DNA of 64,000 bases. Source: Nostoc edaphicum CCNP1411 (GTDB lineage Bacteria > Cyanobacteriota > Cyanobacteriia > Cyanobacteriales > Nostocaceae). The position numbers and the translations under genes were made by a program. The notes beneath the pieces were generated by a model. That model searched no databases. It had not been told where the DNA came from and was given only the letters and a program-made list of their open reading frames with translations. The stretch is taken from assembly GCF_014023275.1 (NCBI RefSeq), contig NZ_CP054698.1:3162001-3226000 (forward strand), read 5' to 3'. This document shows positions 1 to 64,000 of this stretch, piece by piece; within the stretch, counting starts at the first letter, position 1, and each line of letters starts with the position of its first letter.

Positions 1-301
1 CGTCACTAACTGGCAAAATATCCGTAATTTCAGCCCAACTTCCAATGCGAACTGTTTCAGGATGCCAACCTGATGTTACTGGATAAACACCATTGGCATA
101 CTCAGCTTTCAGCATGAAAGCTTGTTGATGTTCATAAGTAGGGTAAAGCAAAACTTGCTTGTGGGCAACTTGGAAGTGTCCATTTCGTTCATGGATACCG
201 CCTTTGCGGAGCAACATAATTGTTTTACCATCTTCCAAGGCATTTACGGCCACTGCCCATTCTTTGAGGGCATGAAAAGTTGTAGTCAATTCCATCAGCA
301 T
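1..301 (-). CDS. DUF1802 family protein (5' part, runs off the window)
   Basis: The reverse strand encodes the start of a DUF1802 protein, recognised from ALKEWAVAVNALEDGKTI, then LLRKGGIHE, then VLLYPTYEHQ and LKAEYANGVYPV. DUF1802 is a cyanobacterial family of unknown function. The reading frame opens just after an in-frame stop with ATG CTG ATG, so the start may be 301 or 295; homology to the family favours the methionine at 295 but no clear ribosome site decides it. About 98 residues are visible and the rest lies beyond position 1. It is transcribed away from the broken aldo/keto reductase. Family assignment is from motif memory, not a search. Confidence 0.75.
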   Translation of the reverse strand, partial: MLMELTTTFHALKEWAVAVNALEDGKTIMLLRKGGIHERNGHFQVAHKQVLLYPTYEHQQAFMLKAEYANGVYPVTSGWHPETVRIGSWAEITDILPVSD

Positions 302-395
302 CTACATGTAATTCTGATTTAATTTCAAGCTAAAACCGATAAAGTATGAACTGTCCAAGGGAATGAATTAGGAAGCAGTTATGGAAAAGCGATAC

Positions 396-439
396 GACGG
401 GATTCTGATTCTCTACGAGAGGCTACGCCTACGCCTACG
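396..439. repeat. Small dispersed repeat inserted in aldo/keto reductase codon 6
   Basis: About 44 bp, including CTCTACGAGAGGCTACGCCT, separates the codons for MEKRY from those for LGTSDVQ. The CTCTACGAGA-type sequence occurs elsewhere in the window (for example 35398-35450, 27560-27585 and 41885-41930). It belongs to the very small mobile repeats known from Nostoc genomes. Confidence 0.7.
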
Positions 440-643
440 CTAGGTACTTCTGATGTGCAAATTTCACCCATTTTGACGGGAACTTAGCAAACTGGTAAAA
501 GAATGTGGGTGGAAATTGAGGATGCAGAGTCGATTAAAACCATCAGAGCCGCTTATGAAGCTGGTATCACGATAATTGATACCGCTGAAGCTTATGGTGG
601 AGGACATTCTGAGCAAATTATCGCTGAAGCTTTATCTTATGTA

Positions 644-676
644 CGCGTAGACACGTAGCGGCTTGTCGCCAGACAT
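644..676. repeat. Small dispersed repeat (GCGTAGAC..AGCGGCTTGTCG..AGACAT), copy 1
   Basis: An insertion of about 33 bp between the codons for EALSYV and the codons for RVQYVTKVFA. It shares AGCGGCTTGTCG and AGACAT with the copies at 746-773 and 1286-1317. CGCG is present at both edges. Confidence 0.75.
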
Positions 677-745
677 CGCGTGCAGTATGTCACGAAAGTT
701 TTCGCCAACCATCTAAAGTATGAACAAGTGATTGAAGCTTGCATT

Positions 746-773
746 GACGCGTAGCGGCTTGTCGTTAAACATC
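746..773. repeat. Small dispersed repeat, copy 2
   Basis: A core of about 28 bp, GACGCGTAGCGGCTTGTCGT followed by TAAACAT, interrupts the codons between VIEAC and SLTNLKTDYIDFY. It is the same family as 644-676 and 1286-1317. Confidence 0.75.
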
Positions 774-1285
774 ACTCCCTAACCAACCTGAAAACTGATT
801 ACATCGACTTTTACCAAATATATTGGCCCTCCGGTGCTTTCAATAGTGAAATAGTACCTATCGAAGAAACTATAAGTGCTCTTAACCTCCTCAAAGAGCA
901 AGGTGAAATCCGAGCCATTGGTGTTTCCAATTTTTCCCACGCCCAGTTAGTCGAAGCAGCAAGTTATGGACGTATTGATAGTTTACAACCACCTTATTCT
1001 TTATTCTGGAAACAGGTAGAACAAGATGCATTGCCCTATTGTATCGAGAACAATATTTCTATCCTTGCTTATTCGCCTTCAGCACAGAGCTTATTGACAG
1101 GCAAATTTGCTCTCGGTCATAAATTTGACCCAACAGATAACCGTGCTAAAAATAAACTATTTCAAGGCGAAAATTTTGAACGTGCCCAACGAGCGCTAGG
1201 AAAACTGCATCCTATAGCCCTTCTTCATAATTGTACTCTTGCTCAGTTATCTTTGGCGTGGTTAATTGCCCAACTCCAAACAAAT

Positions 1286-1317
1286 GCGTAGACGCGGAGC
1301 GGCTTATCGTTAGACAT
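1286..1317. repeat. Small dispersed repeat, copy 3
   Basis: A 32-bp insertion GCGTAGACGCGGAGCGGCTT then ATCGTTAGACAT separates WLIAQLQTNA from AGARSPEQVGDNT. It is the third member of the same family in one gene. Confidence 0.75.
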
Positions 1318-1607
1318 GGCCGGAGCGCGTTCTCCCGAACAAGTAGGAGACAACACATTAGCTGCCCAATTGGCAGAAATTGACGCCATTGGACGCATTC
1401 TTACCGACAATCTGGATGATAATCAAATTATGTGGAATTGGTGACAATGCAGTTGCGGTAGCCATGCTTATATATCCAAGATACCTTGAACTTTCGTAAA
1501 GAGAAGGTTAGGGATCAAATTTATAGCTTTAGATTGCAAAACCTAACAAAAGGTCAACTTTAGTAAACCAAGGGTTGCAATTCACAAGCTAAGTGCTAAT
1601 TTAAGTA

Positions 1608-1890
1608 GTAGGACACCAAACAAAATAAAACCAAAAAAAAAGGGTCAATGACTTAGTGTCCCCGTGTCATCAACCCAAGCAAATTTCAGCATATCAAATG
1701 TTAGAAAAGTGGCAAAAAACCTAATGTAGAAGGCAAAGCCAAATCCTAAAGCGGAAAAACGCAAGAATGCTGAGTTTGTTAGTTTTTCAGTCCACCTTAG
1801 TTATGAACTTTCAATTACTTAATTAGTTTAACAATTTGAAAACTGTGAACTCAATAAAACCTGGTCAACCTCGACCAGGTTTTTGGTATT
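1608..1890 (+). ncRNA. Candidate small RNA upstream of a terminator
   Basis: TTGCAA (1575-1580) and TAATTT (1597-1602), spaced 16 bp, form a plausible promoter. About 280 bp downstream lies a clear intrinsic terminator (1857-1890). There is no convincing ORF between them. It does not match any cyanobacterial RNA I can recognise (6S, tmRNA, RNase P, SRP, Yfr1). The transcript and its boundaries are inference. Confidence 0.3.
1857..1890 (+). terminator. Rho-independent terminator
   Basis: The 10-bp perfect stem AAACCTGGTC / GACCAGGTTT with a 6-nt loop (AACCTC) is followed by TTGGTATTTTG. No gene ends nearby on the plus strand except the reductase remnant 410 bp upstream. Confidence 0.65.
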
Positions 1891-2351
1891 TTGTTATGAT
1901 ATAATTTACTCAGTACGCAGGGCAAACGCATCTAAATTACTCTTGATCACAACGAAGGTTAAGAACCAACGAAAAAATAAGGATTTCGCGCTTGATTATT
2001 TTTTAAGCCCTAAAGCGATCGCCTAAAATTTTCGCAATAAGCAAAATTTAATGACATTAGTTCTAGCTCTATTGAGAATAGACTTTGCTTATTGACATGA
2101 TGCAGCCGCCCTACTCAGTACGGCAGGGAGTGCCGAAATTAACACTTAGACTAGAATAATATTAACAAAAGAAAGTTAATATGCCCAAGAAACCTACAAT
2201 CTTTTGGTTAGAGTAATTCAATTATTTTTGTAAAAAAACAAGCCCATTTGTGTAGGTTTGTTTTGTAAAATATAAACTCAAATTAATACACTGGCTAATT
2301 TTCCAGCAGGGAATAAAATAAGACAGCAACGTATCCTGCGAGGAGAATTTG

Positions 2352-3065
2352 ATGAGAGGTTATAGATTTTTAAATAAAATTACTACAGCGATTATTATTA
2401 CGACCCTTTCTTTTTCTTGTAAGTCTTCTGTTAGCAGAAATGCAGAACAAGCAAAAGCAACTGAGAAATCAAAGCCACAACCAAATCTTGTCTATGGCGA
2501 TTTAATCATTAAAGAACAATCAGATTATCTAATGATTCCCGTTAGTCTTGCAGAACAGAATGAAGATAAAGGAATTGATTTAAAACTTTCACGGTCTTAT
2601 GAAAGGAATAACCAATTGTATAACATCATCTTTTATCAGAAACAAGATGGTGAAGCTCATCTTTTATTAAATAAAAAAGCCATTATTACCTCCTTTGATT
2701 TATTGGAGGTAAAAGCAGCAAACAAGCCAATTACAAGAGTTTGGTTGTATAGAATTGTTGACCAAGACACCAATACGGATAAAAAACTCAGCAGCGAAGA
2801 TGCTACTATCGGCTATCTTTCTGATTTATCAGGTAAGAACCTCCTGCAAGTTACCCCAAATAATACTCGAATAATCAGTTGGGTTATTGTTCCAAGTCAA
2901 AATGCAATTTTCCTAAAAATTATCAAAGACTCTGATAATAATAAAAAATTCACAGCCGAAGACAAAACAAACTTTGTTAGGGTCAACCTCGATAAACCCA
3001 GTATGGGAACTGAGATTATTAGTGAGCAAATAGAGCAAGAAATTAAATCCTACGTTTTTAAATAA
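2352..3065 (+). CDS. Putative lipoprotein of unknown function
   Basis: This encodes about 237 residues with an export signal: a basic start (MRGYRFLNK), a hydrophobic stretch ITTAIIITTLSF and a lipobox-like LSFS-C, so it is probably cleaved and lipidated at that Cys. The mature part is hydrophilic, with no domain I recognise; two DxDxN-like stretches, DQDTNTDKKLSSED and DSDNNKKFTAED, look like repeated calcium-binding-type loops. The start at ATG 2352 is preferred because AGGAG lies at 2341-2345, 6 nt upstream. It stands alone, with a small hairpin 36 bp after the stop. Lipoprotein status is inferred; function is unknown. Confidence 0.7.
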   Translation: MRGYRFLNKITTAIIITTLSFSCKSSVSRNAEQAKATEKSKPQPNLVYGDLIIKEQSDYLMIPVSLAEQNEDKGIDLKLSRSYERNNQLYNIIFYQKQDGEAHLLLNKKAIITSFDLLEVKAANKPITRVWLYRIVDQDTNTDKKLSSEDATIGYLSDLSGKNLLQVTPNNTRIISWVIVPSQNAIFLKIIKDSDNNKKFTAEDKTNFVRVNLDKPSMGTEIISEQIEQEIKSYVFK

Positions 3066-3100
3066 TTAAATAAGTGTTTTAAACTTTACAGGGCAAAGTT

Positions 3101-3124
3101 TAGCTGATACTGCACTATCAGCTA
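3101..3124 (+). terminator. Hairpin after the lipoprotein gene
   Basis: The 9-bp perfect stem TAGCTGATA / TATCAGCTA with a 6-nt loop lies 36 bp downstream of the stop. Only a weak T tract follows (AAATCGTTTT), so termination is possible but not certain. Confidence 0.4.
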
Positions 3125-4102
3125 AAATCGTTTTGGTCTTTACATATATCCTTTCTGCAATGCGGTGGATTTGTTCATATCTAGATAGCCATCAAAAAAA
3201 GTTTCCAAGACCTAATGATCCCTAACATAGAGAATTATTCGGAAAATACGTGTAATATTAACAACATAGAACTCACTAAGCCAAACACAAGGTAAGGTCT
3301 GAGGAAAACTATGTAAGTAGCTTTTGGCGACTTACAAAAATTATCCAGACAAATTGAGGAGCTGGAAATTGGGATTAAGTATTTTTTTAAGATATAAGCA
3401 AAGTTTGACATAACCATCTACGCTACTTTCTCAAAACATTTTTTACTCTACCTATATATAGATTGACAAAAATACTGTGATATTAAATAGATTTTAAACT
3501 TTAAATTCTTAAATATTTGTTTAGTGATATCACTGAATATATGCTGCCTAATACAGTTGATGTATCTGTATTTATTCGGTGGCTATCATTGGTTACAAAA
3601 ATCATTCCTACCCATTTATTGTGTGGTGTCAGATATTTTTATGTATAACTACTGTATAACAATCAAAAGTACTGCTGGTCTATCAGTGCTTTCGCGGTTT
3701 TGTGTCCTGTATCACAAATTAGCAATTCCAGTAAAATGACCTTATCAAAGGCATTGTAGGATGTTATAATGATGAAGTATCGAACAAATATGTTTTGCTA
3801 ATTAATCTTTAAACAGCGAAAAAATGTAATTTATGATGCTCTCAAAGTTGGGTTTGCGTATGCAAACCGTTACACCATACAGGGAAACATCTGAAAATAT
3901 TAATTACAAAATAAAACATGATTTGTTTAGTTGTAAGTTTGTATTAAGAAGTCCATGTATAAAAATGCTATTATGACAGTTGTACAACTGGTTTAAGTTG
4001 TAGAATGCTACACATTTTACAACTTAAAAATAGCTAAAATGGAATCGAGACTCTCAATCAGAGAGTAGACCTACACAGTGTTACGAAGAACTTCAATTTT
4101 GT
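3125..4102. other. Non-coding stretch, about 980 bp
   Basis: AT-rich spacer. Two short open frames (3235-3417 minus and 3524-3739 plus) have poor composition and no ribosome site. Around 3328-3402 the plus strand reads like a short protein fragment (GDLQKLSRQIEELEIG) without a start. I see nothing else. Confidence 0.5.
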
Positions 4103-4288
4103 ATGAATTCAAATAGCCAGTCTGCCAATGCCGAGACATATTCCCAACGTTTGGCAGACATTGTGGGAACTGCGATCGCTCTGTTGACTCTTATCCTACC
4201 CGTATTTGTCATCGCCCACTATTCTTCAACTGATGTCCAAAATAACCAGCAACCCCTGATCCAAAACCTACAAGGCAGTAAAGATTGA
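4103..4288 (+). CDS. Small single-pass membrane protein
   Basis: This encodes 61 residues with one strong transmembrane segment, roughly residues 20-40 ([21 protein letters not shown]), between polar ends. The segment is preceded by [10 protein letters not shown] and followed by a polar Gln/Asn-rich tail. I know similar short proteins only as conserved hypotheticals in Nostocales. It lies upstream of ppa with a strong terminator between them, so the two are not obviously co-transcribed. The function cannot be read from the sequence. Confidence 0.6.
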
Positions 4289-4497
4289 TAAAGCTTTCCA
4301 CTAGTATTCCACCAGTAGGAGAGCTACAAAAAGAAGAACACTGATTTTGAGACAACCTCTGTAGATGTAAATGTTGTTCATCAGGAATAAGCTGAATCTG
4401 TATTGTGTTACCCCAGATTTCAGTTGTCTTGACAGAATAGGGGCAAGAAATCCCTCCAACAGCAATCAAGGGCGGAGGATATCCATAATACCCTCTT

Positions 4498-4543
4498 GGA
4501 AAAAGCGTTACGAATAAACTTCGTAACGCTTTTTCCATTTTTT
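4498..4543 (+). terminator. Strong Rho-independent terminator
   Basis: The 17-bp perfect stem GGAAAAAGCGTTACGAA / TTCGTAACGCTTTTTCC has a 5-nt loop and is followed by ATTTTTT. It lies about 210 bp past the small membrane protein and 130 bp before ppa. The rest of 4289-4672 shows no supported gene. Confidence 0.85.
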
Positions 4544-4672
4544 GGAGGGGAAAGGCAATGTGTGCCGTGGAATGAATACCTTGGGAAGAGATCCATATTG
4601 CCTTAAAATTCTACACGGGGAGCGAAGCTGACTGAGTGCCCCCATGATTCACTGTTATCAGAGGAGTTTTTT

Positions 4673-5185
4673 GTGGATTTATCTCGTATTCCTGCCCAAC
4701 CGAAACCGGGTCTAATCAACGTTTTGATCGAAATTGCTGGCGGAAGTAAAAATAAATACGAATATGACAAGGAACTAGAAGCTTTTGCTTTAGACCGAGT
4801 ACTCTATTCCTCGGTAAAGTATCCTTATGATTACGGCTTTGTACCCAATACTTTGGCTGATGATGGCGATCCCCTAGATGGTATGGTCATAATTGATGAG
4901 CCGACCTTTCCAGGTTGTGTTATTGCTGCACGACCGATTGGCTTTTTGGAGATGATTGACGGTGGCGATCGCGATGAGAAAATCCTTTGTGTTCCTGACA
5001 AAGATCCACGCTACACTCAGGTAAAATCCTTGAAAGACGTAGCGCCACACCGCTTAGATGAAATTGCTGAATTTTTCCGTAGTTATAAAAATTTGGAAAA
5101 AAAGGTGACTGAAATTCTTGGTTGGCAAGATGTGGATAAGGTTGCAGCTTTAGTAGAAAAATCCGTCAAAGCTTATAGAGGATAA
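4673..5185 (+). CDS. ppa: Inorganic pyrophosphatase
   Basis: This is soluble family I pyrophosphatase, hydrolysing PPi to two phosphates and so pulling biosynthetic reactions forward. The 170 residues match the usual bacterial length. Signatures are [10 protein letters not shown], the metal-binding core [11 protein letters not shown] (three Asp), and DKDPRY followed by [19 protein letters not shown]. The start is GTG at 4673, chosen because GAGGAG (4661-4666) is correctly spaced and the protein begins directly with the family's [13 protein letters not shown]. The enzyme acts in the cytoplasm. It is a single gene, followed by heptamer repeats. Confidence 0.97.
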
Positions 5186-5188
5186 TAG

Positions 5189-5213
5189 AGGAGTTAGGAG
5201 TTAGGAGTTAAGA
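5189..5213. repeat. Heptamer tandem repeat (GAGTTAG)
   Basis: GAGTTAG is repeated about three times just after ppa. This is a short tandemly repeated repetitive sequence typical of heterocystous cyanobacteria; a related inverted version follows at about 5227-5240. Confidence 0.7.
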
Positions 5214-5298
5214 TTTATGAATTTTTATTCCTAACTCCTCACTTTGATAACTTTCGCTTGTTACGGATCGCAAAAACTGCCACCAACCCTAAACCAAA

Positions 5299-5682
5299 AT
5301 GCAGCGTACTCTCCTTTTGGCAAAAATTCATAACTGCACCCTCACGGGGGCGAATATCAACTACGTGGGTAGTATCAGTATCGATGAAATGCTTTTGGAA
5401 AAAGCTGGTATCTTACCCTATGAGCAGGTGCAAGTAGTTAATAATGCCAACGGTCAGCGCTTTATTACCTATGCGATCCCGGCTCCAGCCCATTCAGGAA
5501 TAATTGAGTTAAATGGGGGGGCAGCACGTCTAGGCATTATTGGCGATCGCTTGATTATAATGACTTACGGGCAGTTCACTCCAGAAGAGTTAAAAAGTTA
5601 CTCTCCTACGGTAGTCATTGTGGACGAAAAAAACAGGCTGTTGGAAGTACGGCGCTACGATGACCTGCTCAGTAAGGTCTAA
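5299..5682 (+). CDS. panD: Aspartate 1-decarboxylase
   Basis: This pyruvoyl enzyme converts L-aspartate to beta-alanine for pantothenate and CoA synthesis. It has 127 residues, the standard length. The precursor self-cleaves at a Gly-Ser bond, here in NYVGS-ISID (Ser about residue 25), where most families read YEGSITID; the change of E to V before GS is mild. It also has the expected [13 protein letters not shown] and [21 protein letters not shown]. It is 11 nt upstream of the next gene, so the two are probably co-transcribed. Cytoplasmic. Confidence 0.96.
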
Positions 5683-5693
5683 TTTCAAGAAAA

Positions 5694-6596
5694 ATGTCAA
5701 ATTTTGAGTTGTCGGGTTCCCAAAGCTACATACCTGAAAAGTCAGCTACCCTGCCAAGCAGTCCATCAGGTGAATTTCTCGTGCAATTCTGGGGTGTAAG
5801 AGGTTTGATTCCCACTCCAAGTAGCAACACCAATCGTTATGGCGGTAATACCGCTTGTCTAGAAATGCAGGTCGCTGGGAAACGCTTGATTTTTGATGGC
5901 GGTACTGGCTTACGTATACTAGGTAAAACTTGGCAAGAACTACAACAGCCACTAGAAGCCCATTTATTTTTTACCAACTGCCAATCAAATCGTATTCAAG
6001 GGTTTCCCTTTTTTGCTCCAGCATTTATTGTGGAAAATTGTTTTCACATTTATGGCACAGCTGCCTCAAATGGAGCCTCAATTAAACAATGTCTGTACGA
6101 TCAGATGCTCCAGCCACACTTTCCTTACCCTTTGCAGGTAATGCAGTCGGAATTGCAGTTTTATAATCTCACTCCAGACAGTGAGGTGAAGTTAGATGAT
6201 GTCACCATTACAACTGCATTAATTAACCAAACTCAGCGGTCAGTTGGCTACCGAGTTACTTGGCAAGAGTATAGTGTTGCTTACATCACGGATTTGCACC
6301 AGAATGCTGATCAAGTGGAGCAAGAGCGGATTTTAGAGTTTATTAAAGGCGTTGATTTGCTGATTGCCAATGCCACTTACACTCCCCCTACGTCTCACAA
6401 CCATGACTCTGCTGATTTACTCTGGCAAGCTGCGGTGAATACAGCTTTTAATGCTGGCGTCCAACGGTTAGCAATTTCTCATCATCACCCAGATGATCAT
6501 GATGATTTTCTTGACCAGGTTCAGGTCGATATTAAATCTGCTTTTCCTCAGGCAATACTAGCCCATGAAGGTCTAGTATTAAGTGTTGGTAAGTAA
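5694..6596 (+). CDS. Metallo-beta-lactamase-fold protein lacking the HxHxDH motif
   Basis: This 300-residue protein has the overall plan of cyanobacterial MBL-fold hydrolases: FWGVRGLIPTPSSNTNRYGG, GGNTACLEM, LIFDGGTGLRILG, then QGFPFFAPAF, and a C-terminal LAISHHHPDDHDDFLDQV. The place where relatives carry the metal-binding HxHxDH (before the QGFPFF segment) reads FFTNCQSNRIQGFPFF, with none of the three His or the Asp. The Asp of the later motif survives as YITDLH. It is probably not a normal metallohydrolase and may be a binding or regulatory relic. The gene is intact and follows panD by 11 bp. Confidence 0.85.
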   Translation: MSNFELSGSQSYIPEKSATLPSSPSGEFLVQFWGVRGLIPTPSSNTNRYGGNTACLEMQVAGKRLIFDGGTGLRILGKTWQELQQPLEAHLFFTNCQSNRIQGFPFFAPAFIVENCFHIYGTAASNGASIKQCLYDQMLQPHFPYPLQVMQSELQFYNLTPDSEVKLDDVTITTALINQTQRSVGYRVTWQEYSVAYITDLHQNADQVEQERILEFIKGVDLLIANATYTPPTSHNHDSADLLWQAAVNTAFNAGVQRLAISHHHPDDHDDFLDQVQVDIKSAFPQAILAHEGLVLSVGK

Positions 6597-6625
6597 TTTA
6601 GACTTCTTAACATTTTGAAATCGTT

Positions 6626-6847
6626 ATGAGTACTCTCGATCAAGTGCTAGAAGACGCTTTGCAACTTTCCTCCGAACAGCAAGAAATGCTGATCAAGATT
6701 TTACAAAATCGTCACCACGAAAACCGTCGTGCAGAAATAGCTATAGATGCCCAACAAACCCTAGCTGATTTCCATGCAGGTAAATTTCGGCATCAGTCAG
6801 CCCAAGATGTTATTGCAGAATTACACCAGTCATTGGTGTCAACTTAA
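6626..6847 (+). CDS. Small antitoxin-like protein
   Basis: This 73-residue helical protein starts MSTLDQVLEDALQLSSEQQEMLIKIL and ends QDVIAELHQSLVST. It resembles the short cyanobacterial proteins annotated as addiction-module antitoxins that normally precede a RelE/ParE toxin. No toxin frame follows: the next 190 bp are a dispersed repeat. It lies 29 bp after the MBL-fold gene, so it could be read through from it. The antitoxin role is an inference from composition and family resemblance. Confidence 0.7.
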   Translation: MSTLDQVLEDALQLSSEQQEMLIKILQNRHHENRRAEIAIDAQQTLADFHAGKFRHQSAQDVIAELHQSLVST

Positions 6848-6884
6848 GCTTTGGCGAATTGAATAGAGCCTCCGGCACGCTGAC

Positions 6885-6994
6885 GCGAACGCAGCTATAC
6901 AGGCAAAGTCCGCCTGCGCGGACTAAGGTCAAATCAAGGTTTTGAAACCCAGGATTGGTAGCTTTTGTTTGTGTAGACGCGGTTTCTAACCGCC
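6885..6994. repeat. MITE-like dispersed repeat, copy of the 45099 family
   Basis: About 110 bp whose ends resemble each other in inverted orientation (AGCTATACAGGCAAAGTCC at the left; GTGTAGACGCGGTTTCTAACCGCC at the right). Its interior hairpin GTCCGCCTGCGCGGAC matches the plan of the element at 45099-45211. It fills the gap between convergent genes. Confidence 0.5.
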
Positions 6995-7035
6995 CGTTTT
7001 GCTATTGCACACAATTAAAATAGGCTATATTGCCC

Positions 7036-8250
7036 CTACGACGCGTTTTGCAACTCAGCTGTGCGGACTGAAAGCTGCTGTGTCTGATTACCCCGTTGCA
7101 CTTTCACCTGTAATACTTGACCAAGGCGACTATCTTCCACAACATTCTGCAATTGTTCAGCACTGATAATTGCTTTACCATCAACTTGAAGAATTACATC
7201 CCCGCGCCGGATACCCGCAGATGCAGCTGGAGAATTGGGAACAACTCGCATGACAAAAACACCATTAATTTCTGGTATCTGAATAGGAGAGTTGGGATCG
7301 GTATTATTTTGCTTGGCAAGTTCGGGTGTCAAAGTTAGCATTTGCACACCTAGGTAGGGGTGAGCAACTTTACCATCACGTTGGAGTTGCGCTGCGATCG
7401 CTTTGGCTTTATCAATAGGAATCGCAAACCCAATACCCATCGCATCAGGACGAATAGCTGTGTTAATGCCAATCACTTCACCTTGACCATTTAATAGTGG
7501 CCCGCCAGAGTTACCAGGGTTAATGGCGGCGTCTGTCTGAATGAAGTCCAAGCGTTTATCACTAATGCCGACTTGGGCGCTGGAACGTTTGAGGGTACTG
7601 ACAATTCCCAAGGTAACGGTGTTATCAAATCCTAAAGGATTACCAACTGCGATCGCCCAGTCTCCTACCTGTACATTAGTGGAAGAACCCAAGGGTGCGA
7701 CTGGTAAATCGTTACCAGCGTTAATCTTGACTACTGCCAAATCTGTGACTTCATCAATACCTTGAACTTTCCCTTCAAAGGTGCGACCATCTTTGAGCCG
7801 GACTGTTACTTTATCAGCCTTATCGACCACATGAGCATTGGTCAAAACTAAGCCGCTCTTGTCAATAATGAAACCTGAGCCTAAACCGCGTAATTGCTCA
7901 GAAGGCATCTGTTGAGAAAAACCGTCACCAAAGAACCGACGGAAAAAGGGGTCTTCTAGAAATGGATCAACGCGACGAGTAATTGTCCGCTCGGTATCAA
8001 TTCGGACAACTGCTGTACCCACTCGATTCACTGCTGCTGTGACAAAGCTGGTGCTATTTATGGCAGCCGTGGCTGGTGATTGGCGTTGGGCAATGATTTC
8101 TGAAGTATCTCCAGCAGTGACTATAGGTGCTGGTTCGGCTTGGGATGGTAACACCTGCAATGTGCTAACCGTGAGCAAAACTCCTAGCGCGATCGCTAAA
8201 ACATGACTACTGAGTTGACGTAGAGACCGAGATAATTTGGGAAATCGCAT
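7036..8250 (-). CDS. HtrA/Deg-type serine protease with one PDZ domain
   Basis: This is a trypsin-like periplasmic or thylakoid-lumen protease for protein quality control. A basic N-terminus and a hydrophobic run ([20 protein letters not shown]) ending at SQAEP form a signal peptide or anchor. The catalytic triad is His in [10 protein letters not shown] (about residue 140), Asp in [10 protein letters not shown] (about 170) and Ser in [13 protein letters not shown] (about 248). One PDZ domain fills the C-terminus ([15 protein letters not shown]). The start ATG 8250 is preferred over GTG 8256 because AGG lies 8 nt before the ATG but only 2 nt before the GTG. Cyanobacteria carry three paralogues (HhoA, HhoB, HtrA); I cannot tell which this is. 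Confidence 0.93.
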
Positions 8251-8538
8251 AATCACAACCTAATTTATAAGCCTAATTGTTGCTTAGTCGTGACAAATCT
8301 ATTTACAGTTATTTTTACAAAATTGACGTTGGCTTTTGAGTTCAAGTTTCTCCTGCTCTTTCCACTACTGGGTTAGGGCATTTTACGAACTATCTGTAAT
8401 CAACTTAATGGAAAATCTAACCCAAAAGCTATTATGGACATTCACCCTTTACAAGTTCGGTTTTCACCCATCAATAAAACTTTTGGATTGCGAATCAGAC
8501 TGTCTCACTCTCTGTTTGAACGGTGGATTATGGATGAA

Positions 8539-9861
8539 CTAACTTTTGTTCAAGATTTCATTCCGACTGGCTGCACCTAGCTGGGGTAAAGAGTTGATGG
8601 CTGAGTGAGGAGTGAGAGTAGCGGGAACAGTTGGAGGGATTTGTAATTGTTGGACAACACTTTGCAGTAATTGGTCTTGTCCAGTCCGCAAACCCCAGAG
8701 ATTTGTACCACGATTGATAATAGCAAACCAAACCAAACCGCGATCGCGTGTGGGCATCACTCCCGCCAAAGCGCTCACATCGCGGAGAGTACCAGTTTTG
8801 ATCACGGTTGCTGGGGGAATGTGTCTGGCGTGCAGTGTTCCCCGGCGATCAAATCCAGACATGGGGAACAAGTCAGCCAAATTCAGTTGATGGGTGGTTG
8901 CTTCCCTTTGAATAGCCATTAACATCGCACAAGCAGCCCTGGGGGAAATACGATTTTCCTGGCCTAGGCCGGAACCATTGATTAACTGAATTTCCACTTG
9001 TGGCACCCTAGCAAGGCTAGCAGCGGTTGATTGTACTACACTTGCTCCTCCCACTGACTCTGCCAGCATCTCTGCCATATCGTTGTTACTGTAAACGTTC
9101 ATTTCCTTGATTAGTTGCTTCAAGGGTAATGAGCGATGACGTAGTAACAAAATTTGTTGAGCATTGGGTTGCATCGCAACTTTCACCGCACCAGCAATCA
9201 CGACTTCAGGCTTGGGTGTTCCCTTGGGCATGATTGAGTGTATATAAACAGCAGGGCGTCCCCAAGTCGCACGATTTAGTGTTTGCTTGAGTATTAGACC
9301 GGCTAGCATCGGCTGACGTTGGAAATTCATGGCAAAATTGCCAGTAATGATCAAATTTCCCTTTACCTGCTTGATGCCCATTTTATTGAGAGTATTACCA
9401 AGAGCGATCGCTTCTTCCCAAACAAACAAAGGATCGCCACCACCAGTAATCACCAAATCGCCCTGTACAACCCCTTTGACCACTGGCCCAGTGACACTTA
9501 CTAAAGTATCAAATTGGTGATCTGGTCCCCAAGCTTTCAACGCAACTAATGAAGTGGCAATTTTAGTTAAAGACGCAGCGGGCAGAGGTGTTGTACCTTG
9601 GTGATTTGCCATCAGCATCGGCCCCGACTGCATCCAAATTCCCTGACTCTCAGCTAGATTTTGGGCGACTAGTTTTGATGTTATGAGCTTTTTCAGATAT
9701 TCCTGCACCGTAGTTGCCCCAGTTGGATTGGGATCAGGGGCAAGAACTAAGCCAGGACTACTTTGCCAAGTCAAAGCATCTAAGGCATCTAGAGGTTTGA
9801 TTTGTACCCCGGCCATTTCCAGCCAAAGCGACACCAAACCTGAACCCAATAATTCCAGCAT
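8539..9861 (-). CDS. D-alanyl-D-alanine carboxypeptidase, PBP4 type (peptidase S13)
   Basis: This penicillin-binding peptidase trims or cross-cuts peptidoglycan stem peptides. The three active-site boxes are in order: S97-L-T-K100 in PLPAASLTKIATSL, S258-N-N260 in NVYSNNDMAEM, and K355-T-G in ATVIKTGTLRDVSALAG. The spacing of about 160 residues between SxxK and SxN fits the S13 family, which has an inserted domain. The 440 residues are normal for cyanobacterial members. The N-terminus MLELLGSGLVSLWL is hydrophobic and may serve as an export signal. GAGG precedes the ATG by about 8 nt. It lies in a run of minus-strand genes with 280 bp to htrA. Confidence 0.92.
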   Translation of the reverse strand: MLELLGSGLVSLWLEMAGVQIKPLDALDALTWQSSPGLVLAPDPNPTGATTVQEYLKKLITSKLVAQNLAESQGIWMQSGPMLMANHQGTTPLPAASLTKIATSLVALKAWGPDHQFDTLVSVTGPVVKGVVQGDLVITGGGDPLFVWEEAIALGNTLNKMGIKQVKGNLIITGNFAMNFQRQPMLAGLILKQTLNRATWGRPAVYIHSIMPKGTPKPEVVIAGAVKVAMQPNAQQILLLRHRSLPLKQLIKEMNVYSNNDMAEMLAESVGGASVVQSTAASLARVPQVEIQLINGSGLGQENRISPRAACAMLMAIQREATTHQLNLADLFPMSGFDRRGTLHARHIPPATVIKTGTLRDVSALAGVMPTRDRGLVWFAIINRGTNLWGLRTGQDQLLQSVVQQLQIPPTVPATLTPHSAINSLPQLGAASRNEILNKS

Positions 9862-10502
9862 TTTTTATTCCTCTATTAGGATTTAAGTTTCCTGTGCTAA
9901 TATACAAGTTTTTTTACGCTAATCAGTATTGAGTCATAATAGCTGGTGTTTTTATCATCTGTAAGTAGGGTGAATAATATTGTTTTTGTGGCTCCTTTGA
10001 CAATGCCAAAATGCCCATTGCTTATGAAGATAGCCTAATGAGAATAAAAAATCTCTAGCTGAGACAATGAGATGAATTAATTATGGTAAAAATGTATATC
10101 AAGGTATGAAGCGATCGCATCTCATCAAAATAATTCATGAGAAGGAGTCAGAAGACAGAATTCAGAATTCAAGAATACCCCATGCCTGAAGTCAGGGGTA
10201 ACAATCGGAAAGAATTTTTCTTCTCCACGATAGCGTAGCGGTAGCGAATCCTTGAGCGTCTTAAAATCGGGGGCTTTAAACCTCGATTCTCCATCCAGTC
10301 GCACAGAATCCAGAATGGATTCTGGCTCCTGAATTCTTCTTTGGTAATTCGTAATTGAATTAGTTAAGGATTCATGCTCCGACTAATTATAAAGCAGCAA
10401 TTTTAGATTTTAATACGGGACTCAAACCCTAAAATTACCTTAGCGCAGTACGAAATAGTCCGCGAAGTCATTACAAATTACGAATTACGAATTAGTTAAT
10501 AT
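9862..10502. other. Non-coding stretch, about 640 bp
   Basis: It holds short repeats: GAATTCAGAATTCA near 10160, HIP1 near 10110, a small dispersed repeat (GATAGCGTAGCGGTAGCGAATCC) near 10229, a small palindrome CCTGA-AG-TCAGG near 10185, and TAATTACGAATTACGAATTA-type tandem sequence at 10470-10500. No gene is supported. Confidence 0.5.
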
Positions 10503-11573
10503 CTATTTTCTTTCTGGATGTGCTGCATCCTCTGCTGAAGGAGTACCCATCTGATTAATTGTGGCAATCATCTGATACAAGCGCCCCAAGTCGCGTTGAT
10601 TGAAGTACAAAATGAGGCGGGGTAGCCCAACAGTTTCATCTTGTGCTTCTTGAGGTAATGCCTGACTTTTTTCAATTCGTCCTTTAACAATAATGTCGCT
10701 GAAATCAGCATTGAGTTGCTCAACAAGAGCGTCTGATATATCTGTTTTCAGACGGATGACTAATTGATCCCCTACATAGCGGCTAGAATGATAAACCTGG
10801 TAAAAACGGGTGATAGCGTCGCAAGCTACATCCAGGTTATCTGTCACCGTGTAAAGGCTGGGGTCTTCAGGACTGACAAGACCATTTTGCACTAATTGCT
10901 TATCAATGTATTCGCTCCAAGAGCGCCAGTAATCACCACCAGGGCGATCAATTAAAACTAGAGGTACTGGGCCAAATTTACCAGTCTGGCTTAATGTCAT
11001 GCATTCAAAAGCTTCATCTTGAGTGCCAAAGCCTCCCGGAAATAAGGCTACAGCATCACTTTCTTTCAGAAGAAACAGCTTGCGGGTGAAGAAATATTTG
11101 AAGTGAATTAACTTGGGATCACCTTCTATAAAAGGGTTTGCTTCCTGTTCAAAGGGTAACTGAATGTTTAATCCAAAGGAATTTTCTCGCCCAGCACCTT
11201 CGTGTCCCGCCTGCATGATTCCACCGCCGCCGCCGGTCATCACCATGAATCCTAATTGAGAAACAGCGTGAGCAAACTCAAGGGCCATTTGGTACTCTGG
11301 TGTATCTGCCGCGAGACGAGCAGAACCGAAGATTGTAACTTTGCGAACGTGTCGGTAATCATAAAAAAGCTCGAAACCGCGCTCCATATCTGCTAACGCA
11401 GCCGACAAGATTTTCCAATCGAGACGCTCAATTTCGCTATCAGCTAGACGAACAATAGTAGCAAGTGCTTGCTGAATAAATTGCCGATTTTTTAATGTCG
11501 GTAAACGAGCGATCAATTCAGCGATATCCGCCTGTAAAGACTCTAATGTGTCAAACGACGCAGATGAGGTCAT
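10503..11573 (-). CDS. LOG family protein (TIGR00730-like, Rossmann nucleotide-binding)
   Basis: The LOG family includes cytokinin riboside 5'-monophosphate phosphoribohydrolases, long misnamed lysine decarboxylases. The core carries TIFGSARL, the glycine motif VMTGGGGGIMQAGHEGAG (about 112-128), and the signature PGGFGTQDEAFE (about 179-190). At 356 residues it is longer than stand-alone LOG enzymes (about 180-200). It has about 70 extra helical residues at the N-terminus and about 100 at the C-terminus, as in the large cyanobacterial subgroup, whose substrate is not established. Start ATG 11573. It is downstream of the pentapeptide gene with a 113-bp gap. Confidence 0.88.
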   Translation of the reverse strand: MTSSASFDTLESLQADIAELIARLPTLKNRQFIQQALATIVRLADSEIERLDWKILSAALADMERGFELFYDYRHVRKVTIFGSARLAADTPEYQMALEFAHAVSQLGFMVMTGGGGGIMQAGHEGAGRENSFGLNIQLPFEQEANPFIEGDPKLIHFKYFFTRKLFLLKESDAVALFPGGFGTQDEAFECMTLSQTGKFGPVPLVLIDRPGGDYWRSWSEYIDKQLVQNGLVSPEDPSLYTVTDNLDVACDAITRFYQVYHSSRYVGDQLVIRLKTDISDALVEQLNADFSDIIVKGRIEKSQALPQEAQDETVGLPRLILYFNQRDLGRLYQMIATINQMGTPSAEDAAHPERK

Positions 11574-11686
11574 GAGAACTGCCGCAACAATGGCACTATA
11601 TTTTACGTGAATGACTTACACTCTAGCAAGCAGGATATACCCCTCTAGAGAAAAGGCGATCGCATCGTGCTAATAACTTAGACATT

Positions 11687-13456
11687 TCAATTCAATCCCA
11701 GTTCTTCTTTCAACGCTTCTGGCACATTAACTGCTGTCTCTAATCCCCGCACACCTTCCCACTGCTGCTTTTTACCCCAGGTCATTTCTTGGAGATTGGC
11801 GTCGCTGAGGTCTGCACCACCCAGAATGGCGTAACTGAGGTTGCTATGGCTAAGATCCGCACCATTGAGAATAGCACCACTGAGGTTACTGCCACTGAGG
11901 TTAGCACTGTTAAGCTTGGCATAGCTGAGGTCTGTGCCGAACAGGATGGCGTCGGTGAGATCGGCACCACTGAGGTCGGCGTCGTTCAGAATCACGCCAC
12001 TGAGGTCGGCTTCGTTGAGAATTACCCGACTCAGGTCTACGCCACTAAGGTCGGCACCTAAGAACATTGCACCGTTAAGTCTGGCATTGTTAAGTTTGGC
12101 ACCGTTAAGTTTGGCGTAGCTGAGGTCTGCGGCAACAAGGATAGCATCACTAAGGTTGGTACTGAAAAGAATTGTGTCACTGAGGTTAGTACCGTTGAGA
12201 ATGGCGTGACTCAAATCAGCACCACTGAGGTCGGCGCGGCAAAGATCGGCATAGCTAAGACTAACGCTGCTAAGGTTGGCTTCACTCAAATTTGCACCGA
12301 AAAGGATGGCGTTACTTAGATCAGCATGGCTAAGGTTGGTGCTACTCAGGTCAGCGCGGTTGAGGTCGGCATGGTTGAGGTCGGCGCGGCTGAGATTCGT
12401 ACTGCTGAGGTCAGCGCGGTTGAGGTCGGCACGGCTGAGGTTAGCACAGCTGAGGTTAGCACCACTGAGGTTGGTGCTACTGAGGTCGGCCCCACTGAGG
12501 TTAGCACCGCTAAGGTTGGCACCGCTGAGGTTGGCATCACCAAGGTTGGCACCGCTAAGATTGGCACCGCTGAAATTTACGCCAGTTAAGTTGGCATCGC
12601 CGAGATAAGCAAAGCTTAGGTCAGCGCCACTAAAGTCTGCCCCGGTGAGGTTGGCATCGCCTAAGTAAGCACTCTGAAAGTTACCGCCTTTGAGGAATTG
12701 CCCGACTATACTGCTAAAGTTACCAATTTCCAGGGCATCGCTATAGTTGATAATCCGCAGCAGTTGAGATGTAAAAAAATTGTCTGTGTCTGGTTGGGCA
12801 GATGGATAGAAGGTGATTTTTTGTTTGAGTTCATCTTGCTCTTGAGCGTAGCGGTGTAACTCTAACAGTAAAATCAGTACGTTTAGACCTGTATATATGT
12901 CTACCTGTCTCAATCCAATCGCAATATTTTGTGCTGCCAGTTTTAATCTTTTTTTCTGAGGTAAGTTATCATCTGGTGTCCCATCGATAAATTCTCCCTG
13001 ACACCAGCGATGATAAAAATCTTCTAGCCGCCAGAAAAGTAGTTCTGGGCGAATTTTTTTACCAGTCACAACCAATTCCATTACTTGGCTGACTATTTCT
13101 GGTTTCATCGCCCCATTGCCAAGTAAATCATAAATTTCTTCATGCATTTGGCGATCGCACACTCTAAAGGATAACCCAGAGGGTAGAGTGCCCAATGTCT
13201 GATCATCTATCTTAGAAGTCAAACCACTCTTTGGTATTGACCATTTTTCTAAGCTTTTTTGCAGTCTCGGAGAGTATAAATATTCCTGCAAATCATCTTG
13301 AGCAAATTTAACGCTTTTATCTGCTTCTTTAATACTTTTTTCTAGAGGTAAAACTGCTTCGGTTTCTGGCGATGTGGTCTTTGGCATCTCTTCCAACCTT
13401 GTACCTCTCACATAATTTCTCAGCAGCTGCCAGACTTGAGATAAATATGTTGACAT
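11687..13456 (-). CDS. Pentapeptide-repeat protein with a unique N-terminal domain
   Basis: This 589-residue protein has two parts. Residues 1 to about 250 are non-repetitive and mostly helical, unlike any domain I can name. Residues about 255 to 565 are an almost unbroken run of A(D/N)LSxA-type pentapeptides, which would fold as a long right-handed quadrilateral beta-helix of about 60 repeats. A short tail ends EALKEELGLN. No signal peptide is seen, so it is likely cytoplasmic. The role may be protein-protein or DNA-mimic interaction, but nothing here defines it. The 15-bp periodicity of the DNA creates several long spurious frames on both strands. Confidence 0.9.
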   Translation of the reverse strand: MSTYLSQVWQLLRNYVRGTRLEEMPKTTSPETEAVLPLEKSIKEADKSVKFAQDDLQEYLYSPRLQKSLEKWSIPKSGLTSKIDDQTLGTLPSGLSFRVCDRQMHEEIYDLLGNGAMKPEIVSQVMELVVTGKKIRPELLFWRLEDFYHRWCQGEFIDGTPDDNLPQKKRLKLAAQNIAIGLRQVDIYTGLNVLILLLELHRYAQEQDELKQKITFYPSAQPDTDNFFTSQLLRIINYSDALEIGNFSSIVGQFLKGGNFQSAYLGDANLTGADFSGADLSFAYLGDANLTGVNFSGANLSGANLGDANLSGANLSGANLSGADLSSTNLSGANLSCANLSRADLNRADLSSTNLSRADLNHADLNRADLSSTNLSHADLSNAILFGANLSEANLSSVSLSYADLCRADLSGADLSHAILNGTNLSDTILFSTNLSDAILVAADLSYAKLNGAKLNNARLNGAMFLGADLSGVDLSRVILNEADLSGVILNDADLSGADLTDAILFGTDLSYAKLNSANLSGSNLSGAILNGADLSHSNLSYAILGGADLSDANLQEMTWGKKQQWEGVRGLETAVNVPEALKEELGLN

Positions 13457-13870
13457 TTCTGTGTCCGTTGTTACATTTAAATTACTGTTTTTGATAATCC
13501 TGAATTAAAAATTTTTCTATGCTAGTTTGCTATTCATTGCCAACAATCAAGAGTATAAACAAATACTATATTAAAAAAATCATCAGTTGGCTATGTCTAT
13601 GACGAGCTACTTCTTGTGCATTTGCCAACAGCTTTCCTGGAGGGCGGCTTTTCGCTCACCTGTAGTAGCCTTCAGCTTCTTCTTGTGAGGTAAATAAAGT
13701 GTTAGCTTAAGATTCTTTCCAAAATCAAGTAATTTCCATGCTTTTGCTATTTTGTTATACTTTTTCCCCAAGAATGTTACTAGTTTGATGTAAAAATTAT
13801 GCTTACTGTTTCTTGGAGAGGTAATTGTTAGGAGAAATCCTACACTAAAACAGCATAGAAAAACTGAAAG
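13457..13870. other. Non-coding stretch between divergent genes
   Basis: About 410 bp, AT-rich, between the minus-strand pentapeptide gene and the plus-strand metalloprotease. It should hold both promoters; none was assigned with confidence. Confidence 0.4.
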
Positions 13871-13972
13871 ATGGCAACTAAAATTGAAGTCAAAAGTTTA
13901 TTGCTTAATATGAAGCAGCTAAGAGAATCGGCAGAGAGTAGGCTATATAGCTTTACAAAAGTTAAAAATTAA
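13871..13972 (+). CDS. Possible 33-residue leader peptide
   Basis: ATG at 13871 opens MATKIEVKSLLLNMKQL, followed by RESAESRLYSFTKVKN and TAA at 13970, 34 bp before the likely start of the metalloprotease. The composition is plausible for a coding sequence, but the ribosome site (GAAAG) is weak. It could be a short leader or chance. Confidence 0.3.
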   Translation: MATKIEVKSLLLNMKQLRESAESRLYSFTKVKN

Positions 13973-14006
13973 TTGCGTGCGTAATAGTTATCGGGGAATG
14001 GATGCG

Positions 14007-17000
14007 ATGAACAAATTAAGCTTTTATGTGATTTTGTTACATGGTTTATTTTTAGGGATAGCAACGGCTAGTGCCAAGTCACCATCTTTTAACAAAGTTG
14101 ATACCGAGTTGTCAGTAAAACATAAGGTTGTAGAAGGGGTAGTTACAGGCAGAATTGGAGAGAAATCTAATAGTCAGTTAACGACAGAAACTTCTCCAAC
14201 TAATATTTCAGCATTATCGCTAAAAAATATTAATCTTTCTCAGGAAAAGAAGCTACCTTCGGGACAAGTTTGGGTAGTTAATCAAAATAAACATGCACAG
14301 CCTCAACCGTTCATTTGGGTAGTAAAAGATCCTAAAAAAGCAGGGCAGCAACCATTTTTACAAGTTGCAAAACCGAATGCCAAGCCTAATCCTAGTAAAC
14401 CAGTAGCAAAGGATGATTTAGAGGTATTTGACGAAGTAATCAAAGATACCCAAAAGTCAGGGGGATTATTCACTCTATATCGCAATAAAGAAAAGAATAA
14501 AATTTATCTAGAAATTAAGCCAGAGCAACTCAATAAAAATTACCTAGCTACGGCAACGCTGGAATCAGGTATTGGCGAACGGGGTATTTACAGCGGTATG
14601 CCTCTACAAGATTTTTTGTTTTATTTCCAACGGGTGGATGATAAACTAAACTTTGTCATTCGCAATGTGAATTTTCGCACTCGTGAGGGAGATCCCCAGG
14701 CGCGATCGCTAGCCCGGTCTTTTAGTGACTCTGTTCTCTACAGCATTTCCATTAAAAGTATTCATCCACAACGCAAAACTTTTCTTATCGACTTGGGCGA
14801 TTTGCTACTGACAGATTTAGCTGGATTATCTGTAAGTTTAGGAGTCCCAGGGAGCACAGACCAGTCTTATTTTGGTACTGCTAAAGCTTTTCCCCAAAAT
14901 TTAGAAATCGAATCAGTTTTGAATTTCTCTGGTGGTACTGGCCGTGAAAGTGAAATAGCAAGCTTTGCGTCGCTAGCTGACAACCGTGGCTTTACCCTGC
15001 GTGTCCACTATAGTCTCTCGCAACTACCTGATAAAGATTATCGACCGCGAATTGCTGACGATCGCATCGGCTATTTCATCACCGCCTATCAAGACTTATC
15101 CAAAGACGATCGCGGCGATTCTTTTGTCCGCTACATCAATCGCTGGCATTTGGAAAAACAAGACCCAAAAGCAAAAATTTCTCCACCCAAAAAACCGATT
15201 GTTTTCTGGATTGATAACGCTGTGCCTTTAGAGTACCGTGATGCGATGAAAGAAGGTGTCCTGATGTGGAACAAAGCCTTTCTCAAAGCTGGATTCAAGG
15301 ATGCAATTGAAGTCCGCCAAATGCCAGATGATGCCACATGGGACCCAGCAGATATTCGTTACAACACGATTCGCTGGATTAACACAGTCGATGGCTACTT
15401 TGCAATGGGGCCATCCCGCGTTAACCCCTTGACTGGAGAAATTTTGGATGCAGATATTCTCGTAGATGCCAGCTTTGTCAGGCTACTAAAGAGTGAGTAT
15501 CGCAAAATCGTCCAACCTAGCCAACAATCTAGCCAAACACAAAATCGCACTACTCTATCAGCTTTGATGCAAAATCGTCTACTTTGCGCTAATGGTTTAG
15601 ATGCGAAAAACAATGGTATGCCCCAGCAAATGCAAGGGGAACAGGGGTTGTTGAGTCGTTTATCAAAAATGGCAGGCGAGTACGATTTATGCTATGGGAT
15701 GGAAGCTGCTAACCAGTTTGCTGTTGGTTCATTGGCGATGTCACTGCTGCCAGATACTATGGCCACTCCAGATCAGGTGAAAGAATATATCAATCAATAC
15801 TTACGTTTAATCATTGCTCACGAAGTTGGACATACTCTTGGTTTACGTCATAACTTCCGTGGTAGTACACTGCTAGCACCGGAGGAAATGAATAATACGG
15901 AAATTACCAAAACTAAAGGTTTGACAACTTCTGTGATGGACTATATTCCCCCAAATATTGCCCCTCAAGGGACAAAACAGGGAGATTATTTTCCCAGTAT
16001 GGTGGGCGTTTATGATGAATGGGCGATTAAGTATGGTTACATAGCAATTCAAACATCAACTCCTCTAGCAGAAAAGCCAATTTTGGAGGAAATTGCAGCA
16101 GAATCTTACAAGCCAGAGTTGAGTTATTCCACAGATGAAGATGTCTATGACCTTGATCCAACTGCCAATGCTTGGGATAACAGTGGTAATGTGCTGCTTT
16201 ATTCTCAGTGGCAATTGAATAATTCGCGGGTGATGTGGGAACGTCTCGATAAACGTTACCCATTGGCTGGTGATAGTTACAGCGATGTGAGCGAACGTTT
16301 TAGTACAGTATTGGGTAACTATTTCCAGCAAATATATTACACCACAAAATACATTGGGGGACAATCTTTCTATCGCATCCGCCCCAACGAGATAGCCTCC
16401 GAGAAAGTCTCTGAAGTCGGCCAACACCGATTACCATTTGAACCAGTACCAGTTGAACAACAACGGCAGGCCTTAGAAACGCTACAAAAATACGTATTTG
16501 CAGAAGATGCCCTGAGCTTTTCACCCGAACTACTGAATAAATTAGCTCCTTCTCGTTGGCGACATTGGGGTAGTTCTCCTCAAGTTGGTCGTTTAGATTA
16601 TCCAATTCATGACTTGGTGCTACTGATGCAGGGTTCTGTGTTGCGGGATTTATTCTCAGGCGATCGCCTCTCTCGCCTCAAGGATATTGAACTCAAAACA
16701 AAGCCCGAAAATGCACTGACTCTACCTGAACTATTTGAAACTTTGCAATCAGGTATTTGGACGGAAGTCATGAAACCAAAAGGTAAACCAATGAAGATTG
16801 CCAGTTTACGGCGAGGCTTGCAGCGTCAATATCTGGACATTTTGACTGGTATGGTATTGCGAAAAGAAAATGTTCCTGAAGATGCCCGGACTCTAGCTTG
16901 GTATAAACTCAAACAACTAGATGAGAAACTTAAGGGGGTTAATTCCGAGGATGAATACACCAAAGCGCACTTATTAGAGACGCGCGATCGCATCGAGAAA

Positions 17001-17030
17001 GTCTTAAACGCCCCGTTGCAAGGAAATTAA
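14007..17030 (+). CDS. Large zinc-dependent metalloprotease (DUF5117/DUF4953 type), exported
   Basis: This exported protein of about 1007 residues has the gluzincin/metzincin-like motif HEVGHTLGLRHNF (first His about residue 605), the extended HExxHxxGxxH that binds zinc and carries the catalytic Glu. The region before the motif fits the DUF5117 module and the motif region the DUF4953 module. The frame is open from a GTG at 13977, but the start at ATG 14007 gives a clean signal peptide (MNKLSFYVILLHGLFLGIATASA); ATG 13998 is an alternative. A Pro/Lys-rich linker follows the signal. The substrate is unknown. Cyanobacterial members are widely annotated as zinc-dependent metalloproteases. Confidence 0.88.
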   Translation: MNKLSFYVILLHGLFLGIATASAKSPSFNKVDTELSVKHKVVEGVVTGRIGEKSNSQLTTETSPTNISALSLKNINLSQEKKLPSGQVWVVNQNKHAQPQPFIWVVKDPKKAGQQPFLQVAKPNAKPNPSKPVAKDDLEVFDEVIKDTQKSGGLFTLYRNKEKNKIYLEIKPEQLNKNYLATATLESGIGERGIYSGMPLQDFLFYFQRVDDKLNFVIRNVNFRTREGDPQARSLARSFSDSVLYSISIKSIHPQRKTFLIDLGDLLLTDLAGLSVSLGVPGSTDQSYFGTAKAFPQNLEIESVLNFSGGTGRESEIASFASLADNRGFTLRVHYSLSQLPDKDYRPRIADDRIGYFITAYQDLSKDDRGDSFVRYINRWHLEKQDPKAKISPPKKPIVFWIDNAVPLEYRDAMKEGVLMWNKAFLKAGFKDAIEVRQMPDDATWDPADIRYNTIRWINTVDGYFAMGPSRVNPLTGEILDADILVDASFVRLLKSEYRKIVQPSQQSSQTQNRTTLSALMQNRLLCANGLDAKNNGMPQQMQGEQGLLSRLSKMAGEYDLCYGMEAANQFAVGSLAMSLLPDTMATPDQVKEYINQYLRLIIAHEVGHTLGLRHNFRGSTLLAPEEMNNTEITKTKGLTTSVMDYIPPNIAPQGTKQGDYFPSMVGVYDEWAIKYGYIAIQTSTPLAEKPILEEIAAESYKPELSYSTDEDVYDLDPTANAWDNSGNVLLYSQWQLNNSRVMWERLDKRYPLAGDSYSDVSERFSTVLGNYFQQIYYTTKYIGGQSFYRIRPNEIASEKVSEVGQHRLPFEPVPVEQQRQALETLQKYVFAEDALSFSPELLNKLAPSRWRHWGSSPQVGRLDYPIHDLVLLMQGSVLRDLFSGDRLSRLKDIELKTKPENALTLPELFETLQSGIWTEVMKPKGKPMKIASLRRGLQRQYLDILTGMVLRKENVPEDARTLAWYKLKQLDEKLKGVNSEDEYTKAHLLETRDRIEKVLNAPLQGN

Positions 17031-17135
17031 ACAAGATAGAAGTGAGGAGTTAATAGTAAAATTCCTTACTTCTCTTCTTTTCCCTAATTTTGGCAAATTA
17101 TATTTAGAATGCTCATACAGGCTGAAAAATAGTTT

Positions 17136-17555
17136 ATGTCAGCTAGAGATAAATTTCACAATGTTGTGAAATCGGCATTACAAAAAGACGGGTGGCGAAT
17201 TACTCATGATCCTTTGCTGATTCGCATAGAAAATATTACCGATATGTACATTGATTTAGGTGCAGAGAGAATTATTGCGGCAGAAAGAGAGGGACAAGTA
17301 ATAGCGGTTGAAGTGAAAAGTTTTATCGGCACTTCAACTATTTCTGAGTTTCATACTGCGGTGGGACAGTTTATTAATTATCGATATGCCTTAGAAGAAA
17401 TAGATTCCGAGCGAGTTTTATATTTGGCAGTGCCCTTAAACACTTATAACGATTTTTTAAATAAACCATTTATTAAAAGTATTATCCAGCGCAGTCAAAT
17501 CAATCTGATAGTTTATGATGTGGAAACGGAGGAAATTATCCGATGGCAGATTTAG
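17136..17555 (+). CDS. xisH: XisH family protein (fdxN-element excision control factor)
   Basis: The 139 residues match XisH: MSARDKFHNVVKSALQKDGW, ITHDPLLIRI, then IDLGAERIIAAEREGQVIAVEVKSF. The pattern Asp...Glu-x-Lys (IDLGAE, VEVKSF) is that of a PD-(D/E)xK nuclease fold. In Anabaena, XisH and XisI act with the recombinase XisF in excising the fdxN element during heterocyst differentiation. The family is, however, abundant in cyanobacteria far from any excision element. The last 13 bp overlap xisI, a typical translationally coupled pair. No recombinase gene or element border is visible nearby. Confidence 0.93.
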   Translation: MSARDKFHNVVKSALQKDGWRITHDPLLIRIENITDMYIDLGAERIIAAEREGQVIAVEVKSFIGTSTISEFHTAVGQFINYRYALEEIDSERVLYLAVPLNTYNDFLNKPFIKSIIQRSQINLIVYDVETEEIIRWQI

Positions 17556-17878
17556 ATAAATATCGAAACTGTATTCGTCAATTACTTACAGAATATGCTC
17601 AACGTGCCTCCTCTAATAATGAAATTGAAGCTCAAACAATTTTTGATGGAGAACAAGACCATTATCAACTGATATATATTGGTTGGCAAAATAGACGCAG
17701 GGTTTTTGGGCCTGTGATGCATTTTGATATCAGAAACGGCAAAATTTGGATTCAGTGGAATGGTACAGAAGAGGATGTAGGTGAGCAACTAGCGGCGATG
17801 GGAGTACCAAAACACGATATTGTAGTTGGATTTCACCCACCTTACATCCGGCAGTATACAGATTATGCTGTGAGTTAA
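17543..17878 (+). CDS. xisI: XisI family protein
   Basis: This 111-residue partner of XisH has the family pattern MADLDKYRNCIRQLLTEYA, DHYQLIYIGWQNRRRV, IQWNGTEEDVGEQLAAMGV and VVGFHPPYIRQYT. The start ATG 17543 lies inside the end of xisH, so the two are co-translated. Its biochemical role is not established; with XisH it probably forms a complex. A second xisH fragment without xisI lies at 43580-43813. Confidence 0.93.
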   Translation: MADLDKYRNCIRQLLTEYAQRASSNNEIEAQTIFDGEQDHYQLIYIGWQNRRRVFGPVMHFDIRNGKIWIQWNGTEEDVGEQLAAMGVPKHDIVVGFHPPYIRQYTDYAVS

Positions 17879-18060
17879 TCACAAATCAGTCAGAGCGATC
17901 GCTTGGAGATTACCCTCTGATGTAAGAGGCGCATTAGGTTCTTTTCCCACTGCTTGGCAATGTCGCCCAATATATAGGGTTTTCTGCATCAAGTTTATGT
18001 ATAAAAAACTCAAGATGAGGCAGCAGATGAGAATTTTCCTCCTGCTACCTCTGCTTTCGC

Positions 18061-18795
18061 CTAACTACTCAACGCCTTTAAGAACCGTTGCAAACTCTTA
18101 AACACATTGGGCTTTCTTGTGGGTGTCGCGTCTGTTGTTGTTTGCGGTTGTCCTTTTAAAACAATGAGATCCAAATCATCACCAGATGGTTTTGTGGGTA
18201 ATTCGGCAATTCTTTGATATTCGCCGGCGGTTTCCAGCCAAACTTCCCACTGTCCTGGGTAGCAGCGATATAAGGCACTTTCATCGTCTATGGGGCGCAC
18301 GTAATAGGCAGATTCAATGGTACTGATAAAGCGATCGCGGATTTTTCTCGCTGTATAACCAATGCCCACGGTTCCAGAATCTTCTAAGCGAGGATTTAAC
18401 AAGACTAAAGGGCGATCGCCTATTACTTCACATAACTTTTCCAACTGCGGTACTTCTACAGATGTGGGGGCGATGAATAAGAAAATTTCATCCTCTGGCT
18501 GAATTTTTGTCTGCAAGGAAGCAGCCCTTCCCGTACCGATATCCAAAATTTGAAATGGTGCATCAGCCCAATCGCGGCGGGCGAGGGCCGCAGCCCCAGC
18601 GTCAGCAAAGAAAATCTTCAAACGGGAATCATATTCTGTAAACGCAGGTAGAAATTGTTCCGCCACCGGCATAAACTTGAGTTCAGGGAACAGGAACTCA
18701 ACTTGTATGCGAGTACAGCCATCTGTAAGGGCAGCTTGAACGGCTATACGAGATTGGGCGATCGCATCTTCAAGACTATTTGGAAGTTCACTCAT
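18061..18795 (-). CDS. DUF1995 family protein
   Basis: This 244-residue protein has the DUF1995 pattern: MSELPNSLEDAIAQSRIAVQ, ALTDGCTRIQVEFLFPEL near the start, LFIAPTSVEVPQLEKLCE and a cluster RPLVLLNPRLEDSGTVGIGYTARKIRDRF. Homologues occur in cyanobacteria and chloroplasts; some plastid relatives (LPA3-like) are linked to photosystem assembly, but the molecular role is unknown. No signal or membrane segment. The C-terminus carries a Thr/Pro-rich tail then VFKSLQRFLKAL. It stands alone, convergent with xisI. Confidence 0.85.
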   Translation of the reverse strand: MSELPNSLEDAIAQSRIAVQAALTDGCTRIQVEFLFPELKFMPVAEQFLPAFTEYDSRLKIFFADAGAAALARRDWADAPFQILDIGTGRAASLQTKIQPEDEIFLFIAPTSVEVPQLEKLCEVIGDRPLVLLNPRLEDSGTVGIGYTARKIRDRFISTIESAYYVRPIDDESALYRCYPGQWEVWLETAGEYQRIAELPTKPSGDDLDLIVLKGQPQTTTDATPTRKPNVFKSLQRFLKALSS

Positions 18796-19169
18796 AATCT
18801 ACATGGTGCTCTAGTGTCTACTCCCATTGTTTCAGTATTGGCTCTTAATTAGGACTGACGCAGAGGAGATCGCTCAACTGCTTGAAAAAGCAGGGGTGTT
18901 TTATGCGATCGGGTAGAAATTTGGTAATCGACTACGGGGCGATCGTTCGATGATTGAAAATATTTTATACCAGTATAATGTCTTCTTTTTATAACTTTAG
19001 TTATATCTCTATTGATTCTCAATAGTGTTCAACTTGAGTATTTTCTCATCAAGTATGAATTATAAATCATCAAATATCTCAACTGAACTCAGTCGCCAGC
19101 AGGAGGAGACCTAGCACAATATTTTTTATACTATCAAATAAACGTTATAAACAAATTAGGTAACAGTAT
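18796..19169. other. Upstream region of the first PRC-barrel gene
   Basis: It contains HIP1-like sites near 18905 and the motif TCGCCAG-C-AGGAGG (19093-19106), which is repeated before the second paralogue. The gene's own weak ribosome site (AGG near 19158-19160) is close to the ATG. No ORF supported. Confidence 0.5.
19093..19106 (+). promoter_or_regulatory. Shared upstream motif TCGCCAGnAGGAGG, copy 1
   Basis: This lies 63 bp before the start of the first PRC-barrel/DUF2382 gene. The identical TCGCCAG-N-AGGAGG pattern lies 68 bp before the second paralogue. It is too far to serve as a ribosome site for either gene. Its role (leader RNA element, sigma-factor site or remnant of duplication) is unknown. 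Confidence 0.5.
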
Positions 19170-20012
19170 ATGCCTCTTCATAAACTTGAACACTTTGACC
19201 AAAACTATCGAGAAACTTTTGGTGGAGACGACATTAAAGCGCTGGATGTTTATACTGAGGGAGGAGAAAGAGTAGGCTCCGTGGCTGATGTTTTAGTTGA
19301 TGACGATGGTCATTTTCGGTATTTAATTATTGATATAAGCTTAGATTTTGCTAGCAAGAAAATATTGCTGCCAATTGGTCTTTCCCGGATCAATTATCCA
19401 GAAAGACGCGTGTATGTTGACGGGTTAAGCAGACAGCAAGTAGAAAATTTACCCGATCACAAAGAAGATGCGATCCTTGATAAGGATTATGAAGAAAATG
19501 TCCGTGGCGTATTTCGTTCTTCAACCAGCGGTGTGACTTACGATCGCGATACATACAATTATCAGAAAGATCCAGATTTATACCGTTTAAATGAGCAATC
19601 TGATCAAACTTTTAGACTCTATGAAGAACGATTAATTGCCAACAAACACCGCATAAAAACTGGAGAAGTAACCGTTGGTAAGCATATTGAAACAGAAACT
19701 GCACGCGTTACGATACCTATTCAAAAAGAACGAGTTCTGATTGAGCGAGTTATGCCAACAGAAGCAGGAAAGGTTCTAGATCCCAATGAAATTAAGTTTC
19801 AAGAAGGGGAAGTAGCACGCATAGAAGTGTATGAAGAAACGCCTGAGATACATAAAGAAGCATTTGTGCGTGAAGAAGTTCGGGTCAAGAAAGTAGTAGA
19901 ACGGGACACTGTGGAAGCACAAGACACCATTCGTCGAGAAGAGTTAGATGTTGATACTGCGGGGAATTTAAATGTGCAAGAAAATGGGATGACTACACAT
20001 GAAGCTATTTAA
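19170..20012 (+). CDS. PRC-barrel and DUF2382 domain protein, paralogue 1
   Basis: This 280-residue, highly charged, soluble protein has an N-terminal PRC-barrel (about 20-95: VGSVADVLVDDDGHFRYLII, KILLPIGLSRI) and a C-terminal DUF2382 domain (about 150-265: RLYEERLIANKHRIKTGEV, ARVTIPIQKERVLIERVMP, REEVRVKKVVERDTVEAQD). DUF2382/YsnF-like proteins are usually linked to general stress. It is about 60% identical by eye to the next gene, so the pair arose by duplication. Separate upstream regions suggest separate transcripts. Confidence 0.9.
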   Translation: MPLHKLEHFDQNYRETFGGDDIKALDVYTEGGERVGSVADVLVDDDGHFRYLIIDISLDFASKKILLPIGLSRINYPERRVYVDGLSRQQVENLPDHKEDAILDKDYEENVRGVFRSSTSGVTYDRDTYNYQKDPDLYRLNEQSDQTFRLYEERLIANKHRIKTGEVTVGKHIETETARVTIPIQKERVLIERVMPTEAGKVLDPNEIKFQEGEVARIEVYEETPEIHKEAFVREEVRVKKVVERDTVEAQDTIRREELDVDTAGNLNVQENGMTTHEAI

Positions 20013-20614
20013 TTAGCCAATTAATAAGTTTTTTTGGTAATTTATCTAAAATAATCATGCAGGTAAAGTTATACCATTTGGGATTTTAGATTTTAGATTT
20101 TGAATTGGGAATTGCTGTGTGTATATTCTGTGAATCCTCCATCTATAAAATTCTTTTTTCAAATTGGTATTAACTTTTATATATGCCTGTGTTTTTAAAC
20201 CAAAAGGTTCCCAACTTATTAGATAGTTTGGGAACTTTAACCTTTGAAAAATTACATTTTGAGAAACAGCGTCAAGATGTGAAACTTTGTTGTAAGTATT
20301 TTAATATCTTTGGAAATCTATGCACTAAGGCTAGTACCGCAAGGCGGAATTAAAAATTAAAAATGAAGACAGCGTAAGGGTTTTGTTGATTGGGAATGGG
20401 TGGTTTATTTCCGCTGTGCTGTACTAGATATATTAAAAACAAGTGAAGTACTCGTAATTTTATGTCTTTATTTAGCTATCTTTATAAAAAATCCCTATAA
20501 CTTTTGATTATTTAATCTTGGAAACAATTCATTCGCCAGAAGGAGGTATACAAATCAAAAAATGTCTAGTTTAGTTATTAAGAGATGAAGAGAAAATTTT
20601 TGAGGTTAAATATA
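20013..20614. other. Spacer between the two PRC-barrel paralogues
   Basis: About 600 bp. It contains a possible weak terminator stem GTTCCCAA / TTGGGAAC (20207-20235), a TTAAAAATTAAAAATG tandem stretch near 20348, and the shared motif at 20533-20546. After the motif there is an 8-codon ORF (ATG 20562) with no function visible. Confidence 0.45.
20533..20546 (+). promoter_or_regulatory. Shared upstream motif TCGCCAGnAGGAGG, copy 2
   Basis: This is the same 14-bp pattern as at 19093-19106, here 68 bp before the start of the second paralogue. The surrounding sequence differs between the two sites, so the motif seems kept rather than merely carried along. Confidence 0.5.
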
Positions 20615-21472
20615 ATGGTTCTTTACAAATTAGAAGATTTTGAGCCTAACTACCGGGAAACCTTTGAAGGTCACGATATTAATGGGCTTGGAGTATATAC
20701 ACAAGGAACTGATGAAAAAATTGGCACTGTTAGCGACGTTTTGGTGGATGACGAAGGTCATTTTCGCTATCTAGTTGTTGACTTAGGTTTCTGGATTTTT
20801 GGTAAAAAAGTATTGCTACCACTTGGTCGTGCCCGTATCGACTATAACGTTGACCGCGTGTACACAATTGGCTTGACTAGAGAGCAAGCAGAAGATTTAC
20901 CTGAGTTTAATGAACGCCAAACCCTTGATTACGACTATGAAGAACGGGTGCGTGGTGTATATCGCCAACCCACAGACAACATCCCTCCTGTAGAAGCTTC
21001 AGCACCATTAGATACAACACCCACTTACGCCCGTGATAACTACAATTACGAACGTGAGCCTTCTTTATACGGGTTAAATGAGCAAGATCATCAGACTCTG
21101 AGATTGTATGAAGAACGGCTGATTGCCAGTAAACGACGCCAAAAAACTGGAGAAGTAACGATTGGCAAGCATGTTGAGACTGATACTGCACGGGTTGCAG
21201 TGCCCATAGAAAGAGAACGAGTTGTGATTGAACGTGTAACTCCAACAGATGCGGGTACATCTGTCTCTGGGCGCGAAGCAGATTTCCGTGAAGGCGAAGT
21301 TGCTCGCATAGAAATCCACGAAGAAACTCCTGATGTTCGCAAAGAAGCATTTTTGCGTGAAGAAGTTAGAGTGAGAAAAGTGGTAGATCAAGACACAGTT
21401 GAAACTCAAGAAACTGTGCGTCGTGAAGAGTTAGATGTGAATTCTGGTAATCTTCCGATTCAAGAACGCTAA
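20615..21472 (+). CDS. PRC-barrel and DUF2382 domain protein, paralogue 2
   Basis: About 285 residues. The frame opens at 20585, but ATG 20615 is chosen because it aligns with paralogue 1 (MVLYKLEDFEPNYRETFEG versus MPLHKLEHFDQNYRETFGG) and has GAGG about 9 nt upstream. It has the same two domains: PRC-barrel (IGTVSDVLVDDEGHFRYLVV, KVLLPLGRARI) and DUF2382 (RLYEERLIASKRRQKTGEV, ARVAVPIERERVVIERVTP). The linker between the domains is longer, with Pro/Ala-rich residues. Probably a stress-related cytoplasmic protein; no catalytic residues recognised. Confidence 0.9.
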   Translation: MVLYKLEDFEPNYRETFEGHDINGLGVYTQGTDEKIGTVSDVLVDDEGHFRYLVVDLGFWIFGKKVLLPLGRARIDYNVDRVYTIGLTREQAEDLPEFNERQTLDYDYEERVRGVYRQPTDNIPPVEASAPLDTTPTYARDNYNYEREPSLYGLNEQDHQTLRLYEERLIASKRRQKTGEVTIGKHVETDTARVAVPIERERVVIERVTPTDAGTSVSGREADFREGEVARIEIHEETPDVRKEAFLREEVRVRKVVDQDTVETQETVRREELDVNSGNLPIQER

Positions 21473-21479
21473 CTAAATA

Positions 21480-21560
21480 TAGTCATTAGTTACTAGCTAA
21501 TGACTAATAATTAATTCGACACAGTGCAGGTAAGGCTGTTGAATGAATTAGCCTTACCTG
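21480..21560 (+). terminator. Two hairpins after paralogue 2
   Basis: The stem TAGTCATTAG / CTAATGACTA (21480-21506) is followed by an 11-bp stem CAGGTAAGGCT / AGCCTTACCTG (21527-21560). Neither has a long T run, so termination is plausible rather than certain. Confidence 0.45.
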
Positions 21561-21714
21561 TGCTTGCAATAATTGATCCCAATTTAGATTTTGGATTGCG
21601 AATTTTACTCTTGATATAGCTTGAATAAATACATCTATCGCAAACCTTTTCTAAATGGTATCAAGGTGACTAATTTAATTTAGCTAAATAGAAAGTAGTT
21701 CATAAATTTTGTAT

Positions 21715-22614
21715 ATGAATAGCCAACTGATGGCAAAAAACATTAGGCAGACAAACAATAATCCTGGCACTACTAGCACCTCACTGGAAGAGTTAAGAAA
21801 GAAGGTGAACAATTTTTCTGTCTTCGATAAGCAAGGTCAGCTAGTAGGAGTAGTTCATGATTTAATTGTGGATGCTAATCGTCGGCTAAACTTAGTTATA
21901 TCTAGGCAGTTGAATCAGCAAACTGTAGAATATGGTCAGCAGTTAGCCGAAAAATATCCTTCTTTGTTTCGCTTGCAGAGCCAGAGAATAAAACAAATTG
22001 ACAAGCCAAATAAATCTGTTTTCATAGACTTAAACCAATCAGAAATAGAGTATATGCCTGAATATTTAGAAACAGAAAAACCAGGCGATAGCAACTCAAC
22101 TGAGCAACTAGCGAATAATCAAACGACAAATAGCCTAGTTGATCCCGTAAATTTAGAGCAGGCTACTGAAGAACAGATTATTCGTCTACTAGAAGAACGA
22201 CTAGTTGTTGAAAGCAGTAAGCGTAAAGTTGGTGAGGTGATTGTTCGCAAAGTAATTGAAACCCGGATGATACAAGTTCCTGTCCGGCGTGAAAAACTGA
22301 TTGTGGAACAAGTTAGCCCGGAACACAAACAACTCGCAGAAATTGATTTAGGAGATGAAGAAATTGCTGGCGTTGACTTGACCGACGTAGAAAGACTTGA
22401 ATTTACAGGTTTTGACAGCGGTTTAACGGTAAGCAGCGAATTTAGCTCACCTAAAATTGCTAGTTTATTATTGAATGCGATCGCACTAGAGCAAAATCAC
22501 GGCTGCAAGCGAGTGCGAGTGACCATTGCTGTTGAAGATGAGTCACACCAGAAAAAATACCAGGAGTGGTTTGACCGCTGTTCTAAGGGTCAATCACTAA
22601 AGCCAGAAAAATAA
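21715..22614 (+). CDS. PRC-barrel-like and DUF2382 domain protein, paralogue 3 (divergent)
   Basis: About 299 residues. The N-terminal PRC-like part reads FSVFDKQGQLVGVVHDLIVD, and the DUF2382 core reads IIRLLEERLVVESSKRKVGE then TRMIQVPVRREKLIVEQVSP, matching the other two in order. The C-terminal 80 residues (from about DLTDVERLEFTGFDSG) are unique to this copy. ATG 21715 follows a TTG opening at 21709; 21730 is a further candidate. It lacks the TCGCCAGnAGGAGG upstream motif. A clear terminator follows. The role is probably related to its neighbours but diverged. Confidence 0.85.
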   Translation: MNSQLMAKNIRQTNNNPGTTSTSLEELRKKVNNFSVFDKQGQLVGVVHDLIVDANRRLNLVISRQLNQQTVEYGQQLAEKYPSLFRLQSQRIKQIDKPNKSVFIDLNQSEIEYMPEYLETEKPGDSNSTEQLANNQTTNSLVDPVNLEQATEEQIIRLLEERLVVESSKRKVGEVIVRKVIETRMIQVPVRREKLIVEQVSPEHKQLAEIDLGDEEIAGVDLTDVERLEFTGFDSGLTVSSEFSSPKIASLLLNAIALEQNHGCKRVRVTIAVEDESHQKKYQEWFDRCSKGQSLKPEK

Positions 22615-22634
22615 GTTTCTAGCAGATAAATTAC

Positions 22635-22664
22635 TAGGGTGGACATTGTTCACCCTATTTTTTT
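22635..22664 (+). terminator. Rho-independent terminator after paralogue 3
   Basis: The stem TAGGGTG / CACCCTA with a 9-nt loop is followed by seven T residues, 20 bp after the stop codon. It separates the DUF2382 gene from the potassium channel gene. Confidence 0.85.
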
Positions 22665-22777
22665 GCTGATTTGAGGAAAGAAAGTTGGAATTTCCGTTCC
22701 TTTTTTGGTAGGTGGAATGTCTCTAAAGCAACTTAATTTACAATACTAAGCAGTTGCCGTTCTTTTGGCTACTTGCA

Positions 22778-23701
22778 ATGAAATTTCGACAGAAGAGACT
22801 TTCACCGAAGAAACGACAGCATCTGATCCCACCGATTCGGATTCAAGTTCGAGATGGAAAATTTGAGATTATGGGTATGGGTGTATGGCATTCCTACTGG
22901 CGCGATCCCTATCATCTGCTGCTAACGATTCCCTGGACTGGCTTTCTGATCCTGGTTTGTACTTTTTATGTAACTATTAATGCTCTATTTGCCCTAGCTT
23001 ACTTGATAGGAGGAGATTGTATTGCCAACGCCAGACCTGGCTCTTTTTTAGATGTCTTTTTCTTTAGCGTGCAAACCCTAGCATCCATCGGCTATGGGGC
23101 AATGTATCCTAAAACAACTTACGCCAACATTATTGTCACCATTGAAGCAATGATCGGTTTGGTGGGAATTGCTGTGATGACAGGACTCGCGTTTGCTCGA
23201 TTCTCCCGACCTACAGCCCGTGTGCTTTTTAGTCGTGTAGCAGTAATTACATCTCATGATGCAATGCCAACTCTCATATTTCGCACCGCTAATCGGCGTC
23301 GCAATATGATTCTGGAGGCGCAAATGCGAGTCTATTTGATGCGCGACGAAGTAACCCTAGAAGGGCAATTCATGCGTCGATTCTACGATCTGAAACTACT
23401 GAGGAGCCAAACACCTAGCTTCACATTAAGCTGGTCAGTGATGCATGTCATTGATGAGTTTAGTCCTCTATATGGGATGACACCAGAATCGTTAACCCAG
23501 ACAAATACTATGGTGATCATCTCTTTGAGTGGTATTGATGAAACGGTTGCACAGGTTGTTCATGCCCGTCATAGTTATGGTGCTAATGAGATTTTGTGGA
23601 ACAATCAATTTGTCGATATCTTCCACCACACACCCGATGGACATCGCTACATTGATTACAACCGCTTCCACGATGTTTTACCTTTAGATGAAAAAAGTTG
23701 A
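22778..23701 (+). CDS. Inward-rectifier potassium channel, KirBac family
   Basis: About 307 residues with two transmembrane helices around a pore loop. TM1 is TIPWTGFLILVCTFYVTINALF. The selectivity filter TLASIGYGAMYP has GYG at about residues 105-107, and TM2 is ANIIVTIEAMIGLVGIAVMTGLAF followed by ARFSRPTARVLFS, the Kir gate region. The remainder is the immunoglobulin-like cytoplasmic domain (TLIFRTANRRRNMILEAQMRVYL, HVIDEFSPLYGMTPE). The frame opens at 22754, but ATG 22778 (MKFRQKRLSPKKRQ) is the better start. It sits in the plasma or thylakoid membrane. The neighbouring stress proteins may hint at osmotic roles. Confidence 0.92.
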   Translation: MKFRQKRLSPKKRQHLIPPIRIQVRDGKFEIMGMGVWHSYWRDPYHLLLTIPWTGFLILVCTFYVTINALFALAYLIGGDCIANARPGSFLDVFFFSVQTLASIGYGAMYPKTTYANIIVTIEAMIGLVGIAVMTGLAFARFSRPTARVLFSRVAVITSHDAMPTLIFRTANRRRNMILEAQMRVYLMRDEVTLEGQFMRRFYDLKLLRSQTPSFTLSWSVMHVIDEFSPLYGMTPESLTQTNTMVIISLSGIDETVAQVVHARHSYGANEILWNNQFVDIFHHTPDGHRYIDYNRFHDVLPLDEKS

Positions 23702-23713
23702 AATTTCTGAAAG

Positions 23714-23908
23714 TTATTCGGAAGTTTGATTGAGTTGTGATTGTAAGGGTTTAACGACCACGCGACCATTTTCAACTACAGTGCAACTTTTAACTATGCT
23801 CTTACTGTGGTTAACTGGCACATCCTGGCACTGGTTCTGATGGGAGATGTTTTGCTCCTGTTGTTGGTTGAGGACGACAACACAAGAGGCGCAGGAGGTG
23901 AAGGACAT
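23714..23908 (-). CDS. Possible small protein of unknown function
   Basis: This 64-residue frame has a plausible composition: Gln/Asn/Val-rich, with NQCQDVPVNHSKSIVKSC and a CASC pair near the start. No good ribosome site was found and no domain is recognised. It lies convergent to the potassium channel gene. An overlapping plus-strand frame (23807-23998) looks worse. The rest of 23909-24112 is non-coding with a 10-bp hairpin AGGAAAGCGG / CCGCTTTCCT (24034-24067). Confidence 0.3.
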   Translation of the reverse strand: MSFTSCASCVVVLNQQQEQNISHQNQCQDVPVNHSKSIVKSCTVVENGRVVVKPLQSQLNQTSE

Positions 23909-24112
23909 ATAACGTATTTTGATCTCTATATTAATAATTATCGCGCTACTGATGCTGTTTGGCTGAAAAATTACGTATATGCGAAACTATGGATGTAAGT
24001 ACTTGCTTTCTTGTGCTTTTAGCCAGTGTAAACAGGAAAGCGGTTATAGATCCCGCCCCGCTTTCCTCTCTGCCCAAACTTGTTTGGCAGGGTTAGACAG
24101 TGGGTTTTTATA

Positions 24113-25816
24113 ATGAAAAAATTTTTGAGATATGTGGGTTTAGGTTTACTATCTACCTTCTTGACTGCTGCTCCCGGATTGGGAGCTGAACGCATTAGCT
24201 TTTTTTACCCTCCCTTTGGCGAATTTTCTTTATCTGTGGACTCGCTAGAAACTTTTGCGAAAGTTGGCAAAATCGATGACGAACTTTCCTTTTATGCTAG
24301 TCGTGCTACTCCTGAACAATTGGCTCAACTGCGGGATCTACTCCAGCAAAGGTTTAATGTAACTCCTACACTAGTATCTCAAGTTACCTACTCACCTATA
24401 GGCGAGCAGCTGATGCAACGTCTAGGAGAGTTACTCCTCACTGAGTCTCGAAATAATGGCTTTTATGCTATACGTGCCTCTTTGATTTTGTCTGCTGCTG
24501 ATCAAGAGGGTTTAACGGTTGTGAATTTGCTGCGTAAATTTCCTAGCAATACTATGCGGGTGAATTTCACAGAGGGGTTAAGGATAGTCGATGACTTGGC
24601 GCAATTGCTCAAAAGAAAGGATGAAGTTGTTGCCTCTCTTCAAAAAGAGGCGATCGCACAAGCAGCCAATTCAACTGTTGACTTCTCCCAAAAATTAGAT
24701 TTGCGATCGCCTGGACAATTCCGCTCGCAGAAAAAAACCTTGGAGCTAAATGACTTTTCTCGCAATCGCCGTCTCCCGGTGGATATCTATTTACCTACAA
24801 CTCAAAACTTACAACTCAAAACTCAAAACTCTCCATCACCTCCCTTTCCCCTGATTGTCATTTCTCATGGTGTCGCCTCAGATCGTTCTCCCTTCGTCTA
24901 CCTGGCTGAACATCTAGCATCTTATGGTTTTGCCGTTGCTGTTCTGGAACACCCTGGTAGTAATGCCGAACGCATTCAACAATATTTTGCAGGTTTGGCG
25001 GGGCCGCCAGAAGCAGCAGAATTTATCAACCGACCTTTGGATATCAAATATCTACTCAATGAACTCGAACGTCTAGACAAATCTGATCCTACACTCCAAG
25101 GAAAACTCAATTTTCAGCAAATTGGGGCGATCGGTCATTCCTTTGGCGGTTATACAGTTTTGGCTCTAGCAGGGGCAAAGATTAACTTTGAGCAACTACG
25201 CCAAGATTGTAATCCCAATAATTCATCGTTTAATTTGTCGCTGATTTTGCAGTGTCAAGCAACAGAGTTACCTCCCGGAAATTACGAACTAAAAGATGAT
25301 CGCATCAAGGCCATCATTGCGATTAATCCTATTGATAGTTCAATTTTGGGTCAGTGGGGAGTCAGTCAAATTAAAATTCCGGTAATGCTGGTAGCAGGTA
25401 GTCAAGATATTTTCGCCCCACCCGTATTTGAGCAAATTCGTCCTTTTACCTGGCTTTCGGACTCCAATAAGTACCTGGCTTTGATCGAAAACGCTACCCA
25501 TTTTTCTGCGATCGCTGAACCTACTGCTGAAAACGATATCTTACCTGTACCACCTGCCTTGCTGGGCCCCGATCGTGATGCTGTTTATTCCTATCTCAAC
25601 GCCCTTAGCCTAGCTTTTGTAGAAACCCATATCCTTAACCGTCCTGAATACCGTTCTTATTTACAGCCTTCCTACGGCACATTCATTAGTAAAGAGCCAC
25701 TTAATCTCAGTCTTTTACAGTCATTGCCAGTAGATCAATTCAATCAAATTTGGAATGGCTCAACTCCCCAGTCAAGCAAACCATCAAATCCTCAACCTAC
25801 TTCTACCCGTCGTTAG
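24113..25816 (+). CDS. Exported alpha/beta hydrolase with N-terminal DUF1400 domain
   Basis: About 567 residues. The signal peptide MKKFLRYVGLGLLSTFLTAA is followed by a DUF1400 domain (roughly 28-170, AERISFFYPPFGEFSLSV), a cyanobacterial helical module with proposed regulatory function. A dienelactone hydrolase/lipase-like alpha/beta domain follows, with VISHGVASDRSPFVYLAEHL, nucleophile elbow GHSFGG (Ser about 343) and a probable catalytic His in NATHFSAIAEP. The tail is Ser/Pro-rich. The frame opens at 24080, but 24113 gives the signal peptide. The substrate is unknown. The gene is single, followed by heptamer repeats. Confidence 0.9.
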   Translation: MKKFLRYVGLGLLSTFLTAAPGLGAERISFFYPPFGEFSLSVDSLETFAKVGKIDDELSFYASRATPEQLAQLRDLLQQRFNVTPTLVSQVTYSPIGEQLMQRLGELLLTESRNNGFYAIRASLILSAADQEGLTVVNLLRKFPSNTMRVNFTEGLRIVDDLAQLLKRKDEVVASLQKEAIAQAANSTVDFSQKLDLRSPGQFRSQKKTLELNDFSRNRRLPVDIYLPTTQNLQLKTQNSPSPPFPLIVISHGVASDRSPFVYLAEHLASYGFAVAVLEHPGSNAERIQQYFAGLAGPPEAAEFINRPLDIKYLLNELERLDKSDPTLQGKLNFQQIGAIGHSFGGYTVLALAGAKINFEQLRQDCNPNNSSFNLSLILQCQATELPPGNYELKDDRIKAIIAINPIDSSILGQWGVSQIKIPVMLVAGSQDIFAPPVFEQIRPFTWLSDSNKYLALIENATHFSAIAEPTAENDILPVPPALLGPDRDAVYSYLNALSLAFVETHILNRPEYRSYLQPSYGTFISKEPLNLSLLQSLPVDQFNQIWNGSTPQSSKPSNPQPTSTRR

Positions 25817-26756
25817 TTTTAGGAGGCAGGAGGCAGAAGGCAGAAGGAAAGAGTAAGCCGATTGAACTGTGGAGAGAATTACTAATTACGTAAATGTACG
25901 GAGTGTAGCTTTAGGCATAATTATCAATTAGGAATCATATTGACTTACAGTTAAGAACCCCAACTTCTCTAAGATTTTGGGGATCTTATTGTGATGGATG
26001 ATTGAAATTTGCTACAAACAAGGCAAGTCTCAAGCATTACTTTGATTAACTCAAAGTTAAACCTCAAGAAATTACCATTTGTCTTAAAGTTTGGTACATA
26101 ATTCAAGACAATCATTGAGCCTACTTCTACCTTTTCAACAAATAAAAATCATCAACCTTTATTTTCAAGAAAACAGTAAATTTACTGATGCAATTCTGTG
26201 AGTTTATTTAGAGCTAACTATTGCAACCATAAGGCAAAACGCTATATGTCTTTTTTGTTTCTAAACTATGAATTAGATATAGCAATTTCCCAAAAAAGTG
26301 GCTCTTTGTCAGGGAATTAAGATATTTATACTGAGGGATTCATAAAAACTTATTTAATAAAATCTTTTATATATATATGCTTGTCGTTAAGAACTATTAA
26401 GAAATCCTTATTAAAGAATATTGCAATGCCTTGATTTAATTGCTAACGTGTGTATGACAACGATGCTGATGAGCGCTCGGATCTAGGAGACATAAAATCT
26501 ATGAGCTACATGCATTCAGCCAATTGTGTTAGGGTTTGACGGGTTAAAAACGAGAAATTTCTGCCTCGTATAGACAATTATGAGGGATTGCAGATTAACC
26601 AAGAAATATCTCGTTGCCAAAGGCTTAGTTTCAGTTTGATTTCAATTGCGATTGATTATTTGTCTTACCTTGTGCCGACAAGCAAGTAGCTCTTGATTGT
26701 GTATATCGGCAATAACGAAGAGTTTGGTAGGACTTAGATTTTGGAGGATAAAACCA
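25817..26756. other. Long non-coding stretch before the dehydrogenase gene
   Basis: About 940 bp. It begins with heptamer repeats (AGGAGGC / AGAAGGC, 25821-25847). The rest is AT-rich with no supported ORF; GGAGG at 26743-26747 is the ribosome site of the next gene. Confidence 0.5.
25821..25847. repeat. Heptamer tandem repeat (AGGAGGC/AGAAGGC)
   Basis: About four heptamer units follow the DUF1400 hydrolase gene. This is the typical short tandem repeat class of Nostoc. Confidence 0.7.
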
Positions 26757-27578
26757 ATGGAGATTCAAGGTAAAGTTGCCCTAATTACAGGGGCTTCTCG
26801 TGGTATTGGACGAGCGATCGCTCTCGAACTAGCGCAACAAGGCATCAAGCGGCTGATATTGGTGGCACGCGATCGCCAAAAATTAGTTGAGGTAGCCGAC
26901 GAAATCGAGGCGATGGGAACAGAAACTGCGATCGTGGCATTAGATTTGACGCAGACAATTGAAGTAAATATCGCTGTTGCCCAACTATGGCGCAATTACG
27001 GACAGATTCACCTGCTGGTTAATTGTGCGGGAGTCGCATATCAAAGCTCGTTTTTACAATCTAAAATGCCCCAAGTTCAAGAAGAACTCTCTGTGAACTT
27101 GTTAGGAATGTACAACCTAACTAGTTTGATTGCTAGACGCATGGCCAGCCAAAGACAAGGGACAATTGTCAATGTATCGAGCCTGATGGGGAAAGTGGCG
27201 GCACCAACGATGGCGACATACTCAGCAACCAAGTTTGCCATCTTAGGATTTACCCAAGCCTTGCGCCAAGAATTAGCTGAACACAATATTCGCGTCATTG
27301 CATTACTACCTTCGCTGACAGACACAGACATGGTGCGCGACTTAAAATTATTTCGCTGGGTGATCCCCATGACTCCCCAGCAAGTGGCTAAAGCACTCGT
27401 CAACGGAATGCAAAATGATTCAGCAGAAATTTTAGTCGGATGGCAAAGTCATTTAGCTGTATTGTGTCAGCGCGTTTCCCCTTGGTTGCTAGAGCTAATT
27501 TTACGAATAGCAACTCCGCCAGCACCAACAAGACAACGATCTATGGAAAAACTTATCCCTTCGCGTAGCGTCTCGTAG
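26757..27578 (+). CDS. Short-chain dehydrogenase/reductase
   Basis: This NAD(P)-dependent oxidoreductase of the classical SDR family has the cofactor motif TGASRGIGRA (about residues 11-20), LVNCAGVAYQ (NAG-type motif), Ser in NVSSLMGKV, and catalytic Tyr-x3-Lys in TYSATKFAILG. ATG 26757 is chosen over the frame opening at 26697 because GGAGG (26743-26747) is correctly spaced and the protein then begins MEIQGKVALITG. About 273 residues. The last residues (PSRSVS) are encoded by a small dispersed repeat, CGCGTAGCGTCTCG, so the natural C-terminus has been replaced. The substrate is not predictable. Confidence 0.9.
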   Translation: MEIQGKVALITGASRGIGRAIALELAQQGIKRLILVARDRQKLVEVADEIEAMGTETAIVALDLTQTIEVNIAVAQLWRNYGQIHLLVNCAGVAYQSSFLQSKMPQVQEELSVNLLGMYNLTSLIARRMASQRQGTIVNVSSLMGKVAAPTMATYSATKFAILGFTQALRQELAEHNIRVIALLPSLTDTDMVRDLKLFRWVIPMTPQQVAKALVNGMQNDSAEILVGWQSHLAVLCQRVSPWLLELILRIATPPAPTRQRSMEKLIPSRSVS

Positions 27579-27590
27579 AGAAGGGGAGAC
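27556..27590. repeat. Small dispersed palindromic repeat at the dehydrogenase 3' end
   Basis: CTTCGCGTAGCGTCTCGTAG then AGAAG reads as an imperfect palindrome and is the family of CTCTACGAGACGCTACGCGAA repeats. It supplies the stop codon of the dehydrogenase. A GAGTGCT-type heptamer repeat follows at 27612-27630. Confidence 0.65.
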
Positions 27591-27647
27591 GCCGAGGGCG
27601 ATCGCTTCAGTAGTGCTGAGTGCTGAGTGTCCAGTAGTACCCCATAG

Positions 27648-28871
27648 TTAAAAGTCCGAAATCTTCAGTTCTTTGGCTTTATTCTTGTGCAACAAAGTAA
27701 GGCTCACAGTGCCAAGAAATGCTAATAAGCTGAAAGTAGAACTAGATTCAGGAACAGACTTGGAATTCTCAATTTTGATAACTTGTCCAAGTCCTGGGCG
27801 ATCGCCTCGGTTTGCCACGTAGATAGCACCATCAGCACCAATAGTCAAAGCAGTAGGAGACTCTAATCCATTGCCACTAAGAATAGTTGTGCGAGTTCCA
27901 TCAGTCGCTATTTTAATCACAGCACCATCTAGATTACCTTTCCAGAGTGACTGATTAGCGTACTGCAAAGCATATAAATTACCCTCAGCATCAAAATCTA
28001 AGTCAGTAAGTTGGGTAAAGCCATCGGTATAAACTGTTGGTTGACCATCAGCACCAATTCGATAGATTTTTGCTTCACCTTCTGGAAAAGGAAAACCAGT
28101 TAATTCGCTAATATAATAAGCGCCATCTGGGCCTTTAGCGATATTTGTCGGTACTGCTTGGATTTCAAATGGCGATGATGATGGGCCAGAGGGAAAAATT
28201 GGATTATTTAATATCTGTCGGGGAATTGTGGCGATCGCCTTTAAATTACTGCCATCAGTTCCTACGCTGAGTAACTCATTAGCGCCAGTATCAACTGCAA
28301 CAATCTTATTTCCATCTAAAAGAAGAGAGAAGGGATTGCTAATTAGATCGCCTTGATCTGGATTATTTGCAAGTTCATAATTAGCTAAATCAGCAATACT
28401 AGTCCACGAATTTGTATTGAAATTAGCAGTGATGATTTTTCCTAAGTCAGTGTTACCTAATGCAGCCCGAAATGTGGGATTTGAACCATACCCAATTGCA
28501 ATATAAGGCTTGCCAGTAGCATCAAATTTGATATCTTGAGGTCCAGAAGTATCAGTACCATCTGGTAATGCTAAAGAAGGAAGTCCTGTAAGTATACGTT
28601 CTTGCGTACCATTTCCAATTTTGGTGACTGCACCAGTTGTGCCATAGCATAAAGATTGGTTGGCAACGCTCGGTGAAGGAACACAAGCTCCACTGCCGCC
28701 TGTTCCTGCTTCGGTGACGTAGAGACTCCCATCATTACCAAAACTTAGACCGCGTGGATTATTAAGACCATCGGCAATTACCGAAAATGATGCCGCATCT
28801 GCTGCTTTGATCCCCGAAAAAGCAGCAATACAAAGACTCAAAAATGTGATTCCAAATTGTTTTAGTTTCAT
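27648..28871 (-). CDS. ScyD/ScyE-like secreted beta-propeller protein with PEP-CTERM tail
   Basis: About 407 residues. The signal peptide is MKLKQFGITFLSLCIAAFSG up to ADAASF. The body has repeated blade-like motifs (NNPRGLSFGNDGSLYVTE, GPQDIKFDATGKPYIAIG, TNIAKGPDGAYYISELTG, PTALTIGADGAIYVANRG), as in ScyD/ScyE proteins. The C-terminus VPESSSTFSLLAFLGTVSLT followed by basic residues is a PEP-CTERM sorting tail. ScyE and ScyD lie in the scytonemin cluster of Nostoc, but the known scytonemin neighbours are absent here, so it is probably a family member used elsewhere in the envelope. Standalone minus-strand gene. Confidence 0.85.
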   Translation of the reverse strand: MKLKQFGITFLSLCIAAFSGIKAADAASFSVIADGLNNPRGLSFGNDGSLYVTEAGTGGSGACVPSPSVANQSLCYGTTGAVTKIGNGTQERILTGLPSLALPDGTDTSGPQDIKFDATGKPYIAIGYGSNPTFRAALGNTDLGKIITANFNTNSWTSIADLANYELANNPDQGDLISNPFSLLLDGNKIVAVDTGANELLSVGTDGSNLKAIATIPRQILNNPIFPSGPSSSPFEIQAVPTNIAKGPDGAYYISELTGFPFPEGEAKIYRIGADGQPTVYTDGFTQLTDLDFDAEGNLYALQYANQSLWKGNLDGAVIKIATDGTRTTILSGNGLESPTALTIGADGAIYVANRGDRPGLGQVIKIENSKSVPESSSTFSLLAFLGTVSLTLLHKNKAKELKISDF

Positions 28872-29533
28872 TAGACTCCTCCTAAAATTAAATTTGCGTA
28901 AAGCATAGAATAGAAAATTTTATCTTGACAAATAATAATATTTAATGTTTATAGTTTCTATGGATTTTAGAGAATGCCTAAAAAGTTTTTTTGTATACAT
29001 CTAACCCTTGAGATCCCCCTAAATCCCCCTTAAAAAGGGGGACTTTAAGAGCTTTTTGCCCCCCTTTTTAAGGGGGGTTGGGGGGATCAAAAGGCCTGTG
29101 GCGCAACTCTAAAAGACTTGAGTGTACACCATAGCTTTTTTAAGGAGGGTTAGGGGGGATCAAGAAATTATTTGATACTTCTCAGACATCCTCTTACAGC
29201 TTATTTAAAAGAGGGAAACAGATTCAAACCCAGAAACCTAGATGAAATGTAAATTTATTAATTTCGAGTTGTATCATACCATTTCCAAAAATCTTTGCAA
29301 CATAATGAATCGGCTGTAGGAGCGTACAGATGTACACTACTAGCAACAAAATTAAATAGGATTACTGTAGATTTCTAACGCTTTTTATACAAGTGCGATC
29401 TCAAAACTGTTGAACTACATAGATTTTGCAGGACTACAAGGCGATCGCAGTTTGCATCAATAAATAAAGTTGCAGATCAGAAATTGCTGTGCGATCGCAT
29501 AATTAGACATACCTTGTTTCGGAGCAAACAGAA
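28872..29533. other. Repeat-rich region before the GH57 gene
   Basis: About 660 bp. It contains a palindromic cluster of C and G runs (TCCCCCTAAATCCCCCTT, CCCCCTTTTTAAGGGGGGT; 29008-29110) and a decayed copy of the 22-bp mobile end GACTTGAGTGTACACCATAG (29115-29137). A second TTTTTTAAGGAGGGTTAGGGG block follows. HIP1 sites near 29440. No gene supported. Confidence 0.6.
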
Positions 29534-31030
29534 ATGCTTTCTTTCCCCACAACTCTGACTCCTTTGCCCGAAATCATTGATGGCTTACCGAATATTTCTG
29601 GTTGGGAAACAGAGGTTCTCTCTGTAGTTAACCAAGATCAACCAGTATTTTTACCAACAACAAATATCTGTTTAGAAGACGTAAATGCTGTGTTTGCGAT
29701 CGCCTTGCACATGCACCAGCCAACTATACCTGCTGGAAATGGCGGTACACTGATCAGCAATCTGCAATATATGTTTGAACATCCCCATGAAGGGGATAAC
29801 CACAATGCAGATCCTTTTGCCCATTGTTACAGCCGCATGGGTGACTTGATCCCCGAACTTGTAAATCAAGGTTGCAATCCCCGTGTGATGTTGGATTACT
29901 CTGGTAATCTGCTGTGGGGACTGCGGCAAATGGGACGCGGTGATGTTCTGGATAACCTTAAACGGATTACTTGCGATCGCACCTATCAACCTTATGTAGA
30001 GTGGTTGGGTACAATGTGGGGTCATGCAGTTATTCCTTCCACACCCATAGCAGATATTAAATTACATATCGTTGCATGGCAACATCACTTTGCGGCAATT
30101 TTTGGCTGGGAAGCACTAGCGCGAGTCAAAGGATTTTCGCCCCCAGAAATGCACCTACCAAATCACCCTGATGCTCTCTTTGAATTTGTGAAAGCGCTGA
30201 AAGAATGTGGATATCGCTGGCTACTTGTTCAAGAACATTCTGTAGAAACTCTTACTGGTCAATCTCTGACTCATAAACATTTACCACATCGTCTAATTGC
30301 CCGTAATTCTCAAGGCGAAACAATTAGTATTACAGCCTTAATTAAAACCCAAGGTTCGGATACTAAATTAGTTGCTCAGATGCAGCCTTATTATGAAGCT
30401 AAAACATTATCAAAACAACAAATTGGCAGTGTATTTGTACCACCAATAGTTAGCCAAATTGGTGATGGTGAAAATGGCGGCGTGATGATGAATGAATTTC
30501 CTAGCGCTTTTAAACAAGCTTGGGGAGATATGGTAAATAATGGGGGAGGAAAATCAGGTTTTGTTGGGGTGTGTGGTACAGAATATTTAGAATTAATCGA
30601 AGCTGCTGGATGCAAACCTGAAGATTATCCAACTTGTCAACCAGTGGGACAACATCAGATTTGGGAGCGAGTTTCACCAGAGAATATTCAACCGCAAGCT
30701 GTAGAGAATGCCATTCAAGAATTGAAGCAAACAAACTCTAATTTTCATCTGGATGGAGCTTCGTGGACGAATCATATCAGTTGGGTCAAAGGATATGAAA
30801 ATGTGTTGTCTCCCATGTACCAATTAAGCAGTTTATTTCATCAAAAGTTTGATCCCTTACAACAAATTGACTCAGCAGAACCTGTAACCAGACAATCTCA
30901 TTATCGTAATGTTCTTCTACATAACCTGTTGTTGCAAACCAGTTGTTTTCGTTATTGGGGACAAGGTGCTTGGACTGATCACGCGCGGGAAATTTACCAA
31001 CGTGGCGAAAGTTTATTGCAGATGAATTGA
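29534..31030 (+). CDS. Glycoside hydrolase family 57 protein
   Basis: This 498-residue protein has the GH57 opening AIALHMHQPTIPAG (a conserved HxHQP-type motif), then PELVNQGCNPRVMLDYSGNL, GFSPPEMHLP and VMMNEFPSAF. GH57 enzymes are alpha-amylases, branching enzymes or alpha-galactosidases, all retaining enzymes acting on alpha-glucans; the exact activity cannot be fixed here. No signal peptide, so it probably acts on cytoplasmic glycogen. GGAG lies 9 nt before ATG 29534. It stands alone and is followed by a tandem direct repeat and a long hairpin. Confidence 0.88.
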   Translation: MLSFPTTLTPLPEIIDGLPNISGWETEVLSVVNQDQPVFLPTTNICLEDVNAVFAIALHMHQPTIPAGNGGTLISNLQYMFEHPHEGDNHNADPFAHCYSRMGDLIPELVNQGCNPRVMLDYSGNLLWGLRQMGRGDVLDNLKRITCDRTYQPYVEWLGTMWGHAVIPSTPIADIKLHIVAWQHHFAAIFGWEALARVKGFSPPEMHLPNHPDALFEFVKALKECGYRWLLVQEHSVETLTGQSLTHKHLPHRLIARNSQGETISITALIKTQGSDTKLVAQMQPYYEAKTLSKQQIGSVFVPPIVSQIGDGENGGVMMNEFPSAFKQAWGDMVNNGGGKSGFVGVCGTEYLELIEAAGCKPEDYPTCQPVGQHQIWERVSPENIQPQAVENAIQELKQTNSNFHLDGASWTNHISWVKGYENVLSPMYQLSSLFHQKFDPLQQIDSAEPVTRQSHYRNVLLHNLLLQTSCFRYWGQGAWTDHAREIYQRGESLLQMN

Positions 31031-31053
31031 ATTGGAGGCTGGAACGCATATCA

Positions 31054-31118
31054 ATTCTTAAGACTTGATCCTTCTTAAAAATTATCGATTCTTAAGACTT
31101 GATCCTTCTTAAAAATTA
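31054..31118. repeat. Perfect tandem direct repeat of 31 bp
   Basis: Two identical 31-bp units, ATTCTTAAGACTTGATCCTT plus CTTAAAAATTA, at 31054-31084 and 31088-31118, are separated by 3 bp (TCG). The repeat lies in the 3' region of the GH57 gene. Confidence 0.9.
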
Positions 31119-31156
31119 GTGACACAACCCCCTTTTTAAGGGGGTTGTGTCACTAA
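31116..31156. terminator. 19-bp perfect inverted repeat (long hairpin)
   Basis: The arms TTAGTGACACAACCCCCTT (31116-31134) and AAGGGGGTTGTGTCACTAA (31138-31156) are complementary, with a 3-nt loop. Placed 86 bp after the GH57 stop it could terminate transcription, although there is no T run. It may instead be a mobile repeat. Confidence 0.5.
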
Positions 31157-31194
31157 TACATTGCATATTACAGTAAATGAAGTACACCCTTCCC

Positions 31195-31305
31195 CTGTTC
31201 AGGGGCTACGGTGAATTACCCCCCTTAATCCCCCCTTGCAAAGGGGGGAAAAAAGAAATCTAGTTCCCTCCCCTTTGCAAGGGGAGGGTTAGGGTGGGGT
31301 ATTTT
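31195..31305. repeat. Copy of the dispersed C/G-run repeat with a decayed mobile end
   Basis: GGGGCTACGGTG (31202-31213) looks like the remnant of the GCTACGGTGTATACACAAGT end. It is followed by TACCCCCCTTAATCCCCCCTT, AAATCTAGTTCCCTCCCCTTTG and GGGAGGGTTAGGGTGGGG. The same module occurs near 40525-40650, 51105-51190 and 60795-60880. Confidence 0.65.
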
Positions 31306-31354
31306 TTTACCTCACCAACTCGTAATCTGCTGTAGTTTATAAATAGGCAATAAA

Positions 31355-31939
31355 ATGAAAAATATTTATGACATTTTAGCAATGATTAGAACAAGACCAG
31401 GAATGTATTTAGGACAGCGTTCCTTAACTGCATTAAGAAGCTTTATTGATGGCTATTTTTTTGCTATAGGGCAAAATGGGATATTAATTGAAGAAGAGAA
31501 TCCTCCCTTTAGTCAGTTGAACAACTGGGTAGCTCGATATTATAAACGGTATGGATCAACAGCAGGATGGAAAAATATTATTCTCCGAGAAGTTGGAGAC
31601 GAAGCAAAAGCATGTGATGTATTCTTTGAACTACTTGAATTATTTAAGCAACGGTTTCCTGTACTTAAGTATCGTGTTTTCTTAAATCCAAACCACAAAT
31701 CTACCGGAGCTATATATCGACGTATATGTATAGATGGGATATACAAAGACTTAGATCCACCTAAAGAAATTAGAATTGTTCAATATACAACAGATTCTGG
31801 CTTTTACCGTTTCGATGTATCCCAAGCCGGAGAAATTACAGAAATTGGCTATTTTGAGACAGAAAATTTAGTGATGGAAGAAGTTAAGAAAGAGTTTGAA
31901 GTTTCTTTAGATGAGTGGGAAAACTTAAATACTATCTAA
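31355..31939 (+). CDS. Conserved hypothetical protein with RPGMYLG motif
   Basis: This 194-residue soluble protein starts MKNIYDILAMIRTRPGMYLG, then QRSLTALRSFIDGYFFAIG. The RPGMYLG opening and following RSFIDGY are shared with a group of small bacterial proteins of unknown function that I have seen in diverse neighbourhoods. The middle (LREVGDEAKACDVFFELLELF) is helical and the C-terminus acidic. No nuclease, kinase or binding residues can be named. It stands alone between GH57 and the kinase gene. Confidence 0.7.
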   Translation: MKNIYDILAMIRTRPGMYLGQRSLTALRSFIDGYFFAIGQNGILIEEENPPFSQLNNWVARYYKRYGSTAGWKNIILREVGDEAKACDVFFELLELFKQRFPVLKYRVFLNPNHKSTGAIYRRICIDGIYKDLDPPKEIRIVQYTTDSGFYRFDVSQAGEITEIGYFETENLVMEEVKKEFEVSLDEWENLNTI

Positions 31940-32072
31940 GGATCTTAAACTTATAATAAGAATAACTTCAACACCTTCAACACACTCTCATGCTGATTTC
32001 ATAATCAGTATTTGAGGAATTGTTTCTTTCAAAAAACTGTTATATGTGAGTCATTTTTCTAAATATATCTTC

Positions 32073-33431
32073 TTACACCAGAGGTAACAATATTTCAAAT
32101 TTTGTACCGATACCAGTCTGTGAATGAAAATTCAATTTACCACCATGTCTCACAGTAATAATTCGATAACTTACCGTTAAACTAGTATTTTTACCATTCT
32201 TTGTTTCAAGAGAAAAAGAATCCGTAATTTGCTGTTGTAATTCTTGAGACATTCCAGAGCCATTGTCAGCAATACGAATTAAAACCCAGCGAGAATCTGG
32301 TGCATTTGGATTACTTGCTTCTTGTGAAATAACTTCTGTGGTAATCTCAATTCGGGGTTTTTGAACAGTCTTTGTCTCATCTAAATGCAACTGCTGTCGC
32401 ACTGCTTCATTGAGTAAAGTATCCACAACTTCACTTAAAATATTCAACAAAACCTGGTTTAGCTGCCCCATAAAGCAATACACTGGCGGTAATTGCCCGT
32501 AGTATTTGACGATTTCAATTTCTCCTTGAATCCGGCTATTTATTAATAGAATGATACTATCTATACAGGCATGTAAATCTACTGGTTTAGGATATAGTTC
32601 ATCTATATGACAGAAGTTTTGTAGACTGGTGACGAGTTTCTTTAATCTTTCTGCTCCCGTGCGGATACTCGCAAGCGATCGCGACAAATCTTGTTCTAAA
32701 AAATCAAATTCAATTTCTTCTTTGATCTGATTAATTGCCTGAGAAACTGATGGTAACTCTTGATCGTAAGCTGCTATCAGTTTGAGTAAATCTTGGCTGT
32801 AGGTTGAAACATAAGTTATGTTCCCCCAAATAAAACCTACTGGGTCTAAAATTTCGTGCGCTACGCCGTCAACCAAACGCCCCAGATTTGCCATTTTATC
32901 ATTTTGAATCAATTGGGCTTGGCTACGTTCATACCGCACTAGATTGTCGATTCCTCGAATTTGCCAAGAAATAATATTCAATTCTTGGACATCTAACAAT
33001 CTATAAGCACCAGATTCGGTTTGTACTACAATTGGTTCTGCTAATAATTCTGGCGATCGCTTTAAGCTAAGTTGCATCGTAGTTAAAATCGATGTTGTAT
33101 CCGTAACCAGCAACATCGGCGTTCGCGCATAGCTGTAGAGAACGGCTAATGGTTGCTGAACAAATAACTCTTGTCCGAATGGGCGAATTAAAAATTCCAG
33201 CAGTCGCCGCCGGGAAATCATTCCAATGAATTGTCCCTGTTCTACCAAAATTACTCCTGGTAACAGAGGATATTTTTCCAAAACACTAGCCACTTCCATA
33301 CCAGTGTGGTTGATTTCCACCGTGAAGTTATACATTGGTAGCTCTTGGAGGGTTGAATCCAAACCAAGATCGCGATCGCTACCCTCAGACAAAAATGGCG
33401 GTGAGATTTGGTAACTGAATTCTTCTGGCAC
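32073..33431 (-). CDS. Sensor histidine kinase with N-terminal CBS-like region
   Basis: About 452 residues. The N-terminal ~150 residues resemble paired CBS motifs (LPGVILVEQGQFIGMISRRRLLEFL, TPMLLVTDTTSILTTMQL, then GAYRLLDVQEL). The phosphoacceptor region is VDGVAHEILDPVGFIWGN (His in AHE), then a HATPase domain with G1 IADNGSGM, and RHGGKLNFHSQTGIGTKFEI at the end. The N-box is degenerate (LNILSEVVDTL rather than NLLxNAxxA), so the ATP-binding lid may be unusual. Start is uncertain: the frame is open to a TTG at 33452; GTG 33431 has CAGGG 6 nt upstream and is preferred. No transmembrane segment. Confidence 0.82.
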   Translation of the reverse strand: MPEEFSYQISPPFLSEGSDRDLGLDSTLQELPMYNFTVEINHTGMEVASVLEKYPLLPGVILVEQGQFIGMISRRRLLEFLIRPFGQELFVQQPLAVLYSYARTPMLLVTDTTSILTTMQLSLKRSPELLAEPIVVQTESGAYRLLDVQELNIISWQIRGIDNLVRYERSQAQLIQNDKMANLGRLVDGVAHEILDPVGFIWGNITYVSTYSQDLLKLIAAYDQELPSVSQAINQIKEEIEFDFLEQDLSRSLASIRTGAERLKKLVTSLQNFCHIDELYPKPVDLHACIDSIILLINSRIQGEIEIVKYYGQLPPVYCFMGQLNQVLLNILSEVVDTLLNEAVRQQLHLDETKTVQKPRIEITTEVISQEASNPNAPDSRWVLIRIADNGSGMSQELQQQITDSFSLETKNGKNTSLTVSYRIITVRHGGKLNFHSQTGIGTKFEILLPLV

Positions 33432-33594
33432 TAGACACCCTGATTTTTTCAAAGACAGGTAAACAATAAGTTAATATTTTACATTCTGCCACCCTCAAAA
33501 TCCGGTTTTAGTTTGGGTATTTAGTAAGACTAGTGGTCTGTCAAGGTGAAAATCTTTCTCAGGTGACTGGAAGCAATTGGCGTGCGATTTCTGA

Positions 33595-33900
33595 TTTGGG
33601 CGGAGAATATTTAGAGAGCGATCGCAAGCTAAACTTTTACCAGCAAATGAACGAGGACATTATCCCATTGTTTCTTTGGGTGTTGAATTAGGTTTATGGC
33701 AGGGAGTTTATCAGAATGTTGAATTACCCTGGCTGCGTTGGTGGAATTTACAAGGTAATTTGCTGTTGATTGGGGATGAAAGAGCAGAACAAGAACGCGA
33801 AAGGGCACAAGAAGAATGTGAAAGAGCAGAACGAGAACGTGAAAGAGCCGATCGCCTAGCTGCCCAATTGCGATCGCTCGGCGTTGAACCAGAAGCGTGA
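33595..33900 (+). pseudogene. C-terminal remnant of a Uma2 family (DUF820) protein
   Basis: From 33625 the frame reads KLLPANERGHYPIVSLGVEL, then GLWQGVYQNVELPWLRWWNLQGNLLL, the hallmark C-terminal part of Nostoc Uma2/DUF820 restriction-endonuclease-like proteins. A coiled-coil tail of Glu/Arg repeats (AEQERERAQEECERAEREREA-like) ends LRSLGVEPEA. The N-terminal nuclease core is missing: upstream sequence is interrupted by a stop at 33592. Tagged as a decayed relic. The intact ATG at 33676 would express only the tail. Confidence 0.8.
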
Positions 33901-34016
33901 TATTTTACTAGAAATTACGAATTACTAATTACTAATTAAAAAAGGGCTGGTGTAAAACAGTCATCTGTGGCTTAATTTGTTTAGACACAAATTTTACTGC
34001 TACCAGGGTAATCACG

Positions 34017-35186
34017 ATGACAAATAAACCTCCTTCCGAACCGGAGTCATCCCAAAGAACTGCCCTTGGCTTTGATGAATTTATAGCCATTTTGGTTGCC
34101 TTCACCACTATCGGAGCAATTCTTTTTTGGTCGTTGTCCCGCAGGGATTCTAGCTTGGACTTAAACGGGCTGCTGTCGCCTTCCTCCACTCCGTCTTCTA
34201 GTGTTCAACCAAATCAAGTATTGCCTTCCCCTACTGCCAAGGTAGAACCAAATGCAGTGCCAAAAAACGTTCTACCCTATTCTCCATCTGAGCCGATTGT
34301 TGAACCCACGACACCTTCATTCCCAACTAATAGTGCAACTCCTTCTGGCGCAGTGTTGCCATCTAATCAGGTAATCCCAACTCAATCCCCACAACCACCT
34401 GTATCCTCTTCAACAGAAGTTGAGTCGGCGATTGTATCATCAGCATTGCCTTTAGTAACTCCGGCAAAACAAAAATCAATTATTCCGCCGCCAATTGCAT
34501 TTAACGATGTGCCGACTGACTTTTGGGGTCGGCGTTTTATAGACGTTCTTTCTTCCCGTGGTATTCTCAAGGGGTTTCCTGATTATTCTTTTAGACCAAA
34601 TCAGCCTGTAAACCGCGCCGAATTTGCTGCTATACTGCAAAAAGCTTTTGAGCAAAAACAGTCTAAGACTGCGATCGCATTTCAAGATGTACCAGCAAAA
34701 TTCTGGGCAACTCCAGCCATTGACCAAGCCATCAGTGCCGGATTTCTCAAAGGCTACCCGAAACAATCCTTCAAGCCACAACAAAATATTTCACGAGTGC
34801 AAGTTTTAGTTGCCCTTGCCAGTGGGTTAAATCTGCAAGCACCCACTTCCCCAAATAAGATTTTAAGTGTCTATAAAGATGCTAAAGACATTCCAGCTTA
34901 TGCTACTAGCAAAATAGCCGCTGCTACAACCAATGGTCTGGTAGTTAACTATCCAAATCCACAACTTCTTGCTCCCAACAAAGTAGCTAGTAGGGCTGAA
35001 GTGGCGGCGATGATTCATCAAGCTTTAGTAAAACAGGGCAAGTTGCAGGCAATTCCATCTCAAAATATTGTGCGTAGGAGTAATCCCCCGCAGCAGGCAT
35101 CGCCCAAAATATCTCCAGAAGTTTTGCAGACTCCAAAACAGAACCCAAACGGTAAATTGTCTGCCGGAGGTTCGTCTCAACAATAA
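34017..35186 (+). CDS. SLH (S-layer homology) domain protein with N-terminal membrane anchor
   Basis: This 389-residue protein has one N-terminal transmembrane segment (FIAILVAFTTIGAILFWSL), a Pro/Ser/Thr-rich linker to about residue 155, then three SLH units: FNDVPTDFWGRRFIDVLSSRGIL with RPNQPVNRAEFAAIL; FQDVPAKFWATPAIDQAISAGF; and YKDAKDIPAYATSKIAAATT with VASRAEVAAMIHQAL. SLH domains bind peptidoglycan-linked polymer and anchor proteins to the wall. A small Gln/Ser tail ends GGSSQQ. It may link the inner membrane and the wall. Single gene convergent with the CAAD gene. Confidence 0.9.
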   Translation: MTNKPPSEPESSQRTALGFDEFIAILVAFTTIGAILFWSLSRRDSSLDLNGLLSPSSTPSSSVQPNQVLPSPTAKVEPNAVPKNVLPYSPSEPIVEPTTPSFPTNSATPSGAVLPSNQVIPTQSPQPPVSSSTEVESAIVSSALPLVTPAKQKSIIPPPIAFNDVPTDFWGRRFIDVLSSRGILKGFPDYSFRPNQPVNRAEFAAILQKAFEQKQSKTAIAFQDVPAKFWATPAIDQAISAGFLKGYPKQSFKPQQNISRVQVLVALASGLNLQAPTSPNKILSVYKDAKDIPAYATSKIAAATTNGLVVNYPNPQLLAPNKVASRAEVAAMIHQALVKQGKLQAIPSQNIVRRSNPPQQASPKISPEVLQTPKQNPNGKLSAGGSSQQ

Positions 35187-35315
35187 TTCGTAATTCGTAA
35201 TTAAACCAAGGGTTAGAGTCCCTGACTTATAAAGATCGTAGCGTTATTGATCGGGATTTAGAATATATCTATAACGTAATTACGAATTGTTAATGAACTT
35301 GTAGGGAATTTAGCG

Positions 35316-35352
35316 AGAAGTCTGATTGCCGACTTCCGGCGATCAGACTTCT
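35316..35352. repeat. Hairpin repeat AGAAGTCTGATTGCCG
   Basis: The 16-bp arms AGAAGTCTGATTGCCG (35316-35331) and CGGCGATCAGACTTCT (35337-35352) differ by one T-G pair and have a 5-nt loop. Lies between convergent genes, so it may act as a terminator for the SLH gene. Confidence 0.6.
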
Positions 35353-35397
35353 GTGATTTGAAATTAGAGCGTACTCCCATACAGAAGCAAGCAGCTA

Positions 35398-35450
35398 TGA
35401 TTATCGCTTCTCTACGACACGCTCCCGCGTTCGTAGAGAAGCGATAATCA
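35398..35450. repeat. 20-bp perfect inverted repeat just before the CAAD stop codon
   Basis: The arms TGATTATCGCTTCTCTACGA and TCGTAGAGAAGCGATAATCA are perfectly complementary with a 13-nt loop. Ends 5 bp from the minus-strand CAAD gene stop. It belongs to the CTCTACGA dispersed palindrome family and may be used as a terminator. Confidence 0.75.
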
Positions 35451-35454
35451 GATA

Positions 35455-35892
35455 TTAAGCTTCTGGAATTTCTTTACCGACAACTTGTGATTTAAGAGTG
35501 GTGATTTCACTAGTTAACTCTTTCCTGGTTGAGGCTTTGAGTAAATAGCGGTAAACAAACCAGGCAGAGTAACCAATACCAATCAACTCAAAAGTAGGCG
35601 CTACCAAGGGTATATCATTCAAAGCATCTAATATTGCCAAGAGTACTTTAACCCCAACAATTGATCCCACAATTAAACCAACTGTTACCAGCGGTTGCTT
35701 ATATTGATTAAAGAAGCTTCCCAGATATTCTGGCAATGTTGCTAAAAAGCTAGAAATTTGCTCACCGTATTTTAGCCATTCATCTTGAGACTGTGCGGGA
35801 GGCTGGATTTTGGTGATGGTTCCCGTTTGGTTGTTGATCTCTGCCACTGTAGTCTCTTTAGATGCGGTTTCCGTAAATTCTTGTTCTGGCAT
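35455..35892 (-). CDS. CAAD-domain protein (CURT1-like thylakoid membrane protein)
   Basis: About 145 residues. The N-terminus is acidic and soluble, followed by an amphipathic helix (WLKYGEQISSFLATLPEYLGSFF), two membrane helices (TVGLIVGSIVGVKVLLAIL and TFELIGIGYSAWFVYRYLL) and a C-terminal helix. This is the CAAD module, found in cyanobacterial aminoacyl-tRNA synthetases and as stand-alone CURT1-type proteins that curve thylakoid membranes. There is no synthetase domain here. The ATG at 35904 lacks a ribosome site; GGGAG sits 6 nt before ATG 35892 (MPEQEF), so that is the start. Confidence 0.88.
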   Translation of the reverse strand: MPEQEFTETASKETTVAEINNQTGTITKIQPPAQSQDEWLKYGEQISSFLATLPEYLGSFFNQYKQPLVTVGLIVGSIVGVKVLLAILDALNDIPLVAPTFELIGIGYSAWFVYRYLLKASTRKELTSEITTLKSQVVGKEIPEA

Positions 35893-36856
35893 TTTCACTC
35901 CCATAAATTTGACAGTTGAGTTTTCTAATCTGGATAATTACAACCAAAAGGCTGTTGATTAGGTAATGCACAAGTGCATCATTACAATTGGGTGAAGGAC
36001 ACAAAAGGGTTTTAGTGTCCTATAACCATAATTGCCCCGTAATATCTACTGCATCAACTACAAGGTAGACAGTCAGTAGGAAGATAGAATTCAGAAGGCA
36101 GCAAGATGTATTATAATCAACCTTCTGAGTCTATTTTTTTGAATCAACTGGAATCCTCTGGTTGTGATTGTCCCATTCCGTGTCATTTGCTCATAATCGT
36201 ACTAAATCTAAGTACAAATCATGCAAAAATCAGTCCACTTCTCATTTATATAAGCCTAGAAGCGGATTTTATCTGATATTAAAGCTATCTTAGACCGCGT
36301 TCGTCAATTAACCCATTCGTATTGATATTAATACGTAATAAAAATTTTTGTGTGTTCATACAGACTAGACTTTTAACTTATTTTATGATAAACGTGACTC
36401 AATACTGGGGGATGAGGGAGAAATAATCAATACCCCATGCCCAATGACCCATGCCCAACAAATGTCAAACCTTTTGTTTTTTTCCTGATTGTATTAATTT
36501 TATAAGGAAGCAGTAAGGTAGAGTAGTGGCGTACCTGATGGCAAAAACTAATTGCTATCAACCGCATATTGAGGAAAGTGTTGTGGTAAAGAGAAGATGC
36601 TCTCTGGCGGATCATTAGTGCAGAAAACTATTCATTGCTGCTGACAAAAGTGAATTCTGTACGCCTTCGTAAGTTTACTTAGGAGCATTGTTATTAAAAG
36701 CACTCATATAATATAAGGTTATGCTAATTATCTAATAAGCAATGATTTGCTCTTGCGATAAAAGAAGATAATGTAGATATTAATGACTAAATTGAAGTGT
36801 TTGTACAAGCTAGACTAATTTGGTGATTTTTGTGGGAAGGCAAGGAGGTTTGAGAA
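35893..36856. other. Divergent intergenic region, about 960 bp
   Basis: Between the minus-strand CAAD gene and the plus-strand kinase. AT-rich; contains inverted stretches such as GGACAC/GTGTCC near 35997-36022. The frame 36427-36615 on the minus strand is not supported. The AAGGAGG ribosome site of the kinase is at 36842-36848. Confidence 0.5.
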
Positions 36857-38581
36857 ATGCCAACTCAAAAGCCAACCCCTATCGACAGCAGTTCAGAAAG
36901 CAAAAAAGTGCCAGCCGAAGAACCATCGACAGACGAACTCCCAACTATAGAATTTCCCTCACGAGGGAAACTCAAAGCTAGTTCTTGGCGCATCCATCAA
37001 AAAATTGGCTATGGTTACTTTGTAGCGATCGGAATTGGCTTTTTTGGCTCACTGACTGGGTTGGTGATCGCCAACTACTACCGGGGAAGGGAAGTCAGAC
37101 AATTCAATCAAGCCTATGAACAAGGACAACTACTGAGTAATTATAAAGATGCAGTCATCGGGGCGCAATTACATAGCTCTAACCTAGTTGCTGTATTAGA
37201 AAATTCACAACAACTGCAAAGCAAAAAAGCTGATTTTCTGAAGAATGTTGAAAAAGCCAAGCAATTAGAGTCAAAAATTGGTGGATTTATTGACAGTAAA
37301 CCGAAAAGACTAGCAGCAACAAGTTCGACTTTACAGACCTTATTGCTGGATTACCAGACTAATTTAAAAGCTTACGTTGACCAAATAGAGGTTGTCTTGC
37401 AGGAAATTGATTCTCAGCAAGTGCAGCCTGAGGAGATTTCCTCTGCCCGATCGCAGTTATTAACAATAATGCGTGGTGGAACAGCCATGCGGCTAGACCA
37501 GCTTTCGCAAAACTTGACTAACATCCTGCAAACTGCTGAAGATCAAGAGCAAGAAAGGCAAAAAGCCGTTGAGCAGGCGAAAATCGTTGAGCGATTCATC
37601 GTGATCATGAGTATGCTGGTTTCGGTAGCGATCGCAGCTATTGTAGCTTGGCGTACCAGTCGGGCGATCGCTGAACCAGTTATCACTGTCACCCAAGTAG
37701 CTGAACAAGTTGCAAGGAAACATAATTTTGATTTGCGAGCGCCCGTTACCACTGAAGATGAAATCGGCCTACTCGCCAAATCTCTAAATCGTCTAATTGA
37801 GCGGGTATCTGAGCGAACAAAAGAACTACAACAAGCTAAAGAATTAGCCGAAGCTGCAAGCAAAGCAAAAAGCATATTTCTGGCCAATGTCAGCCACGAA
37901 TTACGCACACCATTAAATGCTGTCATTGGTTTGAGCCAACTTCTAGAAGACGATGCCACCGATCTTGGTTTATCGGGAGACTTTATCACAGACTTAGAAA
38001 CAATTAACGCTGCTGGTAAGCATTTACTGCACTTGATTAACGAAATCCTCGACTTGTCAAAAATTGAAGCGGGGAAAATGACCCTATATCCTGAGACATT
38101 CGAGATTGGGACGCTGATTCATAACGTCGTCCTCACAGTCAAACCAGCTATAGAAAAAAATGCCAATGTTTTAGAAGTGGATTTTGATGAGCAACTTGGC
38201 ACCATGTACGCTGATCAAACTAGGATGCGGCAGGTATTGTTAAACTTACTCAGCAACGCCAGTAAATTCACTACAAACGGCAAGGTGACGCTCACAGTCA
38301 AGAGAGAAAAAGATGAATTCCGACCGGAGGCTCCTTTGGGCAGCATTACTTTTACCGTTACCGACACAGGTATAGGTATGTCTCATCGTCAACAGCAGCA
38401 GTTATTTCAACCTTTTACACAAGGAGATACTTCGACTACGAAAAAGTATGGAGGAACGGGACTAGGGTTAGCAATTAGCCGTCACTTTTGCCAGATGATG
38501 GGTGGTGAAATTATTGTCAAAAGTCAGCCGGGAATTGGCTCTACTTTCACCATTCGTCTGCCAATGACTGTACAGGAATAA
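36857..38581 (+). CDS. Membrane sensor histidine kinase with HAMP domain
   Basis: This 574-residue kinase has TM1 ([21 protein letters not shown]), an extracytoplasmic helical sensor (about 75-245), TM2 ([18 protein letters not shown]), a HAMP domain (about 270-320), HisKA with the phosphoacceptor His347 in [17 protein letters not shown], and a full HATPase: N-box [15 protein letters not shown]1 DTGIGM, F-box-like [11 protein letters not shown]2 [18 protein letters not shown] at the right distance supports ATG 36857. The input signal is unknown; no response regulator gene is adjacent, so its partner lies elsewhere. Confidence 0.94.
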
Positions 38582-38820
38582 ATTACCCAGATTTCTCACC
38601 ACACCTCTCAAAGCCTGCTCAAGAGAAGGGGAGCAGGGGAGAAGTTGCAGTAAGTTTTCCCCTCTGCCCCTCTGCTCCATCAAACGCCTGAAGCTTGTGA
38701 GAAATGCGGGATTAGAGTGGAAGTGCGATCGCTAATCGAGAAAAATCTCTCACATCACGCTACTTAAATAACACTACAGCTTTTACAGCAATTTTCAGAT
38801 AAACTGATTTTCTAGAGTAT

Positions 38821-38912
38821 TAGGACTTACGCAAAACTACACGTGGTAGAGGCAATCCATAATTTCCCATACCGTAAAATTAGGATTTGGGCTATTGTTT
38901 GCGTAAGTCCTA
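38821..38912. repeat. 92-bp MITE with 15-bp perfect terminal inverted repeats
   Basis: The ends TAGGACTTACGCAAA (38821-38835) and TTTGCGTAAGTCCTA (38898-38912) are perfectly complementary. TA flanks either side fit a short target duplication. A half copy TAGGACTTACGCA is found at 56778-56790. This is a non-autonomous mobile element. Confidence 0.75.
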
Positions 38913-38960
38913 TAGCGTTTCTCGACAAGCGTGAAGTACAATTTTGACCTCACTTCCATT

Positions 38961-38991
38961 CCTCTCTCCTAAAAGGAGCTACGGTGTACAC
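38961..38991. repeat. Outer inverted repeat, left arm
   Basis: CCTCTCTCCTAAAAGGAGCT plus ACGGTGTACAC pairs with the right arm at 40805-40835 (30 of 31 bases). It contains a mobile end (GCTACGGTGTACAC). Together they bracket the whole IS4 region. Confidence 0.8.
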
Positions 38992-39034
38992 ACAACACAA
39001 GTCAAATTACCCCCCTTAATCCCCCCTTTTTAAG

Positions 39035-40525
39035 GCTACCGTGTATACACAAGTCCATCCAGAGCGAGTTTCCAGCCGATAAAGATGGATTCAAATTGTC
39101 TTAAACCATGAACAAGGGTAGGCATTCCAGGAGGCCTACCAGAGGTATAACCAGACCATCCACCAAGTCGAGCAATGATCCAAGTAGCCCAGGGCAAACA
39201 ACCCCGTGGATAAGGATTTTGTAATTTTTTGGTATCGCCTTCAACAGAAGATTGAAGTCCTAATAAGCATTGCTGCTGCTTTTGACAAAAGGTAAGCTCG
39301 GCAGAAAGTTGAGTATTATCGCGTCCCTCAACCATTTGTAAGGTTCGCACGGCTACGGACAAAGCAAGGATTGTTAGGCGTTGAATTGCAATACTAGACT
39401 CTAACTGAGTCGCTTCGATATTCAATCCAGCTTTTTTGAGAGTGGCAAAAAGTTGTTCAATCTTCCATCGCCATCCGTACCACTTAATGACTCGCAGTGC
39501 CTGTTCCAAGCAGACAACAACGTGAGTTGTCAGCAACCGCCAATGAATCGGTTCTTGTCCTGCGGGTGGTTGGACTTCCAGAGCTTCAACAGCAAAAAAG
39601 GGTAACACTAGGAGGATAGCCAAAAACGCCTAATTTATCGGGGCGTTGAATCTCAACTTGTCCACAACGAAACAATAAGCATTGCTTCTCTTGGCATTCG
39701 CTTTCGACGTGAGTCTGCGGGAACGTTAATTATATAAGTACCTTCACAAGGCTGCTGACTTAAGTAGTCGAATAGTGATTCAGACCGCCCTAACAATCGA
39801 CGATCTTGGCAAGCTCTTATCAGTAAATGATTGTTTTTATTGGGTACAGTTGCAAATTCCTCAAATAAATCCGATTCGCGGTCGCCAATATGAGTTACCA
39901 TTTTTGCTCCACCCACTTCAAAGCATCGCTTACTACTTTCTGCCGATGCTAACCATTTGTAAGATTCTTTCTCCTCAATTGGTAAATTTTGATAGTCACG
40001 AGTTATGTTTATCTGCATGGTTTATAGCTCGGCTCCACAGTTTTACTGTGCTTAACCCCAGTGGAAATCCACTCTCACCATCTAATACCAATGTTGGATG
40101 GATATAAAACCCGACATCTGTGTTATTGCCTACTACTCCTAATCCTGGCGGTGACAGCCTACCTGCATGAGACTGCAAGTTAATCTCGCTAGTATCGCTA
40201 ATCGCTAATACGTGTCGTTTTGCCAGATGAAACTCGCAATCATCCGAAAGGCTACGTACTAGTTCTGATAGTGTTACGTTTTCATTCTCCAAAAACCGAT
40301 AATAACCCATCTGTTCTGCCCAATTTCGACTTATTTGCCGGATATTTATCGATTGGTGCTTACGAATCGCCTCGTATAATGCTGCCCCCTTTTTATCAGC
40401 CTTGGGTCTCCAAATGCCGTTCCTGGTGTCGTCGAAGCGTGAATTAAGATTGGATTATCCATAGTTTTTGCTTCTCAAAAATCCTCTGCACCTACTTTAC
40501 ATCCGACTTGTGTATACACGGTAGC
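39035..40525 (-). mobile_element. IS4-family insertion sequence with 24-bp inverted ends, decayed
   Basis: The left end AAGGCTACCGTGTATACACA plus AGTC (39032-39055) and the right end GACTTGTGTATACACGGTAGCCTT (40505-40528) are perfect inverted repeats of 24 bp. Between them lies one broken IS4-type transposase gene. The outer flanking 9-mers are CTTTTTAAG (39026-39034) and CTTGGCAAG (40526-40534): related but not identical, so no clean target duplication is left. The element is about 1491 bp if the ends begin at GCTACC. Confidence 0.85.
39036..40462 (-). pseudogene. IS4-family transposase, several frameshifts
   Basis: Read across frames the protein begins MDNPILIHASTTPGTAFGDP (ATG 40462) and continues ALYEAIRKHQSINIRQISRN, then MGYYRFLENENVTLSELVRS. 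The IS4/Tn5 landmarks are the first Asp in AISDTSE, the second in THIGDRESDLFEE, and the YREK signature Y-(2)-R-(3)-E-(6)-K in WYGWRWKIEQLFATLKKAG. Frame breaks lie near 40408 (a short G run), 40005, 39680 and 39615. The stop codon (39036) overlaps the left inverted repeat. No active transposase is made. IS4-family elements such as IS50 leave 9-bp duplications, which fits the related MITEs here. Confidence 0.87.
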
Positions 40526-40650
40526 CTTGGCAAGGGGGGATTAAGGGGGGTAATTAGACTTGTGTATACACCGTAGCCTTGGCAAGGGGGGAAACAAGAA
40601 AAATCTAGTTCCCTCCCCTTGCAAAGGGGAGGGTTAGGGTGGGGTGAAAC
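40505..40650. repeat. Tandem mobile ends and C/G-run module to the right of the IS
   Basis: GACTTGTGTATACACGGTAG (40505) is followed by CTTGGCAAGGGGGGATTAAG and a second end GACTTGTGTATACACCGTAG (40557-40576), again followed by CTTGGCAAGG. Then come AATCTAGTTCCCTCCCCTTG and GGGAGGGTTAGGGTGGGG. The same module is at 31215-31305, 51105-51190 and 60795-60880. The tandem arrangement suggests recombination between copies. Confidence 0.75.
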
Positions 40651-40804
40651 ATTGGTTAGGGACTTTCAAGAAATAAATTATCCATTTTGTGGGGTGGGCA
40701 ACATGAGCGCCCTAAATCTGGGACGGGTGGGGACACCCGTCCCACAAGAAAATTTGGGATGTTTTTTTATTTGGAAGTCCCTTAATTAGCGATTTCATAT
40801 TTGT

Positions 40805-40835
40805 GTGTACACCATAGCTCCTTTTAGGAGAGAGG
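40805..40835. repeat. Outer inverted repeat, right arm
   Basis: GTGTACACCATAGCTCCTTT plus TAGGAGAGAGG is complementary to 38961-38991 with one mismatch. It marks the right limit of the nested mobile region. Confidence 0.8.
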
Positions 40836-40927
40836 CTTTGATATTATTGTGTTATTTATGTTTTTGGTAGTCTACAGGTCTTTCTAGAGCTTGTTCCGTT
40901 TCAGCAACACTCTGTAGAGTTTCAATT

Positions 40928-41872
40928 ATGTCTGACGCAATTATTCAATCTGAATTATTGGATCACAAAGCTAATCACGAGCAAAAACTCTGCCAGATTC
41001 TCACTGTACAAGAATTAAGTGTTCTAAACGATCGCTCCAACAGCAAAGGGCTAGTTCAACTGGCTTTTCATCTCACTATTATGGGTTGCAGTGGCTACTT
41101 GTGGGCAACAAACTTTGGTAATTGGTCGGTGGCTATACCAGCACTGTTAATCTACGGCTTCAGTCTGGCTTCGATGTTTGCATCAATGCACGAATGCGTT
41201 CACAGAACGGCTTTCGCTAACAATCGTTTGAATGATTCCGTGGCTTGGTTTTCCGGCTTGCTCTCATTTTACAACAGCACGTTTTTTCGTCGTTATCATA
41301 AATGGCATCACCGCTACACTCGCGTTCCTAACAAAGATCCAGAATTGACTGATCTCAAACCCAGCAACCTGGGCAAATACTTGTTGATAATTAGCGGTTT
41401 ACCGTGGTGGTGGGGCAAGATAAGTGGGCATTTTCAGGTTGCAACTGGTCAATTTGACGATTTTCCATTTGTGTCAGAAGCAGCACGAGCCGAAGTTATT
41501 CGTTCTACACGTTGGCAATTAAGTATTTATGCTGGTGCTATCGTTCTCTCGATAGCATTTAATCAGCCTTGGTTTTTCCTGTATTGGCTGCTGCCGCTTC
41601 TTGTGGGCCAGCCGATTCTCCGTTTCATTCTGCTTGCAGAACATACAGGTTGCACTCTTGACGCCAATCTGCTTACAAACACGCGCACAACGCTAACTCT
41701 CTGGCCTGTGCGATTTTTCATGTGGAATATGCCATTTCACGCAGAGCATCATTTGTATGCATCAATTCCGTTCCACGCTTTACCAAAAGCACATCAGCTA
41801 TTGAGCAAACACTTTACCCACATTGAACCTGGCTATCTGAAAGTCAACTGGGATATCATAACTAATTCGTAA
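40928..41872 (+). CDS. Fatty acid desaturase family protein
   Basis: This 314-residue integral membrane di-iron enzyme has the three histidine clusters of the family: HECVH in ASMHECVHRTAF, HKWHH in RRYHKWHHRYT, and HAEHH in MPFHAEHHLYASIP. Hydrophobic segments flank them (LVQLAFHLTIMGCSGYLWAT, IPALLIYGFSLASMF, SIYAGAIVLSIAF, WFFLYWLLPLLV). It could act on acyl lipids or another substrate such as a carotenoid; the H-box spacing alone does not decide. No partner ferredoxin gene is adjacent. It sits just after the IS region, with repeats before and after. Confidence 0.88.
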   Translation: MSDAIIQSELLDHKANHEQKLCQILTVQELSVLNDRSNSKGLVQLAFHLTIMGCSGYLWATNFGNWSVAIPALLIYGFSLASMFASMHECVHRTAFANNRLNDSVAWFSGLLSFYNSTFFRRYHKWHHRYTRVPNKDPELTDLKPSNLGKYLLIISGLPWWWGKISGHFQVATGQFDDFPFVSEAARAEVIRSTRWQLSIYAGAIVLSIAFNQPWFFLYWLLPLLVGQPILRFILLAEHTGCTLDANLLTNTRTTLTLWPVRFFMWNMPFHAEHHLYASIPFHALPKAHQLLSKHFTHIEPGYLKVNWDIITNS

Positions 41873-41975
41873 TTCGTAATGACGCTCTCTACGAGACGCT
41901 AAAAGCGTAGCTTGCTTCTCTGTAAGAGTACGCGGACTCGCTAACGCTGCGCTAACGTAATTCGTAATTAGGACA
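41865..41975. repeat. Cluster of small dispersed repeats in an AATTCGTAATT stretch
   Basis: TAATTCGTAATTCGTAAT is followed by CTCTCTACGAGACGCTAAAA, GCTTCTCTGTAAGAGTACGC and GGACTCGCTAACGCTGCGCT, then returns to AACGTAATTCGTAATTA. It looks like several small elements stacked in a tandem repeat. Confidence 0.6.
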
Positions 41976-42138
41976 CACAGAAAATGGCTGGCGTTGGTGA
42001 TAAAGAAACTTTACTATCCTTCCCCATTCCCCATTCCCCATTTCCCATTCCCTTTAATTTTTATTTGCTCTAGACTCGACCTTAACGCACCTTTGTCAGA
42101 TCATAAAGAATGATTAAGAAAAACGAGTATAGACAAAC

Positions 42139-43386
42139 ATGATAAAAATGCTAGCTGAAAACTTAATGGGGATTGAAGCAAGATTACAAATTAATTGGGT
42201 TTGGCTAAATGCCAGCTTACAGTTTGCTATTTGGGGAATTTTTTCACTTTTACTCGCTGAAGTCTTGAGAGACAGTTACCATGCTTTGTGTCACCAAGTC
42301 AATTGGCTTGCTAAATGGCACAACAAGCACCACATGGCTTATCGCCGCGATTTATCGATAGTTTCCCTGAAAGTTTACCAAGAATCCCAGCTATATCACG
42401 ACATTTTAGAGTCGAGTCTACTGTTAATGGTATTGGTAGTCATTGCCTTAGTTGTCCAGCAAATGGGGTTATGGCTGGGAGTAGCTTATGCTTGTACCTT
42501 CTTGTATGGCGCGTCTGTGCGATATTTTCAGGGAAAAATTGATACAGACTACAACCACCTACCTGGCCCTTTAGAAACAATTCCATCCATTTGGTGGGTG
42601 AATCGGTCTTACCATTGGCGGCATCATTTTGATGATGTCAACGCTTACTACAGTGGTGTCTTTCCCTTGGTGGATAAAATTCTTGGTACAGGACTGTCTC
42701 TCAAGGGTAAAACCATCGCTTTAACCGGAGCATCAGGAGCCTTGGGTCAAGCGTTGACGGCTGAACTTGTAAAGAATAATGCTAAAGTTGTCGCATTAAC
42801 CACTAATCCAGAAAAATTAGTAGAGCAAGCTGGGGTGAAGGTAATTCCCTGGCAGTTGGGTAATGAAGCTAATTTGAGGGATAGTTTAGAGAAAGTAGAT
42901 ATTTTAATTATCAACCACGGAGTCAATGTCTACACTAGCCGTACACCAGAGGCTATCAACTCCTCTTATGAGGTGAATACCTTTTCCGCATTGCGGTTGA
43001 TGGATATATTTTCGACAACTGTAACAGGGCCACAAGCAAAAGCAACTAAGGAAATCTGGGTGAATACTTCTGAGGCTGAGGTTTCTCCAGCGCTGAGTCC
43101 GCTTTATGAACTCAGCAAGCGATCGCTAGGAGATATAATTACCCTTAAGCGCTTGGATGGGGATTGTGTAATTCGCAAGTTAATTCTTGGCCCATTTAAG
43201 AGTCAACTGAATCCTTATGGAGTGATGTCTGCACCGCAAGTTGCTCGTGCTATCTTATTTTTGGCGCGGCGAGACTTCCGAAATATTATTGTGACAATAA
43301 ATCCTCTTACCTATCTACTATTTCCCTTAAAAGAAACTAGTACATGGTTATACTATCGAATCTTCAGCCGGACAGCAAAAAGTTAG
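42139..43386 (+). CDS. Sterol desaturase-like / short-chain dehydrogenase fusion protein
   Basis: This 415-residue fusion has two domains. Residues about 1-195 are a fatty acid hydroxylase/sterol desaturase-type membrane domain with His clusters HALCH, HNKHH (KWHNKHHMAYRR) and HWRHH (SYHWRHHFDD) and hydrophobic helices. Residues about 200-400 are a short-chain dehydrogenase: KTIALTGASGALGQALTAEL (glycine motif), NHGVN in place of the NAG motif, and a Tyr-x3-Lys in LYELSKRSLGD. Such 'bifunctional sterol desaturase/short chain dehydrogenase' proteins are found in cyanobacteria. Both domains look intact. Substrate and product are unknown. The neighbouring desaturase may act in the same lipid or carotenoid pathway. 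Confidence 0.9.
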   Translation: MIKMLAENLMGIEARLQINWVWLNASLQFAIWGIFSLLLAEVLRDSYHALCHQVNWLAKWHNKHHMAYRRDLSIVSLKVYQESQLYHDILESSLLLMVLVVIALVVQQMGLWLGVAYACTFLYGASVRYFQGKIDTDYNHLPGPLETIPSIWWVNRSYHWRHHFDDVNAYYSGVFPLVDKILGTGLSLKGKTIALTGASGALGQALTAELVKNNAKVVALTTNPEKLVEQAGVKVIPWQLGNEANLRDSLEKVDILIINHGVNVYTSRTPEAINSSYEVNTFSALRLMDIFSTTVTGPQAKATKEIWVNTSEAEVSPALSPLYELSKRSLGDIITLKRLDGDCVIRKLILGPFKSQLNPYGVMSAPQVARAILFLARRDFRNIIVTINPLTYLLFPLKETSTWLYYRIFSRTAKS

Positions 43387-43406
43387 TTGATAATTTCCAG
43401 GTAATA

Positions 43407-43580
43407 ACCCAGATATCAATACGGTTCGTTAAGGCTTTTTGATGAAAATTTTAGATCACAAAGATTCGATAATTTATCACAAAGACGCGATAAATCGCCG
43501 TCTCTACAAAAGACCGATTATTGTAGAGATGGCGATTCATCGCGTCTTTTGTCTTAACCAAACCGTATTGACCCAGATAT
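43407..43580. mobile_element. 154-bp MITE with 10-bp target-site duplication
   Basis: The direct repeat ACCCAGATAT occurs at 43407-43416 and 43571-43580. Between them (43417-43570) the ends CAATACGGTTCGTTAAG and TTAACCAAACCGTATTG are inverted. The interior is a 29-bp hairpin of AAAGACGCGATAAATCGCCG-type sequence (43481-43509 / 43521-43549, 27 of 29 bases). Non-autonomous element; its right duplication touches the end of a broken xisH gene. Confidence 0.88.
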
Positions 43581-43813
43581 TAGTTCAAGTAATAATTTTC
43601 TAGATCAGTGACTGGAGAAGCGCCTATAAAGCTTTTAATTTCGACTGCTATTTTCTCTCCACTTTTTTCGGCAGCTATGAGTTTTTCTGCACCTAAGTCA
43701 ATATATAAATTTCTTGTACCCCATTTGATAATAAATGGATCTTTGGTGATTTGCCAACTATCTTTTTATAGGGCATTTCTAACCGCATTATGGTAAATGT
43801 CTTTAGCTGGCAT
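43580..43813 (-). pseudogene. xisH: Truncated xisH with an in-frame stop
   Basis: On the minus strand ATG 43813 opens MPAKDIYHNAVRNAL, then TAA, KDSWQITKDPFIIKWGTRNL, YIDLGAEKLIAAEKSGEKIA and VEIKSFIGASPVTDLENYYLN, then a stop at 43580. This is the first ~77 codons of XisH with one stop at codon 16. The C-terminal half and xisI are absent. The truncation coincides with the MITE border (ACCCAGATAT ends at 43580), though the stop TAA itself is in flanking sequence. Full-length counterpart at 17136. Confidence 0.88.
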
Positions 43814-44071
43814 AGGGAGAAATTTATATTACAATCTATACTAGATTAATTTGGGAAATTACAGCACTCTTGTTGGTTTGGCGCAAAGTCGTAGATCAGA
43901 AAAATTTATCGTTAGGCTTCAGAAGGAACTACCAGATATAAAATGTGTTCAGATTGTTTTTTCTCAAAGCCGAGCGATAGTTGATTTTTTGTACTAACAA
44001 GGTAAAAATTAGCTATAATCACAGCAAAAATGCTGCTCTCCTAAATCTAAAATTCCAAATTTAAAATTGAT
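43814..44071. other. Short stretch before the MscS gene
   Basis: About 260 bp. A start-less plus-strand reading NYSTLVGLAQSRRSEKFIVR then LQKELPDIKCVQIVFSQSR looks like a protein scrap but has no start or family. Otherwise spacer. Confidence 0.35.
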
Positions 44072-45097
44072 ATGATCGAATGGATTCCGTCGATAGCATT
44101 TATTCTAGGTGGCTTACTGGCTGGGATAATTGGTGAAAAAGTTATCTTCAAAAAACTTGAAACATTCGTTAATAACAAACGAATTGCCGGGGGTAATATT
44201 ATATTTCACTCTCTGCACCGCATGACTTTTATTTGGTTTGTCATTGGCGGTTTCTTTTGGGCAATTCTGAGTTCTCCACTCAAGCCAGATGTTGCAATTG
44301 TATTGCAAAAAATTCTGACGATCGCACTGCTGTATTCAGTAACCCTAGTTTTAGCAAGATTGACTGCTGGTTTTGTTAATTTATTTATTCGCAGAACGGA
44401 AGGGGTTCCCACATCGCTAATTTCTAACCTTGCTAAGATTACTGTTTTAGTTTTGGGAACATTAATCATATTGCAAACGGTAGGTGTTCAAATTACACCG
44501 ATCATCACAACTTTAGGGATTGGTGGTTTAGCAGTTGGTTTAGCACTTCAAGACACACTTGCAAACTTGTTTTCTGGTTTTTACTTAATTATATCTAAGC
44601 AAGTTAGAACCGGAGACTATGTGAAGTTAGATGCTGGACATGAGGGATATGTTATAGATATTTCTTGGCGCAATACGACTATTAAAGAAATTTCAAATAA
44701 TGTAGTTATTGTTCCTAACTCTAAGTTGTCTTCTGCCATTTTCACCAACTACCATTTACCCGCAAAGGAAATTACTTTAACAATGGATGTGGGTGTAAGT
44801 TATGATAGCGATTTGGAAGAAGTCGAAAAAGTGACTGTAGAAGTTGCCAAAGAAGTCATGCAAGAAATTGCACCGGAATTAAAAGAGAGTGAACCGTTTA
44901 TCAGATTTCATACTTTTAATGATTTTAGTATAGATTTTACGCTTTATATGCGCGTAAATGAATACTTTGATCAGCGTATTGGTAAACATCTATTTGTTAA
45001 GAAGTTACATAAACGCTATCAGAAAGCCGGAATTCAAATTCCTTTTCCGATTAGGGAAGTGTATATGCAAGATAATTCAGCTATGGAACGAAATTAG
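44072..45097 (+). CDS. MscS-type mechanosensitive ion channel
   Basis: This 341-residue protein has four to five N-terminal hydrophobic segments and the MscS core: the pore helix TTLGIGGLAVGLALQDTLAN with alternating Gly and Ala, then NLFSGFYLIISKQVRTGDYV (beta domain entry), WRNTTIKEISNNVVIVPNS and an alpha/beta C-terminal domain. MscS channels open on membrane stretch and release solutes during hypo-osmotic shock. No signal or cyclic-nucleotide domain. Stands alone; followed by a MITE-like repeat. Confidence 0.92.
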   Translation: MIEWIPSIAFILGGLLAGIIGEKVIFKKLETFVNNKRIAGGNIIFHSLHRMTFIWFVIGGFFWAILSSPLKPDVAIVLQKILTIALLYSVTLVLARLTAGFVNLFIRRTEGVPTSLISNLAKITVLVLGTLIILQTVGVQITPIITTLGIGGLAVGLALQDTLANLFSGFYLIISKQVRTGDYVKLDAGHEGYVIDISWRNTTIKEISNNVVIVPNSKLSSAIFTNYHLPAKEITLTMDVGVSYDSDLEEVEKVTVEVAKEVMQEIAPELKESEPFIRFHTFNDFSIDFTLYMRVNEYFDQRIGKHLFVKKLHKRYQKAGIQIPFPIREVYMQDNSAMERN

Positions 45098-45098
45098 A

Positions 45099-45211
45099 CC
45101 TGGCGACTAGAAGTCGCGGCTACACAGACAAAACCCACCTCCGTGGGTTAAAAACCTTGATTTTTTCTTAGTGGACTTAAGTTGTATAGCCGCGATTTCT
45201 AATCACCTGGT
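45099..45211. repeat. 113-bp MITE-like repeat, imperfect inverted ends
   Basis: The ends CCTGGCGACTAGAAGTCGCG then GCTACACA (45099-45126) and TGTATAGCCGCGATTTCTAA then TCACCTGG (45184-45211) are inverted with about five differences in 28. Interior hairpin AACCCACCTCCGTGGGTT. A relative lies at 6885-6994. Confidence 0.75.
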
Positions 45212-45224
45212 GGAAAATGTGAGC

Positions 45225-46004
45225 TTAAATTGCTAATGCTCGTTTTTCTAATGGTAGTTCAAAGCGATCGCCTGGTTTCGGCTCAAGTACCCGTGTTGAA
45301 ATATTGTTCTTCTCTAGTAACGAACGAAATTCTTCAGCACTTCCTTTAGTCTGAATCAATTTCATCAGCAATCCTTCAAACGCCACATCACCACCAGCAG
45401 CCGTAGGTATTATTACTTGAGGTTGTAATGACTTTACTACTTCCAAAGCACTATTTTTGCCTTTAATAATCGGCCCAAGCAAAGGCAATGTCATGTCAAT
45501 AAACGGTGTAATCACGACATCGATAGGTGCAGATTGCTGAAGTTGTGGAGAATGATAACCATGAGGCTCGTAGTATACAGTTAGACCACTCTCCAATTCT
45601 TTGAGGAGATAACTATTTTCTACCAGAGTAGGGCCAATGGGGGAGCCGGGGAAAGCTTTGATTTCAACTTGATTATTTAAACTGAAAGTTTCACCATGAG
45701 CCAATACTGTAACTTGGGTGTAACCTAACTGCTGTACTACCTTGGCAGCATTGGGAGAGGCTACAACTTTGATGCTGTGGTCGAGTACCTGAAGCGTTGG
45801 TGGGTGAGCGTGGTCTTCTAAACCTTGAGAGAGCAGAATCAGATCAATATTATCTGGGATTGGGCGATTTTGCGATCGCGAACCTTTGAATAACCAATCC
45901 AAGTTGCTGAAAATTAACGAACCAACCAGCCAAGGGTCAATCAGTATTCTTTTCCCACCAATTTCCAGTAACCAAGAGTTGCTGTCGAACCAAGTTAAAA
46001 ACAT
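45225..46004 (-). CDS. Metallo-beta-lactamase-fold protein with partly degenerate metal motif
   Basis: About 259 residues. The pattern is that of the family beginning MFLTWFDSNSWLLEIGGKRI then LIDPWLVG. The metal box reads LLSQGLEDHAHPPTL, keeping DHAH but replacing the first His of the usual SHxHxDH (S-Q-G-L-E-D-H). Later parts have EPHGYHSP and IIPTAAGGD. The frame extends upstream to 46040; 46004 is chosen because it matches the family start, but ATG 46034 is possible and no ribosome site decides. It is divergently oriented to the VOC gene. Confidence 0.8.
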   Translation of the reverse strand: MFLTWFDSNSWLLEIGGKRILIDPWLVGSLIFSNLDWLFKGSRSQNRPIPDNIDLILLSQGLEDHAHPPTLQVLDHSIKVVASPNAAKVVQQLGYTQVTVLAHGETFSLNNQVEIKAFPGSPIGPTLVENSYLLKELESGLTVYYEPHGYHSPQLQQSAPIDVVITPFIDMTLPLLGPIIKGKNSALEVVKSLQPQVIIPTAAGGDVAFEGLLMKLIQTKGSAEEFRSLLEKNNISTRVLEPKPGDRFELPLEKRALAI

Positions 46005-46117
46005 AAATTTTGTGAAGATAACGCCTACCTTCATTATCAATCGTGTCAGCTTTCTATGTAAGCAATGAGGCCAATACCTACATTCTTCCGGTTAAGTCTA
46101 CACACGGAGTTCTTTTT

Positions 46118-46555
46118 ATGTCTGATCTTGGTTTTACTCACATTGCACTTGCAGTTAGTGATGTTGATGCAAGTATCTCATTTTATGCAAAGTATGCCCA
46201 GATGACGGTCGTGCATCATCGCATTGATCAAGCAACTCAATCAGATGTTGCTTGGATTAGTGACCTGACTAGACCTTTTGTGATTGTCCTAATTAAAGCA
46301 GCTAAAGTAGAAGGCGCATTATTACCACAATCCCATCTTGGCGTAGCTTATCAGAATCGTGGGGAAATCGATCGCCTGTGCAATGAGGCACGCGCTGAGG
46401 GAATACTGCTGGATGGGCCAAATGACTGGGGCTTTCCGGTTGGTTACTGGGCTTTTATTCAAGACCCTGATGGTCATACACTGGAAATTTCCTATGGTCA
46501 GGAAATTAGTTTTACAGTTGAGCAAGCTAGAGACGCGATTAATCGCGTCTCTTAA
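46118..46555 (+). CDS. VOC (glyoxalase/dioxygenase superfamily) protein
   Basis: About 145 residues, forming two beta-alpha-beta-beta-beta modules. LGFTHIALAVSDVDASISFY is the standard first strand and helix, and YWAFIQDPDGHTLEISYGQE is the second metal-side strand, with Glu in LEISYG. The N-terminal His (THIA) and C-terminal Glu are likely metal ligands. The start is 46118 (MSDLGFTH) because GGAG lies 8 nt upstream; the frame extends to 46043. The last residues (ARDAINRVS) come from a perfect palindromic repeat. The substrate is unknown; glyoxalase, dioxygenase and resistance functions share this fold. Confidence 0.88.
   Translation: MSDLGFTHIALAVSDVDASISFYAKYAQMTVVHHRIDQATQSDVAWISDLTRPFVIVLIKAAKVEGALLPQSHLGVAYQNRGEIDRLCNEARAEGILLDGPNDWGFPVGYWAFIQDPDGHTLEISYGQEISFTVEQARDAINRVS
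46529..46552. repeat. 24-bp perfect palindrome forming the VOC gene 3' end
   Basis: AGAGACGCGATT / AATCGCGTCTCT reads identically on both strands. It encodes the final residues of the VOC protein. It is related to the GACGCGAT hairpin in the MITE at 43417. Confidence 0.85.
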
Positions 46556-46565
46556 AAAAATAGTG

Positions 46566-48218
46566 TTACTTTTTGCCAGGAGTACGTCCACCTTCATCGT
46601 TACTACCACCGTGAGGATGGGAATTGCCGGGGTCGCATCCCTCAGCACCATTACCAATTCCTTGGTTACAATGGCGACGTGGTTTGATGCGCTCCATCGA
46701 ATCCTCAGCTGCAACTTGTTGTTGTCCAACGACATACTGCGAGGAGATGTTTGCAACCTTTCCAGTGCTAGACAAGGCTTGGTATATTAAAGCAGACACT
46801 TCAGACCTGGTTGCTACCTGTTCAGCATTTAGCAAGTTCACATTGGGATAGTTGACGACTATACCATGTTGTGTCAAAGCAGCAATCAGACTGCGATATT
46901 CAGGACGAATAGTATTTGCATCGCTGTAAACAGATAAGATTGTATCCGTGGAGCCAGTAGTTTGATAATTTAATCTCTGCGCTAATGCTACCAAAACATC
47001 AAGGCGAGAAAGCTTTTGGCTAGGGTTGAAATCCTTGCCTACAGCAGTGTTTAAAAAGCCCATTTGATAAACTTCGCTAATGGCATTGTAAGCCCAATAT
47101 CGATTTGAGACATCCTTAAAAGCAATAGCTTGGCGAATTTTCCCCTTGGCAAAGGCTTTCCGTAGCATTGCCGCAAACTGGGCACGAGTTACTGGTGCAT
47201 CTGGGCGGAAAGTCCCATCAGGAAAACCTTCGAGAATTTCCATTGTTGCCAATTTGGTAATAAAATTTTTAGCCCAGTAGTTTACGGAAACATCAGAAAA
47301 ACCAACTTGCAGAGTTCGAGACATACTGATTTGGCGATAATTCATTAGCATTTGACTAGTGTCGTAGCTAGAGTTATCGCTGACTTCCATCACCTGCACC
47401 AAACTACCCGGATTAGCTTGCAAAACATCTGCCAAATCGGAACTAAAAGCGTTAACGAACGACTGACGGACTAAAGCATAATCTCCCTGAGTGAAAGAGA
47501 GGGGATAAACACTAGTTTTGGCAATTGTTGACAAACCTTCTACTTGGAACTGACTACCTTGAAAGGTTTGGGAACTGCTCAAGAAAATAACACCTTGTTT
47601 CCTGATTTGGGTAAAGTAGTCGTAGGTGGTGGCATTTGTGTCAATAGTGCCGTCTTGGTCAGCATCAAGACCATAAACAGTGCGAACAACTTGGTATTCA
47701 TTAGGTTTGGCTGACAAAATCAGGTTAACTGTGGTATTTGCTGACAAACATTCAAATTCGCTGTAGCCAATAAAGCGGTTTTGAATATCATACAATCGCA
47801 CGACGATGCGATCGCTAGCTTTTAGCCCCTTAACAAATTTTACTTTTTGTTTAATCTTGTATTTATAATCGCCTACAAACCGTTCTTGTAAATAATTATT
47901 ATGACTTTTACTCTTGACAGAAACGCGGGCAATTACCTCTGAAAAAGTATTTGCTGGTTGCCAAATCGCAAGGCTAAAACCTGTTTTTTTCCCTTTTGCC
48001 GAAACTTTATTACTATTTAACTGAGTGCGATTCATTGTTTCTACTTTTTTATCAACTAAAAGTAGTTGATTTGTGGAATTATCAGATATTTGGGCGATGG
48101 TAGTAGAGAACCCTAAAGCTGCCGATGCAGAAGATATTGGCGAAAATATTGCCACTGAGGTTACAGCTAGAACAAATTTGCTCATTTGAGCAAAGTAACT
48201 TTGATTTATGTATTTCAT
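46566..48218 (-). CDS. SLH domain protein with a conserved GNG-EGCDPGN C-terminal tail
   Basis: This 550-residue exported protein has a signal peptide MSKFVLAVTSVAIFSPISSASA (start MKYINQSYFAQ-MSK), a central beta-rich region, and three SLH units (VGFSDVSVNYWAKNFITKLA, FKDVSNRYWAYNAISEVYQM, YSDANTIRPEYRSLIAALTQ). After SLH the tail reads RRHCNQGIGNGAEGCDPGNS then HPHGGSNDEGGRTPGKK. That Cys/Gly-rich tail recurs at the C-termini of unrelated cyanobacterial exported proteins and is probably a sorting or anchoring signal. SLH domains suggest wall attachment. Wall or outer-envelope protein of unknown function. Confidence 0.88.
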   Translation of the reverse strand: MKYINQSYFAQMSKFVLAVTSVAIFSPISSASAALGFSTTIAQISDNSTNQLLLVDKKVETMNRTQLNSNKVSAKGKKTGFSLAIWQPANTFSEVIARVSVKSKSHNNYLQERFVGDYKYKIKQKVKFVKGLKASDRIVVRLYDIQNRFIGYSEFECLSANTTVNLILSAKPNEYQVVRTVYGLDADQDGTIDTNATTYDYFTQIRKQGVIFLSSSQTFQGSQFQVEGLSTIAKTSVYPLSFTQGDYALVRQSFVNAFSSDLADVLQANPGSLVQVMEVSDNSSYDTSQMLMNYRQISMSRTLQVGFSDVSVNYWAKNFITKLATMEILEGFPDGTFRPDAPVTRAQFAAMLRKAFAKGKIRQAIAFKDVSNRYWAYNAISEVYQMGFLNTAVGKDFNPSQKLSRLDVLVALAQRLNYQTTGSTDTILSVYSDANTIRPEYRSLIAALTQHGIVVNYPNVNLLNAEQVATRSEVSALIYQALSSTGKVANISSQYVVGQQQVAAEDSMERIKPRRHCNQGIGNGAEGCDPGNSHPHGGSNDEGGRTPGKK

Positions 48219-48307
48219 CTCACATCACCATTCATCTAATAAGTCAAGGGATACTAAGTACTTCTTGACTTATTAATCCCTTGGGGTAGATGGAACTAAC
48301 ATCTAAT

Positions 48308-48345
48308 GAGTGCTGAGTGCTGAGTGCTGAGTGCTGAGTGCTGAG
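48308..48345. repeat. Heptamer tandem repeat (GAGTGCT)x5
   Basis: Five complete GAGTGCT units and part of a sixth lie upstream of the SLH gene; related CACTCAG units follow at 48398-48420 in inverted orientation. Confidence 0.85.
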
Positions 48346-48472
48346 TTTTGAGTTAGGAGTTATCAGTATAGGAGTTTTGAGTGTGATTATTGTTTTTTAC
48401 TCAGTCAGCACTCAGCACTCTTTCGGTCAGAGAAAATTACTATATTAAAGAAACACTTTATTAATCTTAATA

Positions 48473-49375
48473 ATGACTGTAAGTACACAACCGCTTGCAA
48501 CCCAAGACGCTTTTGAAAAATTCTTTTGGACTTGGCAAGGCTACAAAATTCAGTACACTGTCATGGGCACTGGACGACCTCTGGTACTGGTTCACGGCTT
48601 TGGTGCTTCCATTGGACATTGGCGTAAAAATATCCCAGTTTTAGCTGATGCTGGCTACCAAGTATTTGCCATAGACCTTTTAGGCTTTGGTGGTTCCGAT
48701 AAAGCGCCTATTGATTACAGCGTGGAAGTTTGGGTGGAACTGCTGAAAGATTTCTGCACAGCACATATACACGAACCTGCTGTATTTATTGGCAACTCCA
48801 TCGGCGCACTTTTGAGCTTAATTGTACTGGTAGAACATCCAGAAATTGCTGCTGGTGGTATTTTAATAAACTCTGCGGGTGGTTTGAGTCATCGTCCCCA
48901 CGAACTGAACCCGCCGCTACGGATGGTGATGGCAACTTTTAATCGGTTTGTGCGATCGCCAATTACAGGTAAATTTGTCTATAATCGCATTCGCCAAAAA
49001 GCCCAAATTCGCCGTACTCTCTACCAAGTTTACCGCGATCGCCAAGCCGTCACCGATGAATTAGTCGATTTACTTTATACTCCCTCTTGCGACCCAGGAG
49101 CGCAACAAGTTTTCGCATCCATTCTCACAGCGCCTCCTGGCCCAAGCCCAGAGGAACTATTGCCCAAAGTAGAACGTCCTATATTAGTGATTTGGGGTGC
49201 CGATGACCCTTGGACACCAATTACCGGGGCCAAGATTTACGAAAAGGCGCGTGAGAATGGCAAAGAAATCAAAATTGTTCCCATTCCCAATGCCGGTCAT
49301 TGTCCTCACGATGAAGTTCCAGATGTTGTCAATGCTCAGATTGTCGATTGGCTGGCGCAATATCAAGAGTTCTAA
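48473..49375 (+). CDS. Alpha/beta-fold hydrolase
   Basis: This 300-residue protein has the oxyanion motif HGFGASIGHW, nucleophile Ser109 in FIGNSIGALLSL, acid DDPWTP and His in IPNAGHCPHDEVPDVV, the complete catalytic triad of this superfamily. The protein is soluble with no signal sequence. Similar cyanobacterial proteins are annotated loosely as hydrolases or chlorophyll-related esterases; the substrate cannot be inferred here. Two divergent promoters must lie in the heptamer-rich gap before it. Confidence 0.9.
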   Translation: MTVSTQPLATQDAFEKFFWTWQGYKIQYTVMGTGRPLVLVHGFGASIGHWRKNIPVLADAGYQVFAIDLLGFGGSDKAPIDYSVEVWVELLKDFCTAHIHEPAVFIGNSIGALLSLIVLVEHPEIAAGGILINSAGGLSHRPHELNPPLRMVMATFNRFVRSPITGKFVYNRIRQKAQIRRTLYQVYRDRQAVTDELVDLLYTPSCDPGAQQVFASILTAPPGPSPEELLPKVERPILVIWGADDPWTPITGAKIYEKARENGKEIKIVPIPNAGHCPHDEVPDVVNAQIVDWLAQYQEF

Positions 49376-50039
49376 ATTAGAAGTTAAGAGTGAGGAGTTA
49401 AAAGTTAGAACTGAAAAATTATTAGAAGTTTTACTCCTAACTCCTAACTCGCAATTTGATACTCAGTTAGTCAATATAGCGGTTCTCAATTGTATGAAAT
49501 ACAGACCTAACCCCCAGCCCCTTCCCTGCAAGGGAAGGGGAGTAAGACTTAAAGTCTCTCTCCTAAAAGGAGCTACGGTGTATACACAAGTCCTAAAAAC
49601 CTAGCTTGATAAGACTTTCCTCGTTCCTAGTCTCTGACTGGGAATGCATTCATTGAGTCTCTGACTCAATGCCAGATTGGAGGCAGAGCCTTAACGAGGA
49701 GCATTCCCATGCTCTGCATGGGAACGAGATAAACGAGAGAACAATGAAAAATCAAGTTTTTTTTTGACTTGTGTATACACCGTAGCCTAAAAGGAGAAAG
49801 GTCAAAGTGTATTGCTTCCATTCGAGAACCGCTATAATTTCATGCCTAGACTCAAGACGAGGGCAAACTGTCCATTAACAACACTTGCGTATGACATTGA
49901 GCAAAGTGTCCGTCATCAAGAATAACTTTGTGCCTATGCACCTGGGCGCGTGCAAGGTAAAAATGCGGCTAACAATCTGGGTGAGTCACTCTTATTTTTT
50001 ATTGCACTTTGAAAAAATCAAACTCATCTGGTGAATGTA
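49376..50039. other. Repeat-rich gap between hydrolase and kinase
   Basis: It starts with heptamer-like GAGGAGTTAAAAGTTAG and CTCCTAACTCC, then CCTTCCCTGCAAGGGAAGGG (palindrome near 49521), then the MITE at 49572-49786. The last 180 bp before the kinase show nothing recognisable. Confidence 0.5.
49563..49795. mobile_element. 215-bp MITE with IS4-type ends and 9-bp target duplication
   Basis: The ends GCTACGGTGTATACACAAGT (49572-49591) and ACTTGTGTATACACCGTAGC (49767-49786) are perfect inverted repeats of at least 20 bp, one base different from the IS ends at 39035. The element is flanked by direct repeats CTAAAAGGA (49563-49571 and 49787-49795). The interior contains a hairpin CATTCCCATGCTCTGCATGG-type stretch. 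No coding content. It was therefore mobilised by the same transposase family. Confidence 0.92.
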
Positions 50040-51098
50040 ATGGAGCTTGATGTGCGTAATGAACATAAAGGAATAATTCCCTTAAGTCATCATCCAGATT
50101 TTTCCCAACAAGGCTATCAAGTCATCAGCGAACTAGGGCGCAACCGAGAAGGGGGACGCATTACTTATTTAGCTAATGTCCTCAACTCTAATGAACAGGT
50201 GGTGATTAAAGAGTTTTGTTTTGCTCATGCAAGTGCAGATTTGTCAGGCATAAAAACCTATGAACGCGAAATTGAAATCTTGCAACAACTGAATCATTCC
50301 CGCATTCCTCGCTATGTAGATTCCTTTGAAATACCAGGGGTTTTTTATATGGTGCAGGAATATAAAAATGCCCCATCATTGGGTATAAGACGCAGTTTTC
50401 ATCCTGAAGAAATTAAGCAAATTGCTTTGTCAATCTTAGAAATTTTGGTTTACCTGCAAAAGCAAGTTCCCTCAATTATTCATCGGGATATTAAGCCAGA
50501 GAATATTTTGGTTGATGAAAAACTAAATGCTTATCTGGTTGATTTTGGTTTAGCTAGGATACAGGGTGCAAAAATAGCTCTGAGCAGCTTTGTAGCCGGA
50601 ACTCCAGGTTTTATGCCACCAGAGGAACAGTTTGGTCATCCTCTAACGGAAGCATCAGATTTATATAGTTTAGGAGCAACGCTAATTTGCTTACTTACTA
50701 ATACTCGTTCTGCTGAAATTGGGAAATTAATTGATGATAACTATCGATTTAATTTTCAGAAATTAGTTCCTCAAATCAGTCCACATTTTCGGTTGTGGTT
50801 GATGAGAATGGTAGAACGTAACCGGAAACGTCGCTATGCCAATGCATCTTTTGCTTTAAAAACACTTCAGCGAATTCAGGTTGTTGGTACTGCCACCGAG
50901 ATAGATACTTTAGTCACTACAATCAAACCTAGAAAACGAGCTACAGTGCTGGCACTAACCACTGTTTTGACATTGGCTGCGATTGGGGCAACTTTGATGA
51001 GTTGTCAGCCTGGTGATACGGTTAGGCAATTGCTGGAAGCTACAGAATGTCAAGGCTTTGATTTCAGCTCAAGTTGCCAAGAAAAAACCAGACGTTAA
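50040..51098 (+). CDS. Serine/threonine protein kinase with C-terminal membrane segment
   Basis: About 352 residues. An N-terminal kinase domain has glycine loop LGRNREGGRITYLA, Lys in VVIKEFCF, HRDIKPENIL and DFGLARI, activation segment AGTPGFMPPEE, and the APE-like EASDLYSLGATL, so it is probably active. The end is a membrane segment ATVLALTTVLTLAAIGATL followed by CQPGDTVRQLLEA. This is a cyanobacterial Hanks-type kinase; substrate unknown. ATG 50040 (MELDV) is preferred; a GTG nine nucleotides earlier (50031) is also open. No ribosome site is obvious. Confidence 0.9.
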   Translation: MELDVRNEHKGIIPLSHHPDFSQQGYQVISELGRNREGGRITYLANVLNSNEQVVIKEFCFAHASADLSGIKTYEREIEILQQLNHSRIPRYVDSFEIPGVFYMVQEYKNAPSLGIRRSFHPEEIKQIALSILEILVYLQKQVPSIIHRDIKPENILVDEKLNAYLVDFGLARIQGAKIALSSFVAGTPGFMPPEEQFGHPLTEASDLYSLGATLICLLTNTRSAEIGKLIDDNYRFNFQKLVPQISPHFRLWLMRMVERNRKRRYANASFALKTLQRIQVVGTATEIDTLVTTIKPRKRATVLALTTVLTLAAIGATLMSCQPGDTVRQLLEATECQGFDFSSSCQEKTRR

Positions 51099-51104
51099 GA
51101 GTTT

Positions 51105-51215
51105 TACCCCACCCTAACCCTCCCCTTGCAAAGGGGAGGGAACTAGATTTTCTTGTTTCCCCCCTTAGCAAGGGGGGATTAAGGGGGGTAATTCGACTTG
51201 TGTGTACACCGTAGG
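51105..51215. repeat. Copy of the C/G-run module with a right mobile end
   Basis: CCCACCCTAACCCTCCCCTT then AAAGGGGAGGG, ATTTTCTTGTTTCCCCCCTT, GCAAGGGGGGATTAAGG, and then GACTTGTGTGTACACCGTAG (51195-51214). The left end is missing. The same order of parts is found inside the MITE at 60751-60906. Confidence 0.75.
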
Positions 51216-51299
51216 ATGCATTGGGGAGATTAAGGGGGGTATATCGAAGGCTTGGGTTTCATTACCAAGACACCCATCCCATAAGAATCGTTATTTTAA

Positions 51300-52691
51300 T
51301 TAATTCCGAGCGATACCTTCTTCACGCGCTGCACGTTGCACAGCAGCGGCAACAGCAGTGACGACACGCTCATCAAAGACTGACGGAATAATATGTTCCC
51401 GATTCAAATCTGAAGGCTTGACTAAGGAGGCGATCGCACTTGCAGCTTCTAAGTACATTGTGGTGGTAATTGTCTGTGCCCGACAATCTAAAGCACCACG
51501 GAATACTCCAGGAAAAGCTAACACGTTATTGATTTGATTCGGGTAGTCACTGCGACCGGTCGCGATGACCGCAACATCTTGACTGATTAATTCTGGCTGA
51601 ATTTCTGGAATGGGATTTGCCATTGCAAACACAATTGCGTCTTTCGCCATCGAATGCACCATTTCTGGTGTCAAAACTCCGGGTACACTGACACCAATAA
51701 ATACATCTGCGCCTTGCATTGCACCCGCTAATGTACCCTGAGCTTTCACAGCAAATTCGAGTTTTTCTTCTGTCAAATCGGTGCGACTAGTAGAGATAAT
51801 CCCTTTAGAATCGCACATCCAGATTTTTTCTGCTCCAGCTTTCCTCAGTAACCGAGCGATCGCCACTCCAGCCGCCCCAGCACCGTTAATTACGATGCGA
51901 ATTTCCCCCATTGCCTTATTTACCAGCTTTAGAGAATTGAACAACGCTGCCAAGGTAACAATCGCTGTACCATGCTGGTCATCATGAAAAACGGGGATAT
52001 CTAACTCTTGGCGCAATCTTTTTTCAATTTCAAAGCAGCGAGGTGCAGCAATATCTTCTAAATTCACGCCCCCAAATACCGGAGCGATATTCTTAACTGC
52101 CTGGATAATTTCTTCTGTGTCTTGGGTAGCAAGGCAGATGGGAAAAGCATCCAGCCCGGCAAATTCTTTAAACAGCATTGCTTTGCCTTCCATAACTGGG
52201 AGAGCCGCTGCTGGGCCGAGATTTCCTAAACCCAAAACGGCACTACCATCGGTAACAATAGCAACAGTGTTTTGTTTGATGGTTAAATTGTAAACTTCCT
52301 CTGGGTCTTGAGCGATCGCTGTACAAATTCGACCGACTCCGGGTGTGTAAGCCATTGCTAGATCGGAAACACTCTTCAGAGGAATTCTGCTGGTAATGCT
52401 GATTTTGCCACCGCGATGCAAATTAAAGGTGCGATCGTAGACACTGAGTAACTTGATATCTGGCAATGCTTTCACTGCTTGCACAATGGTTTCAGCATGT
52501 TCGGTACTAGCAGCATCCACAGTCAAATCGCGGGTGGACTCTTTGCGGGTTTGCTCAATTAAATCAATTTGACCGAGATTACCACCAGTGGTTGCGATCG
52601 CCTGGGTTACTGACGCCAGCATTCCTACACGATTAGGAATCTGCAAGCGCAGTGTCAAACTAAAACTAGAATTAGGAGTTAGGTCTGCCAT
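51300..52691 (-). CDS. ACT-domain NAD(P)-malic enzyme (oxaloacetate-decarboxylating malate dehydrogenase)
   Basis: About 463 residues. An N-terminal ACT domain (about 10-85: RLQIPNRVGMLASVTQAI, GNLGQIDLIEQTRKES) is followed by a malic enzyme: MAYTPGVGRI, AIVTDGSAVLGLGNLGP, MEGKAMLFKEFAGLDAFPI, DIAAPRCFEIEKRLR, then FHDDQHGTAIVTLA (metal and Lys region), GAGAAGVAIARLLRKAG (NAD binding) and FAMANPIPEI. Malic enzyme converts malate to pyruvate plus CO2. The ACT domain suggests allosteric control by an amino acid or other effector. Cytoplasmic. Confidence 0.95.
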   Translation of the reverse strand: MADLTPNSSFSLTLRLQIPNRVGMLASVTQAIATTGGNLGQIDLIEQTRKESTRDLTVDAASTEHAETIVQAVKALPDIKLLSVYDRTFNLHRGGKISITSRIPLKSVSDLAMAYTPGVGRICTAIAQDPEEVYNLTIKQNTVAIVTDGSAVLGLGNLGPAAALPVMEGKAMLFKEFAGLDAFPICLATQDTEEIIQAVKNIAPVFGGVNLEDIAAPRCFEIEKRLRQELDIPVFHDDQHGTAIVTLAALFNSLKLVNKAMGEIRIVINGAGAAGVAIARLLRKAGAEKIWMCDSKGIISTSRTDLTEEKLEFAVKAQGTLAGAMQGADVFIGVSVPGVLTPEMVHSMAKDAIVFAMANPIPEIQPELISQDVAVIATGRSDYPNQINNVLAFPGVFRGALDCRAQTITTTMYLEAASAIASLVKPSDLNREHIIPSVFDERVVTAVAAAVQRAAREEGIARN

Positions 52692-52966
52692 GTTGATTTT
52701 GGATTTTAAGTTTTAGATTTTATATTGAATTGAGACAAAAACTAAAATCTGAGATTTTTTAGTCAGTGGAAACACAATAAATTTAAACCCTTGGAATAAC
52801 CACCAGTAGTTAGTTTACTCACTGCTCACAGTTTTGATAATTATTTTTATTTATACCAATGCATTTACTAATGTAAATGAGTAACAATTTAGTAATTGTA
52901 CCCAAATACACCAGATATTTTTTTAATATTTTAGCTGTGTAAATCTTTGTATAACTAGAGCTTCAT
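52692..52966. other. Spacer between psbA and malic enzyme
   Basis: About 275 bp. It contains TTTTAGATTTTATATT-type tandem pieces (52700-52720) and AT-rich sequence. It must contain the malic enzyme promoter. Confidence 0.4.
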
Positions 52967-52995
52967 AAAAAAAGCGCCCTCTAAACAGAGAGCGC
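52967..52995 (-). terminator. Terminator of psbA
   Basis: On the minus strand the stem GCGCTCTC / GAGGGCGC (one mismatch, 6-nt loop) is followed by TTTTTTT. It begins about 20 bp after the psbA stop. Confidence 0.85.
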
Positions 52996-53014
52996 GGTGA
53001 ATTTAAAATTACTA

Positions 53015-54118
53015 TTAACCATGTATTGCAGGTGCGTAGGCGTAGCCCATCGTAGACATCGTTGCCACAGGCAATGCCTCACCAGCCGCCAAATCCAAGG
53101 GGAAGTTGTGAGCATTGCGCTCGTGCATTACTTCTATACCTAAATTGGCGCGGTTTAGCACATCTGCCCATGTATTAATTACATGACCTTTGGAGTCCAG
53201 AATTGATTGGTTAAAGTTGAACCCGTTGAGATTAAATGCCATCGTGCTGATACCTAATGCCGTCAACCAGATACCAACTACAGGCCAAGCGGCTAAGAAA
53301 AAGTGCAAGGAACGCGAGTTGTTAAAGCTGGCATATTGCCAGATTAACCGCCCAAAGTAACCGTGAGCCGCTACGATGCTATAGGTTTCTTGTTCTTGAC
53401 CAAACTTGTACCCATAGTTTATAGATTCAGCTTCAGTTGTCTCTCTGACTAGAGAGGAAGACACCAAAGAACCGTGCATTGCTGCGAAAAAAGCACCACC
53501 GAACACCGCAGCTACACCGAATTCATGGAATGGATGCATCAGGATATTATGCTCGGCTTGGAATACCAACATGAAATTAAAAGTGCCGCTAATGCCAAGA
53601 GGCATCCCGTCAGAAAAGCTACCTTGACCAATTGGGTAAATTAAGAAAACCGAAGTTGCAGCAGCTACAGGAGCAGAGTAAGCAAGGCAAATCCAAGGAC
53701 GCATCCCCAGACGATAGCTTAACTCCCATTGCCGACCGAGCCAACAGAAGATCCCAATCAAGAAGTGCAAGACAATGAGCTGATAAGGGCCGCCGTTGTA
53801 GAGCCATTCATCCATTGAAGCAGCTTCCCAAATTGGGTAGAAGTGCAAACCAATGGCATTAGATGTGGGTACAACAGCACCAGTGATAATGTTATTGCCG
53901 TATAATAAGGAACCAGAAACTGGCTCCCGAATGCCGTCAATATCGACGGGGGGTGCAGCAATAAAGGCAATAATGAAACAGATGGTAGCGGTCAATAGGG
54001 TAGGAATCATTAAAACGCCGAACCAACCGATATAAAGCCGATTGTCGGTGCTAGTAATCCATTGACAAAAACGATCCCACAGGTTGCCGCTTTCGCTTCT
54101 TCCGAGAGTGGTGGACAT
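53015..54118 (-). CDS. psbA: Photosystem II D1 protein (divergent isoform)
   Basis: D1 carries the reaction-centre cofactors of photosystem II. This 367-residue copy keeps Tyr161 and His190 (electron donor pair), Mn-cluster ligands Asp170, Glu189, His332, Glu333, His337, Asp342 and Ala344, His198/His215/His272, and Ser264 at the QB site. Gln130 is the D1:1-like state; Gly80, Phe158 and Thr286 exclude the low-oxygen D1' form. Differences from common D1 include Trp126 for Tyr, Trp260 for Phe, and His-Glu-Phe after Phe197. The tail beyond Ala344 is 23 residues (usually 16). It should be functional but specialised. Confidence 0.96.
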
Positions 54119-54175
54119 AACTGTGTTGTTTATAAATCGCTGACAACAAACTTTCCCAATTCTCAGGAATTGAGA

Positions 54176-54204
54176 CTTGTACTGTTTTCAATGACTTTCG
54201 CCAA
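54176..54204 (-). promoter_or_regulatory. Possible psbA promoter
   Basis: Reading the minus strand, TTGGCG and TACAAG are separated by exactly 17 bp, about 60 bp before the psbA ATG. This fits a standard sigma-70-type promoter. It is a pattern match only. Confidence 0.4.
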
Positions 54205-54373
54205 ATACTTTCTCCCTATTCGCCGGAACTCTCTAGAATTACCTCACACCAACAAATGCTATTAACTAACTTCCCCAGGGAGATTGTGTGAAAAAGGGGA
54301 AACTTTTACCGGCTCATATATCACGTTTTACATGAACAATTTGTATTTTTCAATTCATTTGTATTAAGTTTTA

Positions 54374-54451
54374 CTAAGCTAAAGGCACAACAAACTCCGT
54401 GTGTTCTTGGGAATTTAAACCTTGTTGCAGCACTGCTAAAACTTTCGTCAT
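54374..54451 (-). CDS. Possible 25-residue small protein downstream of creatininase
   Basis: ATG 54451 is preceded by AGGTGAT and opens MTKVLAVLQQGLNSQEHTEF then VVPLA and stop. The frame begins 15 bp after the creatininase stop and is on the same strand. It may be a genuine tiny gene or a truncated relic; no family is recognised. Confidence 0.3.
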   Translation of the reverse strand: MTKVLAVLQQGLNSQEHTEFVVPLA

Positions 54452-54466
54452 ATCACCTATAAGTTT

Positions 54467-55213
54467 TTATTCTGCGTTCACAAATTCCAAATACCCCTTG
54501 CTAAGTTCTTTCACCGCCAAATCATAAAATTGCTTACCGTGTTCTGGCGTTGCTAAATCCGGATTTGATCCCATGCGTCCATCTGGATAATGTACTCGAA
54601 AGTCAGCTGCGCTATAAATCCTATGTCCACTTGCAACTTCTGGTGAAAGGGGTGCTTGCTTAATCGCCTCTGGATAAACGTACTGGGTGAGGGCTACTTC
54701 ACTTGGCGTTGCATGAGAACCTTCTTGATCCCCATATAATTCTTTAGCTAGCTTATATACAGAACCACACATAAACCAGTTTGCAACTTGACATTGCACC
54801 TGTTGAGCATTGGGAATCTGCAAATCTTCTAAATGAGCGTAAGTTTCTGAAAAAGCCGCTTTGAGGGTAGCGATGTTCCCGCCGTGTCCGTTAATAAAGT
54901 AGAACTTGCTAAAACCAGCTTTGGCTAAACAAGTTACATAATCTCGCACTACTTGAATCAAAGTGCTGGGACGCAGACTGATTGTGCCAGGAAAAGCAGT
55001 ATGATGCAGTGCCATACCCACATTGATTGTAGGGCCAACGATCGCTTGAGTTGCATCACCAACACCAGCTGCGATCGCTTCTGCACAAATCGCATCAGTG
55101 CCAATTAACCCCGTTGGGCCATGTTGTTCTGTGGAACCAATAGGGAAAATAATCCCCTTGGACTGCTGTAAATAAGCTTCAACTTCTTGCCAAGTACTTA
55201 AATGTAGTAGCAT
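54467..55213 (-). CDS. Creatininase family protein
   Basis: This 248-residue metal-dependent amidohydrolase-like protein has the family motifs FPIGSTEQHGPTGLIGTDAI (Glu, His, Asp metal ligands) and INGHGGNIATLKAAF (His, Gly, Gly, Asn), then DQEGSHATPSEVALTQYV with further ligand residues. The superfamily includes creatinine amidohydrolase and hydrolases that open cyclic amides or phosphoribosyl compounds; which is unknown here. No signal peptide. Stands alone, with a tiny ORF possibly downstream. Confidence 0.9.
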   Translation of the reverse strand: MLLHLSTWQEVEAYLQQSKGIIFPIGSTEQHGPTGLIGTDAICAEAIAAGVGDATQAIVGPTINVGMALHHTAFPGTISLRPSTLIQVVRDYVTCLAKAGFSKFYFINGHGGNIATLKAAFSETYAHLEDLQIPNAQQVQCQVANWFMCGSVYKLAKELYGDQEGSHATPSEVALTQYVYPEAIKQAPLSPEVASGHRIYSAADFRVHYPDGRMGSNPDLATPEHGKQFYDLAVKELSKGYLEFVNAE

Positions 55214-55606
55214 TGTTAATGATTTTCCTCAATAAAATTGCCGTGGGATCAAACCTTTTTCTGCTAAAGAGCATATAAACTCCCACTAATACGATTATGA
55301 ACTCCCAATATTCCCTGTGGTAGCGATCGCACAATATCCAATATCCCCAACTTCTTTGAGAAGTCGGGGATCATTGTCTACTGCCAAATTTTGAGAAAAT
55401 CAGACTATCTATTTCTATGAATATTGTTTAGGGAATGGAATCGCAACGAGTTTCGACAGATATGGATATAAGGAATTTACCGACTCTGCCACTTTATCCT
55501 ACGATACTCGCCGCGAACTTCCCTATAATACAAATCAAAATTGAGTGATGAGATGTTGGTTTTCTGGATCATCAAGAAAACAAAGGGGATCAATTTTGAA
55601 TCTTGA
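55214..55606. other. Spacer between cupin and creatininase genes
   Basis: About 390 bp. HIP1 near 55324; otherwise AT-rich with nothing supported. Confidence 0.4.
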
Positions 55607-55879
55607 CTAATCAAAGTAATAATGCTTCTTTACGTCCTTGGTAATTTCCCATGTGCAAGACATACCAGCGGGAAAAATCACTAAATCGCCTTTACCCATT
55701 TGCACTGGCTGTCCACCATCAGGAGTAACAACTACGTCTCCTTCCAAAAAGTAACAAGTTTCTTGAGAATCATAAGTCCAAGGAAATTTTGAGACTTCCT
55801 TTTTCCAAACTTCCCATTTAAATACACCTAATTCATTGAGATGTTCTTGTCTGGGTTGACGCTCAATTTTAATTTCCAT
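55607..55879 (-). CDS. Cupin domain protein (DUF861/Cupin_3 type)
   Basis: This small single-barrel cupin of about 90 residues has ETCYFLEGDVVVTPDGGQPV and KGDLVIFPAGMSCTWEI. The frame is open upstream to 55954, but ATG 55879 (MEIKIERQPR) is the natural start. The usual metal-binding His residues of other cupins are mostly absent, which fits DUF861. It lies 26 bp after the stop of the Mo-nitro_C gene and is probably on the same transcript. Function unknown; perhaps a sugar or organic-acid binding role. Confidence 0.85.
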   Translation of the reverse strand: MEIKIERQPRQEHLNELGVFKWEVWKKEVSKFPWTYDSQETCYFLEGDVVVTPDGGQPVQMGKGDLVIFPAGMSCTWEITKDVKKHYYFD

Positions 55880-55905
55880 ATAGATAGTGTTTTCTCTAGT
55901 GATGT

Positions 55906-56265
55906 TCAGCAGTAGGATTGAATATCCTCTCCACACTGATCTACTAGATAACACAAAGCGCGAAAACGCAAGTAGACAAGTTCGTTATAAAGCGGATTGA
56001 GTTTGCACATTGGCGGAATGTGACCTATTATGCGACCAAAAAGCATGATATCACGCTCGAACGGACACTGGGCGGGGATCAGTTTAGCAATAAATTTGGC
56101 GAATTTCCGATTCTGAATCTCAATTTTGTCCAGCCATTGACGTAATGGTTGCAGTAAATCTAATTTAGGTTGAGCAAATTGCTTTTTACTACCTATTTGA
56201 TTCTTTTCTTCTAAAGGTTTAATAAAAGCAGGCAGAAAAATACGCTGATTATTTGTTTTAAGCAT
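55906..56265 (-). CDS. Stand-alone Mo-dependent nitrogenase C-terminal domain protein
   Basis: About 119 residues ending CPFERDIMLFGRIIGHIPPM, CKLNPLYNELVYLRFRALCY and LVDQCGEDIQSYC, which is the Mo-nitro_C domain (PF06967) found fused to nitrogenase in some proteins and as small cyanobacterial proteins. Conserved Cys residues are visible (CPFE, CKLN, CYLV, CGED), suggesting metal or Fe-S binding. ATG 56265 is used; TTG 56277 is also open. There is no nif gene nearby, so the role in nitrogen fixation is not shown. Confidence 0.88.
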   Translation of the reverse strand: MLKTNNQRIFLPAFIKPLEEKNQIGSKKQFAQPKLDLLQPLRQWLDKIEIQNRKFAKFIAKLIPAQCPFERDIMLFGRIIGHIPPMCKLNPLYNELVYLRFRALCYLVDQCGEDIQSYC

Positions 56266-56862
56266 AGTTTTAGGCAAGGTTTTCCTTGTGTAGATGAACT
56301 ATTTGCCGATTGGGAATATTGCCATGTAATCTGTCTGGTCATTTTGCATTGTGAAGATAACGAAGACAAGCACAATGCAAAGATTTTACATGCATCTCTG
56401 GAGAGAAATGGTTTAACTAATTGTTATTTAAACCCACCAAATGATCAAGAACTGTCCCGTTAAATACAAAATAACAAAGAAAATATAAAAATGGCATTTC
56501 TTTAACTTATGGATTGCTAATCTCAAAGATAGCTATCTTATATATTGAATATAAATTCCTGGTTCTGAAACTGCCCAGTATCTGGAGATGTAGTTTATGG
56601 CAGACAAATATAGTTTTTTTCTCACCCCATATACATTTCGCTAGGATTAGCCCCTAATGTCTTTCGATTTTAGGGTATTTAATGTCCATAAATTTGTCTG
56701 ATATACTACATAACCTAACCTAGATATTATGTAAATCAGTAGCAAAAAATTTTTTGATAAGTCCAAACTAAATATTAGGACTTACGCAAGGGCGTGGGCC
56801 AAAATAGTTATAAGTTTTGAGTTCCCAGTGCTGAACTCCCCCATTGCCCTATTGTGAAAAAC
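56266..56862. other. Divergent-side spacer upstream of Mo-nitro_C gene
   Basis: About 600 bp. TAGGACTTACGCAAGG at 56778 is one end of the 38821-type MITE. The remaining sequence is AT-rich without a supported gene. Confidence 0.45.
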
Positions 56863-58329
56863 TTATTTTTTAAAATGTCTCAAGCCATAACGGTCTTGAT
56901 ATTTGCTGATATAGTCTACATTCTGTTGCTCTAATTTTGACAGTAATCTAAGTGGAAACGCTTTTGGTAAATATATAGGACGATACCAAGATTGGTTATT
57001 AAAATAATCTTGTAATTCTGGAGTATCAAAGCGGCGTCCATGAATGGCAAAAACCGAATTTCGCATTATATCAAGTTCCAAACCGTCTTTACCATCCAAA
57101 TCTGCATCAGTTACCCGTCTTTGGGAAAGCCATAAAAAAATGTTGGCGGCGGTGGTATCTACTGGTGGTACTGATGTTGTTAAGGAAGGTATAGATTGAA
57201 TTGGAACAGATGGGGTAGTTGGTGTAATTTTGGGAGTTTCTATCACCGGGGTGGTGACATTTGACGGTGTTTCTGAAGGTAATACCGTTTTGTCTGTTAT
57301 GGGTTGAGAAGATTTTGGTAACACTTGACTAATAATCACAGATGCACCAATTAACCCACCTGCAATCAAACTGCCCATGAGGATATTATTCTGACTATTA
57401 CCACTTTGAGGGCTAGGCTGTGGTTTGACTGGTACTGTCTGAGGCGGTGGTGCAGAGACTACAGTTGGTTGAGTCAAGAGGGGTTGCGTCGGTGGAATTG
57501 GATTTGCTATGCTCTGCAAAGCATCCAGCATTGCTCTGGCTGTAGGGTAGCGATCGCGCGGATGATAAGCGATCGCTTTATCAATCACTCCTGCCATAAT
57601 TGGGCTAATATGACCAGCATACTGTCGCCAAACAATTTCCCCCGTCTGGGAATCGGTTTCTAGTTGCTGCGCCTGTTTACCAGTCAGCAAATAAATTACC
57701 GTCATTCCTAAACTGTATAAATCACTAGAAAAAACTGGTCTACCTGCGGCTTGTTCACTCGGCATATAACCGGGTGTACCAATCACAATCGAACTGGTAG
57801 GATTGCCTTGAGAATTTACTACTGTTCCCATTGATTCCCGCACAGCACCAAAATCAATTAGCACCGATTTACCATCTTGATTACGCACAATGATGTTATC
57901 CGGTTTAATATCGCGGTGAACGATATGCCGAGAGTGGACGTAATCCAGGACGGGTAATAAATTCATGAATAATTCCTGGACAGCGCCTTCACTAAATAGC
58001 CCCTGCTTTTGGACTTTTCCAGTTAGGGTATCGCCCTCAACCCACTCCTGAACTAAGTAAAATTGTCCCCCAGAGGAGAAGTAGGCATACAATGCCGGAA
58101 TTTGGTCATTTGCCCCACCAAGTTCTTCAAGAATCGCTGCTTCGCGTTGAAACCTCTCTTGCACTAACTGATAAATTTGGGGATTGTTGTGAATTGGTCT
58201 TAACTGTTTAACCACACAAGGACGCTTTGAAGGCATATACGTATCTTCTGCTAGATAGGTTTCACCAAACCCACCAGCACCCAGTGTGCGGATAACTTGA
58301 TAGCGATCGTTTAGCAGCTGTATTGTCAT
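56863..58329 (-). CDS. Serine/threonine protein kinase with C-terminal YARHG domain
   Basis: This 488-residue protein has a Hanks kinase domain: LGAGGFGETYLAEDTY, Lys in CVVKQL, HRDIKPDNIIV, DFGAVRE and GTPGYMPSEQ. A Pro/Thr-rich linker and a transmembrane segment (ILMGSLIAGGLIGASVIISQVL) follow, then a YARHG domain (about 395-485: LELDIMRNSVFAIHGRRFDT, LLSKLEQQNVDYISKYQDRY). YARHG is an extracellular-type module, so the kinase probably senses something at the outer face. It is the second kinase in this part of the window. Confidence 0.93.
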   Translation of the reverse strand: MTIQLLNDRYQVIRTLGAGGFGETYLAEDTYMPSKRPCVVKQLRPIHNNPQIYQLVQERFQREAAILEELGGANDQIPALYAYFSSGGQFYLVQEWVEGDTLTGKVQKQGLFSEGAVQELFMNLLPVLDYVHSRHIVHRDIKPDNIIVRNQDGKSVLIDFGAVRESMGTVVNSQGNPTSSIVIGTPGYMPSEQAAGRPVFSSDLYSLGMTVIYLLTGKQAQQLETDSQTGEIVWRQYAGHISPIMAGVIDKAIAYHPRDRYPTARAMLDALQSIANPIPPTQPLLTQPTVVSAPPPQTVPVKPQPSPQSGNSQNNILMGSLIAGGLIGASVIISQVLPKSSQPITDKTVLPSETPSNVTTPVIETPKITPTTPSVPIQSIPSLTTSVPPVDTTAANIFLWLSQRRVTDADLDGKDGLELDIMRNSVFAIHGRRFDTPELQDYFNNQSWYRPIYLPKAFPLRLLSKLEQQNVDYISKYQDRYGLRHFKK

Positions 58330-58377
58330 GGGAGATTACAAGTGATATTCATAAGATAGTTTTCCCCAAAACTACCT

Positions 58378-58926
58378 TCATTTCAAATCTAGTAAACCTT
58401 CTTCTTTCAATTTAGGATTGAAGCGAATTTCCATTTTCAAGCCTCGCATTTCTAATAATTGCTTTGAAATTTCTGCTTCTACTCTCCGCGCCACATTTTT
58501 AATAATTTTTCTTGTTGCTAATTCATCATTAGCTGGATTTTGATAATTTGCTTGTTCTTCAGGTGTCATTACCACCTTGACATCAATGGGATCAGTCCAT
58601 TTTTCCTTGTTATCCCCATTTCCCCAAGGCACACTGCCATTTTCAGCAATCCAAGCATTTTCAGTATTTTCTAAAATTGTGCGACTAGGGCGTTCAATAG
58701 TTTGAACTTTAACCCAATAGCATTGCTGTGGCTGACGGACTAAATGTTGCTTGAGGCTAAGGTAAACATCACGAGAGTATCCTACAAATTGGAGTACTTT
58801 TTCTTGGTCAAAAATCGCATATATCCCGATTTTACCCTGAAATTGTTCGGGCAATTGACCCTGAGCGTCAATATAAGAAATGTATTCTAGGGTTGCCAAA
58901 GAAGAAAGATTTGTTTCAGTAGCCAT
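58378..58926 (-). CDS. GIY-YIG nuclease-domain protein
   Basis: About 182 residues. An N-terminal GIY-YIG-like part (GIYAIFDQEKVLQFVGYSRD, with Arg in SRDVYLSLKQHL) is followed by an all-alpha C-terminus (PANDELATRKIIKNVARRVE). The second signature motif reads FVGYS rather than the usual YIG, a change seen in cyanobacterial members. It lies 48 bp upstream of the YARHG kinase and may be co-transcribed with it. Possible DNA-processing role, unproven. Confidence 0.85.
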   Translation of the reverse strand: MATETNLSSLATLEYISYIDAQGQLPEQFQGKIGIYAIFDQEKVLQFVGYSRDVYLSLKQHLVRQPQQCYWVKVQTIERPSRTILENTENAWIAENGSVPWGNGDNKEKWTDPIDVKVVMTPEEQANYQNPANDELATRKIIKNVARRVEAEISKQLLEMRGLKMEIRFNPKLKEEGLLDLK

Positions 58927-58982
58927 AGATCAAATATCAAACTTGCTATTTGCCTTCAAAAGTGAAAATTACTTAAATTGTA

Positions 58983-59014
58983 AGAATTCAGGAGTCAGAA
59001 TTCAGGAGTCAGAA
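58983..59014. repeat. Tandem repeat AGAATTCAGGAGTC
   Basis: Two 14-bp units, each containing GAATTCA and GGAGTC heptamers, upstream of the GIY-YIG gene. Nostoc-type short tandem repeat. Confidence 0.7.
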
Positions 59015-59125
59015 TAGTTAAATAATTAGGAGAAAATTTTATCCATAAATGTACTATCTATGCTGCATTCTTTTTAAATTCTGACTTCTGGGTGTTGAAT
59101 TCTTGAATTAAATCTATCTTGAAAA

Positions 59126-59455
59126 TTAAGCATTACCCAATTTCTGGTAAATTGCACAAAGACGACTGGGTTTAAAAATCTTAGCATTAAACATGAAATT
59201 TGGTGGTACGTTGATGATGGCATATTCATCAGATTCATGATACTTCTCAAATTCTGCTGGCATTCCTTTAGTGGTAGTTAAGCTGTAAGGAACTGGTTGG
59301 AAAAGTAATTCTGTAAATTTAACTTGTTCACATCCCAACTGTTGAGAAATTTGGTTTAAGAAAGCAACGCTTGTCAATAAATTGAATAGAGTTTCTTGGG
59401 CTTGTGCTTCAAGAGTGAAATTGCCATCAAAGTTCTGGACGATTTTCAGGGGCAT
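59126..59455 (-). CDS. Conserved hypothetical protein, about 109 residues
   Basis: The protein starts MPLKIVQNFDGNFTLEAQAQ and contains QQLGCEQVKFTELLFQPVPY and NVPPNFMFNAKIFKPSRLCA. Composition is that of a normal soluble protein, but no family is recognised. Oriented toward the GIY-YIG gene, possibly in the same transcript. The overlapping frame 59507-59716 is not supported. Confidence 0.65.
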   Translation of the reverse strand: MPLKIVQNFDGNFTLEAQAQETLFNLLTSVAFLNQISQQLGCEQVKFTELLFQPVPYSLTTTKGMPAEFEKYHESDEYAIINVPPNFMFNAKIFKPSRLCAIYQKLGNA

Positions 59456-59717
59456 TTTCTGTATATGTAGTTATTAACGACTAAGTGATGAGAGAAAATA
59501 GGCAACATGTTGCACATAGTCATCTACTTTTTTGTGCAGATGAGCTTGGTAAAAAATTACCACTTTAAGATCAGCCTATTGGATTGTGGGACTTCTGTCA
59601 GCTACACGAGGAAGCTAGCATGGTTAAGAATCGTGAAGTTTAGCAGATTCTTATCGATAGGTGATTTTTCCTTAAATAACAGTCTGAAACCGTCTTTAAA
59701 TTACGAATTATTTTAAT

Positions 59718-60356
59718 ATGGTGAGTCAAGCGCAGATATTACAATGGTTGCAGGCTTATGCAACAGAGATAGAGCAGAATAAAGCCTATTTGACAGAATT
59801 AGATGCTGCGATCGGAGATGCTGACCACGGAATCAATATGGATCGAGGCTTCAAAAAGGTAAGCGCTCAGTTACCAACTCTTACAGACAAAGACATCAGC
59901 AGCATTTTCAAAGCCGTGAGTATGACCTTGATTTCTTCTATTGGCGGTGCTAGTGGCCCTCTTTATGGCACTTGGTTTTTACGAGCAAGTACAGCAGTCG
60001 TTGGTAAGCAAGAATTAACAGAACAAGATGTTTTAGCGATACTCCAAGCAGGCTTAGACGGCGTGGTGCAACGTGGAAAAGCGCAACTAGGAGATAAAAC
60101 AATGGTGGATGTGCTATCTCCGGCTGTAGCTGCTTGTGGGCAAGCTGTAGAAGAAAGTCAGGGAACGCTGGAAGCTATGCAAAAAGCTGTAGCAGCAGCC
60201 CAAAGGGGGTTGCAAGAAACTATACCGATGCAGGCGAAAAAGGGACGGGCTAGCTACCTGGGGGAACGGAGTATTGGACATCAAGACCCAGGAGGGACTT
60301 CTGCTTATTTGATGTTGAAGAGTTTGTTAGAGGTATTGGGAAGTTCCGGGGAATAA
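59718..60356 (+). CDS. dhaL: Dihydroxyacetone kinase subunit DhaL
   Basis: The 212 residues match the ADP-binding DhaL subunit: AIGDADHGINMDRGFKKV (Asp residues that bind the two Mg2+), then GGASGPLYGTWF, VQRGKAQLGDKTMVDVLSPA and RSIGHQDPGGTSAYL. DhaL normally works with DhaK, which binds dihydroxyacetone, and often with DhaM. No dhaK lies in the window, so the partner is elsewhere. Start ATG 59718. Pathway: glycerol/dihydroxyacetone metabolism. Cytoplasmic. Confidence 0.94.
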   Translation: MVSQAQILQWLQAYATEIEQNKAYLTELDAAIGDADHGINMDRGFKKVSAQLPTLTDKDISSIFKAVSMTLISSIGGASGPLYGTWFLRASTAVVGKQELTEQDVLAILQAGLDGVVQRGKAQLGDKTMVDVLSPAVAACGQAVEESQGTLEAMQKAVAAAQRGLQETIPMQAKKGRASYLGERSIGHQDPGGTSAYLMLKSLLEVLGSSGE

Positions 60357-60391
60357 AAAATTTTCTGAAATTATTATTCTTTTTCAGGATA

Positions 60392-60562
60392 ATGACATTA
60401 AGCTATGCGCCTAGAGTATTGATGGCGCATGAAGATGTCCTTGAGAAAGCAGCCAATATGACATCAAGTGGATCAAATAAAATTAATGCCGTTGAAGTGG
60501 ATGGCATCCAGTTTGAAACTTTAGTACCGGAGCGAATGTTGTGCTTACCAAAAAAAATCTAA
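60392..60562 (+). CDS. Possible 56-residue protein or N-terminal gene scrap
   Basis: ATG 60392 opens MTLSYAPRVLMAHEDVLEKA, then INAVEVDGIQFETLVPERML and CLPKKI stop. Shifting by one A in the A-run at about 60550 would continue as SNTETFEQFGIFITNT, which resembles IGIRITNNT of the next frame. It may be part of the same broken gene as 60574-61400. Confidence 0.35.
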   Translation: MTLSYAPRVLMAHEDVLEKAANMTSSGSNKINAVEVDGIQFETLVPERMLCLPKKI

Positions 60563-60680
60563 TACAGAAACTTTTGAGCAATTTGGAATTTTTATTACCA
60601 ATACCGCCAGGATATTTTTCTCCTAAATATTCTGTACAGATTGGTATACGGATTACTAATAACACCCTAACTCCTCTTAG

Positions 60681-61003
60681 AGGTTGTTTTAAAAGTATTT
60701 TGGTGTGATTTTAGACACGTTTAGATCCCCCCTAACCCCCCTTAAAAAGGCTACGGTGTATACACAAGTATCAAATAGCTGATTAACCAAGGGTTTACCC
60801 CACCCTAACCCTCCCCTTGTAAAGGGGAGGGAACTAGATTTTCTTGTTTCCCCCCTTTCCAAGGGGGGATTAAGGGGGGTAATTTGACTTGTGTATACAC
60901 CGTAGCCTTAAAAAGGGGGGAACCGGAATCAAAGTCCCCCTTTTTAAGGGGGATTTAGGGGTATCTAAAACCTTTTGTTACCGACAAGAGGACTTTTAAA
61001 ACA
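60681..61003. mobile_element. Nested mobile element that splits the gene (outer)
   Basis: This 323-bp insertion lies between direct repeats TCCTCTTAG. Its ends contain TGTTTTAAAAGT (left, 60684-60695) and ACTTTTAAAACA (right, 60992-61003) in inverted orientation, with CCCCCCTAACCCCCC and AAGTCCCCCTTTTTAAGGGGG in the interior. It has itself received the element at 60751-60906. Confidence 0.85.
60742..60915. mobile_element. 156-bp MITE with IS4-type ends and 9-bp target duplication (inner)
   Basis: The ends GCTACGGTGTATACACAAGT (60751-60770) and ACTTGTGTATACACCGTAGC (60887-60906) are perfect inverted repeats. The element is flanked by CTTAAAAAG at 60742-60750 and 60907-60915. Interior: CCCTCCCCTTGTAAAGGGGAGG and CAAGGGGGGATTAAGGGGGG. 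Same ends as the IS at 39035 and the MITE at 49572. Confidence 0.93.
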
Positions 61004-61440
61004 TCCTCTTAGGTTTAGCTTTTATTTCACCTTATTTCCAGAACTTGTGAATGCAAACGCAGTCATTCCATTGGAGGGTGGTTGGATTAGAGCTTCAACA
61101 TCTTTAGAATCTGATTACCCTCTCGCTATGCCAGGAGAGAGTGTAACATACTTTCCTGAGATAAAATTTTTTGGGACTTGGGGTAATCGATTTGGATTTA
61201 GCATCACCAGTGGAGATAGTGGTACATGGTTTTTTCAATCTCTCAAGCCAGGTAATTATCAGTTCCGATTTATCTATAACAGTCCAAATGAAAAGGTAAC
61301 AATATACGGTTCTGTAAGTAGAGATATGAGCTTAATAGAAGGTATTTGGACGGGTGAAGTATTAACTCCATTTGTGGAATTACATTTAGCCCAGCTTTGA
61401 AGTAAAACCTTGTCGCAGATCATCACCTAAAAATTCCAAC

Positions 61441-63750
61441 TTACCTGATTATCTGATTGACAACAGATGTACTCTGAATACGCCATTTGCCTCGTTGTCG
61501 AATCAAATCGTACCGAACTCGCAAATTATCGTTAGAAGAGGTTTTGAACTGACCATTTTCATATAACTGCGTCACTTCTCTAACCGTAGCTTCCACTGCG
61601 GCACGATCTGCAAATAAATCAATTCTCTCAACAGATTCCACCTTCAGACTATGCTCGTACTTCCGGTATCGGTTGTCTGACCTATCCTGTTGAGCAATCA
61701 GCCGCCATTGAGACAAAGCTGAACCAGTTAAAATCTGCTCTAAATTATTAATCTCATGATTCGGGCCTAAAGCTGCTGCTTTGGTAGATAGCCAAGTGCG
61801 AATCACGTCCTCGGCCGTTGTATCTGTTAAAGGCCCATCTAATACTTGTGGTTTACTATTTCGAGGAGGAATAAATACTGGTGGTTGATTTATTTCTACA
61901 AACAACTGTGAAATAGGTAAAGGTGGTTTGGGGAAAAACAGATTTTTTAACCATCCAAAAGTTGTTGTGGCTAATACCCCGAAAACTAATATACTCACCA
62001 AAGAAATAAACACTCTCCATACCAGCCGTGTTTTACCTTCGATGGTGTTAGCAAAAGTTCGCCGTCGTCGGGGACGACGAGAATGAGGACGATTATCTGG
62101 TACACGCTCTCGGCTAGCAGATGGAGTAGGTTTTCTCCGCCTACGCTTTTGGTTATGACCCGGTGCAGCAGTTTTAGCTGAACCATTCAAATGCTGATTA
62201 GAGCCTCTGCTCATTCTTTCAGCAGCAGGAACCTCTGATTTTATACTCCCAGATGAATTCCACATTGGTGGTGAGATATTTGAATATTCGGGTGTTTCTT
62301 TTGTTGGTGTTTCTGGCAAATCTAGGTCAGGTGTTCTGCTGTGATTAAATTGCGCTGAGGTCTTAGTTGAATTGTTGTGGAAAGAGGGCTTATTTGTCTG
62401 GGTTTTGGGAAAATACTGGGGGTTAATTACAGCCCATTCATTAGTTGTTTCCGCATCCGTTGGCAGTGCTTCTAAATAAGCTTGTACCTGTTGGTTAGCA
62501 AAGTAATCTTTTAGGAAAGCTTGCTGGTTCGCTAAATCGCGAAAATGGGGAAATACTTCGTGTTGCAACCACTGTTCTGCATATAGACACAGCCCTGGTA
62601 ACAAATCTGGAGAGTCTTGAGATTTTTCCCGAATAAAAGCTAAAGCTTCGTACTCCTGACTAAGTTCTAAAACACGAGTCGCTTCTTCAGTTTGTCCCAA
62701 GAGTAATGCACATAGAGACTGTTCTAAATGTACATCTTGGCGTTTGCCCAGACGCATGAGCATTTGTCTTGCTTGACGAATTAAAGCAGGTTGCCGTTGA
62801 GCAAATCCCCTTGCTATTAAGGCATAAACAGCCAAGTAAGTGGCGACAGCAGAATTGCGTTTGCTTTGGGCTTCAAATAACTTGTGCTGCTCTGCAACTG
62901 TTAAATGGTTGCGTAACTGCTGAATAAATCGCAGAAAGTCATCTATGTTTAAACCAGAGTCATCATTGTTCGTGCCATCAATCCCGCCACGATCTTCTAA
63001 GAGGTTTTGTAATAATTCCAAGCCTTGGTTTCGTTCGGCAGTCTTTTCTTGAGGGAGTGCCAACAACTCCAAAATTCGATATGGTCGTAATTTGTAAAGA
63101 TCCGCCTGAATTTCTGCCTGGACACTGGCGAACAACCCTTCGCGCACTAGCAGTTCTTGACCAGTTTCTAGGGATATAGCGGCATTTTCGTAGTGACCTT
63201 GCTGCCACTGTTCGCGACCTAATTCTAGACAAGCAAGGGCGACAGTGAGAACGACATCAGGATGTTCAGCACTTTCGTGTATTTCTTCGTCTGCTAAATT
63301 ATTACCTTTTCTTGAACTTGTAGCACCGCTTTTATTTACTAGGTACGGACGACCTAGTTTCAATACAAGTTCGTATTCTCCTAACTCTTGCAAAATTAAT
63401 AAAGCGCCAACTAATTCGTCTTGGGTAATTTCAATACCTAGACTCTGGGTGTCACTACCCCTTTTGGTGCTTTCTGGTGGACGATTTTCCAGTGCTACTG
63501 CGGCAGCAGCAAGGTTATCAGGGTCATAGGCGTGGGCAAGATAGAGATGATCGTAGGTACTGCGTTGTTTTGGATCTGATAAAACCACGTAAGCTTCTTC
63601 TATGAGTTGTTTACGAGAAGAAATTGCTGCATGAGAATACTCACGTCGTGGCAGTTGTACAATGCGATCGCTGTATGCCTGTCGCAATTGTTCTTCACTT
63701 GCCGCTAACGGTAGTCCTAAAATTCGGTAGTAATCTAGCGGAATTCGCAC
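61441..63750 (-). CDS. zipN: Cell division protein ZipN/Ftn2 (ARC6 homologue)
   Basis: This 769-residue cell division protein has a degenerate J-like N-terminus (MRIPLDYYRILGLPLAASEE, lacking a standard HPD), a long helical tetratricopeptide-like region, a basic Arg/Lys-rich stretch (KRRRRKPTPSASRE), a single membrane segment (VFISLVSILVFGVLATTTFG), and a C-terminal IMS/ARC6-type domain (VIRTWLSTKAAALGPNHEIN, EHSLKVESVERIDLFADRAA, YENGQFKTSS). ZipN/Ftn2 tethers FtsZ to the membrane and organises the division ring in cyanobacteria; the plant ARC6 is its homologue. Standalone gene. The first 250 bp upstream, running to the window edge, show no other gene. Confidence 0.94.
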   Translation of the reverse strand: MRIPLDYYRILGLPLAASEEQLRQAYSDRIVQLPRREYSHAAISSRKQLIEEAYVVLSDPKQRSTYDHLYLAHAYDPDNLAAAAVALENRPPESTKRGSDTQSLGIEITQDELVGALLILQELGEYELVLKLGRPYLVNKSGATSSRKGNNLADEEIHESAEHPDVVLTVALACLELGREQWQQGHYENAAISLETGQELLVREGLFASVQAEIQADLYKLRPYRILELLALPQEKTAERNQGLELLQNLLEDRGGIDGTNNDDSGLNIDDFLRFIQQLRNHLTVAEQHKLFEAQSKRNSAVATYLAVYALIARGFAQRQPALIRQARQMLMRLGKRQDVHLEQSLCALLLGQTEEATRVLELSQEYEALAFIREKSQDSPDLLPGLCLYAEQWLQHEVFPHFRDLANQQAFLKDYFANQQVQAYLEALPTDAETTNEWAVINPQYFPKTQTNKPSFHNNSTKTSAQFNHSRTPDLDLPETPTKETPEYSNISPPMWNSSGSIKSEVPAAERMSRGSNQHLNGSAKTAAPGHNQKRRRRKPTPSASRERVPDNRPHSRRPRRRRTFANTIEGKTRLVWRVFISLVSILVFGVLATTTFGWLKNLFFPKPPLPISQLFVEINQPPVFIPPRNSKPQVLDGPLTDTTAEDVIRTWLSTKAAALGPNHEINNLEQILTGSALSQWRLIAQQDRSDNRYRKYEHSLKVESVERIDLFADRAAVEATVREVTQLYENGQFKTSSNDNLRVRYDLIRQRGKWRIQSTSVVNQIIR

Positions 63751-64000
63751 AGCCTACTTCCCCTGCACCGTGATCAACATAATTCACCTAGAGTTTTCCA
63801 GGCCTGTAAAACCGTGCCATAAAAATGCCGTGTAGAATTTACTCTACAAGTGTATATTGCAACAACTCGTTTTGTACCTTCCCGAAATTTTGAGTCACAT
63901 TCTAGTACTAATTTTTTGCTTTCGCCTAGAAAGCCTCAATTGTTTGTCTTAATTCTTAGTATTTTTGTTTAACACGACTATTATCAGCCTTCGATACCAC

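Follow-up and report, generated by a model that had tools for sequence, protein, structure and literature searches.

The window analysed here, 64,000 nt of Nostoc edaphicum CCNP1411, holds a broken transposase gene between inverted repeats and, scattered around it, short non-coding repeats with near-identical ends, which raises the questions of whether this insertion sequence, here called IS-A, is a dead remnant, which transposase moves the small repeats and how such an enzyme is made. A sequence-only reading had taken the element for decayed and for the one source of the small-repeat family.

Terminal repeats, element boundaries and target sites

A 20-mer end motif matched the window 11 times at up to 3 mismatches and had 0 matches in 100 shuffles, bearing out the scattered ends reported earlier at 29115, 38978, 40557, 40805, 49572, 49767, 51195, 60751 and 60887; the end listed at 31202 was recognisable by eye as a shorter remnant and was not among the 20-mer matches. 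Searching the whole genome with the end, a check that the sequence-only reading had proposed, gave 256 ends at up to 2 mismatches in the same genome (G000; 8.3 Mb, 6 contigs), 127 forward and 129 reverse, with 0 matches for a reversed-pattern control. With up to 1 mismatch allowed, the 19-bp form was present in 192 of 217 genomes from its family and in 53 of 53 from its genus; the reversed pattern matched twice in G162 and in no other genome.

Table 1 Features of the window (positions counted from its first letter)
Feature	Position	Strand	Remark
Decayed single tip	29116..29135	-	3 mismatches to the 20-mer
Putative composite	38979..40817		Type-1 MITE (tips 38979, 40817), IS-A and a further tip (40557-40576) at the inner palindrome
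IS-A, Tn5/IS50-type insertion sequence, 1489 bp	39036..40524	-	Corrected boundaries; one of 7 near-identical copies examined
19-bp terminal repeat CTACCGTGTATACACAAGT	39036..39054	+	Outermost 3 bp form the minus-strand stop codon of the transposase
Transposase body, −1 frame (AALYEAIRKHQ...)	39036..40385	-	Broken by single-base differences, which may be assembly errors
Frame-transition site AAAAAGGGGG	40385..40394	-	
Frame-0 segment MDNPILIHASTTPGTAFGDPRLIKRG, start of Tn5-type DNA-binding domain	40385..40462	-	ATG at 40462
19-bp terminal repeat, transposase start side	40506..40524	-	End-motif match
Target duplication CCTAAAAGGAG, left copy	49562..49572		Right copy 49786-49796
Type-2 MITE-like element, 213 bp, tips CTACGGTGTATACACAAGT	49573..49785		No transposase
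One tip of a truncated type-1 MITE	51196..51214	-	Motif match
Target duplication CCTTAAAAAGG, left copy	60740..60750		Right copy 60906-60916
Type-1 MITE-like element, 155 bp	60751..60905		Inner C/G-armed palindromes

The element begins with CTAC rather than GCTAC and ends with GTAG, because the duplication continues over the previously assigned terminal base on both sides, and the terminal G/C of the end as reported earlier is part of the duplicated target. Among 49 two-ended copies, drawn from 60 loci that came from searches scoring 40 of 223 and 40 of 186 candidates, 29 had flanks duplicated over 8 bp or more (counting one terminal base), compared with 129 of 2352 unpaired flanks taken as the chance level, so that duplicated pairs exceed chance, as the earlier reading had expected. 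Each of these 29 duplications took in one terminal base at both ends, even where the left terminal base was A or C or the right one T, G or A. The 9-bp target duplication claimed before gave way once the boundaries were corrected: of 60 perfect duplications of at least 9 bp that were collected, 54 measured 10-11 bp, about one helix turn as in the IS4 family, 5 measured 9 bp and 1 measured 12 bp. Likewise, the two complete non-coding elements described earlier both exist in the window, with perfect duplications of 11 bp, not 9 bp.

In its Table 1, PMC2266710 gives the IS50 subgroup a tip consensus of CW------Y---CA-A--W-, a size of 1350-1550 bp and a duplication of 8-9 bp, the last of these shorter than the 10-11 bp that prevailed here after boundary correction. 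With the corrected boundary the tip matched all 7 fixed positions of the IS50 (Tn5) consensus, and with the earlier boundary 0 of 7; the full fit held for IS-A and for a sister lineage described below, and 118 of 200000 random 20-mers fitted as well. IS-B, another element of this genome with other ends, fitted at 6 of 7, and the consensus fit therefore marks the subgroup, not the IS-A element itself.

The sites chosen for insertion were symmetrical. We rebuilt the empty sites for the 60 duplicated sites (31 MITE sites in G000, 12 sites taken from 20 MITE loci in other genomes and 17 IS sites taken from 34 loci, with a few near-duplicates among them) and counted complementary pairs, of 12, around the duplication centre, obtaining means of 6.42, 5.25 and 7.06 in these three sets against background means of 3.08 at random window positions and 2.76 at displaced centres. 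At least 8 pairs were found at 17 of the 60 sites (10, 1 and 6 in the same order), compared with 0.46% of random positions and 0.3% of displaced centres. The symmetry was strongest 5-9 bases off the centre and, judged by eye, was mostly due to C left of the centre and G right of it. The type-1 MITE itself bears C/G-armed palindromes, and the IS-A copies L091, L093 (the window copy) and L097 appear to sit in MITE-like sequence at such a palindrome. Palindrome insertion is known in other insertion sequences from the part of PMC1525189 drawn on here, which describes ISRm22 (IS4 family) and ISPsy8 as targeting REP palindromes, ISPsy8 at the symmetry axis of a probable hairpin, whereas the C/G-armed palindromes found here vary in sequence and are borne by the type-1 MITE too.

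IS-A and the small elements that share its tips

The open reading frames between the ends match NF033590, an IS4-family transposase model, in three pieces, and the window ORF carries the YREK signature Y-(2)-R-(3)-E-(6)-K as WYGWRWKIEQLFATLKKAG, which upholds the IS4-family assignment made earlier. Y174, R177, E181 and K188 were invariant in an 8-sequence alignment, and Asp, Asp and Glu align with residues of Tn5 transposase that we take to be catalytic, suggesting that the DDE residues are in place. Tn5 transposase was the best relative of solved structure (E 1.7e-26 for a 310-aa piece of IS-A copy L091), and seven IS-A copies measured 1487-1490 bp, within the IS50 range. The transposase ORF ends with ...LVYTR, its stop codon being the last three bases of IS-A, likewise in L171; the right tip therefore doubles as coding sequence, for ...LVYTR in IS-A and for ...LVCTP in the sister element. 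G000 contains at least three kinds of IS4-type element: IS-A; IS-B, which has one copy that is open along the entire model; and one more kind.

That the transposase is decayed, as the sequence-only reading had it, was not established. The seven IS-A copies differed by one substitution overall and by single-base indels at five sites. Compared with a 99% identical relative in G118, which is open over 471 codons in the body frame, they showed 17-18 substitutions and 1-4 indels, one indel being common to all seven. This single-base difference from the open relative, shared by all seven, is an observation that runs against the reading favoured below. The same kind of difference was found in other repeats of the genome: eight IS-B copies differed from the open copy by 0-3 substitutions but by 2-7 indels each, and the two complete 23S rRNA genes differed by nine single-base gaps and four mismatches, while the window is rich in long ORFs (for example 1017, 769 and 589 codons). 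Because single-base indels separate other repeats too, decay cannot be claimed from this assembly, and indel errors remaining in its repeats would be the simplest reading. Perfect 11-bp duplications flanked three of the seven IS-A copies, and the other four lacked them, including the window copy, whose flanks CTTTTTAAGG and CCTTGGCAAG do not match. The left flank of copy L096 is like that of L095 and its right flank like that of L094, as would be expected from recombination between copies.

The small repeats have the features of MITEs, being short, lacking a transposase gene, and having terminal inverted repeats, target duplications and many copies (49 of 60 loci two-ended). The two MITEs of the window share tips of 19-21 bp with IS-A and with one sister IS, with nothing convincing further in, and since the similarity stops there, with no internal sequence in common, their descent from IS-A by internal deletion is not supported. 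The composite element (Table 1) would have arisen when IS-A inserted at the inner palindrome of a type-1 MITE; its outer flank CCTAAAAGGAG on one side is the inverse copy of CTCCTTTTAGG on the other. We consider it very improbable that IS-A is a dead element that gave rise to the MITEs by internal deletion: the window copy does lack a full ORF, but the single substitution among seven copies, the similar gaps between rRNA genes, the open relative and the absence of internal similarity all speak against it.

A search with a 310-residue IS-A piece at E 1e-60 or better, scoring up to 10 candidates per genome, found transposase relatives in at least 21 of the 217 family genomes and yielded 27 new loci, 12 of which had perfect 9-11-bp duplications, the span of some exceeding the IS. 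The IS-A lineage (G118, G015 and G017) has TATAC-type tips; in the sister lineage, whose transposase is 63-70% identical to that of IS-A over most of the query, the ends are mostly CTACGGTGTACACACAAGT. The tip of the window IS is CTACCGTGTATACACAAGT; in G000, 92 ends carry exactly GCTACGGTGTACACACAAGT, the 19-bp part of which is the tip of the sister IS in other genomes. The sister tip with a leading G thus occurs exactly 92 times in a genome where the 9 transposase matches were all IS-A pieces (10 of 39 candidates scored). The MITEs and the insertion sequences were alike in duplication length and in the kind of target.

These comparisons support the view that the small repeats are MITE-like and that their tips equal those of an IS4-family (IS50/Tn5-type) insertion sequence. 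Both outcomes named beforehand as fatal to this link, ends without a connection to an IS4 transposase elsewhere and duplications at chance frequency, were examined, and the link stood. Across many genomes the tip is linked to a Tn5-type transposase, the window IS being one of two plausible helpers; the link of the small-repeat family to an IS4-type source thus survives, but not its restriction to one source, many tips being those of the sister IS. As the transposase was found in at least 21 genomes and the ends in 192, evidence for present mobilisation by it is confined to a minority of them, which counts against the reading favoured below. The idea that tips follow the resident transposase, examined by TATAC counts in the 217 genomes, was dropped: G144 had 38 TATAC against 7 TACAC tips without a transposase match, and G118, with an IS-A copy, had only 7 TATAC against 33 TACAC. 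Another transposase that shares the tip by chance could instead own the small elements, which would then not be passengers of the IS-A or sister lineage. The abrupt end of similarity after 19-21 bp, the many genomes that have ends and no match at E 1e-60, and the TATAC-rich tips of G144 fit this possibility, which we nevertheless regard as unlikely given that many MITE tips equal the sister IS tips over 19 bp, that MITEs and IS agree in duplication length and palindromic target, and that the two further IS4-type elements seen in G000 have different ends.

A transposase gene divided between two frames

The gene has an unusual layout. Of the 27 new loci, 24 keep the left end, and in these one frame encodes a Tn5-like N-terminus (of the type MENPIRIHAQ...FGDPRLIKRG) and the −1 frame encodes the remainder (AALYEAMGKHQ...YYRFLENENV), with an A4-7G5 run at the joint. 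In 23 of 23 testable cyanobacterial loci, AAAAGGGGG was the point where the Tn5-type DNA-binding domain was divided between the two frames, and AAAAGGGGGC stood at the frame-transition site in all 32 cyanobacterial elements compared.

We counted codon differences pairwise among 20 elements from 18 genomes, with 19 distinct upstream sequences, after leaving out three loci without the left end and five near-copies (L191 and L194-L197); the counts are not independent, and some remaining loci are near-copies. Upstream of the run, the ratio of synonymous to nonsynonymous differences was 951:1210 in frame 0, which held no stop; in the −1 frame it was 97:2020, with 18 stops, and in the +1 frame 211:1970, with 34 stops. 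Downstream, the −1 frame gave 2528:2808 with 6 stops, and the others gave 627:4989 with 100 stops and 477:5022 with 64 stops. By this comparison both frames look selected, frame 0 upstream of the run and the −1 frame downstream.

Frame 0 began with ATG or GTG in 20 of 20 elements. At the junction, the codons for Lys-Arg-Gly were AAA AGG GGG in 26 of 26 distinct cyanobacterial sequences, whereas the arginine four codons upstream used six different codons; the disrupted cyanobacterial locus L247, outside these 26, had A6G4 and GGA as the third junction codon, an exception that counts against the favoured reading. An internal start of the Tn5-inhibitor type was rejected as a conserved feature, ATG or GTG standing there in only 7 of 20 elements (4 ATG, 3 GTG). 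No conserved stimulatory RNA stem-loop was found (consensus energy -0.39, with 40 of 100 column shuffles as low), which also counts against that reading, and no Rfam family reached its gathering score in the window between 38900 and 41000.

Joining the frames restores the match to the domain. The 474-residue read-through protein of the sister element in G073 aligned with Tn5 transposase across the junction (residues 13-465 on 18-465, E 1.4e-39) and scored 31.1 bits against the DNA-binding domain PF14706 (cut-off 24), compared with 13.4 bits for the body alone and 13.7 bits for the 480-codon ORF in the body frame. Against NF033590, read-through and body both scored ~390 bits; this model of 405 positions begins at residue 53 of the read-through protein, as might be expected if it was made from proteins annotated without the frame-0 part. 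The body scored 22.3 bits against DDE_Tnp_1, just under the cut-off of 23.

A scan of named genomes, in which the best 80 loci of 354 relatives were kept, some of them copies in one genome and some probably the same records as in the genomes above, traced the spread of the split. The 28 cyanobacterial loci comprised 23 split (−1), 4 with a broken body, 1 without upstream DNA and 0 in a single frame. The 52 non-cyanobacterial loci comprised 25 in a single frame, 8 split −1, 1 split +1, 16 without the motif and 2 without upstream DNA. In all, 57 of the 80 could be classed (31 split −1, 1 split +1, 25 in the same frame), the other 23 having a broken body (4), too little upstream DNA (3) or no recognisable motif (16); on a looser reading, the rhizobial motif-less loci L282 and L290 are also split, one in each direction. 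IS-B of G000 is single-frame, and with the 25 single-frame loci outside the cyanobacteria the split is not universal, another observation against the favoured reading. A single origin of the split was not borne out: a 65-row tree, with 12 rows unlabelled and the long row L229 badly placed, required at least 7 label changes, 3 of them forced by well-supported branches. Among the 120 best homologues listed, proteins P0025 and P0028 have the predicted N-terminus joined to the body without a change of frame and are natural fusions matching the predicted frame-switched product; their DNA was not found among the 386 genomes searched.

Proposed mechanism, rival readings and known systems

Taking these observations together, we hold it probable, with good confidence, that IS-A is an IS50-type insertion sequence whose two-frame transposase is joined at an A/G run and that small elements with the same tips are moved in trans. 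Sequence comparison shows that both frames are conserved and the slip codons invariant, and it establishes the tips, the duplications and the symmetry of the targets; a programmed frame switch, a role for it in dosage and mobilisation in trans are what we infer. IS-A would be a cut-and-paste insertion sequence of the IS50 (Tn5) kind, translation of which would start at ATG or GTG in frame 0 and run through 26 codons, the first half of the Tn5-type DNA-binding domain. A shift into the −1 frame at the A4-7 G5 run (AAA AGG GGG), where a ribosome on GGG could slip one base back and re-pair with GGG, would yield a protein of ~474 residues, and without the shift the chain would stop after 12-17 more codons, so that the switch would hold the level of end-binding transposase low. 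The transposase would bind the 19-bp tips CTACSGTGTAYACACAAGT and insert at the centre of palindromes with a C arm and a G arm, with a target duplication of mostly 10-11 bp, and the small elements, with two tips and no gene, would be moved in trans by the IS-A lineage or the sister lineage.

The frames might also be divided without any programmed switch, through an ancient disabling mutation with help from single-frame relatives, or with an enzyme read in the body frame alone, beginning at an internal start or at an upstream TTG, as in the 480-codon ORF of G073. The lack of the frame-0 part in 118 of the 120 best annotated homologues is what such a case would give, although gene callers would omit that part anyway; the ATG or GTG at the Tn5-inhibitor position in 7 of 20 elements and L175, where the body frame is open from a TTG that precedes the run, point the same way. 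This is highly unlikely in our view, given that frame 0 before the run has 0 stops and is mostly synonymous relative to the other frames, with 18 stops in the −1 frame there, that the slip codons are invariant while the internal start is not conserved, and that without frame 0 the DNA-binding domain drops to 13.4-13.7 bits. Moreover, five copies in G073 (68-69% identical to the query) and four in G118 (67%) were found, and the three G073 copies examined all had 11-bp duplications, so that split elements seem to have been mobile recently.

A refinement compatible with a programmed switch is that RNA polymerase, rather than the ribosome, slips and adds a base at A5G5; we see this as a real possibility, if a somewhat less than likely one. 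The A5G5 run fits the XmYn pattern, and a Roseiflexus IS630 element uses T5C5, according to the portions of PMC6211511 and PMC5009743 consulted. Direction also bears on the choice: in the part of PMC3711429 drawn on here, mixed frameshift directions are a sign of transcriptional realignment and a constant −1 direction is tied to ribosomal shifting. By that rule, the constant −1 direction in 23 of 23 testable cyanobacterial loci favours the ribosome, for which G5 would also allow GGG to re-pair one base back, and the varying direction among distant relatives (the bodies of L283 and L290 lie in the +1 frame, most others in the −1 frame) favours the polymerase.

Against known systems, the element resembles Tn5/IS50 in homology over nearly the whole read-through protein, in tips that fit at 7 of 7 positions and in size (1487-1490 bp), and it differs in a transposase split between two frames and in duplications of mostly 10-11 bp rather than the 8-9 bp tabulated in PMC2266710. 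The text of that source also names the absence of a frameshift and a single-ORF transposase as a hallmark of the IS4 family; the single ORF is missing here, and the two-frame transposase contradicts the hallmark. A literature search among openly accessible papers found no report of a frameshift in IS4/IS50 elements. NF033590 (transpos_IS4_3) is matched by read-through and body alike, but the model leaves out the frame-0 part. Two frames joined at a short slip site are known from the Roseiflexus IS630 element, IS1447 and other frameshifted insertion sequences (in the parts of PMC5009743 and PMC6211511 used here), which belong to other IS families, whereas here the junction lies inside a Tn5-type DNA-binding domain. 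The GeneTack clusters named DDE_Tnp_1, a Pfam family that the body nearly matches, include −1 and +1 frame-shifted genes, and the main text of PMC3711429 makes no mention of IS4; compared by cluster name only, they suggest that split genes may be counted already, unrecognised as IS4. Nezha (by kind only) and the MITEs of Anabaena sp. 90 are likewise small elements with terminal repeats in Nostocales, and the latter, in the portion of PMC3542288 considered here, show no evident similarity to the repeats of insertion sequences in that genome.

What would be new here, judging from the comparisons above, is a conserved two-frame transposase in a family defined as lacking a frameshift. A wider reading, to which we give tentative and not quite even credence, is that a widespread Tn5-like branch builds its DNA-binding domain only on slippage at A4-7G5, that unslipped or internally started products, lacking end binding, could act like the Tn5 inhibitor, that annotation, NCBIfam included, has lost the first ~50 residues, and that MITEs bear the preferred palindromes, so that the elements nest in their own kind. 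Tn5 is the model cut-and-paste transposase of a family defined partly by its lack of a frameshift, and a DNA-binding domain split at a conserved slip site would offer a testable case of dosage control in a Tn5-like enzyme. The annotation of such genes should change, their N-terminus having been missed, and a MITE family widespread in one cyanobacterial family would gain a defined candidate transposase.

Tip variants and the transposase model

Among exact tips in G144, another genome of the same family, TATAC outnumbered TACAC (38 versus 7), unlike in the N. edaphicum genome (74 versus 117) and in G118 of the same family (7 versus 33). In the search of the family genomes, with at most 10 candidates scored per genome, G144 gave no transposase match at E 1e-60 or better. 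The NCBIfam model NF033590 covers the read-through protein from residue 53 onward, and therefore lacks the segment preceding the frame junction.

IS-B and the 23S rRNA genes

IS-B, a second Tn5-related element whose transposase is encoded in a single frame, is also located within CCCC..TTNNNAA..GGGG palindromes. The N. edaphicum genome carries two complete 23S rRNA genes, and an alignment of one with the other contains nine single-base gaps and four mismatches. Such differences point to indel errors remaining in repeated sequences of the assembly.

Features on contig C6 of the N. edaphicum genome
Feature	Locus	Coordinates	Remark
IS-A copy	L096	5869000-5876000	adjoins IS-B copy
IS-B	L099	2169686-2170876	ends CTATCCATTATAAACATC
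23S rRNA gene	L198	1354072-1356963	complete
23S rRNA gene	L199	6563222-6566116	complete
Third 23S-model match		5041684-5042514	first part of model only, in two pieces

Possibly exchanged flanks

Some MITE copies (window 38968-40828; loci L124, L126 and L162) are flanked by inverse rather than direct target copies, for example CCTAAAAGGAG / CTCCTTTTAGG, a pattern suggestive of flank exchange through recombination between inverted copies. The left flank of the L096 copy of IS-A resembles the L095 site and its right flank the L094 site; L096 is possibly a rearrangement breakpoint.
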